DNA from: Eubacteriaceae bacterium
GTDB taxonomy: Bacteria; Bacillota; Clostridia; Eubacteriales; Anaerofustaceae
DNA length: 48,069 nucleotides
Direction: 5' to 3'
Assembly (NCBI GenBank): GCA_017531485.1
Contig: JAFXKY010000028.1
Coordinates: forward strand, 1-48,069
A program made the position numbers and the translations under genes. The notes beneath the pieces are model-generated. The model had not been told where the DNA came from, made no database searches, and saw nothing but the letters and a program-made list of their open reading frames with translations. Positions 1 through 48,069 of this stretch are shown here, piece by piece. Positions within the stretch are counted from its first letter, which is position 1. The number at the start of each line of letters is the position of its first letter.

Positions 1-546
1 GGTCAGATGCTGAATGTTCATGACATTGCGCAGGATGTAGGCGTGTCCGACGATACCGCAAAACGTTGGCTGCAGGTACTGGAAAAATCGGAGATCATTT
101 TCTACCTCAGACCATATTCCAATAATCTGCTGAAGAGGACTGTGAAAACGCCAAAGATGTATTTTTTTGATACGGGACTTGTGGCTTATATAACCCGCTA
201 TTCCACCCCCGAGATCCTTGCAAACGGCGCGATCAACGGTGCGATTTTAGAGAACTATGTGGTTTCCGAAATATTAAAGTCATACCATAACAATGCAAAA
301 GAGTGTCTGATGTGGTATTACCGCGACAGCAACAGCAACGAAATCGATATGGTTATCGAAAGCGACGGAATGCTTCATCCGCTTGAAATCAAACGTTCCG
401 TCAATCCCGGCAGCGAACTTATCGGTGCTTTCTCCCATCTGGACAGAGCATCCGTTCCCCGCGGAAACGGCGCGATCCGCTGTATTCGCCCTAAACTTTC
501 AGCAATCAACAGCGAAAACTTTATTGTACCGATCTGGATGATTTGA
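1..546 (+). CDS. DUF4143-type ATP-binding protein, C-terminal part (5' truncated by window)
   Basis: The reading frame is open from base 1, with an internal ATG at 7, and ends at a TGA at 544-546, so only the C-terminal part is visible. It contains a helix-turn-helix-like stretch (IAQDVGVSDDTAKRWLQVLE) followed by ILRPYS-type and FFDTGLVAYI motifs, then a nuclease-like segment (WYYRDSNSNEIDMVIE ... PLEIKRS). This order is typical of the C-terminal half of the AAA+ ATPases that carry a DUF4143 domain, which are abundant in Clostridia and have no firmly assigned function. The AAA+ half must lie upstream of the window. A second, damaged copy of the same region lies at 17510-17798. A terminator hairpin follows directly. 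Confidence 0.75.
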   Translation, partial: GQMLNVHDIAQDVGVSDDTAKRWLQVLEKSEIIFYLRPYSNNLLKRTVKTPKMYFFDTGLVAYITRYSTPEILANGAINGAILENYVVSEILKSYHNNAKECLMWYYRDSNSNEIDMVIESDGMLHPLEIKRSVNPGSELIGAFSHLDRASVPRGNGAIRCIRPKLSAINSENFIVPIWMI

Positions 547-561
547 ACTCTGTATTGAATA

Positions 562-592
562 ACTCCCGTCGTTAGGTGCCACGGGAGTTTGT
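562..592 (+). terminator. Rho-independent terminator after the DUF4143 gene
   Basis: ACTCCCGT and ACGGGAGT form an 8-bp stem around a 10-nt loop, followed by a short T-rich run. The same hairpin, with changes mostly in the loop, follows the damaged copy at 17813-17842. Confidence 0.7.
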
Positions 593-638
593 TCGTATCA
601 GGCGGTTATCTGTTTGTTCTTTTTCTTTTTTCCATCGT

Positions 639-1442
639 GAATTTACAATCCAAGTGCAACACAAAAATAGTGACTCAAAGAACAAATTCCTTTAAAATAT
701 AGTTTGCAGACAATAAAGAAAAGGAACTTACAATGAGCCACTACACACATCTTACCATAAACGAACGGGAAAGTATACTGATTTTATAATCTCAGGGAAA
801 GAGTATCAGGCATATTGCCAAAGAACTGAACAGATCCGAAGCAACTATCAGCAGGGAATTAAAGCGCAACTCATTAAAAGACGGCTTCTATTCTCCTTCT
901 GATGCTCAAAAGAAATACCGGAAACGAAGAAAGAAATGCTGTCGGAAAAGAATACTCAGCAATCCCGATCACAAATCATATGTCTAGAGTTTTATCATCG
1001 ATCTGCAATGGTCTCCCGAACAAATTTCTCAGCGGCTGAAAATGGAGAATAATACTTTTCAGATCAGCTCCACAACGATTTACAGAGCTATCAATGACGG
1101 TAAACTTGAAGAAGGAAAACTCTCCCACGGAGCAAGAGGCATCGCAAGAAAACTACGTCACAGAGACAAAGAGTTTGCTGCGCACAAAAAAATGGCTACT
1201 GAACTTGGAGTAGAATTCTACTTTCCGAATCCCCACGCTCCGTGGGAGCGTGGGACAAATGAGAATACGAATGGGCTAATCAGGGAATATTGCCCGAAAT
1301 CTGTTGATATGGAATCATTCGATGAATGTCACTTTGACCTATTTACTGACAAGCTGAATTTGCGTCCCAGGAAATGTTTGAGGTGGAAATATCACCTTAT
1401 GAAGTATTTTTCAATGAGGTGTTGCATTTGACTTGACAATTC
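639..1442 (+). mobile_element. Decayed IS30-family insertion sequence
   Basis: The element is bounded by imperfect inverted repeats at 639-661 and 1420-1442. The left end read in reverse, TGTTGCACTTGGATTGTAAA, matches the right end TGTTGCATTTGACTTGACAA with few mismatches. It carries a single IS30-like transposase reading frame with two in-frame stops and an internal deletion. The element is about 800 bp, shorter than the roughly 1.0-1.2 kb usual for the family, so it should not be mobile on its own. It lies between the DUF4143 gene and pstS. Confidence 0.75.
733..1431 (+). pseudogene. IS30-family transposase, inactivated
   Basis: From the ATG at 733 the translation begins MSHYTHLTINERESILIL, then meets a TAA at about 787. 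It resumes as SQGKSIRHIAKELNRSEATI, the helix-turn-helix typical of IS30 transposases, and meets a TAG at about 985. It continues as WSPEQISQRLK and runs into FPNPHAPWERGTNENTNGL, the hallmark of the catalytic region of this family. The centre between about 1160 and 1180 is deleted: RGIARKLRHRDKE joins directly to a segment near the last catalytic acidic residue, so the first two acidic residues of the DDE triad are missing. The C-terminus is also altered, with KCLRWKYH in place of the usual KTLGYKTP-like end. The gene is dead. Confidence 0.85.
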
Positions 1443-1546
1443 AAGGTTAAAAAACAAATATTTCGAATTCAGGTATTAACATTAAAGATGAAACAACGAA
1501 CCACCATGACCTGTCGGCGCTTGATAACCGGCAGGAGTTTTGTGAT

Positions 1547-1576
1547 TTGACATAGATTTCACATTCCTTGTATTTT
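1547..1576 (+). promoter_or_regulatory. Possible promoter of the pst-pho operon
   Basis: TTGACA (1547-1552) and TATTTT (1571-1576) are separated by 18 bp, about 75 bp upstream of pstS. The following TTTACATTAA stretch is loosely like TTAACA Pho-box repeats of Gram-positive PhoP, but I cannot see a regular array, so PhoP control is inference. Confidence 0.4.
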
Positions 1577-1652
1577 TGATTTTACATTAATGCCATAAAA
1601 TAAAAAAACGTAACAGGGAAATAATAAAACTTACCTGAAAGGAGACATTAAC

Positions 1653-2456
1653 ATGAAAAAAACATTATCAATTATTATGACAGTTCTTCTCTGCATCAGC
1701 ATTTTTACAGGCTGTGGCAATGAACAATCTTCAGCAGTATCTACAGACGGCTCAACATCAATGGAAAAAGTTATCGGCTCTTTGGGCGAAGCTTTCCAGA
1801 ATGACACCGGCATCAGCTTTACTTACAATCCTACCGGCTCAGGTTCAGGAATCAAGGCCGTTTCAGAAGGCAGATGCGACATCGGTCTTTCATCAAGAGA
1901 ACTGAAAGCCGAAGAAAAAGAGTCAGGTCTCAGCGGAACGATCCTTGCATATGACGGCATCGCAATTATCGTCAATCCGGAAAATCCCGTAAACGACCTC
2001 AGCCTTGATACTATCGCAAAGATCTACAAAGGCGAGATCACCAACTGGGCTGAAGTCGGTGGAAACGATGCTCAGATTGTTCTTATCGGACGTGAAGCAG
2101 GTTCAGGTACCCGTGATGGTTTTGAATCCATTACCGATACGGAAGACGCCTGCAAATACCGTCAGGAGCTGACTTCCACCGGTGACGTTATCACAACAGT
2201 TTCTCAGAACCCGGATGCAATCGGATACGCTTCTGTAGCTTCCATAAAAGATACCGTGAAAACTCTTACAGTTGACGGAGTTTCGCCGACGGAAGAAACC
2301 ATCAAAGACGGCAGCTATGTGGTTCAGCGTCCGTTCGTGCTGGTAACTAAGAGCGATGCTGATCTGAGCGACGCAGCCTTCAGGTTCTTCACATACATCA
2401 CATCCTCTGAAGCAAATGAGATCATCTCAGCTGCAGGTGTTGTTCCCGCAAACTAA
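1653..2456 (+). CDS. pstS: Phosphate ABC transporter substrate-binding lipoprotein PstS
   Basis: PstS captures inorganic phosphate outside the membrane and delivers it to the PstCA channel. The 267-residue protein starts with a lipoprotein signal, a basic n-region, a hydrophobic core and the lipobox FTGC with Cys21 as the lipidated residue. Phosphate-contact motifs of the family are present: STDGSTSMEKVIG near residue 30, GSGSGIKAV and CDIGLSSREL near 60-80, and IGREAGSGTRDGFESI near 145. The start is supported by AAAGGAG about 10 bp upstream. It is the first gene of a seven-gene run ending with phoR. A stem-loop just after its stop probably limits read-through into pstC, matching the usual higher need for PstS. 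Confidence 0.95.
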   Translation: MKKTLSIIMTVLLCISIFTGCGNEQSSAVSTDGSTSMEKVIGSLGEAFQNDTGISFTYNPTGSGSGIKAVSEGRCDIGLSSRELKAEEKESGLSGTILAYDGIAIIVNPENPVNDLSLDTIAKIYKGEITNWAEVGGNDAQIVLIGREAGSGTRDGFESITDTEDACKYRQELTSTGDVITTVSQNPDAIGYASVASIKDTVKTLTVDGVSPTEETIKDGSYVVQRPFVLVTKSDADLSDAAFRFFTYITSSEANEIISAAGVVPAN

Positions 2457-2463
2457 AAACGAT

Positions 2464-2489
2464 GCGACGGTTGTTCAGATGACCGTCGC
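2464..2489 (+). promoter_or_regulatory. Intra-operon stem-loop between pstS and pstC
   Basis: GCGACGG and CCGTCGC form a perfect 7-bp stem with a 12-nt loop directly after the pstS stop and without a long T-run. It is more likely a 3' stabiliser or partial terminator than a full stop, since pstC follows without its own visible promoter. Confidence 0.5.
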
Positions 2490-2513
2490 TACTCTGCTAT
2501 GAGGTTTAAGATT

Positions 2514-3380
2514 ATGAAGAAAAATCAATTGATGGAAAAGGTGATCCATGGCATTTTTCTGGTGTTGGGTCTGATCACCGTAGGCTGTGTTCTGCTAATT
2601 ACCATCTATCTGGTGATTTCCGGCATTCCCGCAATCCGAGAGATCGGTCTGGTGGATTTCCTGTTCGGCAAGCAGTGGGCATCTACTGCAACAGAGCCGA
2701 AATACGGAATCCTGCCCTTCATCCTGACGAGTATTTATGGAACTGCAGGAGCTATCGTAATCGGTGTTCCCGTCGGGTTTATGACTGCGGTATATCTTTC
2801 AAAAATGGCATCTCCAAAGGTGAAATCCGTGATTCAGTCTGCGGTGAGCCTGCTTGCAGGTATTCCTTCCGTCGTTTACGGCTTGGTGGGTATGCTTGTA
2901 CTGGTTCCGGGTATCAGAAAGATCTTCAATGTGCCTGATGGCGCAAGTTTGCTTGCGGCGATCATCGTTCTGGCCATTATGATTTTGCCGTCCATTATCA
3001 AGATGTCCATTACCGCTCTTGATGCAGTCCCGAAAGAATATGAAGACGCATCCCTTGCCCTTGGTGCAACACCGATCGAAACATATTTCAGGGTGTCTGT
3101 GCCTGCCGCAAAAAGCGGTATCGCTGCTGCGGTGGTGTTGGGTGTTGGGAGAGCTATCGGAGAGGCTATGGCAGTCATGATGGTTGCGGGAAATGTGCCG
3201 AATATGCCGGATTCTCTGTTTCAGAGTGTCCGCTTCCTGACTACCGCCGTATCAAGCGAAATGGCATATTCAAGCGGTCTGCAAAGACAGGCACTGTTCT
3301 CCATAGCTCTGGTATTGTTCATGTTTATAATGCTGACGGGTGCCACGCTGAACTTCTTTCTGAAAAGGGAAAGGGAGTAA
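2514..3380 (+). CDS. pstC: Phosphate ABC transporter permease PstC
   Basis: This is one of the two membrane subunits of the Pst importer. From ATG 2514 the protein has 288 residues. That start has GAGGT 8 bp upstream; an in-frame ATG at 2499 would add five residues but lacks a comparable site. A hydrophobic helix near residues 12-40 is followed by a long loop (WASTATEPKYGILPFILTS) and five further membrane helices. The permease-ATPase coupling loop is visible as EDASLALGATPIETYFRVSVP near residue 175-195, followed by GRAIGEAMAVMMVAGN. pstA follows 3 bp later, so the two are translationally linked. Confidence 0.93.
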   Translation: MKKNQLMEKVIHGIFLVLGLITVGCVLLITIYLVISGIPAIREIGLVDFLFGKQWASTATEPKYGILPFILTSIYGTAGAIVIGVPVGFMTAVYLSKMASPKVKSVIQSAVSLLAGIPSVVYGLVGMLVLVPGIRKIFNVPDGASLLAAIIVLAIMILPSIIKMSITALDAVPKEYEDASLALGATPIETYFRVSVPAAKSGIAAAVVLGVGRAIGEAMAVMMVAGNVPNMPDSLFQSVRFLTTAVSSEMAYSSGLQRQALFSIALVLFMFIMLTGATLNFFLKRERE

Positions 3381-3383
3381 TTT

Positions 3384-4241
3384 ATGCTGAATCGATCATT
3401 ATCAAAAAAGAGAAGAGGTTATGAAGTGCTGATGAAAGCACTGATGCTGTTGTCGGTTGGCCTGACTGCTGCTCTGGTGCTGTTCCTTCTTGTATACGTA
3501 CTGATTGAGGGTATTCCGAACATCACATGGGAACTGATCTCTACCAAGCCCAGCTACCTGACCGGGCACATCGGCATCCTTCCCGACATTCTGAATACGG
3601 TCTGTATCGTGATCGCAACCCTGCTCATCGTTCTGCCATTGGGCGTAGGCGCAGCAATTTATCTGACTGAGTACGCATCCAATAAGAAGGTTGTTGGTAT
3701 CATCGAATATGCCGCAGAAACCCTTTCGGGAATTCCGTCAATCATATACGGTCTTGTGGGTATGCTTCTTTTTTCCAACAATATGGGAACGAGCCTTATG
3801 GCAGGTGCGTGCACTCTCGTAATTATGAATCTGCCTACTATAATGCGCACCACTCAGGAAAGCCTGAAAACCGTTCCTCAGTCCTACCGTGAGGGGGCAT
3901 TCGGGCTCGGTGCAGGTAAGTGGCGAGTTGTACGCACTGTGGTCCTTCCGGGCTGTGTGGATGGAGTAATTACGGGATGTATATTGTCTGTGGGACGTAT
4001 TCTCGGTGAATCTGCGGCACTTCTGTTTACCGCAGGCTTTGCTCATACGATGCTCACATTCCCGACGGGGATGAAAAGTCCGGGCGCAACGCTGACAGTT
4101 GCCCTTTACGTTTACGCAAAAGAACAGGGTGAGTTTGGCGTTGCATTCGCAATAGCGGCAATTCTTATGGTCCTGACCGTAATTATCAACTTCGCGGCAA
4201 CAGCTGTTCAGAAGCACTTCGAAAAAAGGAAAAATATATGA
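3384..4241 (+). CDS. pstA: Phosphate ABC transporter permease PstA
   Basis: This is the second membrane subunit of the Pst phosphate importer, 285 residues, with a basic cytoplasmic N-terminus ([12 protein letters not shown]) and six predicted membrane helices. Family motifs are the [13 protein letters not shown] region near residue 65, [17 protein letters not shown] near 115 and the coupling loop [21 protein letters not shown] near 170, followed by [22 protein letters not shown] lies upstream of the ATG. The stop overlaps the pstB start as ATGA, which indicates coupled translation of permease and ATPase. Confidence 0.93.
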
Positions 4242-4993
4242 GTAATGTCATTAATGTAAAAGATATGTGCCTGTGGTACGGGGAGCATCAGGCAATCAAA
4301 AATGTTAATATTGAGATCCCCGAGAAGAGCATCACTGCGTTTATCGGTCCTTCAGGCTGCGGTAAGTCTACCTTCCTCAAAACCCTCAACCGCATGAACG
4401 ACCTGATTCCGGGAGTGAAGATCACAGGTGATATACGATACGAGGGAACAGATATTTTCGCTAAGGATATAGACGTGAACAATCTTCGCAAGGAGATAGG
4501 AATGGTGTTTCAGAAGCCCAATCCTTTCCCCATGAGCATTTACGACAACATCGCCTACGGTCCCCGCACACATGGAATCACCAAAAAGACTGAGCTTGAC
4601 GAGATCGTCGAAAACTCACTTAAAAGGGCGGCTATATGGGACGAGGTAAAGGACAGACTGAAAAAGAATGCTCTCGGACTCTCAGGCGGACAGCAACAGA
4701 GACTTTGTATCGCAAGGGCACTTGCAGTTGATCCGAAAGTTCTTTTAATGGATGAACCTACCTCTGCCCTTGATCCGATATCCACTTCCCGCATCGAGGA
4801 ACTGGTGCTTGACCTAAAAGAAACGTACACAATCGTCATGGTAACCCACAACATGCAGCAGGCAGTTCGTGTGTCTGACTACACCGCTTTCTTCCTGCTT
4901 GGGGAACTTGTAGAGTTCGGCAGGACCGAGGATATTTTCTCTCAGCCGCAGGATAAGCGCACAGAAGATTACATTACGGGAAGATTCGGTTGA
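4238..4993 (+). CDS. pstB: Phosphate ABC transporter ATPase PstB
   Basis: This 251-residue cytoplasmic ATPase powers phosphate import through PstCA. It has a complete ABC motif set: Walker [10 protein letters not shown] near residue 36, the PstB-typical [14 protein letters not shown]-loop [15 protein letters not shown], signature [15 protein letters not shown], Walker [14 protein letters not shown] and the switch histidine in VTHNMQQA. Length and C-terminal end (DYITGRFG) match the family. It overlaps pstA by 4 bp and precedes phoU by 10 bp. Confidence 0.97.
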
Positions 4994-5003
4994 GGAGGTA
5001 ATT

Positions 5004-5654
5004 ATGAGAAACAGATTTGATGAACAGCTCTTTGAATTAAATAAAGAGATTATTGAAATGGGGGCAATGTGCGAAGAAGCAATCGCTTCCGCTGCCAGAG
5101 CGCTCACAGCAGGAGATACCTCCCTTGCAGGAAGTGTCTTGTCTGAAAGCGGGGAAATCGACAGGAAAGAGCGTGAGATCGAAAGCAGGTGCATGAAACT
5201 GCTTTTGCATCAACAGCCGGTTGCAAAAGACCTTCGCCTTATTTCCGCCGCTTTGAAAATGATAACGGATATGGAACGCATAGGAGATCAGGCTGAAGAT
5301 ATTGCAGAGATCGTGACATTCCTGTGCGGACGGACTATAGAAGGGATGGAGATCATCGGAGAAATGGCGGATGAAGCGATCGGTATGGTGACATCAAGCG
5401 TTGATGCATTTGTTCGGAAAGATACTGCCCTTGCGGAAAAAGTAATTTTACAGGATGATGTGGTTGATGCTTACTTTGTAAGGGTAAAAAGTGATATAAT
5501 CTATATGATTACAAAGGATCATTCCGACGGTGAGTTTGCTCTTGATCTTCTGATGATAGCAAAATATCTTGAAAGGATCGCCGATCATGCGACGAATATT
5601 GCCGAATGGGTGATCTACTCCGTAACAGGCACACACGAGGAGGTGGAAAAATGA
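5004..5654 (+). CDS. phoU: Phosphate signalling protein PhoU
   Basis: PhoU connects the state of the Pst transporter to the PhoR kinase and keeps the Pho response off when phosphate is plentiful. The 216-residue helical protein has two PhoU repeats with the family's acidic metal-binding motifs: EIDRKEREIESRCMKLL near residue 50, MITDMERIGDQAEDIAE near 85, and the mirrored MIAKYLERIADHATNIAEWV near 185-205. GAGGAGGT lies 7 bp before the ATG. Its stop overlaps the phoP start as ATGA. The position between pstB and phoPR matches its role as the link between both. Confidence 0.95.
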   Translation: MRNRFDEQLFELNKEIIEMGAMCEEAIASAARALTAGDTSLAGSVLSESGEIDRKEREIESRCMKLLLHQQPVAKDLRLISAALKMITDMERIGDQAEDIAEIVTFLCGRTIEGMEIIGEMADEAIGMVTSSVDAFVRKDTALAEKVILQDDVVDAYFVRVKSDIIYMITKDHSDGEFALDLLMIAKYLERIADHATNIAEWVIYSVTGTHEEVEK

Positions 5655-6331
5655 TCTGGTGCGTAGAAGATGATTCAGATATCCGTGAAATAGAAATGTA
5701 TGCCCTCAATTCCGCAGGATTGGAAACAAGGGGCTTTGAAGACGGGATTTCTTTTATGGAAGCGCTTAAAAAAGAAACCCCCGATCTTGTAATTCTTGAT
5801 ATCATGCTTCCGGGAATGGACGGAATTGAAATTCTGAGAAAAATGAAGGAATCCGTACTCTACAGTCGTATCCCCGTTATCCTTGCAACGGCAAAAGGGC
5901 AGGAGTATGACAGGATCCACGGTCTTGATCTGGGTGCGGATGATTATATCGTAAAGCCGTTCAGCGTTATGGAAATGGTATTAAGAGTAAAAGCCGTACT
6001 TCGCCGTAGTCAGCCGCAGCAGGTTTCAAGACTGTTGAAGGCAGGCGGTCTTATCGTTAATCTTGACGAGCATACTGTTGTTGCAGACACAATCCGTGTT
6101 CAGCTTACTTACAAGGAATTTGAACTGCTTCGAATGTTTCTTTCCCACCCCGGAATGGTATTTACAAGAGAACAGCTTTTTTCTCAGGTCTGGGATACGG
6201 ACTATATGGGAGATTCACGCACCCTTGACTCTCATATCCGCACACTCAGACAAAAGATAGGTGAATACGGAAAGATGATAGAAACTGTCCGCAACGTCGG
6301 CTATCGCTGGGAGGCAGATTATGACAAGTAA
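5651..6331 (+). CDS. phoP: Phosphate response regulator, OmpR/PhoB family
   Basis: This 226-residue DNA-binding response regulator is predicted to control the phosphate operon. The receiver domain has the acidic pocket E6-D7-D8, phospho-acceptor Asp50 (VILDIMLPGMDG), Thr80 and Lys102 (KPF). A winged-helix C-terminal domain follows, with LTYKEFELLRMFLSHPGMVF and DSRTLDSHIRTLRQKIG. I chose ATG 5651 because it has GAGGAGGT just upstream, overlaps the phoU stop, and begins exactly at the conserved first strand; a longer frame from 5606 would add 15 unrelated residues. The gene overlaps phoR by 11 bp. The symbol follows Gram-positive usage; PhoB would be the enterobacterial name. Confidence 0.9.
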   Translation: MIWCVEDDSDIREIEMYALNSAGLETRGFEDGISFMEALKKETPDLVILDIMLPGMDGIEILRKMKESVLYSRIPVILATAKGQEYDRIHGLDLGADDYIVKPFSVMEMVLRVKAVLRRSQPQQVSRLLKAGGLIVNLDEHTVVADTIRVQLTYKEFELLRMFLSHPGMVFTREQLFSQVWDTDYMGDSRTLDSHIRTLRQKIGEYGKMIETVRNVGYRWEADYDK

Positions 6332-7979
6332 GATATTCCGCAGCATTATTACTGCCTCTATGTCTGTTTTGGTTGCAACGCTCGTTATTATTACGGGAGT
6401 AATGTATCAGTATTTCGGCAGTGTGCAGCTCTCACAGCTTAAAGATGAACTTTCTCTTGCAGCCGTTGCGACACAGGAGCTCGGAGAAAGCTATCTTGAG
6501 GATCTTGATTCCGACCGATACCGCCTTACATGGGTATCTCAGGACGGAAATGTCATTTTTGACAGCCATGCAGACATTGAATCCATGGAAAATCATGCTC
6601 AGAGAGAGGAGATAAAGGAGGCACTTTTGTCAGGAAGCGGAAGCAGCAGCCGATATTCATCAACTCTGACGGAAAAAACGTTTTATGAAGCTGTCCGCCT
6701 TGATGACGGAAGTGTGCTCAGAATATCTGTCAGCAGTCTGACGGCTGTTGTCCTCGTCCTCGGGATGCTTCAGCCTGTCCTTGTAATAGCTCTTCTCGGC
6801 ATAATTTTGTCACTATGGCTTGCAAACCGTATGGCAAAGAGAGTCGTCGAGCCGCTTAACGGGCTTGATCTCGATAATCCCATGGAGAATGACGTTTATG
6901 AAGAACTTTCGCCTCTTCTTCACAGAATCCATGTACAGCACCTTGAAATAAAAAACAGAATTCAGGAACTCAGACATAAGCAGGATGAATTTGAGCAGAT
7001 CACAGCAAATATGAATGAAGCGCTTGTCCTTCTCGACAATTCGGGCAGGATCATCAGCATCAACCCCTCCGCAAAGAAACTGTTTGATGCGAAAATTAAC
7101 TGTATAGGGGAAGATATTCTTAGTGTTGACAGAAAACAGAATCTGAGACTCGCCCTGGAAGAGGCAAAAGATAAAGGTTATGCGGAATACCGCGATACAA
7201 AAAACGGAAGGGATTATCAGTTTGCACTGAACCGCATTGACTCAGACGGAAACGTACACGGAATCGTAATTCTCGCATTTGACATAACAGCTCAGGTCAA
7301 TGCGGAAAATCACCGCCGTGAGTTTACGGCCAATGTATCCCACGAACTGAAAACGCCGCTTCAGTCCATTATCGGCTCTGCGGAACTTATGGAAAACGGC
7401 ATTGTAAAAGATGACGATGTTCCGCGTTTTGTGGGGCGCATCCGTAAGGAAGCTTCAAGGCTCGTTTTTCTTATAGATGATATTATCCGCCTGTCTGAGC
7501 TTGATGAAGGAAAAGATATGCCACGCGAAGACGTCTCGCTGAAAGTTATTTCGGAGGAAGTATGTGAAACACTTCATGACGCAGCAAAGATGAAAGGTGT
7601 TTCTCTGGAAGTTACAGGCGATGACGGCATTATCAACGGTGTCCGCAGACTGCTGTACGAAGTTGTTTACAACCTTTGTGACAACGCAATTAAATACAAT
7701 AGCTACGGCGGCAGCGTGAAAGTGACCGTTGCGGAGAATACGGGTGAAGTTCTGCTGAGCGTGCAGGATACGGGCATCGGTATTTCTCCCGAACATCAGG
7801 ACAAGGTGTTTGAGAGATTTTATCGTGTAGATAAGAGCCATTCCAGACAATCCGGCGGTACGGGACTCGGGCTTTCCATCGTGAAGCACGCCGTGCAGTA
7901 TCATCATGGCAAGATCACCGTGGAAAGCGAACCGGATAAGGGAACGACAGTTTCCGTTCTGTTTGATACAAAAGCGTGA
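6321..7979 (+). CDS. phoR: Phosphate sensor histidine kinase PhoR
   Basis: This 552-residue membrane histidine kinase partners with the preceding response regulator. It has a first membrane helix at about residues 8-32, an extracytoplasmic sensor of about 110 residues, and a second helix at about 140-168 (VVLVLGMLQPVLVIALLG). A linker and coiled coil and a PAS domain (EALVLLDNSGRIISINPSAK, near 235) follow. The dimerisation/phosphorylation site is SHELKTPLQSIIG with His341. The ATPase domain has the N-box NLCDNAIKYNSYGG, DTGIGIS and GGTGLGLSIVKH. All catalytic motifs are intact. Its start lies inside the last codons of phoP. It is the last gene of the pst-pho run, and no clear terminator follows. 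Confidence 0.93.
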   Translation: MTSKIFRSIITASMSVLVATLVIITGVMYQYFGSVQLSQLKDELSLAAVATQELGESYLEDLDSDRYRLTWVSQDGNVIFDSHADIESMENHAQREEIKEALLSGSGSSSRYSSTLTEKTFYEAVRLDDGSVLRISVSSLTAVVLVLGMLQPVLVIALLGIILSLWLANRMAKRVVEPLNGLDLDNPMENDVYEELSPLLHRIHVQHLEIKNRIQELRHKQDEFEQITANMNEALVLLDNSGRIISINPSAKKLFDAKINCIGEDILSVDRKQNLRLALEEAKDKGYAEYRDTKNGRDYQFALNRIDSDGNVHGIVILAFDITAQVNAENHRREFTANVSHELKTPLQSIIGSAELMENGIVKDDDVPRFVGRIRKEASRLVFLIDDIIRLSELDEGKDMPREDVSLKVISEEVCETLHDAAKMKGVSLEVTGDDGIINGVRRLLYEVVYNLCDNAIKYNSYGGSVKVTVAENTGEVLLSVQDTGIGISPEHQDKVFERFYRVDKSHSRQSGGTGLGLSIVKHAVQYHHGKITVESEPDKGTTVSVLFDTKA

Positions 7980-8081
7980 AAATCAGGACAGTTTTTCTTC
8001 GCATAATAAGCTTTTAATGATACATACTTCGGTATGAATTATATTTATGGATGGTGATAGTAATATTCTGTCCGATAGGAT

Positions 8082-8327
8082 TTATAATGACGGTCTGAAT
8101 ATTACAGATGAATTTATAAAACAAAAGAGAAAAGAAGGAGGCTTGTTCAGGAGAAGTTTGCAATATCGGGTATGCTCGACGTGTCGGACATGAAGTGAAA
8201 ATTCCCCATCGGCTTCCACCGCTTCAAGCTTCGTTCTTTCTCTCTGAATATCCTTTCCGTTCCCGGCCATTACGAACTGAATCTGTTCCTCCGTAAGTCC
8301 CTTTGATAATAATTCGTCTTTTTTCAT
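8082..8327 (-). pseudogene. Phage scaffold (GP20-like) gene, N-terminal fragment
   Basis: The first 35 or so residues (MKKDELLSKGLTEEQIQFVM, then AGNGKDIQRERTKLEA) resemble the start of phage GP20-type minor structural/scaffold proteins. AAAGGA lies at a proper distance before the ATG. After about residue 40 the similarity stops and the frame runs through unrelated sequence to a chance stop. It lies downstream of a minor-capsid-like fragment, the order seen in tailed-phage head operons. I read it as a prophage remnant, not a working 81-residue protein. Confidence 0.5.
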
Positions 8328-8406
8328 TTGTTTTTTCCTTTCTGAGATGTTTCAGGGCTGTATCTTGCGCCCGAAAGTCGACTGTTTAAGCTCTGATCAT
8401 CTGAGC

Positions 8407-8431
8407 AATAAAAAAGCACCGTAAATGTGCT
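8407..8431 (-). terminator. Terminator after the phage capsid-gene fragment
   Basis: On the minus strand, AGCAC and GTGCT form a hairpin followed by six T residues, just after the stop of the 8434-8748 frame. Confidence 0.6.
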
Positions 8432-8433
8432 GA

Positions 8434-8748
8434 TTAACTGATTTGTTGTTTATTTTTCCTCTCCGCCCATCTGACCTTTGCGGAAACGGAGCGATTGTAT
8501 CCGACAACGCGGAGCCTTTCTTTCTGTGTTGCAAGCCCTGTCTGACGACAGAAATCTTCGTATGTGCGTTCTTTTTCCTTTATGCGCTGAGATACCTTTG
8601 AAAAACGCGCCTGCGCTGCATCGCTCAGACCTTTTATTTCATTCAGAGCAACCGCCTCGCGGCGGTCCTTTCGTTTTGTTGTGTTGTGCGCATGATCTGT
8701 ATATCTTGTAATTTCCCGCAGTTTATGATATATTGTGTTCACGGGCAA
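8434..8748 (-). pseudogene. Phage minor capsid protein-like C-terminal fragment
   Basis: The readable part is a basic helical region: LSDAAQARFSKVSQRIKEKE, TYEDFCRQTGLATQKERLRV and a KVRWAERK end. It resembles the C-terminus of MuF/minor capsid proteins of Firmicute phages, but the match is weak by eye. The upstream end of the frame runs into the repeat-like leader beginning near 8728, so the apparent start codon is almost certainly not the original one. A terminator and then the scaffold-like fragment follow on the same strand, consistent with a head-gene block cut on both sides. Confidence 0.4.
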
Positions 8749-8879
8749 CCGAATAAATTTTATGGAGATGCTGTTTGAAAAAATTTAGCAGATTACAAGA
8801 GTCGGTAATGTAAGCAGGAGCTTGCAAAACCCACCCGCATGACTCCTGCTGTTTTGAGTCATTTACACAGAGAGGAAAA
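8728..8879 (+). promoter_or_regulatory. Conserved structured leader of the first GNAT gene (copy 1)
   Basis: This stretch is closely similar to 25216-25375, which also precedes a GNAT gene. Shared parts include CCGAATAAATTTTA, GGAGATGCTGTTTG and CAGATTACA. Two hairpins are conserved: TTACA/TGTAA and, further on, GCAGGAG (8815-8821) with CTCCTGC downstream. The second copy keeps the larger stem with changed bases on both sides. It matches no riboswitch class I know, and could also be simply part of an old duplication. Confidence 0.5.
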
Positions 8880-9544
8880 ATGAAAAATTTACAAAATGAC
8901 TACATCATCCGCCTTGAAACAGAAAATGATTACCGCGAGGTGGAAAACCTTACAAGAGAAGCATTCTGGAATGTGTATAAGCCGGGATGCGACGAACATT
9001 ATTTCGTGCATATGATGAGAAACCATCCGGATTTTATTCCGGAACTTGCCTTCGTTATCGAAAAGGACGGCAAATTATTGCAAACATCATGTACACAAGA
9101 TCATGGCTTGAAGACGAAGAAGGAAACCGTAAAGAGATACTTTCCTTCGGGCCCGTATGCGTTTTGCCGGAATATCAGCGACTGAAGCTTGGAAAGAAGC
9201 TTATCGCACATTCATTTGACGTTGCGAGAAAGATGGGGTATGACGTAAATATCAACTTCGGCAACCCGCCGAATTATATTTCAAGCGGATTTGTCAGCTG
9301 CAAAAAGAAGAATGTGTGTTACGGAAGGGAAGACAACTACCCTTCAGCACTTCTTGTATGCGAGCTTGTTCCGGGAGTACTTGACGGAAAGAAGTGGAAG
9401 TATATCGAAAGCTCAGCCGCGGAATGTTGTGAAAATGTCGAAGCTGTTGAAAAATTCGATGCCACATTCCCGCCGAAAGAAAAGAAATGGCAGCCGAGCC
9501 AGGAAGAGTTTTATATTTACAGTCATTCGTCAGTTGTGAGGTAA
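8880..9544 (+). pseudogene. GNAT-family N-acetyltransferase, frameshifted
   Basis: The 5' frame starts at ATG 8880 with GAGAGG upstream and reads YIIRLETENDYREVENLTRE. The acetyl-CoA-binding part continues in another frame from about 9075 (VCVLPEYQRLKLGKKLIAHS, the R/Q-x-x-G-x-G/A loop region). Comparison with the copy at 25376 shows one base missing in the codon after GACGGC near 9070; adding it restores DGKIIANIMYT. The whole protein would be about 221 residues. Either the gene is dead, or the deletion is a sequencing error, since everything after it is well preserved. Substrate unknown. Confidence 0.8.
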
Positions 9545-9552
9545 ACAACAAA

Positions 9553-9587
9553 ACAGGCATAGCTTTTTATAAGCTGTGCCTGTCTTT
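9553..9587. terminator. Bidirectional terminator between GNAT and YolD operon
   Basis: ACAGGCA and TGCCTGT, with inner AGCTT/AAGCT pairing, give a long near-perfect stem. T-rich flanks on the plus strand serve the GNAT gene, and it can also end the minus-strand YolD operon, whose stop overlaps it. Confidence 0.75.
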
Positions 9588-9996
9588 ATTTTGTGGATAT
9601 CAGTATTATATCACTTATGGGTATCCTCGTATTGTCCGTAAGAACGATGATCCCTTCCTGTTCATCTATCTTTTTTACATTTCCCGAAACCCCGACGTAT
9701 TTTCCGCCGGATTTGTAACTGTCGGCGATGAAATACGTGACGTCTATGAGTGGCTGAGTGCTGATGACTGATATTATCTCATTTATCGCATCGCTTATGG
9801 CGAGCTTTTCGTATTCATCAAGTTCAAGCCTTTCTTCCGTCAGCCGCGCCGTTTCGTCTATTGCGGCGGAAAATCCCGTCAGCGCGGAAAACGGTGCGAA
9901 CTGAGCTGCGCGGTCGGAACGCGACATACGCGGATGTTTTTTCGAAGTCGGGTGGGGAAGGTTTATTATGTCGTCATATCTGCCTTTTTTGTCCAT
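9586..9996 (-). CDS. YolD-like protein
   Basis: This 136-residue protein has the YolD signature HPRMSRSDRAAQFAPFSALT near residues 21-40, then a helical segment and a C-terminal beta-rich part ending in PISDIILI. YolD-family proteins are found beside UvrX/UmuC-type Y-family polymerases in Firmicutes and are thought to accompany SOS translesion synthesis; their biochemical role is not settled. Here it is the last gene of a three-gene minus-strand operon, one base after the preceding gene, which supports a shared function. Confidence 0.85.
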   Translation of the reverse strand: MDKKGRYDDIINLPHPTSKKHPRMSRSDRAAQFAPFSALTGFSAAIDETARLTEERLELDEYEKLAISDAINEIISVISTQPLIDVTYFIADSYKSGGKYVGVSGNVKKIDEQEGIIVLTDNTRIPISDIILISTK

Positions 9997-9997
9997 A

Positions 9998-10528
9998 TTA
10001 TCTCTTTATAACGTAACATACGTCACATTCGTCGCTGTCTTCATTGAAAAATTCTTCGATGATCCTGCCTGACAGCTCTTTTACGGAAATCTCTCTCGTC
10101 TTTACTTCATCCGGTTCGTAACTTCCGAGCCATACATTCCATAATTCCGTCACTCCGGAGTTTTCCGCCTGCCGTTTTAAGTATTCCGCGAATCTCTCCG
10201 CCCGACGGGGGAGGAACCCCGGCCATTGAAACAGCGCGCAGTAACGCCTTTTTGTCTTCATTTCTTCAAAAACTTCCGTTGGGAATACGCTGAAATCGTC
10301 GTCATACCCTCCGTCGTCCACTTCACCCGTGTCAAGGTTGAATACGATATCTCTGTCGGATATGAGTATCACCCCCGGCTTGTCCCTGTCAAAACCGTCT
10401 TCAAGCAGAAAATCGTGAATGTCCGTTATTCCCATCTGCAGAGCTTCATTTACGGAGAGAAGCTGTTCGTGTGGGTTTTTGTATTCCTCAAGGGGGTTGT
10501 CTGATGCGATATGAATTATTCTGCTCAT
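9998..10528 (-). CDS. Hypothetical protein in the Y-polymerase/YolD operon
   Basis: This 176-residue acidic, probably cytoplasmic protein is not recognised with confidence. It contains an acidic patch (DTGEVDDGGYDDDFSVF near residue 70) and a segment RRYCALFQWPGFLPRRAERF near 95-115. No signal peptide, membrane helix or catalytic motif is visible. It lies 8 bp after the polymerase gene and one base before yolD, so it is surely co-transcribed and may be part of the damage response. Its own ribosome site is GGAGG shortly before the ATG. Confidence 0.7.
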   Translation of the reverse strand: MSRIIHIASDNPLEEYKNPHEQLLSVNEALQMGITDIHDFLLEDGFDRDKPGVILISDRDIVFNLDTGEVDDGGYDDDFSVFPTEVFEEMKTKRRYCALFQWPGFLPRRAERFAEYLKRQAENSGVTELWNVWLGSYEPDEVKTREISVKELSGRIIEEFFNEDSDECDVCYVIKR

Positions 10529-10536
10529 TTTTCCTC

Positions 10537-12057
10537 CTATGCTTTGTGTCCGCCGATCTGACTGTTGCGGTCTTTGGCTGTGGCGCCTTCCCGCAGGTTC
10601 AGCCCTTTTAATATGGCGTTTTTGCCGTATTTTTTCTTGATATCTATGACGGCGGTCTGCATCCTCTTTTCCTTTTCAAGCTCGCTTTCAAGGGCCTTGC
10701 GGTCACATTCAAGCTTTTCGTAGTCCGTGAAAAAGTCCATCTGCTCGAACTCGTTTTTTTTCTGAGTCCCTTCGGGGATGACGCGGCAGGCATATACGGT
10801 TATCCTCCTTACGAGAAGATCATTGTCCACTATCCTGTCGTAAAGCTCCATCGTCTTTTCCACGATGATCCTTGAAGAGGATGTATGCATATCGAGATTC
10901 GCCGTTCCGTGAGCGTGCTTCGGGACCTGCCGGCCGTAATGATCGGTCTTTACGGGGCCTGAATAATTCTTTCTTCTTTCCGGATCCGACAGATTTTCCC
11001 TGTCATACCCTATAGTAAGGACGATCTGGTCCGTGACGAGCCTTTTTTCCACAAGATCAAGCGCCAGCATTTCAGTCATCTCCCTCGTGACGATCTTCGC
11101 CTTGTCCGCTTCATATGCACAGTGCAGAACCTGACCTGAGCCGACGCTGTGATTTTCGGGACGATAGCTCTTTATGTCCTTTATAAGGCAGTTTTCCCAC
11201 CCCCACGCATGGTCGATGAGAAGCTCTGCGTTGATGCCGAAGAGGCGGTAAAGGAGTTCTTCGTTGAAATATTCATTTTCTTTTCCCACAGAACATCTTG
11301 CGATATCACCCATGGTGTAAAGCCCGTGTTCCTCAAGCTTTTTCGCATAACCTTTTCCCACTCTCCAGAAATCCGTAAGCGGCCGGTGATCCCACAGCTT
11401 TTCGCGGTAGCTTTTTTCGTCAAGGACTGCGATACGCACCCCGTCCTTATCGGGAGGGATCTTCTTCGCCATAATGTCCATGGCGATCTTTGCAAGATAC
11501 ATATTCGTGCCGATGCCTGCCGTGGCTGTGATTTTCGTCGTATCAAGAATGTCCCTGATGATGCTCCTCGCAAAGTCGTGGGCGGAGAGTTTTGAGGCGT
11601 GAAGATAATCCGTCAGGTCGATGAAGACTTCGTCGATGGAATATACGTGGATGTCTTCGGGGGAAACGTATTTCAGGTAGATATTGTATATTCTCGTGCT
11701 GTAACTTATATAATACGCCATTCTCGGACGGGCGATGATGTAATCAACTTCAAGGGACGGATCTTCAGACAGCTCATCCGTATCAAAGCTTTTGCCTTTG
11801 AATTCCCTTCCCGGAGCCTTGATGCGGCGGAGCCTGTTTACGTCACTTACCTTCTTTATCACCTCAAACAGCCTTGGCCTTCCCGGAACACCGAATGATT
11901 TGAGCGCAGGAGATACCGCAAGGCATATGGTCTTTGATGTCCTTGATTCGTCTGCCACCACAAGATTCGTCTTCATCGGATCAAGCCCTCTTTCGATGCA
12001 TTCCACCGATGCGTAAAACGATTTGAGATCTATGCACAGATATGTCCTGTCTTTCAT
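10537..12057 (-). CDS. Y-family (UmuC/UvrX-type) DNA polymerase
   Basis: This 506-residue translesion DNA polymerase copies damaged templates. The catalytic palm is intact: Asp10 in YLCIDLKSFYASVE and Asp142-Glu143 in YSIDEVFIDLT. The thumb helix-hairpin-helix region (TDFWRVGKGYAKKLEEHGLY) and a little-finger domain follow. The long insert after residue 85 and the long basic C-terminal tail (KNAILKGLNLREGATAKDRN, QIGG) are typical of the Gram-positive UvrX/ImpB group rather than short DinB. It is the first gene of the operon with YolD, directly behind a promoter carrying a near-consensus LexA box, so SOS induction is expected. AAGGAGGG precedes the ATG. Confidence 0.92.
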   Translation of the reverse strand: MKDRTYLCIDLKSFYASVECIERGLDPMKTNLVVADESRTSKTICLAVSPALKSFGVPGRPRLFEVIKKVSDVNRLRRIKAPGREFKGKSFDTDELSEDPSLEVDYIIARPRMAYYISYSTRIYNIYLKYVSPEDIHVYSIDEVFIDLTDYLHASKLSAHDFARSIIRDILDTTKITATAGIGTNMYLAKIAMDIMAKKIPPDKDGVRIAVLDEKSYREKLWDHRPLTDFWRVGKGYAKKLEEHGLYTMGDIARCSVGKENEYFNEELLYRLFGINAELLIDHAWGWENCLIKDIKSYRPENHSVGSGQVLHCAYEADKAKIVTREMTEMLALDLVEKRLVTDQIVLTIGYDRENLSDPERRKNYSGPVKTDHYGRQVPKHAHGTANLDMHTSSSRIIVEKTMELYDRIVDNDLLVRRITVYACRVIPEGTQKKNEFEQMDFFTDYEKLECDRKALESELEKEKRMQTAVIDIKKKYGKNAILKGLNLREGATAKDRNSQIGGHKA

Positions 12058-12078
12058 CCTGAGCCCTCCTTAAATATT

Positions 12079-12104
12079 CGAACATATATTCTATCCGTAT
12101 TATA
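12079..12104 (-). promoter_or_regulatory. SOS (LexA) box and -10 of the Y-polymerase operon
   Basis: On the minus strand a TATAAT (12099-12104) is followed by AGAATATATGTTCG (12079-12092). This differs by one main base from the Gram-positive LexA core GAAC-N4-GTTC, and the AAGGAGGG ribosome site comes next. LexA bound there would sit at the start of transcription and block it. Confidence 0.7.
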
Positions 12105-12156
12105 TCACGCCGCGGAGCAAAAAGAAACAGAATATCTGAAATATTATTTGTAATTT

Positions 12157-12185
12157 TTGACAAGGTATGCCTTTCGTGTTAAAAT
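12157..12185 (+). promoter_or_regulatory. Promoter of the macro-domain gene
   Basis: TTGACA (12157-12162), a 17-bp spacer and TAAAAT (12180-12185) lie about 20 bp before the macro-domain start codon, leaving a very short 5' leader. Confidence 0.7.
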
Positions 12186-12205
12186 TTTGTCAGGAGGTGT
12201 TGAAT

Positions 12206-13252
12206 ATGCCCTTTGAGATAGTAAGAAACGATATTGCAAATATGACTGCGGACGTCATAGTAAATTCCGCAGACCATTTCCCCGCCATAGGTTACGGCGC
12301 GGAAAGCTCCATATATAAAAAAGCGGGAAAAGAGCTTTTAAAATACAGAAAAAAGATCGGAACCATCGGTTATGGCGACGCGGTCATCTCTCCCGCATTC
12401 GGGCTTTCTGCGAAATACGTGATTCATGCGGTTTCTCCCGTATATTCCCCCGATGATACGGATGCGGAGAAGAAGCTTCGCTCCTGTTATGAAAAAAGCC
12501 TTCGTCTTGCTGAGGAAAATGGCTGCGAAAGTATCGCTTTTCCCCTTCTCGGCGCAGGTAACAACGGCTTTAAAAAAGATGTGGCGCTTTCGGTCGCCGT
12601 AGGGGAGATAAGCAGATTTCTGATGGAAAGCGAGATGATGGTATATCTCGTGGTTTATGACAAAAACTCCTTCGCTCTTTCTGAAACGCTGTTTTCGTCC
12701 GTCAGGAGCTTCATTGACGAGAATTATATCGAAGAAAAACGCGCTTCCGACGTCAGCTTTCTTCGCTGCCTTCCGAAAAAAGAAGGCGGATCCATTGGTC
12801 GCAATGCGGCGTCTTCTGAAAGGATAGCATACCGCGGCGAAGACGAAGAATCTTTCTGCGCCCCTGCGGAAATATCCGCATCAAGGAGCCTTGACGATAT
12901 GCTTTCCCGGCTCGAAGAGACTTTTTCCCAGAGCCTCATAAGGATCATCGACGAAAGGGGACTGAAAGATCCGGAAGTATATAAAAAAGCCAACGTAGAC
13001 AGAAAACTTTTCAATAAAATAAAAAACAACGTTGATTACCGCCCGTCGAAAATAACCGCCATAGCTTTTGCCATCGCCCTTGAACTGAACCTTGACGAAA
13101 CTAAGGACCTTCTCGGAAGAGCGGGATATGCCCTTTCAAGGAGCAGTAAATCGGATGTGATAATAGAATACTTCATCACAAACAAAAATTATAATATTTA
13201 TGAAATAAACGAAGTGTTGTTTATGTTTGAGCAGCAGCTTATCGGAGCATAA
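12206..13252 (+). CDS. Macro-domain protein with C-terminal HTH-like extension
   Basis: Residues 1-165 form a macro domain, which binds or removes ADP-ribose groups: MPFEIVRNDIANMTADVIVN, then NSADHFPAIGYGAESSI and AFPLLGAGNNGFKKD for the two phosphate-binding loops. A low-complexity linker follows. The last 110 residues (KKANVDRKLFNKIKNNVDYR, then PSKITAIAFAIALELNLDET) look like an XRE-type helical DNA-binding fold, an arrangement I have seen in clostridial macro proteins. ATG 12206 has AGGAGGTGT upstream; an earlier ATG at 12167 lies inside the promoter and is rejected. Total 348 residues. It is divergent from the SOS operon. Whether it is an ADP-ribosyl hydrolase, reader or toxin-control protein is not shown. 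Confidence 0.8.
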   Translation: MPFEIVRNDIANMTADVIVNSADHFPAIGYGAESSIYKKAGKELLKYRKKIGTIGYGDAVISPAFGLSAKYVIHAVSPVYSPDDTDAEKKLRSCYEKSLRLAEENGCESIAFPLLGAGNNGFKKDVALSVAVGEISRFLMESEMMVYLVVYDKNSFALSETLFSSVRSFIDENYIEEKRASDVSFLRCLPKKEGGSIGRNAASSERIAYRGEDEESFCAPAEISASRSLDDMLSRLEETFSQSLIRIIDERGLKDPEVYKKANVDRKLFNKIKNNVDYRPSKITAIAFAIALELNLDETKDLLGRAGYALSRSSKSDVIIEYFITNKNYNIYEINEVLFMFEQQLIGA

Positions 13253-13338
13253 AAAAATCATTTGTCGCTTCCGGGGCGACCATTGTGTTTTCTTTAAAGA
13301 CTATAATAAGGCCACAACAAACGAAAAGGAGAAAACAC

Positions 13339-13986
13339 ATGAAAAAGAATCCTACAGAAATAGTCTTCATCCTCGACAGAAGCGGATCAATGGCAGGCCT
13401 CGAAACTGACACCATCGGAGGATTCAACAGCCTCATCGAAAAACAGAAAAAAGAAGAAGGAAACGCGTATGTGTCCGTAGTATTGTTTGATGATGTAAGC
13501 GAAGTAATCTACGACAGAGTCAACATTTCCGATGTGGCGACAATGACACAAAAGGAATATTACGTCCGCGGCTGTACGGCGCTTCTCGACGCCGTCGGCT
13601 CAGCAGTATCACACATCGGCAACGTACATAAATATGCCCGTGAGGAAGACCGTCCCGAAAAGACGCTTTTCGTCATCACCACCGACGGAATGGAAAATTC
13701 AAGCAGAATGTATACTTACGATAAAGTAAAGAGCATGATCTCCCGTCAGAAAGAGCGTTACGGCTGGGAATTCCTGTTCCTCGGCGCCAATATTGACGCC
13801 GCGCAGACTGCAGGCAGATTCGGCATTTCAAAGGAATACGCCGCAAATTATCATTCCGACAAGGAAGGCACCGCCCTCAATTACGAAGTTCTCGGAGAAG
13901 CTATAAGCGCAGTCCGCGCAAACAAAGCTCCCCTCGGCGCAGGCTGGAAAAAGAGGATCGATGAGGATTATAAAAACAGAAAGTAA
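13339..13986 (+). CDS. VWA-domain protein
   Basis: This 215-residue single-domain von Willebrand factor A protein has an intact MIDAS metal site: DRSGSMAGLE near residue 10, the Thr in RGCTALLDAVG near 75, and TTDGMENSS near 115. There is no signal peptide or membrane helix, so it is cytoplasmic. The start at 13339 follows AAAGGAG; a longer frame from 13285 has no ribosome site. It resembles stand-alone bacterial VWA proteins of the TerY type, but no tellurium-resistance genes are visible nearby. A TATAAT lies upstream near 13302, so it may have its own promoter, 86 bp after the macro gene. Function unknown. Confidence 0.8.
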   Translation: MKKNPTEIVFILDRSGSMAGLETDTIGGFNSLIEKQKKEEGNAYVSVVLFDDVSEVIYDRVNISDVATMTQKEYYVRGCTALLDAVGSAVSHIGNVHKYAREEDRPEKTLFVITTDGMENSSRMYTYDKVKSMISRQKERYGWEFLFLGANIDAAQTAGRFGISKEYAANYHSDKEGTALNYEVLGEAISAVRANKAPLGAGWKKRIDEDYKNRK

Positions 13987-13994
13987 ATAAAACC

Positions 13995-14023
13995 GACCCG
14001 TCAGTAATTCCGACGGGTCTTTT
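13995..14023 (+). terminator. Rho-independent terminator after the VWA gene
   Basis: GACCCGTC and GACGGGTC form a perfect 8-bp stem with a short loop, followed by TTTTG. Confidence 0.85.
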
Positions 14024-14082
14024 GTTATCCTTAAGACCTGATGCCCTTTGCGGGATGCTCCCTTAGGGGTAAGAGGATGGTA

Positions 14083-15054
14083 TTATTTTTTAATATTTTT
14101 ATCCGCGACCCTCAGCATCCTTTCTGCGCTTTCACGGAGGATGTTGACCCGGGAGGGGCGGATGTGTCTGTCGGTTTTGGGTACGATCTTCTCTATGAGG
14201 ATCTCATCGTCCGCAGCGATGAGATTCGCGGGAGCGAGAAGCTCTTCTATGTCCGTAAGTCCGTAAAATTCTTTGCCTTCGTTCCAGTCGTGCCTGTTAA
14301 ACGGGCATATATCCTGACATGCGTCGCATCCGCATATCCACTCTCCGAGCATTTCTTCCGTTATTTCTTCGGGAAGTTTTCCGCCTGCGAAGGTGTTGAG
14401 GTTTGAAATGCACTTTGACGGATCCATGGTGTAAGCATCCGAAAGGGATTTCGTCATGCAGGCATCGCGGCATAACGTGCATTTTTCCGGACAGGGTTTT
14501 ACTGTGGCTTTGTGCACCATGCGGCATTTTTGGTCTATTACATACCCTTCGAGGGATACGAACGAACTGTTTTCAGTGTAAAAGAAATTGTTCTTTCTTA
14601 TTATCCCCATTCCCATCTGCGCCGCCGCATGCCTGAGGGGAAAGTGATATCCGGGAGAAGCTTCTTCTCCTCCGATGAATTTTATGTCTTCATCCTCAAA
14701 GAACTTTTCAAAACGAAGAGCGTCATTATGAACCGGACTTCCGTGGACAGTGTGTGTAGAGAGCATATATGCTTTGGCATATCTTCCGCGGAGAGTTTCG
14801 GGATAACGGTATTTCGTCAGATCTGAAATACATACCACCACCGACTCTGCCCACGGAAAGGTTTCCTTTATTTTCGAAAAACTTTTCATCCATCCGTAAA
14901 ACCTGTCGCTTCCGGGAACGTTTTTCATTCTCGCTTCAAGCCTTTCCTCGAACAGTTCCATATTCATTTCATCTATCGGAATGATCCCGCAGTTGTCGTA
15001 GCCACAGCTTATAGCCATGTTGTGAATTTTCTTTGAAAGTGTTTCGTTTATCAT
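14083..15054 (-). CDS. QueG-like 4Fe-4S double-cluster protein
   Basis: This 323-residue cytoplasmic protein belongs to the epoxyqueuosine reductase-like group. The N-terminal half contains PWAESVVVCISDLTKY and the pocket segment HFPLRHAAAQMGMGIIRKNN. Two ferredoxin-like clusters follow: CPEKCTLCRDAC near residue 188-200 and CGCDACQDICPFNRHDWN near 240-255, with QueG-style KCISNLNTF between them. The first cluster replaces the usual CxxCxxxCP by CTLCRDACM, so true epoxyqueuosine reductase activity is uncertain; a related corrinoid- or Fe-S-dependent reductase is possible. The next minus-strand gene upstream is the M16 peptidase, 13 bp away, so the two are probably co-transcribed. Confidence 0.75.
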   Translation of the reverse strand: MINETLSKKIHNMAISCGYDNCGIIPIDEMNMELFEERLEARMKNVPGSDRFYGWMKSFSKIKETFPWAESVVVCISDLTKYRYPETLRGRYAKAYMLSTHTVHGSPVHNDALRFEKFFEDEDIKFIGGEEASPGYHFPLRHAAAQMGMGIIRKNNFFYTENSSFVSLEGYVIDQKCRMVHKATVKPCPEKCTLCRDACMTKSLSDAYTMDPSKCISNLNTFAGGKLPEEITEEMLGEWICGCDACQDICPFNRHDWNEGKEFYGLTDIEELLAPANLIAADDEILIEKIVPKTDRHIRPSRVNILRESAERMLRVADKNIKK

Positions 15055-15067
15055 GTTGTTCCTTTAT

Positions 15068-16333
15068 TTATTTTTCTTTGAATATCGCGCCGATGACGGA
15101 TTTGTGCGTCATTTTTCCGGTCCTGCCTGCGATTATGAGGCTGAGGTTTTCTTTTCTGAAGACGTCCCCTGCGATGTCCTGCAATTTTGTCATGGTGTAA
15201 GTGCTGTTTGTCGCTTTGCAGGGAGTGACGTTTTTTTGATGAGTCATAAGACTGTGGGCAAGAAGCTTGTTCATCTCTTGGGAGTCGTCTTCATAAAACA
15301 TCATGTTTTCCGTAAAAAACGGAAGGGAGATGTCGAGATCTTCTTTTGTTATCTCTCTTTTCATGTCCTCAAGGACTTTTCCGATCTCCTCACAGCAGGA
15401 AAGCAGATTTGCCTTTGCGACGGTAAAGGAAATGTATAATACTGCCACCTTTCCGCCCCATCCGACCCATGAATATATGTCGGAGGTGTATCCTTTTTCT
15501 TCCCTGACCACAAGCTGAAGACGGGAGCCGACTCCGTCGCCGAGGATGCTTGCGAGGATCTCCACCATATCGCTTTCATATTTCCCGACAGGAACATCAA
15601 ACCCCATCCTTACGTCAAGCATGTCCCAGCTTACATCGTTTAAGAACTTTACATCCGGCTTCCTCTTTCCGAAACGCGGAGGAGCGGTGAATTCCTTGTC
15701 AAAACCGCAGTCCGGAAGAGGTATCTTTCCGATCTCTGCGAGGGATGCTGAGAGAAGGGTTTCTGTTACGTTTCCCGTGATGCAAAGTATCATGCGGGAA
15801 GTGTCAAAAATCTGCTTTTTATAATTCTTGATGTCTTCAAGGGTCATTCTTTCCACATCTTCCGCCGTCCCCATTATTTCCCTTTCGGCAGGGTGGTTTC
15901 TGAAAATGAGTTGCCTGAGAGAGTCGTTTGCGTCGAGATAGTCGCTTTCTTCGTATATCTGATTTTTTACTACGGCCTTTTCCTTCTCGAACTCATCTTC
16001 CGTCCATTCGTCGGAAAGGATGATGTTTCTGAAGATGTCAAGACATTCTGAGAGATATACGGGGGATATCTTCATGTAAAACTCCAGAAGATCGAGATAT
16101 GTGCTGCCGCGGAGGGATGAGCCGATCTTTTCCATTTTATAATACAGCTCTTTTTGTGAATATCTTCCGCAGTGCCTGAAATGAAGATGCTCAAGAAGAT
16201 GTGTCGCCCCAAAAGCAGGTTCATCTCCGAATACCTGCCCTGCTTTTATGTACAGCCCGACAGTGACGGAATGAGTGTTTGGCATTGGTCTGAATATTAC
16301 CTTTAAACCGTTTGGTAAGATGATTTCCTTCAT
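15068..16333 (-). CDS. M16-family (pitrilysin/insulinase-type) zinc peptidase
   Basis: This 421-residue protein opens with the M16 start MKEIILPNGLKVIFRPM and has the inverted zinc motif HLLEH (His45, Glu48, His49). The third zinc ligand is expected in the NQIYEESDYLD region near residue 125. The C-terminal half has the R/Y motif region (GDGVGSRLQLVVREEKGYTS, near 275-295) used for substrate binding. The start at 16333 has AGGAGGAT 6 bp upstream; an upstream ATG at 16381 adds 16 residues without a ribosome site. Length fits the processing-peptidase-like single-domain-pair proteins. Substrate unknown; no bacteriocin or peptide maturation genes are adjacent. Confidence 0.85.
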   Translation of the reverse strand: MKEIILPNGLKVIFRPMPNTHSVTVGLYIKAGQVFGDEPAFGATHLLEHLHFRHCGRYSQKELYYKMEKIGSSLRGSTYLDLLEFYMKISPVYLSECLDIFRNIILSDEWTEDEFEKEKAVVKNQIYEESDYLDANDSLRQLIFRNHPAEREIMGTAEDVERMTLEDIKNYKKQIFDTSRMILCITGNVTETLLSASLAEIGKIPLPDCGFDKEFTAPPRFGKRKPDVKFLNDVSWDMLDVRMGFDVPVGKYESDMVEILASILGDGVGSRLQLVVREEKGYTSDIYSWVGWGGKVAVLYISFTVAKANLLSCCEEIGKVLEDMKREITKEDLDISLPFFTENMMFYEDDSQEMNKLLAHSLMTHQKNVTPCKATNSTYTMTKLQDIAGDVFRKENLSLIIAGRTGKMTHKSVIGAIFKEK

Positions 16334-16419
16334 GATATCCTCCTTTTCCAACAGTTTACTGTATTTCATAAAAAATTGCAATACAGCTTTCTTGTGTTAT
16401 AATATAAAAGAGGTATACC

Positions 16420-16944
16420 ATGACATACGAACAGGCACTTTACTATAAGATACTCATAATAAACGGATTTGAGGAAGAATACCATGAATTTGTCAATGAA
16501 AAACTCATTTCCGAATCCCCGCTCAGCGATATAATACTGGAACTTTCGTTCTGCGGAAGGGATAAAGATAAGATACTCTCGGTTCTGGGGGAATATCTTC
16601 TCGATGTTGCGAAAAAAGATATAGACTCAGAAACGGTTGAAAATTATCTGAGAAATTTTATTCGCGATAAGTATTTAAACGAAAATTATTCCGTAGCGGA
16701 TGCTGTAGATCTTGTTTACAGCTTTATGTACAGCGACGATTATTTATGGCGGGATGTCAGTAATGTGTATGACTATCATTTGTTGGCGGAAGACGGAATA
16801 ATAAAGATGGAAGATTTCGTGAAGCTGTTTGAAGAATATCTCTTATACGGAAAATTTGACAGTAAAAAGTTGTGGGGAAAAAAAGAGGTCAAAAAAGAAA
16901 ATTTTTTTAAAAAGGTGTTATATTTTCTGACCCGCAGGGGATAA
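16420..16944 (+). CDS. Hypothetical helical protein
   Basis: This 174-residue protein is rich in Glu, Asp, Tyr and Leu, predicted helical and cytoplasmic, with a basic tail (KKVLYFLTRRG). I recognise no domain. A TATAAT near 16400 and an AGAGGT ribosome site directly before the ATG support expression from the gap to the divergent M16 gene. It ends at the left edge of the duplicated block that carries the DUF1540 gene. Confidence 0.6.
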   Translation: MTYEQALYYKILIINGFEEEYHEFVNEKLISESPLSDIILELSFCGRDKDKILSVLGEYLLDVAKKDIDSETVENYLRNFIRDKYLNENYSVADAVDLVYSFMYSDDYLWRDVSNVYDYHLLAEDGIIKMEDFVKLFEEYLLYGKFDSKKLWGKKEVKKENFFKKVLYFLTRRG

Positions 16945-16975
16945 TATTCATGAATTCAATTAAGGAGGCATGAAA

Positions 16976-17140
16976 ATGCAGAAAAATGATGCTATCAGAT
17001 GCACAGTCCAGCAGTGCGCTTACCACGCAAACAACGAAAACTACTGCACACTCAATTCTATCGTAGTCGGAACACACGAAACAAATCCGACAAAAAAAGA
17101 ATGTACGGACTGTAACTCTTTTGAACGCAAAAATTGTTAG
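16976..17140 (+). CDS. DUF1540 small cysteine-rich protein (copy 1)
   Basis: This 54-residue protein has four central cysteines (RCTVQQCAYHANNENYCTLN ... CTDCNSF) in the spacing of DUF1540 proteins, probably a small metal-binding fold common in Clostridia; the role is unknown. ATG 16976 has AAGGAGG at ideal distance, while the ATG at 16970 is too close to that site. The near-identical copy at 25820 differs by two extra codons and mostly silent changes, which argues that both have been under selection to stay functional since duplication. Confidence 0.8.
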   Translation: MQKNDAIRCTVQQCAYHANNENYCTLNSIVVGTHETNPTKKECTDCNSFERKNC

Positions 17141-17246
17141 TTGAATCGTTTAATGCAGGATGAAAATCCTGCTTACATAGTAAATTAAATTTTTTTAAAA
17201 ACCTCTTCTCTTTTTGCCCGTTTTGTTATATAACATCATAGATGTT

Positions 17247-17262
17247 GCGATGGTGGCGGAAT
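17247..17262 (+). pseudogene. tRNA-Leu 5' fragment (16 nt)
   Basis: The first 16 bases of tRNA-Leu (GCGATGGTGGCGGAAT) are identical to 26098-26113, then the sequence changes completely. It is the broken right edge of the duplicated block and cannot give a tRNA. Confidence 0.85.
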
Positions 17263-17351
17263 CAGGCTCTCCCGATGCGATGAGTCTTTATGATCCTGCA
17301 TTTTGAAATGAATTCTTTTATGTCAATGCTTGTTTCTTTCTTGTTTTCCAT
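17262..17351 (-). pseudogene. 5' fragment of a gene cut at the repeat junction
   Basis: On the minus strand, AAAGGAG stands 6 bp before an ATG at 17351. The 29-codon frame (MENKKETSIDIKEFISKC, then RIIKTHRIGRA) stops exactly where the tRNA fragment begins. The good ribosome site suggests the beginning of a real gene whose remainder was lost in the rearrangement. Product not recognised. Confidence 0.4.
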
Positions 17352-17509
17352 ATTTTCTCCTTTGGTTATATCGTTCACTACAGCGGTTGTGGTTAAAGCC
17401 TGAGGAATCCCACCCTCACGTGGTTCTCACGCGACCTAACGCGCCTCCTGCGACGCTTTTTAACGCTCGGACTGCGGCTGTGCGGAAGTATCATTGTCCC
17501 TCGTGCGGG

Positions 17510-17798
17510 CTCAGATGCATTGCGCAGGATGTAGGTGTGTCCGACGATACCGCAGAACGTTGGCTGCAGGTACCGGAGAAATCGGATGTCATTTTCTACC
17601 CGCGTCCTTATTCCAATAATCTGCTGAAGCGGACTGTGAAAACGCCGGAGATGTATTTTTTGATACGGGGCTTGTGGCTTATCTTACCCGCTACTCCACC
17701 CCCCCGAGAGCCTTGCAAACGGCGCGATCCGCTGTATTCGCCCTAAACTTTCAGCAATCAACAGCGAAAACTTTATTGTCCCTGTGTGGATGATTTAA
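17510..17798 (+). pseudogene. DUF4143 ATPase remnant (damaged second copy of 1-546)
   Basis: The segment repeats the window-start gene with changes (IAQDVGVSDDTAERWLQVPE, then SDVIFYPRPYSNNLLKRTV). One T is missing in the run coding for FFDTG, shifting the frame to FLIRGLWLIL. About 235 bp of the nuclease-like region are deleted, so CTTGCAAACGGCGCGATC joins directly to the last 24 codons. The original stop region (TGGATGATTTAA) and terminator are retained. The upstream 17360-17510 stretch shows no recognisable coding sequence. Confidence 0.85.
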
Positions 17799-17812
17799 AC
17801 TTTGTATGAAAT

Positions 17813-17842
17813 AACTCCCGCCGTTGCGTACGACGGGAGTTT
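17813..17842 (+). terminator. Terminator of the DUF4143 remnant
   Basis: AACTCCCG and CGGGAGTT form a stem around a loop rich in CG; counterpart of 562-592. Confidence 0.65.
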
Positions 17843-17856
17843 GCTTGTGCAACATC

Positions 17857-17885
17857 AAAAGACCCGATTCTCATCGGGTCTTTTG
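17857..17885. terminator. Terminator at the end of the folate C1 operon
   Basis: AAAAGACCCGAT and ATCGGGTCTTTT form a perfect 12-bp palindrome with TCTC loop, flanked by A-run and T-run, so it works in both directions. It ends the minus-strand fhs-to-gcvH operon 22 bp after gcvH. Confidence 0.9.
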
Positions 17886-17906
17886 CTATACATATCAAAT
17901 CCGTTT

Positions 17907-18287
17907 CTATTCAGCTTCGCTTTCGCAAAGTTCTTCATATTTTCCTGCATCAAGAAGCATATCCGGATCAACATCCGCTTTGATCTTTAAAATGTAATGT
18001 TTATATGCATCTTCATTGATGAGTTCCGGAGAATCATCAAGTTCTTCATTTACGCTGAGCACTTCAAAATCAAATGGCATTGAAATCTCCTGTGTGGATT
18101 TTGAAGATTCAAGTTCAGTAAACACTTCTTCCGCAGAAAATGTATCGCCTGCAGCAGGAAGATCTACGAACAAAATGTCCCCCATATTTTCCTGTGCAAA
18201 ATCCGTGATCCCCACTGTGATCTCATCATCTTCAATCAAAAACCAGAGATGGTTGGTGTAGTATTTCAATTCATTGGGAATGTTCAT
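17907..18287 (-). CDS. gcvH: Glycine cleavage system H protein
   Basis: GcvH carries the lipoyl arm that shuttles the aminomethyl group and electrons between the P, T and L proteins of the glycine cleavage/synthase complex. The 126-residue protein shows the fold order of the family: TNHLWFLIEDDEITVGITDF, AQENMGDILFVDLP, lipoyl-lysine site ELESSKSTQEI with Lys63, then VNEELDDSPELINEDAYKHY. The motif around Lys63 reads ESSKS rather than the common ESVKA. The acidic C-terminal tail is unusual. It is the last gene of the operon, 69 bp after lpdA; gcvT and gcvP are not in the window. TAGGAGGT precedes the ATG. Confidence 0.92.
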   Translation of the reverse strand: MNIPNELKYYTNHLWFLIEDDEITVGITDFAQENMGDILFVDLPAAGDTFSAEEVFTELESSKSTQEISMPFDFEVLSVNEELDDSPELINEDAYKHYILKIKADVDPDMLLDAGKYEELCESEAE

Positions 18288-18356
18288 ATTTACCTCCTAT
18301 ATAAAAGTGAACTATATTGTAATTGTATTAAAACATCGGGAAATTGTCATGTATCC

Positions 18357-19733
18357 TCAGACTTTGTGTATGCTTACCCCGTGCAGATCGTGAAGAGCTT
18401 CCATTATAGCCTCGCACATTGTCGGATGCGGGAAGATGCAATCTCCCACTTCTTCCGCCGTAAGTCCGAGAGTAACCGCTGTAGTAAGCACCTGAAGCAT
18501 ATCCGATGCCTCGTGTCCGACGATAGCCGCACCGATAATGACATCATTTTCATCGGTAATTACTTTTACAAACCCCGTGAGATGTCCGCTTGCTTGAGCT
18601 TTTCCGAGAGTCTTGAAGTCAAAGGTTCCGACCTTGTAGTTTACGCCCTCATCTTTAAGCTCAAATTCTGTCTTTCCGACTGTTGCAACCTGCGGATTAG
18701 TAAACACACACGCGGGAACAGCATTGTATTTCATCTGCTTGTTCTTTCCGAGGATATTATCCACCGCTACAAATGCTTCTTTGGATGCGACATGTGCCAG
18801 CTGATAAGATGACAGGATATCTCCGATGGCATAGATATTGTCCGCTGTTGTCCTGAGAGTTTCATCTGTTTTTATGAACCCTCTTTCCGTAAGTTCAACT
18901 CCCGCATTATCAAGATTCAGACCTTCCGTATAAGGTCTTCTGCCTACAGACACCATAAGATATTCTGCAGACAGACTCTTTCCGCTGTTGAGAGTTACTT
19001 CTACGCTGTCTTCGCCGACTATCACTTCACTGACACCGTCTGAAGTGATAACTTTCACTTTATCTTTCTTGAACTGCCTGAGAACATGTTTTATCACGTC
19101 TTCATCGCATGTGGAAAGTATTCTGTCCTGCATCTCGACCACTGTAACGTCGCTTCCCATTTTTGCAAGGAACTGACCGATCTCGCAGCCGATAACTCCT
19201 CCGCCGACGATGATGATTGACCTGGGAAGAGTGTTCATATCGAGTATCTCATTTGATGAAATTACTCTCTTTCCGTCATAACCGAACATTTTCGGAACTG
19301 TGGGGACGGAACCTGTTGCAAGAATAACATAATCTGTACTTATTAATTCTTCTTCCCCGCCTTCTTTTACGACCTTTACGGTATTTTTATCGACAAGACT
19401 TCCGAATCCGTTCACATATGTTATTTTATTTGCCTTGATGAGCATTCCTATACCCTTGACAAGGTTTTTTACCACTTTATTTTTTCTTTCGATGATCTTT
19501 TCGTAATCAATGGTAACAGTCCCGTCTTTGAGTATGCCGAAATCATCTGCGTCTGCCACTGCTTCATACGCATCATACGAAGCTATAAGTGCCTTTGTCG
19601 GAATACATCCTCTGTTCAGACAGGTGCCTCCGAGCTCATCCTTATCTATAAGCACTACCTCGAAACCTTTTTTTGCCGCATATATGGCAGCTTCATATCC
19701 TCCGGGGCCTGCGCCGATAACCGTAAGTTTCAT
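18357..19733 (-). CDS. lpdA: Dihydrolipoyl dehydrogenase
   Basis: This 458-residue flavoprotein reoxidises the dihydrolipoyl arm of GcvH with NAD+ (L protein), or runs in reverse for glycine synthesis. It has the FAD-binding GAGPGGYEAAIYAAK at residues 7-21, the redox disulfide in GGTCLNRGCIPTKAL, the NAD-binding GGGVIGCEIGQFLAKMG near 175, and the C-terminal catalytic HPTMCEAIMEALHD with the His of the His-Glu dyad. It starts 11 bp after metF. Its place between metF and gcvH matches the gene order of acetogen folate clusters. Confidence 0.93.
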   Translation of the reverse strand: MKLTVIGAGPGGYEAAIYAAKKGFEVVLIDKDELGGTCLNRGCIPTKALIASYDAYEAVADADDFGILKDGTVTIDYEKIIERKNKVVKNLVKGIGMLIKANKITYVNGFGSLVDKNTVKVVKEGGEEELISTDYVILATGSVPTVPKMFGYDGKRVISSNEILDMNTLPRSIIIVGGGVIGCEIGQFLAKMGSDVTVVEMQDRILSTCDEDVIKHVLRQFKKDKVKVITSDGVSEVIVGEDSVEVTLNSGKSLSAEYLMVSVGRRPYTEGLNLDNAGVELTERGFIKTDETLRTTADNIYAIGDILSSYQLAHVASKEAFVAVDNILGKNKQMKYNAVPACVFTNPQVATVGKTEFELKDEGVNYKVGTFDFKTLGKAQASGHLTGFVKVITDENDVIIGAAIVGHEASDMLQVLTTAVTLGLTAEEVGDCIFPHPTMCEAIMEALHDLHGVSIHKV

Positions 19734-19744
19734 AAAATTACCTC

Positions 19745-20623
19745 CTAAAGTCCCGCTTCATCCAGGATAAGGGGAACATTCTCTTCTGCGCCGATAGCCA
19801 TAATATGTACACCGTGGCAAAGTCCCTGCGCTTTGATCTCGCTGATCATTTCAGCAGCGATGAGTATTCCTTCCTTTACCGGATCGGATGATTCTTTCAT
19901 TCTCTGAATGATACTGTCGGGAACGTTGATTCCCGGAACGTTTTTGTTCATATATCTTGCGGCTCCCGCACTCTTGAGAGGAATGATTCCCGCAAGAACG
20001 TATGCGTCATATTTTGAAGCATAATCCATAAATCTCTTGAATGGCTCAAGAGAGTATACCCCCTGCGTCTGGAAGAATTTCGCGCCTTCCGCAACTTTCT
20101 TTGCATATTTGTACATATGCAGCTCAAGGGGCTCATACTCGGGAGTTACGCTTGAACCGAGGAAGAATACCGGCGGCTCTCCCTGAAGCTTGTTTCCGCC
20201 TGCATCGGATCCCGCTTCAAGCTGTTTTGCAGCTGTGAGCATGCTCACACTGTCAAGATCGAATACAGGCTTGGAGTTTTTACAGTCACCTACCGTAGTA
20301 TGGTCTCCCGTAAGGGTGAGTACATTTTCGATCCCGAATGCCGCAGCACTGAGAAGATCGCCCTGTATTGCCATTCTGCTGCGGTCTCTCCCCGTCATCT
20401 GAAGGACAGGTTCGAGTCCCGCTTGTTTGAGTTTGATGCAAAGTCCCAGAGATGATGCTTTCAGAGACGCACTCTGAAAGTCTGTTACGTTGACTGCATC
20501 CACCCTGCCTTTAATAAGTTCCGCACAATGCATCTGATGTGAAAAGTCGCATCCTTTCGGCGGTGCCATTTCGGCGGTTACCGCAAACTGTCCGGACTCA
20601 AGTTTAGTTTTCAGCAAACTCAT
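19745..20623 (-). CDS. metF: Methylenetetrahydrofolate reductase (MetF)
   Basis: This 292-residue TIM-barrel flavoenzyme reduces methylene-THF to methyl-THF. Family features are the N-terminal VTAEMAPPKGCDFSHQM with the catalytic Glu, a QMTGRDRSRMAIQGDLLSAA segment, LTGDHTTVGDCKNSKPVFDL for flavin binding, and KFFQTQGVYSLEPF. Its start overlaps the metV stop by 4 bp (ATGA), the usual coupling for the MetV-MetF complex found in Firmicutes that lack direct NADH use by MetF alone. The electron donor cannot be read from sequence. Confidence 0.93.
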   Translation of the reverse strand: MSLLKTKLESGQFAVTAEMAPPKGCDFSHQMHCAELIKGRVDAVNVTDFQSASLKASSLGLCIKLKQAGLEPVLQMTGRDRSRMAIQGDLLSAAAFGIENVLTLTGDHTTVGDCKNSKPVFDLDSVSMLTAAKQLEAGSDAGGNKLQGEPPVFFLGSSVTPEYEPLELHMYKYAKKVAEGAKFFQTQGVYSLEPFKRFMDYASKYDAYVLAGIIPLKSAGAARYMNKNVPGINVPDSIIQRMKESSDPVKEGILIAAEMISEIKAQGLCHGVHIMAIGAEENVPLILDEAGL

Positions 20624-21276
20624 TTACCTTCCTCCTTTGTATTCAATACTCTCGGATATGCCACTGCGCCATAATCCTTCGTCGGGATGCTCTTCATAAG
20701 TCTGTCAAGCCTTCCCTGATCTTTAAGCCTGTTGTAGATGAGTATCCAGGCACAGTCATTTTCCGGATTGACTTCGCATTTTCCGTCTTTTGCTCCTCCG
20801 CACGGGCCGTTCGTCAGCGATTTTGCGCATTTTGTTACAGGGCATATTGCCGCCGTATCCGCAAGAACACAGTCTCCGCAGAGTTTGCAGGCTTCACTGA
20901 AAATTCCCTGCCTTTCAATTTCACCGAGAAACAGCGTATTATTTGACGGATAAACAACTTTGTCTGTGTTTGTCGCAACAGTCTGGACTCCGTCACCGCA
21001 TGCTGCGCTGATGATTGCATCTGCTTCAGGCAGAACTTCCTTAAGCTGTTTGATTTCTTTTTTTACAAGAAGCTTGTTACAGGAGTTGGTCATGACCATA
21101 CTTCCCAGAACGTTTATTCCGTGTGCCTCAAGCTTTGCCTTTAGTTCTTCGAGAGCCTCCGCAGAGCCGGTCTTACACACAGTAGCACACTCTCCGCAAC
21201 CTGTAAGGACAACATTTTTACATCCTTCAAGCATCTGAAGGAGCTCTTCAAAGGGTTTTTGTTTTGTTATAATCAT
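20620..21276 (-). CDS. metV: Methylenetetrahydrofolate reductase partner protein MetV
   Basis: This 218-residue cysteine-rich protein forms a complex with MetF in acetogens. An N-terminal Cys group (CKNVVLTGCGECATVCKTG, near residues 20-38) is followed by a Rossmann-like middle. The C-terminal cluster domain reads CKLCGDCVLADTAAICPVTK, then CAKSLTNGPCGGAKDGKCEV, with PENDCAW at the end, consistent with zinc and Fe-S binding. It lies 10 bp after folD and overlaps metF by 4 bp. Not a second MetF: no flavin barrel is present. Confidence 0.9.
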   Translation of the reverse strand: MIITKQKPFEELLQMLEGCKNVVLTGCGECATVCKTGSAEALEELKAKLEAHGINVLGSMVMTNSCNKLLVKKEIKQLKEVLPEADAIISAACGDGVQTVATNTDKVVYPSNNTLFLGEIERQGIFSEACKLCGDCVLADTAAICPVTKCAKSLTNGPCGGAKDGKCEVNPENDCAWILIYNRLKDQGRLDRLMKSIPTKDYGAVAYPRVLNTKEEGK

Positions 21277-21286
21277 ACTTTACTCC

Positions 21287-22192
21287 TTAAAACAAACCAC
21301 TCTGCAATTTTGCAGCTTTGATGACGTGTTCCCCGAGAAGTGCAGTGGTGATGGGGCCTGTTCCTCCACCGAGACCGGGAGTTGCAGATGTTACCATCTT
21401 TACCTTTTCAAGACAATCCACATGAGCATCTCCGGCACGGACTTTCTTTCCTTTTTCATCAAGCACCGGGTTTGCGTCATCATCTTTCATAGTTGACATC
21501 GCCACATCCACGAGAATAGCATCTTCACTGAGCATATCCGCATTCACAAGGCCGTATTTACCGACTGCGGTAACTACGATATCTGCCTTCTGAGTATAAC
21601 TCTTTACGTCCTTTGTGTAAACATGGCACATGGTTACTGTGGCAAATTCGTTCGTCATCATCATCGCAAGGGGTTTTCCCACTACAGCGGAGTTGTTGAT
21701 TATTACGACGTCCTTGCCTTTAAGGTCTACTTCGTAATACTCCAGAAGCTTCATTACGCCCTCTGCAGTGCAAGGGAAAAATCCTTCGTTATCGCCTATC
21801 ATAAGTTTACCGAGGTTCGTCGGATTCATTGCATCCGGGTCCTTAGCGGGACTGATGGCATATTTTATCACTTCCTCATCAAGCTGAGGCGGAAGAGGCT
21901 TGAAGATAAGTATTGAGTGTATCAACTCATTTCCGTTCACCTCGGAAAGTTTCGCAAGAAACTCATCCTGAGTAACATCTTCGCTGAAAACGATGCTTTC
22001 GACTTCGATTTCAGAAGCTGCCATTCTCTTTATGATGCTCTTTTCGTAAGAGATCGAACCCATATCTTCCCCGACTCTGAGTATTGCCAGACGGGGAATA
22101 ATTCCTTTTTCCCTTAAAAGACGACTTTCTTCCGTAAGTTTAAGTATCATATGTTCGCTTACGGTTTTACCGCTGAGAATTGTTGCACTCAT
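21287..22192 (-). CDS. folD: Methylene-THF dehydrogenase / methenyl-THF cyclohydrolase (FolD)
   Basis: This 301-residue protein interconverts methylene- and methenyl-THF. The catalytic Tyr/Lys region is GSISYEKSIIKR near residue 45-56, in the SYE-x4-KR form seen in clostridial FolD. The folate pocket QLDEEVIKYAISPAKDPDAM, and TPGLGGGTGPITTALL near the end, are intact. The nucleotide loop reads NNSAVVGKPLA rather than the common GRS-x-VVGKP, and CHVYTKD replaces CHSxT, which may mean NAD+ instead of NADP+ specificity. A separate fchA cyclohydrolase gene precedes it by 11 bp, so the dehydrogenase function may dominate. Confidence 0.92.
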   Translation of the reverse strand: MSATILSGKTVSEHMILKLTEESRLLREKGIIPRLAILRVGEDMGSISYEKSIIKRMAASEIEVESIVFSEDVTQDEFLAKLSEVNGNELIHSILIFKPLPPQLDEEVIKYAISPAKDPDAMNPTNLGKLMIGDNEGFFPCTAEGVMKLLEYYEVDLKGKDVVIINNSAVVGKPLAMMMTNEFATVTMCHVYTKDVKSYTQKADIVVTAVGKYGLVNADMLSEDAILVDVAMSTMKDDDANPVLDEKGKKVRAGDAHVDCLEKVKMVTSATPGLGGGTGPITTALLGEHVIKAAKLQSGLF

Positions 22193-22203
22193 ATCCTGCC
22201 TCC

Positions 22204-22845
22204 TTATTTATTCTGATTTTCCAAAAATTCTTCTACATATTTGTAGACTCTGTCACAGACGATGGTTCCGTATGTTACGAGTGGCATAAGCTCATTTTTT
22301 ATGTTCCTCGCATAATCCTCATCGTCAAACATCATTATGTTGACAAGCACATTCATCCACCCGCCTACGAGACCGCTCTTCAGAAGCAGTACGCCTACTC
22401 CCACGTCCGATATGACAAGCGGCGAGCATTTGTCCGAAAGATTTTCCAGAAGCACGATCGCTTCGTAGCTTTTCTTTACTATTTCCTTGGGTACTTCACA
22501 GGCGATTTCTATTGCAGCGTTTATTGCCTTCTTTTTATTTTCCTTCTCTTCTTCCGTAGATGACGGAAGCGCATAGGCTTTTGACAGAGGGATAAAGTTC
22601 TCTGCATCTTTGTCAACAAAGCTCATCATCTCATCGGTCAGTACTCTGAGTTTACCGATTATATCTTCAAGCCGTTCTTCGTGTATTGCATACTTCTTTT
22701 TCCCTATGGTAAGGTTACATACCATGCCCCCGAGGGCAGCGCCAAGGCTTGCTGCAATGGCGCTTACTGCACCGCCGCCGGGAGTAGGAGATTTCGAGAA
22801 GGACTCGTTCACAAAGTCCTGGAGTCTGTAATCAATATATTTCAT
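22204..22845 (-). CDS. fchA: Methenyl-THF cyclohydrolase / formimino-THF cyclodeaminase (FchA)
   Basis: This 213-residue all-helical protein has the FTCD family N-terminal motif SPTPGGGAVSAIAASLGAAL at about 19-38, then MVCNLTIGKKKY. The middle has FIPLSKAYALPSSTEEEKEN and the C-terminal helices DVGVGVLLLKSGLVGGWMNV. In folate C1 clusters this protein is used as methenyl-THF cyclohydrolase. A role in histidine breakdown would need hut genes, and none are near. It lies 28 bp after fhs and 11 bp before folD. Confidence 0.92.
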   Translation of the reverse strand: MKYIDYRLQDFVNESFSKSPTPGGGAVSAIAASLGAALGGMVCNLTIGKKKYAIHEERLEDIIGKLRVLTDEMMSFVDKDAENFIPLSKAYALPSSTEEEKENKKKAINAAIEIACEVPKEIVKKSYEAIVLLENLSDKCSPLVISDVGVGVLLLKSGLVGGWMNVLVNIMMFDDEDYARNIKNELMPLVTYGTIVCDRVYKYVEEFLENQNK

Positions 22846-22873
22846 GATCTCCCTCCGATGTTTACCTGTTTGA

Positions 22874-24553
22874 TCAGAACAATCCTGAGATTACTCCGTC
22901 GTCATCAACATCAATGTGTTCAGCAGAAGGAACCTTCGGAAGCCCCGGCATCTTCATGATCTCACCGGTTACCGCTACGATGAATCCCGCACCTGCAGAG
23001 AGCGTTACTTCACGGATCGTAATTTCAAATCCCGTCGGTCTTCCGAGTTTTTTCTGATCGTCCGTAAGTGAATACTGTGTTTTTGCCATGCATACCGGAA
23101 GTTCTCCGTATCCCATAGCTTCGAGATTTTCGATTGTCTTTGATGCTGCGTGTGAGTATACAACTCCGTCAGCACCGTATATTTTCTTACAGATAGCCTC
23201 GATCTTGTCTTTGATCGGAATATCAAGCTCGTATGTATAATTCACTTCGCTGGGGATATCACAAAGTCTGATGACTTCTTTTGCAAGCTCTTCGCCTCCT
23301 GCTCCGCCGAATTCCCATACTTCGGAAATCTTTACGTTTACGCCGAGCTCAGCACATTTCTTTGTTATGAAATCTATTTCCGCATCTGTATCTGTGACGA
23401 ATTTATTAAGAGCGACTACCGCCGGAACCTTGAATACATCACGGATATTCTCAACGTGTTTAAGGAGGTTCGGAATACCTTTTTCGAGTGCCTCAAGATT
23501 TTCCTCTTTAAGGTCATTCTTTCCTACACCACCATTATATTTGAGTGCTTTTACAGTAGCAACGATAATTATCGCGTCCGGCTTAAGTCCTGCCTGGCGG
23601 CATTTGATGTCGATGAACTTTTCAGCTCCGAGGTCAGCTCCGAATCCCGCTTCCGTAACTACATAATCCGCAAAGTGCATTGCCATCTTTGTTGCAAGCA
23701 CCGAGTTGCAGCCGTGAGCGATGTTTGCAAACGGGCCACCGTGGATAAGTGCCGGTGTTCCTTCAAGCGTCTGTACGAGGTTTGGTTTGATGGCATCTTT
23801 CAGAAGTGCAGCCATCGCACCTTCCGCTTTGAGCTGCCCTGCAGTTACCGGGTTACCTTTTCTGTCATATGCAACAACTATCTTTGCAAGTCTTTGTTTA
23901 AGGTCTGATATAGAACTGCTCATGCAGAATATCGCCATGATTTCCGATGCCACAGTAATGTCAAAACCGTCTTCTCTCGGCACCCCTTCGCTTTTGCCTC
24001 CGAGGCCGTTGACTATTTTTCTGAGCTGACGGTCATTCATATCAACCGCCCTTCTCCAGACTATTCTTCTTGAATCGATATCAAGTTCGTTACCCTGATA
24101 AATATGATTGTCGATCATCGCTGCGAGCAGGTTGTTCGCAGCGCCTACTGCATGGAAGTCGCCGGTAAAGTGAAGATTGATATCTTCCATCGGAACTACC
24201 TGTGCGTATCCGCCGCCTGTAGCTCCTCCCTTAACACCGAAGACCGGCCCCAAGGAGGGTTCTCTGAGTGCCACGACTACTTTTTTACCAAGTCGCGCAA
24301 GGGCATCTGATACACCTACTGTCGTCGTCGATTTACCTTCTCCTGCAGGAGTCGGGTTGATGGCGGTTGTCAAAATCAGCTTTGCAGGCTTTCCTGAACC
24401 AGGTTTTGTTTTCATGAGGTTTGAATCGAGTTTGGCTTTATATTTTCCGTAAAGCTCGATGTCTTTTTCCTCGAGTCCAAGTTTAGCAGCAATCTCTCTG
24501 ATGTCCTGTAAAGTTGCTTCCTGAGCAATTTCAATGTCAGTTTTGTAAACCAT
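22874..24553 (-). CDS. fhs: Formate-tetrahydrofolate ligase
   Basis: This 559-residue enzyme activates formate with ATP and THF to 10-formyl-THF. It has the P-loop [18 protein letters not shown] near residue 68, [18 protein letters not shown], then [24 protein letters not shown] and the monovalent-cation/folate region near the C-terminus ([20 protein letters not shown]). Length and end ([12 protein letters not shown]) match the family. It is the first gene of the seven-gene operon, behind a promoter at 24632-24661, with GGAGGC before the ATG. A broken second fhs end lies upstream at 24901-25130. Confidence 0.97.
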
Positions 24554-24631
24554 TTGGTGCCTCCATTCATATTATTTTATGTTTCTTTTACGGAGTGCTT
24601 TATTTTCCAAGCATCTCGCCTCCGCAATAAA

Positions 24632-24661
24632 ACTATAGCATAATACGCAAAATGGGGTCAA
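24632..24661 (-). promoter_or_regulatory. Promoter of the folate C1 operon
   Basis: On the minus strand TTGACC (24656-24661) and TATAGT (24632-24637) are 18 bp apart, about 80 bp before fhs. From 24662 to 24900 I see no gene, only an AT-rich stretch with a CAATTT/AAATTG hairpin near 24710. Confidence 0.6.
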
Positions 24662-24900
24662 CAGTTTCATTCAAATTTGATGTTTTTTCGATAAGTGCTT
24701 TGTAAACAATTTAAAAATTGCTTTTTTTCATTGATGGGACAAAAGTTTTATTCAAAATTCAAATATATGCGAATGCAGGGTAACGCTTTCATTCAAAATT
24801 TAATAAAGATAAGGGGTAAAAATGTCCCGCCTTATTTTGTTAGTCTTTGCCTTTTTTTGCGGAATTTTAAACACTTCAGCCATTTTTACACCTTGTTTTA

Positions 24901-25130
24901 TCAGTACAGACCTATAACTCTTCCGTCTTCGTCAATGTCAGTAATCTCAGCCGCAGGCACTTTCGGAAGCTCCGGCATCCTCATGACAGTAGCTGTAAGA
25001 GAGACGATAAAGTCCGTTCCGGCACTCAGAATAACTTCACGGATCGTCTCAGATTCTTTTCCGGACGGGCTGATTTTCTCTCGCCATCAGAAAGAGATGA
25101 CTGTGTTTTATCTACATGATATTTTACCAT
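24901..25130 (-). pseudogene. Second formate-THF ligase gene, C-terminal remnant
   Basis: On the minus strand VDKTQSSLSDGERKSARPEK matches [20 protein letters not shown] of fhs. After a frameshift near 25080 the sequence continues as TIREVILSAGTDFIVSLTAT and VMRMPELPKVPAAEITDIDE to a TGA at 24901. This equals the last 70 or so residues of Fhs with many changes. It is too diverged to be a recent copy of the neighbouring fhs, so an older paralogue or a transferred copy was lost here. Confidence 0.85.
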
Positions 25131-25215
25131 AATCCATCATATTCATCAATCATACTTCCCGTAATATTCCACAGCTTCCGATACCGAAACTTTAAATATT
25201 ATTGAGAATATATGA

Positions 25216-25375
25216 ATTTATGCTATATTGTATTTACGGGACAGCCCGAATAAATTTTACGGAGATGCTGTTTGCAAAAATTCAGCAGATTACAGGAATT
25301 GGTATTGTAAGCGGGAGGCTTGCAAAATCGTTCCGCATGCCTCCTGCCATCAGGTCATTATGCATGGAGGTAAAA
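25216..25375 (+). promoter_or_regulatory. Conserved structured leader of the second GNAT gene (copy 2)
   Basis: This is the counterpart of 8728-8879. The larger hairpin is GCGGGAGGC/GCCTCCTGC here against GCAGGAG/CTCCTGC there, keeping pairing while bases differ. The TTACA/TGTAA hairpin is also kept. A GGAGG ribosome site follows. Confidence 0.5.
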
Positions 25376-25699
25376 TTGAAAGAACAAATCAACTTAAACA
25401 ATGACTACACTATCCGCCTTGAAACAGAAAACGATTACCGCGAGGTGGAAAACCTTACAAGAGAAGCATTCCGGAATGTATATAAGCCGGGATGCGATGA
25501 ACACTATTTCGTGCACATGATGCGTTCCCATCCGGATTTTATTCCTGATCCGGCATTTGTCGTGGAAAAGGACGGCAAGATCATCGGAAATATCATGTAT
25601 ACAAAGGCATGGCTCAGAGATGAAGAAGGAAACTTAAAAGAGATCCTTTCCTTATTTGTTTTTCATGATGCAGGATGGAGAAAAGATACCGTTTTCTGA
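25376..25699 (+). pseudogene. GNAT-family N-acetyltransferase, 3' truncated copy
   Basis: The frame starts at TTG 25376 behind GGAGG (an ATG at 25364 is also in frame) and reads DYTIRLETENDYREVENLTR onward, about 85% like the gene at 8880. This copy is intact where that one is frameshifted (DGKIIGNIMYTKAWL). After EILSL near 25652 it joins unrelated sequence (FVFHDAGWRKDTVF) and stops, losing the acetyl-CoA-binding core. The two copies are thus damaged at different places. The 100 bp following hold no gene. Confidence 0.8.
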
Positions 25700-25819
25700 T
25701 ATTATATGCCTGCAGATAGTGAAATGAACGGCGCGTGCAGTAAAATAAAATGAAAAAAAGGTTGTATTTTTTGCTGTGGTGGTCATAATAACTGTGAATT
25801 CATTAAAGGAGGCATGAAA

Positions 25820-25990
25820 ATGCAGAATAAGAAAAATGACGCAATCAGATGCACGGTCCAGCAGTGCGCTTACCACGCAAACAGCGAAAACTACTGCACA
25901 CTCAATTCTATCGTCGTTGGCACACACGAAACAAATCCGACAAAAAAAGAATGTACGGACTGTAATTCATTTGAACGCAAAAATTGTTAG
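25820..25990 (+). CDS. DUF1540 small cysteine-rich protein (copy 2)
   Basis: This 56-residue protein is nearly identical to the one at 16976, with the four cysteines in the same spacing (RCTVQQCAYHANSENYCTLN ... CTDCNSF) and an extra Asn-Lys near the start. AAAGGAGG lies before the ATG. It ends about 108 bp before tRNA-Leu. Probably a small metal-binding protein; role unknown. Confidence 0.8.
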   Translation: MQNKKNDAIRCTVQQCAYHANSENYCTLNSIVVGTHETNPTKKECTDCNSFERKNC

Positions 25991-26079
25991 TTGAATCGTT
26001 TAATGCAGGATGAAAATCCTGCTTACATAGTAAATTAAATTTTTTTTAAAAACCTCTTCTCTTTTTGCCCGTTTTGTTA

Positions 26080-26085
26080 TATAAT
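26080..26085 (+). promoter_or_regulatory. -10 box of tRNA-Leu
   Basis: TATAAT 12 bp before the mature tRNA end. No good -35 is seen at the usual distance. The same site is TATAAC in the duplicated copy. Confidence 0.6.
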
Positions 26086-26097
26086 GTCATAGATGTT

Positions 26098-26501
<404 letters not shown>

Positions 26502-27425
26502 ATGCCAAGAGGAAGAAAAATTTATGGCGAATTAAGAGCGGAAGAACACAAAATCACAGATGCTGCAGAAGAGTTTTTCAGGCACAATGAAGCAAAGGGA
26601 CTTGCGGAAGAAAGTAAAAAGACGTACATACGGCACGTCAATGCTTTTATAAAGTGGGCGGAGGAGTATCTCACACTGGATGAGATAACTCCGAAGGTGA
26701 TTGATGAATACCTTGCTTTTAAGATGAGTAAAGGAATAAAAGCTGTATTAGTCGCAACTGCAATGAGGCATCTGAGGAGATTCTTCAATTTCTGCAACAG
26801 CAGGGGATATATGGAGAAGATAGATATTACTATCCCCAGATATGAAACTACACTCAAAGAGCCTTACACCGACAAAGAAATGAAAAGACTTCTTGCCAAG
26901 CCGCGGAGCGGCAACTGGGTAGAGCTGAGAAGCTGGTGTATGATAAACTATTTTTATGCAACCGGGCAACGCCTGAGCACAGTTCTTAACATAAAAGTGA
27001 AGGATCTTGATCTTACGGCCGGAAAAGTCAGGCTTGTGTGGAACAAAGACAAGATTCAGAAATGGATGCCCTTATCTTCAACTATAGTGAAGATCCTTAG
27101 AGAGTATATCCGGCTTTCTGATCTTTCAGAGGAAGATTATCTGTTTCCGGAATATGAAGGAGGTCAGTTGAATTCCAGAAGTGCGCAAAATGCTATTGCT
27201 AAGTATAACAAGAAAAGAGGAGTGAAAAAGACATCCATCCACCTGTTCCGGCACACATTCGCCAAGAACTACATAATAGCCGGCGGAAGCCCTGCTAAAC
27301 TACAATATCTTCTCAACCATAAGACGGTCGATATGACTATGAAATATGTGAATCTCTACGGATCGGAAGTTGCGACGGATTACGATCTCTTTAATCCGCT
27401 TGATAACTTAAAGAGAAGAATATAA
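26502..27425 (+). CDS. Tyrosine recombinase/integrase of the island
   Basis: This 307-residue integrase has a SAM-like core-binding domain (GLAEESKKTYIRHVNAFIKW, near residues 33-53) and a catalytic domain with Arg in TGQRLSTVLNIKV, the HLFRHTFAKNYI box, LNHKTVDMTMKYV with the second His, and the nucleophile Tyr in MKYVNLYG. The catalytic set appears complete. The ATG lies directly after the repeat, and its ribosome site (GGAGGGG) is inside the former terminator loop. It probably drives integration at tRNA-Leu; no excisionase is obvious next to it. Confidence 0.93.
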   Translation: MPRGRKIYGELRAEEHKITDAAEEFFRHNEAKGLAEESKKTYIRHVNAFIKWAEEYLTLDEITPKVIDEYLAFKMSKGIKAVLVATAMRHLRRFFNFCNSRGYMEKIDITIPRYETTLKEPYTDKEMKRLLAKPRSGNWVELRSWCMINYFYATGQRLSTVLNIKVKDLDLTAGKVRLVWNKDKIQKWMPLSSTIVKILREYIRLSDLSEEDYLFPEYEGGQLNSRSAQNAIAKYNKKRGVKKTSIHLFRHTFAKNYIIAGGSPAKLQYLLNHKTVDMTMKYVNLYGSEVATDYDLFNPLDNLKRRI

Positions 27426-27451
27426 CAACTAAATAACATCTCTTAAACAAC

Positions 27452-27488
27452 AAAGAAGCAAGAAAGTATTATCTTCCTTGCTTCTTTT
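27452..27488. terminator. Bidirectional terminator between integrase and WYL gene
   Basis: AAAGAAGCAAG and CTTGCTTCTTT form an 11-bp stem with A-run and T-run on its sides, placed between two convergent genes. Confidence 0.85.
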
Positions 27489-27497
27489 TAACATCTT

Positions 27498-28610
27498 TTA
27501 TTCATCTTCATAAATATTTCTGACCTTATCCAGATATTCTTTGAACTCATCTACCACATCATACGGAAACATTATCTTTGCTCTCTTGCCGAAGCCGAGT
27601 ACCCATCCGAAGAACTGATCGCTTACTTCCACATCTGCCGTTACTTTGAAATGAGTGTCATCCACCTTTGAATAAACTACATTCTTTGTTCCGAACTTCT
27701 CAAGAGCGGTGTCCAGAAGGGTGTTGATAAAGCGGATCGTAACTCTCTTTTCCTTGCCGCGATACATTGAAAAGACTCTTCTCGTAAACGTTGCAAGATC
27801 AAGTTTCGCAAACTCATCTTCATGCTCTCTTGGAATATTTGTCCGCTTTATGTCCTTCATTCTGTCAAGACGATATGTTGTTATCCGCTTTCCATTATGG
27901 CCAAGAAGATAATAATTGCCGTCGTTGATTACGAGAGCAAACGGATCAACGGTGTAATATTCTCCCTTCTTTCTGGAAACAGTTTCTTTCACATTGTCAA
28001 GAGTGTGATACTGATATCTGAACTTTATCTTTTCCGGAATATGCTTCTGTCCGTCAATCTTCAGACTCATGGCATCGTTGATCATGTCAATATATTCGAT
28101 GATCTTGCCGTTAGAAGTCTTGTTTCTCCCGAAAACGTGAACATCGTGCTTTATCTTCTCTGCCTGATGCTCGCTGACAAAACCTGAAAGGATATCCGCC
28201 AGAAGCTCAGACTGCCCGTCGGAAATAAACTTTGTTGCATATACACATTCACAAAGCAGACGGATGTCATTCAGATTATATTTCCTCTGCCTGACATAAA
28301 AACCTTTACTGGAGCTGTCATAAACGATGATCTTCGAATCCTCATCAAGCTCCTCATCCGCCTCATCAGCGCTCAGATCATCCTCTATCATAAGATTTAT
28401 CTTGTTGATCTCATCAATATCCCGATAGATTGACCTCCGCTCTGCCTCGATGCCATAATCCTCTTTAAGAATCGCCACAAGATCATTCGAGGAATATGTA
28501 TGCTCTTCGTCGGAGTATTTCAGGAGGTATTCGTAAATCAGATACGCTTTGAGCTTCTGGTGGGGTTTGCGGCCGGAGGTGGGGGATTTTCTGTTCTTTT
28601 TAGTGTCCAT
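27498..28610 (-). CDS. WYL-domain transcriptional regulator
   Basis: This 370-residue protein has an N-terminal winged helix (TYSSNDLVAILKEDYGIEAE, RRSIYRDIDEI, near residues 38-70) and a central WYL domain (IKFRYQYHT ... GEYYTVDPFALVINDGNYYL, LGHNGKRITTYRLDRM). The C-terminal WCX-like region (FKVTADVEVSDQFFGWVLGF) follows. The architecture matches WYL regulators such as BrxR and CapW, which repress neighbouring antiphage systems and sense nucleic-acid ligands. Here it is divergent from the XRE-hsdRMS operon with a 257-bp gap, so control of that operon is a reasonable inference. Confidence 0.88.
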   Translation of the reverse strand: MDTKKNRKSPTSGRKPHQKLKAYLIYEYLLKYSDEEHTYSSNDLVAILKEDYGIEAERRSIYRDIDEINKINLMIEDDLSADEADEELDEDSKIIVYDSSSKGFYVRQRKYNLNDIRLLCECVYATKFISDGQSELLADILSGFVSEHQAEKIKHDVHVFGRNKTSNGKIIEYIDMINDAMSLKIDGQKHIPEKIKFRYQYHTLDNVKETVSRKKGEYYTVDPFALVINDGNYYLLGHNGKRITTYRLDRMKDIKRTNIPREHEDEFAKLDLATFTRRVFSMYRGKEKRVTIRFINTLLDTALEKFGTKNVVYSKVDDTHFKVTADVEVSDQFFGWVLGFGKRAKIMFPYDVVDEFKEYLDKVRNIYEDE

Positions 28611-28825
28611 TTTTGAATTCCGTTGTTTTAGTATTGTTGATGTATTATACCATGTTTTTATATGAAAAAGGGTTATTTTTGTGATGCTTAAAAATAAAGA
28701 GTTGAAGGAAACATAAATATTGCGTTGTCGTCATTTTTATTGAGAAATCAATTTGACTATGATATAATAAAATAAAACGTTGCGTGCGTTATTCGTGATG
28801 CGGCAATATAAATTTAGTATGTTTG

Positions 28826-28849
28826 CTCTGCTGTCACTGCAGAGTTTTT
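28826..28849 (+). promoter_or_regulatory. Hairpin with T-run in the leader of the XRE-hsd operon
   Basis: CTCTGC and GCAGAG form a 6-bp stem followed by TTTTTAT, ending about 10 bp before the ribosome site of the XRE gene. It looks like a weak terminator or attenuator, or an inverted-repeat operator. Confidence 0.45.
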
Positions 28850-28867
28850 ATGTTCGGAGGATGTATT

Positions 28868-29080
28868 ATGGAAGTAAGTTATAAGCGACTCTGGAAAATG
28901 CTTATCGACAGAGATATGAAGAAAAAAGAACTTTGTGAAAAAGCCGGAATCAGTGCCTCTTCAGTCACCAAAATGGGCAGAGGAGGGCATGTAACGACTG
29001 AAGTCCTTGTGAAAATATGTATAGCTCTTGATTGTACAATGGATGACATTATGGAAATCGTTCCTTGCAGCGATTTATAA
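28868..29080 (+). CDS. XRE-family regulator preceding hsdR
   Basis: This 70-residue Cro/CI-type helix-turn-helix protein has KKELCEKAGISASSVTKMGR and LVKICIALDCTMDDIMEIV. ATG 28868 has GGAGG at 7 bp; an in-frame ATG at 28823 lies upstream of the hairpin and is rejected. It ends 17 bp before hsdR, so it is likely the first gene of the restriction operon and may act as a controller (C-protein-like) that times methylase and nuclease expression. Confidence 0.88.
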   Translation: MEVSYKRLWKMLIDRDMKKKELCEKAGISASSVTKMGRGGHVTTEVLVKICIALDCTMDDIMEIVPCSDL

Positions 29081-29097
29081 ATAAAAGAGGGATTCTT

Positions 29098-31437
29098 ATG
29101 AGTAAAATCTTATCAAAGAAACAGATGTCCGAAGAAGATATTAAATTACAGTATATTACTCCGGCAATCACCTCCAAGTGGGACAGAGGAAAGATTACGA
29201 TGGAAACACAGGTTACTGACGGGAAAATTAACCTGAAGGGTAACTTTGTATTCCGTGAAAAGCCAAAGCGTGCGGATTATCTTTTATATCTCAATGCAAA
29301 CAATCCTATTGCCGTTATTGAGGCAAAAGACAACAAACATAGTATTTCTTATGGTTTGCAACAAGCTATTGAATATGCTCGGATGCTTGATCTTCCGTTT
29401 GCGTATAGTTCTAATGGTGATGGATTTGCAGAACATGATTTTCTTACCGGAAAAGAGCGGCAGTTTGGCCTTGACGAATTTCCGACTGAAGCTGAACTGA
29501 TCGCTCGTTTTAAGCAGGAATCCGGAATCACGCATACTCAGGAAACGATAATTGAGCAACCATATTACAGTAGCCAAACAACATATCCTCCGAGATATTA
29601 TCAGCGTATTGCTATTAACAGGACCGTTGATGCTATTGCTAAAGGACAGGATCGACTCCTTTTGGTTATGGCTACCGGAACAGGTAAAACTTATACTGCA
29701 TTCCAGATCGTGTATCGTTTGTTGCAAAGTGGACTGAAAAGAAAAGTTCTTTACCTTGCAGATCGTAATATTCTTGTAGATCAATCTATTCAGCAGGATT
29801 TTGCGCCATTAGAAAAGGTTATTCATAAAATAAATGTTGCAAAAGATGATAAGAGCACCATTACTTCTCATGAGGTGTATTTCTCTTTGTATCAGCAGTT
29901 GGTTGGTGATGACGACAAAGAACATTTCAGTGAGCTTTTTTCTCCTGACTTCTTTGATCTTATCATTGTTGATGAGTGTCACCGAGGATCTGCAAAAGAA
30001 GAAAGCCGCTGGCGCAGAATTTTGGAATATTTCAAATCTGCAACACAAATCGGAATGACGGCAACACCAAAAGAAACGAAATATGTATCCAATCTTAATT
30101 ATTTCGGAGAACCGATTTATACATACAGCCTGAAAGAAGGTATCGAAGATGGATTCCTTGCACCTTTCAAAGTCATCAATATCATGACGGACATTGGCGA
30201 TGGCTGGCGCCCCCGTAAAGGGCAAAGAGATATTTACGGCAACGAGATTGAGGATAGAATATACACAAACAGTGACTACGATTACAATATTATTATTGAA
30301 GATCGCATCCATCAAGTTGCATCTGAGATAACACGATATTTGAAGAGCACAGACCGAATGGCAAAAACCATCGTATTCTGCGCGACTGAAGATGCGGCAG
30401 AACGTATGCGGCAGGCTTTGGTAAACTTAAACTCAGACATGGTAAAAGAAAATCCGGATTACGTTGTCCGCATTACAGGAAGCGACGATTACGGCAAAAA
30501 GAAGCTGGATTACTTTATCTCTGTTTCCGCTCCTTACCCCGTTATTGCAACAACATCAAAGCTGCTTTCCACCGGAGCGGACTGCAAAATGACGAAGTTG
30601 ATTGTTCTGGATGAAATGATCGGATCAATGACAGAATTCAAGCAGATAATCGGGCGTGGTACAAGACTTCGCGAAAAAGAAGGCAAGACTCATTTCGTCG
30701 TCATGGATTTCCGTAATGTGACAAGATTGTTTGCGGACCCGGACTGGGATGGCCCTATACAGATAGATCCGGGCTTTACTCCCGGTGGAAAAACGCCGAA
30801 AGGTGGCGATGATCCGGTCGAGCCGCCTGTTCCTGTTGATCCTCCAGGTCCGAAAGATCCAAAACCAATAGTAAATCGTGATGGCTGCAAGGTAGAAATT
30901 ATCCATAAAACAGTGTCTGTATATGATGCCAATGGTAAATTGCTCCGTCAGGAAAGCATTGTCGATTACACAAAAGAAAATATCCGTGGGGAATATGCAT
31001 CACTGGATAACTTCATTCGTCAGTGGTCAAAAGAAGAAAAGAAAGAGAAAATCAAGGAAATGCTTCTGGAACGAGGCATCGACCTTGAACTGTTGAAAGC
31101 AGATCAGGATATGGCAGATGTGGATGATTTTGACTTTATCTGTCATGTGGCTTTTGACAAGAAACCATTGACACGAAAAGAAAGAGCAAACAACGTGAAA
31201 AAGCGTGATTTTCTCAGTAAATACAGCGGTGTGGCAAGAGAAGTATTGGAAGCACTTCTTGATAAGTATATGAACACCGGTATTTATGAAATTGAAAAAA
31301 CAGAAATTTTGAAACTTGATCCGTTCCTGAAGCTTGGAAAACCTGCAAAGATCGCCGGATATTTCGGAGGCAAAGAAGGTTACATCCAGGCTGTAAAGGA
31401 ACTTGAAGAAGCGATTTATGCAGATGAGGCGGTATAA
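29098..31437 (+). CDS. hsdR: Type I restriction enzyme R subunit (HsdR)
   Basis: This 779-residue subunit translocates and cuts DNA. The N-terminal nuclease domain has RADYLLYLNANNPIAVIEAK (PD-(D/E)xK type, with the catalytic D and ExK). The helicase core has MATGTGKTYTAFQIV, IIVDECHRGSAKEE (DECH box), GMTATPKE and QIIGRGTRLREKEG (motif VI). A proline-rich linker near residue 565-590 (EPPVPVDPPGPKDPKP) leads to a C-terminal EcoEI-type domain. ATG 29098 follows AGAGGG; a frame from 29065 overlaps the XRE gene. hsdM follows after 3 bp. No defects seen. Confidence 0.94.
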   Translation: MSKILSKKQMSEEDIKLQYITPAITSKWDRGKITMETQVTDGKINLKGNFVFREKPKRADYLLYLNANNPIAVIEAKDNKHSISYGLQQAIEYARMLDLPFAYSSNGDGFAEHDFLTGKERQFGLDEFPTEAELIARFKQESGITHTQETIIEQPYYSSQTTYPPRYYQRIAINRTVDAIAKGQDRLLLVMATGTGKTYTAFQIVYRLLQSGLKRKVLYLADRNILVDQSIQQDFAPLEKVIHKINVAKDDKSTITSHEVYFSLYQQLVGDDDKEHFSELFSPDFFDLIIVDECHRGSAKEESRWRRILEYFKSATQIGMTATPKETKYVSNLNYFGEPIYTYSLKEGIEDGFLAPFKVINIMTDIGDGWRPRKGQRDIYGNEIEDRIYTNSDYDYNIIIEDRIHQVASEITRYLKSTDRMAKTIVFCATEDAAERMRQALVNLNSDMVKENPDYVVRITGSDDYGKKKLDYFISVSAPYPVIATTSKLLSTGADCKMTKLIVLDEMIGSMTEFKQIIGRGTRLREKEGKTHFVVMDFRNVTRLFADPDWDGPIQIDPGFTPGGKTPKGGDDPVEPPVPVDPPGPKDPKPIVNRDGCKVEIIHKTVSVYDANGKLLRQESIVDYTKENIRGEYASLDNFIRQWSKEEKKEKIKEMLLERGIDLELLKADQDMADVDDFDFICHVAFDKKPLTRKERANNVKKRDFLSKYSGVAREVLEALLDKYMNTGIYEIEKTEILKLDPFLKLGKPAKIAGYFGGKEGYIQAVKELEEAIYADEAV

Positions 31438-31440
31438 ACT

Positions 31441-32964
31441 ATGAGTAATTTATCAGGATTTGTGAAAAGGCTCCGTGACATCATGAGAAATGATGCAGGA
31501 ATCAATGGTGATGCACAGCGCATTGAGCAGATCGCATGGATGCTTTTCCTGAAAGTATATGATGCAAAAGAGCAGGATTGGGAATGGGATGATGAAGACT
31601 ACGTTTCAATAATTCCGGAAGAATGCCGTTGGCAGAACTGGGCGTATGATGACAGGTCCGGAAAAGCTATGACAGGAGACAAGCTGTTGAATTTTGTCAA
31701 TAACACGCTGTTTCCCGTGTTGAAAGGAACAGACATTAAGGATTCCAATGGAAAAGTAGTAATCCCCGGTGTTAAAGTTGACTCGTCTACCCCAATCAAA
31801 AAGGCAATCGTACAGACCACTTTCGAGGATGCAAACCAATATATGAAGGATGGTGTTTTGCTGCGTCAGGTAATCAACGTTATAGATGAACTTGACCTTT
31901 CGGACTACGAAGAAAGCCATGCTTTTGGTGAAATCTATGAAACCATATTAAAAGAGCTTCAAAGCGCCGGCTCTTCCGGTGAATTCTATACTCCCCGAGC
32001 GGTAACAGATTTTATGGCAAAGATGATAAATCCGCAGATCGGAGAACAGGTTGCGGACTTTGCCTGCGGTACAGGGGGATTTCTCACGAGCTGGCTGAAG
32101 GAACTTGCACCGAAAATCAAGACTACGGAAGATCAGGCGGCTTACAATGAATCCATTTATGGAATTGAAAAGAAGCAATTTCCGTATATGTTGTGCATTA
32201 CAAATATGCTTTTGCACGGCATTGACGTGCCCAAAATTTATCACGACAACTCACTACTGAAAGATGTTCTTGACTATACTCTTGACGATCAGTTTGATGT
32301 TATTCTTATGAACCCGCCATACGGAGGATCTGAAAAAGCAGAAGTGAAAAATCACTTTCCAGACGACCTTGCAAGCAGTGAAACGGCAGATCTCTTTCTT
32401 TCTGTTATCATGTACCGCCTGAAAAAGAACGGTCGTGCTGCTGTTATCCTTCCTGATGGTTTCCTGTTCGGTACGGATAATGCAAAGATAAATATCAAGA
32501 AAAAGCTCCTGACAGAATTTAATCTTCATACGATCGTCCGTATGCCGGGAAGTGTATTTTCTCCGTATACATCCATCACAACAAATATCCTTTTCTTCGA
32601 CCGTACAAAGCCAACAGAAGAAACATGGTTCTATCGTCTTGACATGCCGGAAGGATATAAGCACTTCTCAAAGACAAAACCTATGAGGACGGAGCATTTC
32701 AATCCTGTTATGGATTGGTGGAATGACCGCAAGGAACTTTTCGTTGACGGATTTGAAAAAGCGAAGTGTTTCACCGCTCAACAGCTCATGGATTCTCTTG
32801 GATATAATCTCGATCAGTGCGGTTATCCACATGAGGAAGAAGAAGTTCTCGATCCGCTTGATACAATCAGAGAGTATCAGGAGAGACGAACCGCCCTCAA
32901 TGCCGAAATCGACAAGGTTCTTGCAGAGCTGGAAGCATTGCTGCCGGGAGGTGTAACAGAATGA
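31441..32964 (+). CDS. hsdM: Type I DNA methyltransferase M subunit (HsdM)
   Basis: This 507-residue adenine methyltransferase has an N-terminal helical HsdM domain (LSGFVKRLRDIMRNDAGING), SAM-binding motif ADFACGTGGFLTSWL, catalytic NPPYGGSEKAEV (motif IV, codons near 32311) and FYTPRAVTDFMAKM just before motif I. The C-terminal helices contact HsdS. It overlaps hsdS by 4 bp (ATGA), giving coupled translation for the M2S complex. All motifs are intact, so host protection by m6A is expected. Confidence 0.96.
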   Translation: MSNLSGFVKRLRDIMRNDAGINGDAQRIEQIAWMLFLKVYDAKEQDWEWDDEDYVSIIPEECRWQNWAYDDRSGKAMTGDKLLNFVNNTLFPVLKGTDIKDSNGKVVIPGVKVDSSTPIKKAIVQTTFEDANQYMKDGVLLRQVINVIDELDLSDYEESHAFGEIYETILKELQSAGSSGEFYTPRAVTDFMAKMINPQIGEQVADFACGTGGFLTSWLKELAPKIKTTEDQAAYNESIYGIEKKQFPYMLCITNMLLHGIDVPKIYHDNSLLKDVLDYTLDDQFDVILMNPPYGGSEKAEVKNHFPDDLASSETADLFLSVIMYRLKKNGRAAVILPDGFLFGTDNAKINIKKKLLTEFNLHTIVRMPGSVFSPYTSITTNILFFDRTKPTEETWFYRLDMPEGYKHFSKTKPMRTEHFNPVMDWWNDRKELFVDGFEKAKCFTAQQLMDSLGYNLDQCGYPHEEEEVLDPLDTIREYQERRTALNAEIDKVLAELEALLPGGVTE

Positions 32965-34331
32965 CCCCCCAACAGTTAAAACATAGCATCTTGAAAATTG
33001 CTTTCTCTGGGAAGTTGATAGAACCAGAAATAAATGCAAAACCACCTAAAGTTAAAGCCGTTGAATGTGAGGAAGCAACGTTTGATATACCCGAAAATTG
33101 GGTTTGGAGCACTTTGGGTAATTGTTGTGATTTGTATACAGGAAACAGCATTTCAGAAAGTGTTAAAAAAGCAAAATATACTGGCAGAACCGATGGGCTG
33201 GATTATATTGCAACTAAGGATGTAACCTTTGAAAACACAATAATCTATGATAATGGTGTTCGCATACCATTATGTGACAATTTTAGAATTGCAAAAGCAG
33301 GCTCTGTCTTAATGTGTATTGAGGGTGGTAGTGCTGGTCGTAAAATTGGAATTATTGACAGGGATGTATGTTTTGGGAACAAACTTTGCATGTTTGATTC
33401 TGACATAATTGCAAACAAATACGTCTTTTATTATTTGCAGAGTAGTGAGTTTAAAAGATTTTTCGCAGGAAATATGTCGGGCATTATTGGTGGTGTAAGT
33501 ATAAAAAAACTGAAGGATCTTCCAATACCAATACCATCGCTTAACGAACAGCTATCAATAGTTAAGAAGATCGAAGAACTTCTTCCGTATGTTGACCGTT
33601 ATGCCGCAGCTTATGAAAAGTTGGAGCAGTTTAACGCCAAGTTCCCGGATGATATGAAGAAGTCCATTCTTCAATATGCCATTCAAGGCAAGCTCGTAGA
33701 GCAAAGACCGGAAGAAGGAACGGGCGAAGAACTGTACCGGCAGATTCAGACAGAAAAACAGCGGATGATCAAAGAAGGCAAAATCAAAAAAGAAAAGCCG
33801 TTGGCTGAAATTGCGGAGGATGAGATTCCGTTTGACATTCCTGAGAGTTGGGCGCTAACGCGGTTAGGAAACGTGATATCTCTATTCTCCGGCACGGACT
33901 TCAAGCCAGAAGAATATAACGATCAAGAGAACGGCATTCCTTATATAACCGGGGCGAGCAGTTTGTCGGCGAAAGGAGTATTAGTGAACCGTTGGACTGA
34001 AACCCCACGTATTCTTGCCAATTATGGAGATGTGCTACTTGTTTGTAAAGGCTCTGGTTACGGAAAAACTGTGATTTGTGATATTCCAGAGGCACATATC
34101 GCACGCCAGATTATGGCGGTTAAAAAGAATGACAATCTCAACATGGAATATATCAAGTATTTCCTGCAGGCAAATGTAAAATTGATCAAATCTAAGGGAC
34201 AAGGTGTTATTCCAGGAATTGATAGAGGTAGCGTTCTAAATTTAATTTTTCCTCTCCCACCCCTTGCCGAGCAAAAACGCATTGTTGCCAAACTGGAAGA
34301 AGTCCTGCCGCTGTGTGAACGGTTGAAATGA
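32961..34331 (+). CDS. hsdS: Type I specificity subunit (HsdS)
   Basis: This 456-residue DNA-recognition subunit has two target-recognition domains. TRD1 begins WVWSTLGNCCDLYTGNSISE and ends before LNEQLSIVKKIEELLPYVDR. A long central helix follows (DMKKSILQYAIQGKLVEQRP), mirrored by the N-terminal QLKHSILKIAFSGKLIEPEI. TRD2 begins WALTRLGNVISLFSGTDFKP and the gene closes with QKRIVAKLEEVLPLCERLK. The internal symmetry gives the usual two half-sites. A degenerate copy of its last 20 or so codons lies at 34965-35030, a sign of past recombination at this end. Confidence 0.95.
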   Translation: MTPQQLKHSILKIAFSGKLIEPEINAKPPKVKAVECEEATFDIPENWVWSTLGNCCDLYTGNSISESVKKAKYTGRTDGLDYIATKDVTFENTIIYDNGVRIPLCDNFRIAKAGSVLMCIEGGSAGRKIGIIDRDVCFGNKLCMFDSDIIANKYVFYYLQSSEFKRFFAGNMSGIIGGVSIKKLKDLPIPIPSLNEQLSIVKKIEELLPYVDRYAAAYEKLEQFNAKFPDDMKKSILQYAIQGKLVEQRPEEGTGEELYRQIQTEKQRMIKEGKIKKEKPLAEIAEDEIPFDIPESWALTRLGNVISLFSGTDFKPEEYNDQENGIPYITGASSLSAKGVLVNRWTETPRILANYGDVLLVCKGSGYGKTVICDIPEAHIARQIMAVKKNDNLNMEYIKYFLQANVKLIKSKGQGVIPGIDRGSVLNLIFPLPPLAEQKRIVAKLEEVLPLCERLK

Positions 34332-34339
34332 GGTGATAC

Positions 34340-34966
34340 ATGAATAAAGAAGTGGCAAATGCGCTGTATCGATACTTTGAAATCCTGTACAACTTCAATC
34401 GAAACCTCATTACCTTATGTGGCGTTGATGTGATAGACAATTCAGCACACTATGAGAAGTTTTTAGAGGAGGTAATCCACGCCACCCCTAAGCTGATCCC
34501 GTATAAATACGACAAGCCAACGAAGAGATATGTCCTTGTTTCTAAGGACGGTCTGTTGGAATTTATCGATGAAATTCCCTTTATCAACGAAGACTACAGA
34601 AACATATTACAGCGGCACTATGATTTGCTCAAAAGGATCAAAAGAATTCGAAACAAATTTGAGCACAAAATGCATGGTGCAAGGATTGTTTCCTCCGGCA
34701 GCGGAAGTGGTTCTCTATTCGACGCGACATATCAGATTGGCGATGAAGCTTTTGATTTAACTGCCAATGAGCTTATTTCATTGGCAAAAGATCTGAACAC
34801 AATGTTTACAAAGATTCAAAGATTGGTGGGTCGTTTTGCCTATGAGCAGGAAAAAGTAGATCACCCATATTATCGTCGGTTAATCCGTTACGATTTTTGT
34901 AATTTTAATCAGATCTACGAGAGTGAATTGCTTAGAAACATTGGGAAAGCCTTTCTCCCTTTTTGA
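34340..34966 (+). CDS. HEPN-like protein with RX4H motif, in the hsd operon
   Basis: This 208-residue helical protein of unknown family sits 8 bp after hsdS. The region LLKRIKRIRNKFEHKMH contains R104-N-K-F-E-H109, the RX4-6H pattern of HEPN ribonucleases, preceded by the long helix expected in that fold. A Ser/Gly-rich loop (SSGSGSGS) and a second helical part follow. It could be a HEPN RNase (toxin or defence effector) or a structural HEPN without activity. Its position between hsdS and a P-loop ATPase gene suggests a function tied to the restriction system. The fold is inferred, not shown. Confidence 0.65.
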   Translation: MNKEVANALYRYFEILYNFNRNLITLCGVDVIDNSAHYEKFLEEVIHATPKLIPYKYDKPTKRYVLVSKDGLLEFIDEIPFINEDYRNILQRHYDLLKRIKRIRNKFEHKMHGARIVSSGSGSGSLFDATYQIGDEAFDLTANELISLAKDLNTMFTKIQRLVGRFAYEQEKVDHPYYRRLIRYDFCNFNQIYESELLRNIGKAFLPF

Positions 34967-35030
34967 GGCCCCAAAACGATTCCTATCAAAACAAGAAGAA
35001 AGCCTGCCGTTGTGCGAACGGTTGAAATAG
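34965..35030 (+). pseudogene. Degenerate copy of the hsdS 3' end
   Basis: In frame, FEAPKRFLSKQEESLPLCER then LK and a TAG parallel the hsdS end QKRIVAKLEEVLPLCERLK and TGA. The first base or two overlap the stop of the preceding gene. It lies between the HEPN-like gene and the ATPase gene, with the AAAGGAAG ribosome site of the latter right after it. Confidence 0.75.
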
Positions 35031-35044
35031 AAAGGAAGAACAAT

Positions 35045-37111
35045 ATGGGTACGATAAAGAATGACATTCTTACATTTTTCTTGCCGCAACATCCAGACCA
35101 AGAAGCATTGCTCAAGCCATTTCTCAATGGGTTTAATGTTTCATATGCCGAAAATAAAAAACTTAATAACACCACATTATATGTCTACTTATTAAAACCT
35201 GAGGAATATGTAAGTGATGCCTTTGGTATTAACAAAGAAATATTGCTGGCTTATTCTCCGTATAACACGTTGCAACCTCGGGCAATTCAGGCGGTAAATA
35301 TGGCGTTCGATATTTTTCCATTTAAGAATCGTGTTGACACGCTGAACTGTTTTGTTGTGTCTAAAGACCGTGGGATTTTGGAATATTCGGGTATTACAAA
35401 TTTTTCTGAGACGCAATCACGATGCATTGTGCCGTTTATATATGATGAATTGATCCAATACGGGAACGACAGCTGGTTCATTAGGAATCAACTGCGAAAA
35501 TATTTTTACGATATAGATTTATTTGGTTATACGCTCCCTTTAAGAGATGAAAATTCCTTCTTCGGTCGCCAGCAAATTGTGGCAAGATATATTGATGCAA
35601 TAAGAAGATGTGAAAACAGGGGCATTTTTGGAGTGCGCAAAACGGGGAAGACTTCATTGCTATTCAAAATCGACAGAATTATTCGAGAGCAGCGTATTGG
35701 TTTCGTTTTCTTCTATGATTGTAAATCTCCCTCATATAGAAAGCTCCATTGGAATGAGTTTTTGGGTGAAATTTGTGACAATATTGCCAAGAGGTTAAAC
35801 ATCCGAATCCGTAAGGAATATGATGAAAAAGGAATCATAAAAAGTTTTCGCTATGTCATTCATGAGGCTGCTTTAAAAAATAAGAAAATAGTCATCATGT
35901 TTGACGAAATTGAATACATATCCTTTAAATCCACATTAGACACTCACTGGCAAACTGAATTTATTGATTTTTGGCAAACAATTTGGTCTGTACAAAGCAT
36001 TCATAGAAATTTAGTGTTTATTTTATCTGGTGTGAATCCAAGCGTTACTGAAATTGACACAATAAACGGAATTCAAAATCCTTTGTTCAGCATTGTCCAA
36101 TCGGAATATCTGCAAGGCTTATCCGAGGAAGATGCACGCACGATGATTCGAATATTGGGTAGGCGTATGGGAATCAACTTTGATTATTCTGCCGTAAGCA
36201 TTTTGTACAAGCAGTTTAATGGGCATCCTATGCTTCTTAGATTAGCTTGCAGCTATATTAACCGCCAATATACCACGCAAATACGCCCTATCACTATAAC
36301 AGAAAAAATGATTTTGGAACTTCAAGAAGGTATTGATATAGAGCTTGCATACTATTTCAAACATATTGTATCTGAAATCAAGCAATTCTATCCAGATGAA
36401 TATGAAATGTTAGAAATGCTTGCGTCTGGCCAAACATCTGATTTCGTTGAATTAGCCACAATGGTGGACTTTTCCAAACATTTATACAGCTATGGCCTTG
36501 TTTCTAAAGATGCTAACGGAACACCCGTAGTAAATATGCCTGTTGCGGGACGCTATGTTGCTATGGAGTTGGCAAAGAAAGAAAACCGCACCGCACTATA
36601 TCGCCTGGTAGAAAAAGATCGAAGACGCGATTGGGTTACGCAACGAATAAAATCAATCATTCGAGATATGCGCCAACTCGAAACGGCAATACGAAGCGCG
36701 AACAAGGATAAGCTATTTGGTGAGAATTCGTTTCCAGAAGCGGAAAAATTTGCAGCAATCACTCCAATAAAGACAGAGGTTGATTTTGAACACTTCTTCA
36801 ATATATGCAACAGATGCTTTGTTGAATCCATTGAAAATTATGGAAAATCAATTTCAAAAAACAACTACTTCTGGAATGAAATAAAAACAGCATATCCTGC
36901 CCTTCATAGTGTCCTACACAGAATTAAGGTGTATCGGCATTCTCAGGATCATTTGACACTTAATCCTACAGTATCGGCGAAATACAGGGAATTTTGGGCA
37001 GAAGACACGATGGACTTTTCTGATGACGAGGACCAACGATTTGCAATTCAGCAAAAACTTCTTGAAAGTTTCCTAACAGCTATACAAGTAGAAACATCTT
37101 CAATTACATAA
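35045..37111 (+). CDS. P-loop (STAND/AAA-like) ATPase with C-terminal RX4H region
   Basis: This 688-residue protein has an N-terminal domain of about 165 residues of unknown fold. An NTPase core follows: FFGRQQIVARYIDAI, Walker A GVRKTGKTS at 196-204, Walker B IVIMFDEIE with Asp287/Glu288, and a sensor-like LVFILSGVNPSV near 330. A winged-helix-like stretch and a helical C-terminal domain follow, containing LHRIKVYRHSQDHLTL, where R631 and H636 fit RX4H as in Swt1-like HEPN. ATG 35045 has AAAGGAAG upstream. It is the last gene of the hsd run and is followed by a terminator. It resembles ATPases of defence islands, but I cannot name the family. Confidence 0.75.
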   Translation: MGTIKNDILTFFLPQHPDQEALLKPFLNGFNVSYAENKKLNNTTLYVYLLKPEEYVSDAFGINKEILLAYSPYNTLQPRAIQAVNMAFDIFPFKNRVDTLNCFVVSKDRGILEYSGITNFSETQSRCIVPFIYDELIQYGNDSWFIRNQLRKYFYDIDLFGYTLPLRDENSFFGRQQIVARYIDAIRRCENRGIFGVRKTGKTSLLFKIDRIIREQRIGFVFFYDCKSPSYRKLHWNEFLGEICDNIAKRLNIRIRKEYDEKGIIKSFRYVIHEAALKNKKIVIMFDEIEYISFKSTLDTHWQTEFIDFWQTIWSVQSIHRNLVFILSGVNPSVTEIDTINGIQNPLFSIVQSEYLQGLSEEDARTMIRILGRRMGINFDYSAVSILYKQFNGHPMLLRLACSYINRQYTTQIRPITITEKMILELQEGIDIELAYYFKHIVSEIKQFYPDEYEMLEMLASGQTSDFVELATMVDFSKHLYSYGLVSKDANGTPVVNMPVAGRYVAMELAKKENRTALYRLVEKDRRRDWVTQRIKSIIRDMRQLETAIRSANKDKLFGENSFPEAEKFAAITPIKTEVDFEHFFNICNRCFVESIENYGKSISKNNYFWNEIKTAYPALHSVLHRIKVYRHSQDHLTLNPTVSAKYREFWAEDTMDFSDDEDQRFAIQQKLLESFLTAIQVETSSIT

Positions 37112-37119
37112 ATTCACAA

Positions 37120-37148
37120 GGCACTAACAGCAAAAGTTAGTGCCTCTT
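37120..37148 (+). terminator. Terminator of the hsd-HEPN-ATPase operon
   Basis: GGCACTAAC and GTTAGTGCC form a perfect 9-bp stem with 7-nt loop, followed by TCTT. It supports one operon from the XRE gene to the ATPase gene. Confidence 0.85.
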
Positions 37149-37197
37149 AATAATATGAAAATCTTGTATATCGAACGAAGAATTTATATTCAGATAT

Positions 37198-37815
37198 CTA
37201 TTTGTGATATCTCACATTACTTCCACCGTCATCCTCCACCACCTCAATGTACTTATACACCGTCCCCCGACTCACCCCGCAAACCCTTGCAAGTTCGGAG
37301 ATGTTGAGGTTTCCGCTCTTGTAGGAAGGATAGTGGCGGAGGAATTTTGATGGGATGTTTTCTTTTGTCAGTCTGGGGCGGCCGATTTTTGCGCCCTTCG
37401 CTTTTGCGTTTGCCATGCCTGAGCGGACACGGGAGCGGATCATCGCAAGCTCAAGCTGACTGAATACTCCTGCCATCTGTAGAAATGCTTCGCTCATTGG
37501 GTCTGCGTGGCCTGTCCGGCAATCGAGGGTGATGCTGCCGATGATGACGAGCCGAAGTCGCTTGTCACGGATCATATCTATTATCTCACAAAGTTGTTTC
37601 GTGCTTCTGGCAAGCCTCGGCACTTCCGGCACGATGATCGTATCACCTTCCTTTGCCGCATCAAACATGGCCTTCTGCTGGCTTTTTATCTTGCTGTCGC
37701 CATGCTCATATTCAAGAAAGATCTCTTCCGCTCCTGCGGCTTTCAGCTCACGGACCTGACGTTGAATGTCTTGCTTTGTTTCGTTTGTACTGCATCTTGC
37801 GTAACCGTAAATCAT
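37198..37815 (-). CDS. Serine recombinase (resolvase/invertase family)
   Basis: This 205-residue small serine recombinase begins MIYGYARCSTNETKQDIQRQ, with Ser9 the nucleophile. The catalytic core continues with PEVPRLARSTKQLCEIIDMI, the long E-helix (FSQLELAMIRSRVRSGMANA) and a C-terminal helix-turn-helix (NISELARVCGVSRGTVYKYI). It may resolve multimers or invert a segment. It lies 83 bp beyond the end of the hsd operon on the opposite strand. The 190 bp between it and the next gene (37816-38008) hold no gene. Confidence 0.93.
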   Translation of the reverse strand: MIYGYARCSTNETKQDIQRQVRELKAAGAEEIFLEYEHGDSKIKSQQKAMFDAAKEGDTIIVPEVPRLARSTKQLCEIIDMIRDKRLRLVIIGSITLDCRTGHADPMSEAFLQMAGVFSQLELAMIRSRVRSGMANAKAKGAKIGRPRLTKENIPSKFLRHYPSYKSGNLNISELARVCGVSRGTVYKYIEVVEDDGGSNVRYHK

Positions 37816-38008
37816 ATATTTTCCTCCGTATCAGCTTGCCGAGAAAGCCCGCACCGGCAAATCTTTGATCTGATATTTAAGGATGATTTGCCTTGCTGTG
37901 TTGGATCAAAATTTCCCCTCAGTTACGTAGCCGATAAGTACGCGCCATCGGGTAAATTTTGCTCCGCCTTGCCTCCGGACTTTTCGATCAAGCTGTGTTT
38001 GATATTGT

Positions 38009-38275
38009 TTACTCAACCAACAGTACATCAAGTATTATCTTTGCTCCAAGCCTGAATCCTTCAATGAAGCTATCTTCTTCACATATGGATAATATCTGCA
38101 ATGAAAGGTCGTCATAAGCTTCGAAATGGCTTTTGCCGTCTTCCGAGAGTTCTTCCATAAACTTATCTCTCTCTTGGCTCATTCGCCCTGAAATGCTTTT
38201 TACTTGGCTGTCGTGCGGGAGCCGTCTTTCGCGGGGAGAGATCTCTCCCCGCCATAGTCTTTTTATGGTGTTCAT
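38009..38275 (-). CDS. Small DUF6809-like protein
   Basis: This 88-residue protein begins MNTIKRLWRGEISPRERRLP and ends FIEGFRLGAKIILDVLLVE, the pattern of DUF6809-type proteins common on clostridial mobile elements. No function is known. It lies 10 bp after the next gene upstream on the minus strand, so they form a two-gene unit. Confidence 0.7.
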   Translation of the reverse strand: MNTIKRLWRGEISPRERRLPHDSQVKSISGRMSQERDKFMEELSEDGKSHFEAYDDLSLQILSICEEDSFIEGFRLGAKIILDVLLVE

Positions 38276-38285
38276 TTTCTTCTCC

Positions 38286-38561
38286 TTAGCTTATGGTGAA
38301 TCTTCTGCTTGTGGTCTGCTTTGTGTATGCCTTGTAAACTTCCGGCATTACCTTCTTGAATGATGTGGTATCAAAGCGGTTGCTGAGGACTGTTGACCAC
38401 CTTACGATGTACTGTCCGACGATGAGTTCTTCCGTGTTTCTGAGGAGCATTTCTTCCTTGATGGAATCTTTGATGCTTTCAGCTTCGGCTCTGAGTTCTT
38501 CGATCATTTCTTCGTAGCGGTTGAGAAGTTCGATTTTTGTGATGAGTTTGAGTTCTGACAT
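38286..38561 (-). CDS. Small coiled-coil protein of phage/plasmid type
   Basis: This 91-residue protein has a coiled coil (MSELKLITKIELLNRYEEMI, near 1-50) followed by VGQYIVRWSTVLSNRFDTTS and a YTKQTTSRRF end. This C-terminal pattern recurs in small proteins of Firmicute phages and integrative elements, partly like Gp157-type proteins. It is the first gene behind a perfect consensus promoter. Function unknown. Confidence 0.7.
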   Translation of the reverse strand: MSELKLITKIELLNRYEEMIEELRAEAESIKDSIKEEMLLRNTEELIVGQYIVRWSTVLSNRFDTTSFKKVMPEVYKAYTKQTTSRRFTIS

Positions 38562-38608
38562 TTTTGTTTTCTCCTTTGTGAGTTGGTTTTATCAATCTTT
38601 CTGTTTGT

Positions 38609-38637
38609 ATTATACACTAATTCGTTTATTATGTCAA
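38609..38637 (-). promoter_or_regulatory. Consensus promoter of the 38286 gene
   Basis: On the minus strand TTGACA (38632-38637) and TATAAT (38609-38614), 17 bp apart: both boxes are perfect. Confidence 0.9.
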
Positions 38638-38687
38638 TACTGTTTTGATGAAAATATAAAATTATTTTTTATGTTTGAAACGCAGAA

Positions 38688-38716
38688 TTGACAACGTACA
38701 CTTTTTGATTTATAAT
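38688..38716 (+). promoter_or_regulatory. Consensus promoter of the second XRE gene
   Basis: TTGACA (38688-38693), 17-bp spacer and TATAAT (38711-38716). The spacer contains CGTACAC; a palindrome AGTGTACACT lies after the gene at 38957-38966. It diverges from the promoter at 38609-38637, 50 bp away. Confidence 0.9.
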
Positions 38717-38733
38717 ATCCAAGAGGTGAAAAC

Positions 38734-38949
38734 ATGGCATTGGCAGAAAAGATCAGAATATTACTTGTAAAGCGTGGGAATATCTCAGAAGCGGAGCTGG
38801 CCAGAAGAATGGGAGTTAGTCCGCAGAATTTAAATAATAAAATGAAACGTGATAACTTTTCGGAGAAGGATCTTGAAGAGATCGCAAAAGCTCTTGATTG
38901 TACTTTGTCTGTAAATTTCACGATGAATGATACGGGAGAAACGCTTTAA
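38734..38949 (+). CDS. XRE-family helix-turn-helix regulator
   Basis: This 71-residue Cro/CI-like protein is IRILLVKRGNISEAELARRM, GVSPQNLNNKMKRDNFSEKD, LEEIAKALDC. AGAGGT precedes the ATG. It stands divergent from the two small genes at 38009-38561 with back-to-back perfect promoters, so it is the likely repressor of that gap. A terminator follows. Confidence 0.88.
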   Translation: MALAEKIRILLVKRGNISEAELARRMGVSPQNLNNKMKRDNFSEKDLEEIAKALDCTLSVNFTMNDTGETL

Positions 38950-39009
38950 AACCAACAGTGTACACTAAAGGGGATGTGTTGTTTATTGAACATCTTTCCC
39001 TGCTCATGG

Positions 39010-39030
39010 AGGGGCTTTTGCCCCTTTTTT
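39010..39030 (+). terminator. Terminator after the XRE gene
   Basis: AGGGGC and GCCCCT with a tight TTTT loop, then six T residues. Confidence 0.85.
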
Positions 39031-39153
39031 ATTGCTTCAGGATTGTTCACGAAAACATTTGTTTTTCTGAACAGGGGGGATATATTGCGGGATTTTTCTT
39101 TTTTTACCTTTTGATATACATATAGCGAGGCTTACTCTGCGATGAAATTTTTA

Positions 39154-39741
39154 TCAGAAACGGAATTCTTTTCTTTCTCCGTTGATGGTTACTCCTTTTC
39201 TTCTCTTCTGGTCATTATTTGTAACTGAGTTATTTGTATTATTATCTGTCACCGTATTTATATTATTTATTTCTCTATCCTCTTCCGTACAGTTTGAAAC
39301 GACAGACGGAGAATACGGATCGTCAGCCGTATTTTTAATATCCGTCACAGCTTCTTTTACTTTTACGACATCCGGAGCGATTTTCGCCACAACATCAAAT
39401 CCATCTGCCGGAGTCTGATTTACGGTCGTTGGGACTTCATAGAACTCATATGTATTTCCGCCTGCATGAACGAGATATCCTTTTTCGAGAAGGATCTTGA
39501 ACTGATCGCAGTAAGTTGATCTTGCCATGCCGATCTGATTCTCTATGGCTTTTGGTGATAACGCAAGGGAGAAGCCGTTTTTGTTTGAAGCGAAGTACAT
39601 ATATAATTTAAGTGCGGATGCGCTCAGGTTCCTTGCCGCAGCCATCCAGTTGGCATTTTTGATTCCGAGGAAATCATTTTTTATTTTCTCTCTGTTGATT
39701 TTTACAGTTCTCTGGTTAGGGTATGTTTTTATATTTGTCAT
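39154..39741 (-). CDS. Winged-helix protein of replication-initiator type
   Basis: This 195-residue protein has a central wHTH (ARNLSASALKLYMYFASNKN, GFSLALSPKAIENQIGMARS, then TYCDQFKILLEKGYLVHAGG) like plasmid replication-initiation or primosomal DnaD-type N-domains. The tail after residue 110 is low-complexity, Asn/Thr-rich and ends basic (KRRKGVTINGERKEFRF). It could support replication or stability of the island after excision; transcription control is the alternative. Start supported by AAGGAG. 39742-39900 holds only promoters. Confidence 0.65.
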   Translation of the reverse strand: MTNIKTYPNQRTVKINREKIKNDFLGIKNANWMAAARNLSASALKLYMYFASNKNGFSLALSPKAIENQIGMARSTYCDQFKILLEKGYLVHAGGNTYEFYEVPTTVNQTPADGFDVVAKIAPDVVKVKEAVTDIKNTADDPYSPSVVSNCTEEDREINNINTVTDNNTNNSVTNNDQKRRKGVTINGERKEFRF

Positions 39742-39960
39742 AAGATTATATAATCTCCTTTTTCGTTTTTATCTTATACATATATTATACGAAATTTAAA
39801 TATTAAAATCAAAAAAAACGGCTTACTCAAGCCATTAGGGGGCGGGTATGTCTGCGGAGCGGATTTTATTTTATAAAAATTTTTTGGTATAATATGTATG
39901 TAAGAAATTTAAAAGAAAGGAGAAAAAAACAGATACATAATCAATAGAAAGGAGAAAAAT

Positions 39961-40215
39961 ATGATGAATCGACAAAAGGACATTCTGTTTGATAATCTTA
40001 TCAGTGAATTTCCTGTAGAAAGACAGGCAACGCTGAAGCTGATGTATCAGAAAGCTTCCATTATTGACGCAGAAAATCATCGCAGAGAGATGGAGCAGAT
40101 GAAAAAAGAGATCGTTAAAGAAGTGCTCGAGCAGATAGCTGTTGAGATAGATTCGGGCGATGCTTTGAAAGAAATAGATTTTATCAGAGAAGCTATTAAG
40201 CGATTAGGCGAATAA
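39961..40215 (+). CDS. Small hypothetical coiled-coil protein
   Basis: This 84-residue (83 if the second ATG is used) helical protein is rich in Glu and Lys (EMEQMKKEIVKEVLEQIAVE). No family recognised. A TATAAT at about 39890 and AAAGGAG just before the start support expression. A terminator follows closely. Confidence 0.65.
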   Translation: MMNRQKDILFDNLISEFPVERQATLKLMYQKASIIDAENHRREMEQMKKEIVKEVLEQIAVEIDSGDALKEIDFIREAIKRLGE

Positions 40216-40220
40216 AAAAT

Positions 40221-40257
40221 AAGTCAATAACTTCCCCTCGGGGAGTTACTGACTTTA
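40221..40257. terminator. Bidirectional terminator between convergent small genes
   Basis: AAGTCA-ATAACTTCCC and GGGAGTTACTGACTT pair as a stem of about 14 bp with CTCG loop; A-rich left and T-rich right flanks. Confidence 0.85.
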
Positions 40258-40261
40258 AGTA

Positions 40262-40657
40262 TCATGCAGATATGCTGTCATCATTTTCGTTCAGGTTAAA
40301 AGTTTCAATGTGCGGGTATCTCTTTAAAAACCACTCCTTTATCCTCGGATATCTTATTGAATGGCATCTTGATATGAGGAGCATTTCATCGAAGGCCGCA
40401 AGCATGTCATTTACGGTATCTTCCGGTTCGTGAGTGGAAATATAGTCCCGCATGAATTCATATGTAAGGCCTTTGTAGCTCTCTTTGCCTTGCTTCTTTC
40501 TGATCTGCTTGCGGATTACTTCGAATGTGGGATAATCCTGCTTCACTTTCTGCAGATGCTGATACTCTGCGCTTCTGGTGTCTGATGCGTTCTTCGCAAA
40601 TGTCCTGTCCATGATGATCTGTCTGTTTTCGTGGTTGATTCTTAATGTGTTTGTCAT
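40262..40657 (-). CDS. Hypothetical protein, paralogue A of a tandem pair
   Basis: This 131-residue protein is recognisably related to its neighbour at 40689-41120: shared pattern NHE, then FAKNA/FMNKA, DYPTFEV/DYPGFKV, YKGLTYEFMRDYI/YDGLDYDYMEKYI, and IKEWFLKRYPHIETF/IKEWFLDIYPEIKRF. No enzyme motif or signal is visible. The family recurs, as far as I recall, on clostridial mobile elements without an assigned role. It lies 31 bp after its partner on the same strand. Confidence 0.7.
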   Translation of the reverse strand: MTNTLRINHENRQIIMDRTFAKNASDTRSAEYQHLQKVKQDYPTFEVIRKQIRKKQGKESYKGLTYEFMRDYISTHEPEDTVNDMLAAFDEMLLISRCHSIRYPRIKEWFLKRYPHIETFNLNENDDSISA

Positions 40658-40688
40658 TTCTCACTCCTTATTAATATTCTTTTGGTGT

Positions 40689-41120
40689 TTATGCGGTCAC
40701 TTTCTGTTTCTTCTTGTTTTCTTTTACGCGTTTGAGAATCTCTTCTCTGTCTTCGTGAAACCTTTTAATCTCAGGATATATGTCAAGAAACCACTCTTTT
40801 ATCTGACCATATGAGAGAGATTTTGCATTTGCACTTTGTGCCTCATCACTCTTGCCTCTGAGTGTCAGATACTCTTCCATGATTGATTTCTTTTCATCAT
40901 CATGATCTTTGATGTATTTTTCCATGTAATCGTAATCAAGACCATCATAGTATTCCTTTCCGGACTTTCCTTTGTTTACTACAACTTTAAATCCGGGATA
41001 ATCTCTCTGAGCCGCCAGTAACTCTCTGTTTTCTTTTGAGTTGTAAATGTTTGCTTTGTTCATGAATTTTTTTGTTACTTCGATGATGAGTTTTTCGTGG
41101 TTAAGTTTAATGTCTGCCAT
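40689..41120 (-). CDS. Hypothetical protein, paralogue B of a tandem pair
   Basis: This 143-residue protein is the upstream member of the pair. It is more charged than paralogue A and ends in a Lys-rich tail (LKRVKENKKKQKVTA). It carries the same DYPGFKV ... YDGLDYDYMEKYIKDHD ... IKEWFLDIYPEI backbone. AAGGAGG precedes the ATG, and a TATAAT lies upstream near 41181 on the minus strand. The shared conserved Trp-Phe and Tyr residues suggest a small binding domain. Confidence 0.7.
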   Translation of the reverse strand: MADIKLNHEKLIIEVTKKFMNKANIYNSKENRELLAAQRDYPGFKVVVNKGKSGKEYYDGLDYDYMEKYIKDHDDEKKSIMEEYLTLRGKSDEAQSANAKSLSYGQIKEWFLDIYPEIKRFHEDREEILKRVKENKKKQKVTA

Positions 41121-41203
41121 TCTTCTGGCCTCCTTATTATTTTTTTCTTGCAGCTTCTTGTTCGCTGCTCTTTATGCTTTTATTATACTCATGGCACGAC
41201 TTG

Positions 41204-41229
41204 ACACGTCATTTAAATAGTACACGTCA
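41204..41229. promoter_or_regulatory. Two ACACGTCA direct repeats upstream of the paralogue pair
   Basis: ACACGTCA at 41204-41211 and again at 41222-41229, 18 bp apart, just upstream of the -10 of the minus-strand pair. Probably operator half-sites. From 41230 to 41535 I see no gene, only purine-rich GATGAT-type sequence and the island end. Confidence 0.4.
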
Positions 41230-41535
41230 ATTTTTTTAAAGAAAGTTTTCCGGAGCGGGGAGAAAGTTGATGTAGGATGATACAAAGATGTCAGAAGATG
41301 TGGGATTGTTGATGGGAAGTTTGTTGGAAGATGAAGATATTTGTATGAAAGATGATAAAAATCGGTAGCTTTATATTGAGAAAATCACCGTAAAATGATA
41401 TACTTTAATCAGGACAAAGCGAGATTAAAACATATTATTTATCACGTTTTGTGAACATCAGAAATCACGCGCATTGAGCAAAAAAGCGCTCGACAGAGGG
41501 ATTTTTTGCGTGGATGGAGGCGATAGCCGACATCG

Positions 41536-41921
41536 AGGATTCAGATTCCTGTGAGCTTAAGCTTCATGTGGGTTCGACTCCCATCCGTCGCACCATTTTT
41601 TATTACGAAAATAAATACTTTTATGGTGTGATTACAGATAAGAAAAGTAAATGGGAGTCGAACACCGAAGGGGGTCCGAGGCGTCAAGAAATCGATTGAT
41701 AATCGATTTTAGCCGAGTGCGTGAGGAGTGTAAGCGCAGCGTCGACGAGCGCGGTAGCCCAAGCCCTTGCGGCGAAGGGATGCCTCCCATCCGTCGCACC
41801 ATTTTTTTATTGTTTAAGCCATTTCTCGTGGTTTAAAGGTGGTTAAAAATAATGGAAAATACATATCCCTTTCGAATGTGATTTTTGAGACAAAAAAATC
41901 CTGTACGGAGGGGTATTTTTT
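41536..41921. repeat. Right boundary repeat of the island (attR-side)
   Basis: Copy of 26126-26501 that begins in the anticodon stem of tRNA-Leu, so it holds a tRNA 3' part without its 5' part (41536-41595), the structured spacer, and a second tRNA end (41784-41812). About 55 bp after 41826 are diverged from the left copy, then identity resumes until 41921. It contains no integrase. Confidence 0.9.
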
Positions 41922-41928
41922 GTCTCAA
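41885..41928 (+). terminator. Intact terminator palindrome at the chromosomal side
   Basis: TTGAGACAAAAAA and TTTTTTGTCTCAA form a long stem. The left copy of the repeat ends inside the right arm, so only this copy is complete. Probably the original terminator behind the tRNA-Leu transcript. Confidence 0.7.
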
Positions 41929-42196
41929 CGCAGATACATTGTTTTCGTGAAAAATCTTTTCAAAGCAATTGATAACATCAATGTAATTTTTTCATGGATA
42001 GAATCCAAGCAATAAAGGTACACTTTTCTTTATCTTAATTTGTGATACTTGCAAATTATAGTTCTTGTTAAAATTGACAAAGCGGAAGAATAGGCGTATA
42101 ATTGCAGGAAGAATAATTCCTGCGAAATCATACAAAAATAATGGTTTTGCCATTTTCATGATATATAAATTCAACATAACAGAAAGGATAATTAAA

Positions 42197-45100
42197 ATGA
42201 AGAAAAGGATTATCAGCCTTGTTCTGGCCATTATGATGGTAATTGGTATTTTTCCGGTAAATATTTTCGGAACGGCGTCTGTCGGTGCTGCCTCAGTTGT
42301 GGAAAGCGGCAGTTGTAATTCCGATATTTCGTGGACACTTGATGATGAAGGTACTCTTACGGTCACAGGCAGCGGAATTGTCCCCGGAAACGATACCGGT
42401 TTTATACTTGCGCCACTTTATGAAGTAGGTCAGAAAGCTGAAAAATTGGTAATCGGAGAGGGCATCACGGGGACGTATTTATGGGCTTTTTACGGATCAA
42501 CCATTAAAACCGTCGAGTTTCCGTCTACAATGACCTATATCGGTCAAGAAGCTTTCCATGCTTGTGAAAACCTTCAGGAGGTAATTATTCCCGAAGGAGT
42601 CACTAAAATTGAGTATGCAGCATTTTCAGGATGTAAATCGCTGAAACGTGTTGTACTTCCAAGTACATTAAATGAACTGCATTGGGGGGTATTCAGTAAA
42701 TGTACGGCACTTGAAGAACTGATCATTCCGGAAGGAATCGATGTTCTCTGTAATAATATGTTCTGGAATGACAGCAGATATTATGACAGTGTACTCCGAC
42801 ACGTAGAAATTCCCGATTCTGTCAAAACGATTGAATGTAATGTATTTTATGGATGTAACGGCCTTGAAATCATCGAAATTCCGGTCAACGTCGAATCCAT
42901 TGGCGAAGAAGCATTCTATGACTGTTCTTCACTCAAAGAAATTACCTTTGTTGGTAATGCACCGGAGATCGATGCAACAGCATTTACGGGGGTTACAGCA
43001 ACAGCCATCTACCCCGCAGATGACGATACATGGACAGAAGACAAACTTCAGAACTACGGCGGAAATATCACGTGGGTGAAATCATCTCCGGAAATAATGG
43101 CAGAGGGAACCTGCGGTGATAATCTTGAATGGACGCTTGATGTCGATGGTCTTTTGTCAATTTATGGTACAGGTGATATGTCGAACTGGTCGTCATCGTC
43201 TAATTCTCCGTGGTATGATTATAGATCTTCTATTATGTCTGTTGATATTTGTGGTGGAGTGACGAGTATCGGTAATTGTGCATTTTATGGATGTAATAGA
43301 ATTGCAAATATAGATATTGCGGAAACTGTAACAAAAATCGAGCATTACGCTTTTGATTATTGCAGTAAACTTACTGAGATTTCGCTTCCGGAGTCTGTGA
43401 CCAGTATTGGTAACTATGCGTTCAGATTTTGCACTGGGCTCACAAAAATCGACCTGCCTAATTCGCTTAAATCAATTGGGGCATATGCTTTTTATGAGTG
43501 CAATAAGCTCATTGGGATAATAATTCCCGAAGGTGTGACGACTATCAATAGCAATACATTTTACCGTTGCACATCACTTAATCAAGTTGATTTGCCGGAA
43601 AGTCTTGTGACTATTGGCTCAAATGCATTTGAGTGGTGCGTTTCACTTAAAAGCATATATATTCCCGATAGTGTTTCCGCAATGGGAGGAAATGCGTTCC
43701 ATTATAGTGGACTTACTGATGTAAATATCCCTTTGAATTGGAAATACAGCAATAATAGTGTGTCTCCTTTCAGAGAATGTTCATACCTGAAGAAAGTTGT
43801 TTTTCCGGAAGGAATGACAGAAATTCCCCGAAATGCATTCCAGTATAGTTTGGGGTTGACAGAAATTGTAATACCATCATCAGTTACAGCCATCGGAAAG
43901 GAAGCTTTTAGAGGATGTACAAAACTTAAAAGTGTTGAACTTCCGAAAAATTTAACATCGATAGGAGAATATGCATTTGAAAGTTGTTCAGGGATTGAAA
44001 ATATAGATCTGCCTGATACATTAGTAAGCATTGGAAGTTATGCGTTTTCGGGTACAAACATAAAAAGTGTTCAAATTCCGGAAGATGTGTCAATTGGCGC
44101 AAACGTATTTCCAAGCTCTCTTACAGAAGTTTCACTTCCGCTTGAGTGGAAATTAATTTTTTCCACGAGTCCGTTTGCGAATTGCAGTAATTTATCAGGA
44201 ATAAAATTTGCTGAAGGAACGACTGCATTGCCGTCTTATGCATTCAGTGGCACAAAAATAACCGAAATAACGCTTCCGGCAACACTTAAAGAAATCGGTT
44301 CTGGTACATTTAAGAATTGTGTAGGATTGACACAGATCTCTCTCCCTGAAAATCTGGAAATAATAAGAAATTCTGCTTTTTATGGATGTACTGGATTACG
44401 TGAAGTTGTGCTTCCTCAATCTATAACATTAATAGACTCTTACGTATTTCAGAACTGTACCGGATTGTTAAGTGTAAATTTGCCGAATAACCTGACGGAC
44501 GTCGGTGTAGGTGCATTTTACGGATGTACATCACTTAAATATGTCAATTTACCGGATATGCTTACTAACGTGCGTAATAATTTATTCGTGAACTGTAAAG
44601 CATTGGAGCACTTAACAATTCCTCGGAATGTTTCAGAAATCGAATCTAACTTTGCTAATGGATGCACTTCATTGGTTTCAGTTCAATTCACTGGCGAGCT
44701 GCCTGTTATAAATGAAAAGGCTTTTACGGGTGTTGTTGCGACAGTTTCTTATCCGGAAGGGCATACTTCATGGACATCCGATAAGTTGCAGAATTACGGA
44801 GGTACGTTGACGTGGAAAGTAACCGAATACGACTGTTCGGTGCTCGGACACAATTATCAAGCCGCCGTAACAGAAGCTACGTGCACAACTGATGGATACA
44901 CCACAAACACTTGTACAGTATGTGGGGATGAATATGTTTCAGATATTGTTGATATGCTCGGACATAATGAAGTTGTTGACATTGCTGTAAGTGCGACATG
45001 TACTGAAACAGGTCTTTCCGAAGGAAAACATTGTGATGTCTGTGGAGAAATTCTTGTTGAACAGCTTACTGTTCCCGCAACCGGTCATGATGAAATTATA

Positions 45101-48069
45101 ACAGGTAAGGTTGACGAAACCGTGGCTCAGAATGGCTATACAGGCGATAAAGTATGCTCTGTATGTGGCATAGTGATTGAAAAAGGACAGGTTATAGATA
45201 ATATCATTGGGGGAACATGTGCATCAGGAATGATTACATGGACAATCGACGATGTAGGTACGTTGACGATTTCCGGAGAAGGCGGTATATTTGGCTGGTC
45301 TGGCAGCAACAATCCTCCATGGTATGATTACCGAGCAGATATCTTGAAAGTAGTGATTGAAGATGGTGTCACAAGTATTGCTCGTTCAGCATTTAATGGT
45401 TGTTCAAGTATGACAGATCTTTATATTGGTAAAGATATCAGGCAGATAAATATGTATGCATTTTATGGATGTACAGCGCTTGAAAATGTTCATGTGAAAG
45501 ATTTCGGAACGCTTGCTCAGATTTCTTATGAAATCAGAGGTATTCATAATGAGGAAGTATCAACGACATCCCCATTCAGCTACGCGAAAAATCTCTATGT
45601 GGATGGCGTACTTACGACTGAAGCGGTGATTCCGGAAGGTGTAAAGAATATCGGAAGATATGCGCTTTACAGTATGGACAATCTGACAAGTCTGTCGATC
45701 CCGAGTACTGTCGAAACAATAGATGAAGCCGCTTTCTATGGATGCAATAACTGGCTCAAGGAAATACATATTGCAGACGTCGCAAAATGGTGTGACGTAT
45801 CTATAGCAGAATCAATTTATTGTCCGTACGAAAGTACAGGGTTAATGAATTACTGCGAAAATATTTATTTCAACGGCGACACAGAACCTACAACGGAAAT
45901 CATTATTCCGAAAGAAGTAAAGAACATAAAACCGTTCACATTCTATAAGTGGAAAAATCTCGCAAGCGTAACATTTGAAGAAGGTGTTGAAACTATCGGC
46001 GAATATGCGTTTTACCAGTGCAATGGTATTGCGGATATTGTTATTCCTGATTCTGTAACTACTCTCGGAAAATATGCATTCGGGGAAGATCAATATGGAT
46101 ACAGCGGCAGTGTTCTGAGAAATGTTGTTATCGGAGATGGTGTTACTGATATCCCGGAAGGACTTTTCTATGGTCATGAAAAACTTGCTACAGTAACCTT
46201 TGGTGATAATATTAAAACCATCGGAGATTCTGCATTCCAGCATTGCCATGGTATGACAAATATAGTTCTTCCTGAAGGACTGCACACTATTGGTGCATAT
46301 GCGTTCGACTGGTCAGGCATAACAAGTGTCAAGATTCCTGTTTCATTGAAAACTGTTGGTGTCAGTGCATTTGGTGGATGTTCACGTCTTGCTTCGGTAA
46401 CTATAGATGATTTGTCAGCATGGATGAATATTGACTTTGCTGCAGGCTCTTCCAACCCGATTTCAAACGGTGGAGCCAATAACAGCATAGGAAAGCTCGA
46501 AAAATGTGATCTCTTTGCCGGAGGAAAGCTTGTTACAGATCTCGTGATACCTGATGATATCACGGAAATCAAACCATATACGTTTTACAATTACAAAAAT
46601 ATAGAGAGCGTAACAGTTAAACATGACATTTCATCTGTCGGAACTTGTGCATTCTGGTTCTGTGAAAACCTGATGGATGTCAGCTTCAGATCATGCGTCG
46701 CTGAAATAGGTGCAGCTGCGTTCAGCGGTTGTGAAAATCTTGATAAAATGATCTTTGCCGGAGATGCTCCCACGATTGGTGAAAACGTATTTGCCCGAGT
46801 TACAACATATACCTCAGGCGGCGAAAAGATATATCATGATGTATTTACAACTGTCCGATTCCCCGGAAATGACAAAACGTGGACAAAAGAAATCAAGCAG
46901 AATTACGGTGGAACCATTAACTGGTGTCCCGATAATATGTCTTGGAGAATAGCTGAAAATCCTGAAAACTCAATAACGGTTTCCGGTGGAAACGGAGAAT
47001 TTGATGTGCTGACAGACGGAAGCGAAAACTTGTCATATAAATGGCAGCAATCAGCTGATGAGGGTATTACATGGTATGATCTCACAGGAGAAGAGTCAGT
47101 AGTTACTGTAACGGGAGTAACCCATGATATGTGGGGATACAGGTATAGATGTGTCGTCTCTGACAATGATGGCAACGTCATTCATACTGATCCCGGTAAG
47201 ATCCTCTTCTCAGATCTCATCGTGAAAACGGGAAGCTGCGGCAACAATGTAACTTATGTGCTTGACGGAACCGGAACGCTTACAGTTTCCGGAGAAGGAC
47301 AGATGTCTTCAGGCGGCATAGGATTTGTGCAGGTTGCTTTGTATGATATCCGCAGACAGATTGACAGAGTTGTGATTGAAGAAGGTATTACTACTATAAA
47401 TCTCTGGCAGTTTTATGAATGCAGTATGAGGAGTATCTCACTGCCGTCAACTCTTACATATATCGGTCAGGAAGCTTTCTCAAGGTGCGATAAGCTTGAA
47501 GAAATAATCCTTCCCGAAGGAGTAGCCAGTATTGACGGATTTGCGTTTAATATGTGCAAGTCACTCAAAAAAGTTGTTCTTCCGAGCACACTCAAAACAA
47601 TCGCTGACAATGCATTTTATAATTGCAGGGGCATAGAAACTCTTGAAATTTCCGAAGGATTACAGACGATCGGTTCCGCAGCTTTTTATGGTTGTTCTTC
47701 GATAGCTGAGATAGAGCTTCCGGAAACATTAACTACAATTGGAAATGCTGCATTTAGGGGATGCCAGAGTGTTAAAAGCATTGTGATACCTAACAGCGTA
47801 ACATCCCTCGGTGCGGGAGCCTTCTACGGATGCAGTGAGCTGCGCTCAGTAACATTACCTGATGATATAACAAAAATTGAACCTTCAGTTTTTGAATCGT
47901 GCGTGAACCTTTCAACGATGATTATTCCCGAAGGCATCACAGAGCTCGGATCATACTCATTCTCAGGTTGCTTCGAACTCACTCAGATCGATCTTCCCGA
48001 ATCACTGGAAAAGATCGGAGCGCATGCATTCTATAACTGCCTCAAACTTGAAGAAGTAGACCTTTCGGA
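42197..48069 (+). CDS. Giant BspA-like leucine-rich-repeat surface protein (3' end outside window)
   Basis: The frame is open for 1957 codons to the window edge. A Sec signal (KKRIISLVLAIMMVIGIFPV, cleavage near residue 32) is followed by four blocks. Each opens with a header of the type C-x3-I-x-WTLDDEGTLTVTGSG, near 42310, 43105, 45215 and 47235. Each header is followed by LRR_5/BspA repeats of about 23 residues (TSIGNYAFRFCTGLTKIDLP). Between 44840 and 45180 lie three CxxC-containing repeats (TCTTDGYTTNTCTVCGDEYV). Near 46940-47210 there is an Ig-like domain (SYKWQQSADEGITWYDL). AAAGGA precedes the ATG. Such proteins bind host or matrix proteins; the anchor should lie beyond the window. 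41929-42196 holds only its leader. Confidence 0.93.
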   Translation, partial: MKKRIISLVLAIMMVIGIFPVNIFGTASVGAASVVESGSCNSDISWTLDDEGTLTVTGSGIVPGNDTGFILAPLYEVGQKAEKLVIGEGITGTYLWAFYGSTIKTVEFPSTMTYIGQEAFHACENLQEVIIPEGVTKIEYAAFSGCKSLKRVVLPSTLNELHWGVFSKCTALEELIIPEGIDVLCNNMFWNDSRYYDSVLRHVEIPDSVKTIECNVFYGCNGLEIIEIPVNVESIGEEAFYDCSSLKEITFVGNAPEIDATAFTGVTATAIYPADDDTWTEDKLQNYGGNITWVKSSPEIMAEGTCGDNLEWTLDVDGLLSIYGTGDMSNWSSSSNSPWYDYRSSIMSVDICGGVTSIGNCAFYGCNRIANIDIAETVTKIEHYAFDYCSKLTEISLPESVTSIGNYAFRFCTGLTKIDLPNSLKSIGAYAFYECNKLIGIIIPEGVTTINSNTFYRCTSLNQVDLPESLVTIGSNAFEWCVSLKSIYIPDSVSAMGGNAFHYSGLTDVNIPLNWKYSNNSVSPFRECSYLKKVVFPEGMTEIPRNAFQYSLGLTEIVIPSSVTAIGKEAFRGCTKLKSVELPKNLTSIGEYAFESCSGIENIDLPDTLVSIGSYAFSGTNIKSVQIPEDVSIGANVFPSSLTEVSLPLEWKLIFSTSPFANCSNLSGIKFAEGTTALPSYAFSGTKITEITLPATLKEIGSGTFKNCVGLTQISLPENLEIIRNSAFYGCTGLREVVLPQSITLIDSYVFQNCTGLLSVNLPNNLTDVGVGAFYGCTSLKYVNLPDMLTNVRNNLFVNCKALEHLTIPRNVSEIESNFANGCTSLVSVQFTGELPVINEKAFTGVVATVSYPEGHTSWTSDKLQNYGGTLTWKVTEYDCSVLGHNYQAAVTEATCTTDGYTTNTCTVCGDEYVSDIVDMLGHNEVVDIAVSATCTETGLSEGKHCDVCGEILVEQLTVPATGHDEIITGKVDETVAQNGYTGDKVCSVCGIVIEKGQVIDNIIGGTCASGMITWTIDDVGTLTISGEGGIFGWSGSNNPPWYDYRADILKVVIEDGVTSIARSAFNGCSSMTDLYIGKDIRQINMYAFYGCTALENVHVKDFGTLAQISYEIRGIHNEEVSTTSPFSYAKNLYVDGVLTTEAVIPEGVKNIGRYALYSMDNLTSLSIPSTVETIDEAAFYGCNNWLKEIHIADVAKWCDVSIAESIYCPYESTGLMNYCENIYFNGDTEPTTEIIIPKEVKNIKPFTFYKWKNLASVTFEEGVETIGEYAFYQCNGIADIVIPDSVTTLGKYAFGEDQYGYSGSVLRNVVIGDGVTDIPEGLFYGHEKLATVTFGDNIKTIGDSAFQHCHGMTNIVLPEGLHTIGAYAFDWSGITSVKIPVSLKTVGVSAFGGCSRLASVTIDDLSAWMNIDFAAGSSNPISNGGANNSIGKLEKCDLFAGGKLVTDLVIPDDITEIKPYTFYNYKNIESVTVKHDISSVGTCAFWFCENLMDVSFRSCVAEIGAAAFSGCENLDKMIFAGDAPTIGENVFARVTTYTSGGEKIYHDVFTTVRFPGNDKTWTKEIKQNYGGTINWCPDNMSWRIAENPENSITVSGGNGEFDVLTDGSENLSYKWQQSADEGITWYDLTGEESVVTVTGVTHDMWGYRYRCVVSDNDGNVIHTDPGKILFSDLIVKTGSCGNNVTYVLDGTGTLTVSGEGQMSSGGIGFVQVALYDIRRQIDRVVIEEGITTINLWQFYECSMRSISLPSTLTYIGQEAFSRCDKLEEIILPEGVASIDGFAFNMCKSLKKVVLPSTLKTIADNAFYNCRGIETLEISEGLQTIGSAAFYGCSSIAEIELPETLTTIGNAAFRGCQSVKSIVIPNSVTSLGAGAFYGCSELRSVTLPDDITKIEPSVFESCVNLSTMIIPEGITELGSYSFSGCFELTQIDLPESLEKIGAHAFYNCLKLEEVDLS

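Follow-up and report, generated by a model that had tools for sequence, protein, structure and literature searches.

Two leader copies and their GNAT genes

The window, that is, the whole 48,069-nucleotide stretch of DNA that was analysed (contig JAFXKY010000028.1 of the Eubacteriaceae bacterium assembly GCA_017531485.1), contains two GNAT genes, each preceded by a copy of the same leader at 8728-8879 (copy 1) and 25216-25375 (copy 2). This duplication had been described in an earlier note made from the sequence alone, and it was borne out by a BLAST search of 8700-8885 against the window's own genome (2.17 Mb), which returned 25217-25347 at 84% identity (E 4.6e-33) and no further convincing copy. 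All leader and GNAT features given below lie on the forward strand.

Both GNAT genes are damaged. GNAT copy 1 (8880-9544) is split by a one-base frameshift near codon 65 into frames 8880-9185 and 8987-9544, the second of which matches Pfam Acetyltransf_1. This frameshift could be an assembly error. GNAT copy 2 (25376-25699) has a TTG start and is truncated, being GNAT-like for its first ~94 codons only. Comparison of the GNAT protein with solved structures gave weak matches only (4zbg, 4rs2). Just downstream of copy 2 are a tRNA-Leu gene (26098-26185) and a phage-type integrase gene (26502-27425), which may mark the attachment-site end of an integrated element. Elsewhere in the window, a pemK RNA family match was seen on the reverse strand at 17399-17497 (35.1 bits, gathering score 34.8).

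The leaders share one order of features. The predicted promoter of copy 1, TTGTAA-17 nt-TATATT at 8706-8734, has a consensus score of 9/12, and that of copy 2 is TTGAGA-16 nt-TATATT at 25202-25229; the score was at least 8 of 12 in 46 of the 47 leaders examined. Where the transcript is expected to begin there is a small hairpin, CGG-GCAA-CCG (8742-8751) in copy 1 and CGGG-ACAG-CCCG (25237-25248) in copy 2. A 5' stem of at least 3 bp was present in 45/47 leaders, with a sequence that varies by lineage (CAAGCC/GGCTTG, CGGGA/TCCCG, CAGACC/GGTCTG). Next comes a short upstream ORF (uORF) with its own ribosome-binding site, GGAG, at 8764-8767 and 25261-25264. Both uORFs start with TTG. The first, at 8775-8813, encodes MKKFSRLQESVM and was identified by pattern match and a reading-frame test, and the second, at 25272-25310, encodes MQKFSRLQELVL and was identified by pattern match.

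Four pairing segments could be assigned from the end of the uORF to the GNAT start. Segment 1 (8799-8815; 25295-25312), placed by folding and covariation, is the end of the uORF and is the partner of segment 2 in the OFF state. Segment 2 was assigned on the same grounds in copy 1 (8814-8837), where it consists of the GCAGGAG arm (8814-8820) and the following strand that pairs with segment 1. In copy 2 (25311-25334, with the arm GCGGGAGG at 25311-25318) it rests on folding and the covariation of helix 2:3. Segment 3, CTCCTGC at 8843-8849, has segment 2 as its ON partner and the GNAT ribosome-binding site as its OFF partner. Its counterpart in copy 2, CCTCCTGC at 25340-25347, pairs with the Shine-Dalgarno sequence GGAGG in the minimum-energy fold. 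Segment 4 is the GNAT ribosome-binding site itself: GAGAGGA at 8870-8876, recognized by its position before the ATG at 8880, and GGAGG at 25366-25370, which is sequestered in the fold of the free RNA.

Relatives of the leader were sought through the GNAT protein because a BLAST search of 101 related genomes with the whole leader gave, outside the window's genome, only short chance-like fragments. Contigs were scanned with the C-terminal part of GNAT copy 1, and the best 80 of 134 relatives, mostly from gut Clostridia of herbivores, were kept as loci. Seven had too little upstream DNA, leaving 73 that were readable. A complete leader was found in 46 of these (44 by pattern, plus L060 and L078), a cut or degenerate one in three (L059, L107, L111), and other upstream DNA, without such a leader, in 24. 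Two family-level genomes carry a more divergent version (L035, L036). At two loci, L038 and L039, the DNA upstream of GNAT has a much shorter uORF (MLPIL and MLPVM, each followed by a stop), and at L037 and L038 a terminator-like hairpin with a T run precedes GNAT, which suggests a transcription-type attenuator for the same GNAT gene. At L105, an insert of ~125 bases with internal repeats separates segment 3 from the GNAT ribosome-binding site.

The upstream ORF and the alternative helices

The uORF, with its TTG, upstream GGAG and stop, was recovered in 48 leaders by a pattern ending in TTTG. GGAG lies 7-9 nt before the TTG in all pattern-matched leaders; the conservation of the TTG is partly by construction since the pattern itself demands TTTG. 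The uORF has 11 codons in 44 leaders, 12 in three (including both window copies) and 18 in one, so its length changes by whole codons. The 29 distinct 11-codon uORFs were used for a reading-frame test, in which the synonymous fraction of differing codons was 0.226, compared to 0.110 and 0.108 in the other frames. Codon 8 begins with GA (Glu or Asp) and codon 10 with GT (Val) in 29/29 of them. Codons 2-7 vary freely, as in MKNTNLLEIVL, MKRNNTLEIVL and MIKYVSMDPVC, the last of which shows that the peptide end is retained in divergent relatives. An overlapping ATG/GTG frame, GGAGAATGCTG..., was rejected as the uORF: its start lies one base after the GGAG, and downstream indels break it. The earlier note had singled out the single-stranded GGAGATGCTGTTTG as most conserved. 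It is the best conserved stretch of the leader because it holds the uORF ribosome-binding site and the TTG start.

In the four-segment layout predicted by folding, helix 1:2 spans the end of the uORF, helix 2:3 is the large hairpin and helix 3:4 hides the GNAT ribosome-binding site. The uORF stop codon sits in stem 1:2, which ties the uORF end to the strand after a GGGAG motif. This motif also pairs with the downstream CUCCU (2:3), which can in turn pair with the GNAT ribosome-binding site (3:4).

The helices were examined in an alignment of 38 leaders (37 distinct), derived from 50 complete leaders after near-identical rows and L073 and L105, which have inserts, were dropped. Pairing of the large hairpin is kept while its bases change, just as the earlier note had proposed from the two window copies: across the 38 relatives, its eight pairs are formed in 96.3% of cells. 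With shared ancestry uncorrected, helix 2:3 had 11 two-sided changes, compared to 2.5 in shuffles, and its covariation score was reached by 0/500 shuffles. The two-sided changes fall in 3/8 pairs; 99/500 shuffles had at least as many such pairs and pair types. Helix 1:2 had two-sided changes in 7/15 pairs, and its covariation score, likewise uncorrected for ancestry, was also reached by 0/500 shuffles.

A swap test, in which shared ancestry was again left uncorrected, compared each leader's own segments with those exchanged between leaders. In 14 leaders, helix 1:2 had -16.5 kcal/mol with its own segments and -11.1 with swapped ones, and helix 2:3 had -14.8 and -11.4; for both, 0/20000 permutations were as good. 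Helix 3:4 was the weakest (p 0.01 with 14 leaders, 0.07 with eight). Helices 1:2, 2:3 and 3:4 are mutually exclusive, with 3:4 more weakly supported. The large hairpin is also more stable than shuffles in both window copies (8810-8852, z -4.4; 25306-25349, z -4.6). The complete leader of copy 1 (145 nt) is no better than shuffles (z -0.52), and that of copy 2 has a z of -2.0. From a MAFFT alignment, RNAalifold retrieved no more than six pairs, all of helix 2:3, because the consensus is obscured by alternative structures and by segments that shift in position; the named helices and the swap test were used for this reason. In the linker between segment 3 and the GNAT ribosome-binding site, GTCA is almost invariant and is often the loop of a short ATTG/CAAT stem.

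One proposal of the earlier note, that a second hairpin, TTACA/TGTAA, is retained, had to be given up, since at least four of its five pairs form in only 4/38 aligned leaders, two of which are the window copies. The conservation of TGTAA has another cause: these letters contain the stop codon of the uORF and are a pairing partner of segment 2. The earlier note had also overlooked the uORF that begins with TTG, helices 1:2 and 3:4 as alternatives to the large hairpin, and the further target genes described below.

Conserved structure with covariation is also what a riboswitch or another metabolite-binding RNA would display. We regard this reading as highly unlikely here. A search of Rfam 15 with both copies, up to E 10, gave one chance purine match only (E 4, other strand) and no T-box match, in keeping with the earlier view that no known riboswitch or T-box is involved. 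Moreover, the best conserved stretch is a ribosome-binding site with its start codon, and the covarying stem includes the end of a reading frame. The leader is probably not a ligand-binding RNA, and the most likely sensor is a translating ribosome and not an aptamer.

The effect of a ribosome on the leader was modelled by folding the RNA with pairing forbidden under a 30-nt footprint that was shifted codon by codon. The mean accessibility of the GNAT site in 48 GNAT leaders was 0.25 in the free RNA, 0.63-0.69 with codons 5-8 in the P site, 0.32 at codon 9 and 0.16 at codons 10-12. The same edge was seen in 13 RsgA leaders (0.56 at codon 8, 0.25 at codon 9), and a softer one in 11 RNHCP leaders (0.51 falling to 0.36) and in another 11 GNAT leaders (0.58 falling to 0.45). 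This edge falls at codon 8, the codon for the conserved acidic residue. Over 49 leaders from every target class, accessibility at codon 8 minus that at the stop was 0.26, compared to -0.02 in 392 spacer shuffles, and an on-minus-off difference above 0.2 was found in 26/49 leaders compared to 18/392 shuffles. The optimal stall codon shifts within 6-8 when a shorter or longer footprint is assumed, and the folding switch is absent or reversed in some leaders (L097, L036, L153, L162).

The window copies differ in this model. Copy 2 still switches, with 0.40 in the free RNA, 0.72 at codon 7 and 0.20-0.21 from codon 10 on. Copy 1 is predicted to be open without a ribosome (0.85) and at every ribosome position through codon 9, as would be expected of a leader with a decayed off state.

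Genes that follow the leader

Covariance-model searches, a check that the earlier note had proposed for clostridial genomes, found the leader before GNAT genes, genes for an RNHCP-domain protein (Pfam PF12647) and genes for a second copy of the ribosome-assembly GTPase RsgA (PF03193). Further copies, paired stems and a link to the downstream genes were all found, where the earlier note had named their absence as grounds for doubt. Its claim of a cis-acting RNA therefore stands, and the RNA is widespread and tied to the genes that follow it. Model R1, built from 38 leaders, had matches at E<=0.01 in 15/67 genomes of the order and 19/391 of the class. A second model, R2, built from 34 leaders, had matches in 31/398 genomes of the phylum and 45/391 of the class; members of the R2 alignment match R2 by construction since it was partly built from R1 matches.

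The DNA downstream of 81 inspected matches was tested for the three proteins. With E-values that mix R1 and R2, 35 of the 36 matches at E<=1e-5 precede a target (22 GNAT, 8 RNHCP, 5 RsgA) and one runs into a contig end. At E<=1e-4, the numbers were 42 targets among 45 matches, one contig end and two other genes, and at E<=0.01, all 81 places, they were 57 targets, 23 other genes and one contig end. R2 added 24 new places below 1e-4, of which 21 are followed by a target, two are not and one lies at a contig end. Wherever another gene followed, the match was discarded as false (L137, L152, L154, L155, L168-L170, L172-L174, L176, L178-L180, L182-L185, L200, L202, L203, L205, L210). Those at L152, L154 and L155 are chance resemblances, in which coding-sequence starts read like TKIYVLDTNVLLHDP.

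A short ORF with its own ribosome-binding site lies upstream of the regulated gene in all three target classes. The peptides have in common the motif [DE]-x-[VA] at about codons 8-10. Its conservation among model matches is partly circular because the models include those bases, and exceptions among these matches include MKRTKTQGVVNREVCIH, MTKYFQSVLVR, MKNKNVNTVIVF and MKKLTGRKVTVT. The RsgA and RNHCP leaders often start with ATG and have longer frames, which extend across segment 2 (MSKNSTLEIVANREVDTK, MYKNRKTDLAAGREVCAE, MLKQNKAESVVNREVCKI). The uORF stop may lie on either side of segment 2, which would fit stalling within the frame rather than at the stop.

At least two RsgA-family genes were found in eight of nine genomes, which had been picked for having matches. 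A leader match lies immediately before the longer paralogue (~355-368 aa) in eight of nine cases, compared to 0/10 for the other RsgA-family genes of those nine genomes. In the exception, L234, the RsgA gene lies just upstream of an RNHCP gene that has its own leader. The window's genome also has an RsgA paralogue of the longer type, on contig C80, with the uORF MKKTYGKTEIVF. RsgA acts on the small ribosomal subunit. GNAT and RsgA are fused in one protein, WP_075681267.1 (L215, 2986-4566), from a Roseburia sp. 831b plasmid, with Acetyltransf_1 at 40-121 and the RsgA GTPase at 266-447 by Pfam; no leader match was found directly upstream of its gene. The shared leader, this fusion and the L234 neighbourhood suggest that the RsgA paralogue, RNHCP and GNAT may act together.

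For RNHCP, there was no credible match among solved structures, and the literature searched held no biological paper, only two unrelated ones on chemistry. The leader also precedes two plasmid-borne GNAT genes, in Pusillibacter faecalis and Selenomonas ruminantium. A weak leader match (E 0.048), with a uORF read by eye, was obtained for an RNHCP gene on a scaffold labelled as gut 'phage'. On two unannotated gut 'bacteriophage' scaffolds, L219 and L221, an RNHCP gene follows a similar leader with the uORFs MKLNTLTLERVA and MKSKTMLLERVR, each ending in a stop. These scaffolds may be mobile elements or mislabelled bacterial DNA.

The identity of the target genes bears on two further explanations. 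The same leader-peptide device might sense a shortage of an amino acid or charged tRNA, as in trp-type attenuation, and not an antibiotic, since in the folding model any slow codon within 5-8 would open the GNAT site. We consider this unlikely: the leader peptides contain no runs of a single amino acid, the residues of codons 2-7 are free to vary, and GNAT, RNHCP and RsgA are not amino-acid biosynthesis genes. Alternatively, the leader might be a protein-binding site through which, for example, RsgA or RNHCP controls its own mRNA, as the ribosome-linked proteins among the targets might suggest. This is the least probable of the explanations weighed, because a single leader stands before three unrelated protein families and the conserved uORF would be left unexplained.

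A probable leader-peptide attenuator and its possible signal

The architecture, the codon window and the choice of targets argue strongly for a leader-peptide (ribosome-mediated) translation attenuator of ermC layout, probably one that reports translation inhibition. In the mechanism that we propose, a ribosome would start at the TTG and translate the uORF of 11-12 codons. On a free run to the stop, segment 2 would be covered or held by segment 1, and segment 3, with its anti-Shine-Dalgarno CUCCU, would pair with the GNAT ribosome-binding site and keep GNAT off. If a ribosome stalled with about codon 8 (the conserved Glu/Asp) in its P site, segment 1 would be covered and segment 2 free, the 2:3 hairpin would form, and the GNAT ribosome-binding site would open. 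The most likely cause of the stall would be a ribosome inhibitor that acts together with the nascent [DE]-x-[VA]. The device would thus report translation stress and turn on proteins that relieve it, namely GNAT, the second RsgA and the RNHCP protein.

These parts differ in how firmly they can be put. The uORF is conserved, helices 1:2 and 2:3 covary and the target genes are shared, as judged from sequence comparison. The ribosome switch and its codon window are supported by folding. We infer the stalling, the inducer and the protective role of the targets.

In the ermC/ermCL layout, a leader ORF lies over segment 1, the OFF state consists of 1:2 and 3:4, the ON state of 2:3, and the downstream Shine-Dalgarno sequence is hidden. 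The leader described here resembles it in the ORF over segment 1, the alternative 1:2 plus 3:4 or 2:3 pairing and the hidden Shine-Dalgarno sequence. It differs in having [DE]-x-[VA] at codons 8-10, a TTG start in most GNAT leaders and other targets, none of them an rRNA methyltransferase. Attenuators of the ermC/ermCL type are mentioned in the available part of PMC12121999. According to the same part, toiL, which lies before topAI-yjhQ in E. coli, has a uORF that responds to several antibiotics acting on the ribosome and governs a ribosome-binding site hidden further downstream. Such control of a hidden site is predicted here from folding. YjhQ is a distant relative of the window GNAT (21% over 135 aa, pair E 6e-13). 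By that account, however, the toiL system is proteobacterial and its first gene encodes a topoisomerase inhibitor. Similarity between the leaders is not expected.

Two other systems have comparable targets. The available part of PMC6310831 describes hflXr/rli80 of Listeria, in which HflXr, a GTPase homologue, is under leader-peptide attenuation and gives antibiotic resistance. As far as that account goes, both cases place a homologue of a housekeeping ribosome GTPase behind a leader peptide, but Listeria has a transcription terminator, an RLR peptide and an HflX-type protein, whereas the present leader has a translation-type switch and a small-subunit RsgA. In Actinobacteria, the antibiotic-responsive WhiB7/WblC resistome includes the RsgA paralogue SCO6149 and GNATs, and whiB7 itself has a uORF attenuator (available parts of PMC7157823 and PMC10727445); in Streptomyces, the WblC regulon contains an RsgA paralogue and many GNATs (PMC7157823, same part). 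The RsgA paralogue and GNATs are thus common targets on the evidence of those parts, which describe one transcription factor for all genes; here, in contrast, each gene has its own cis leader. With HflXr, toiL and WblC as analogues, an antibiotic or translation-stress signal would be the likeliest input.

The literature searched held no description of this leader. Three motif-discovery papers, in the portions available and supplements aside, make no mention of a GNAT- or RsgA-linked uORF (PMC8632094, PMC11109978, PMC6429828). The type of mechanism is known; what appears to be new is the peptide that acts as sensor, the cassette shared between genes, and the targets.

A broader proposal is more tentative and leans slightly to the doubtful side. 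Clostridia and their relatives may have an undescribed cis-encoded translation-stress regulon, in which a new arrest motif, [DE]-x-[VA], would stall inhibited ribosomes ~8 codons in and induce a second RsgA, the RNHCP zinc protein and GNAT, which together would shield the small subunit from a natural antibiotic or repair it. With HflXr and toiL, leader peptides earlier exposed unknown antibiotic-response genes. In the present case, three gene families, including the unstudied RNHCP, are tagged by the same leader cassette. The functions of the GNAT, the extra RsgA and the zinc protein thereby become a directly testable question, and the leader would offer a sensor peptide for drug screening.
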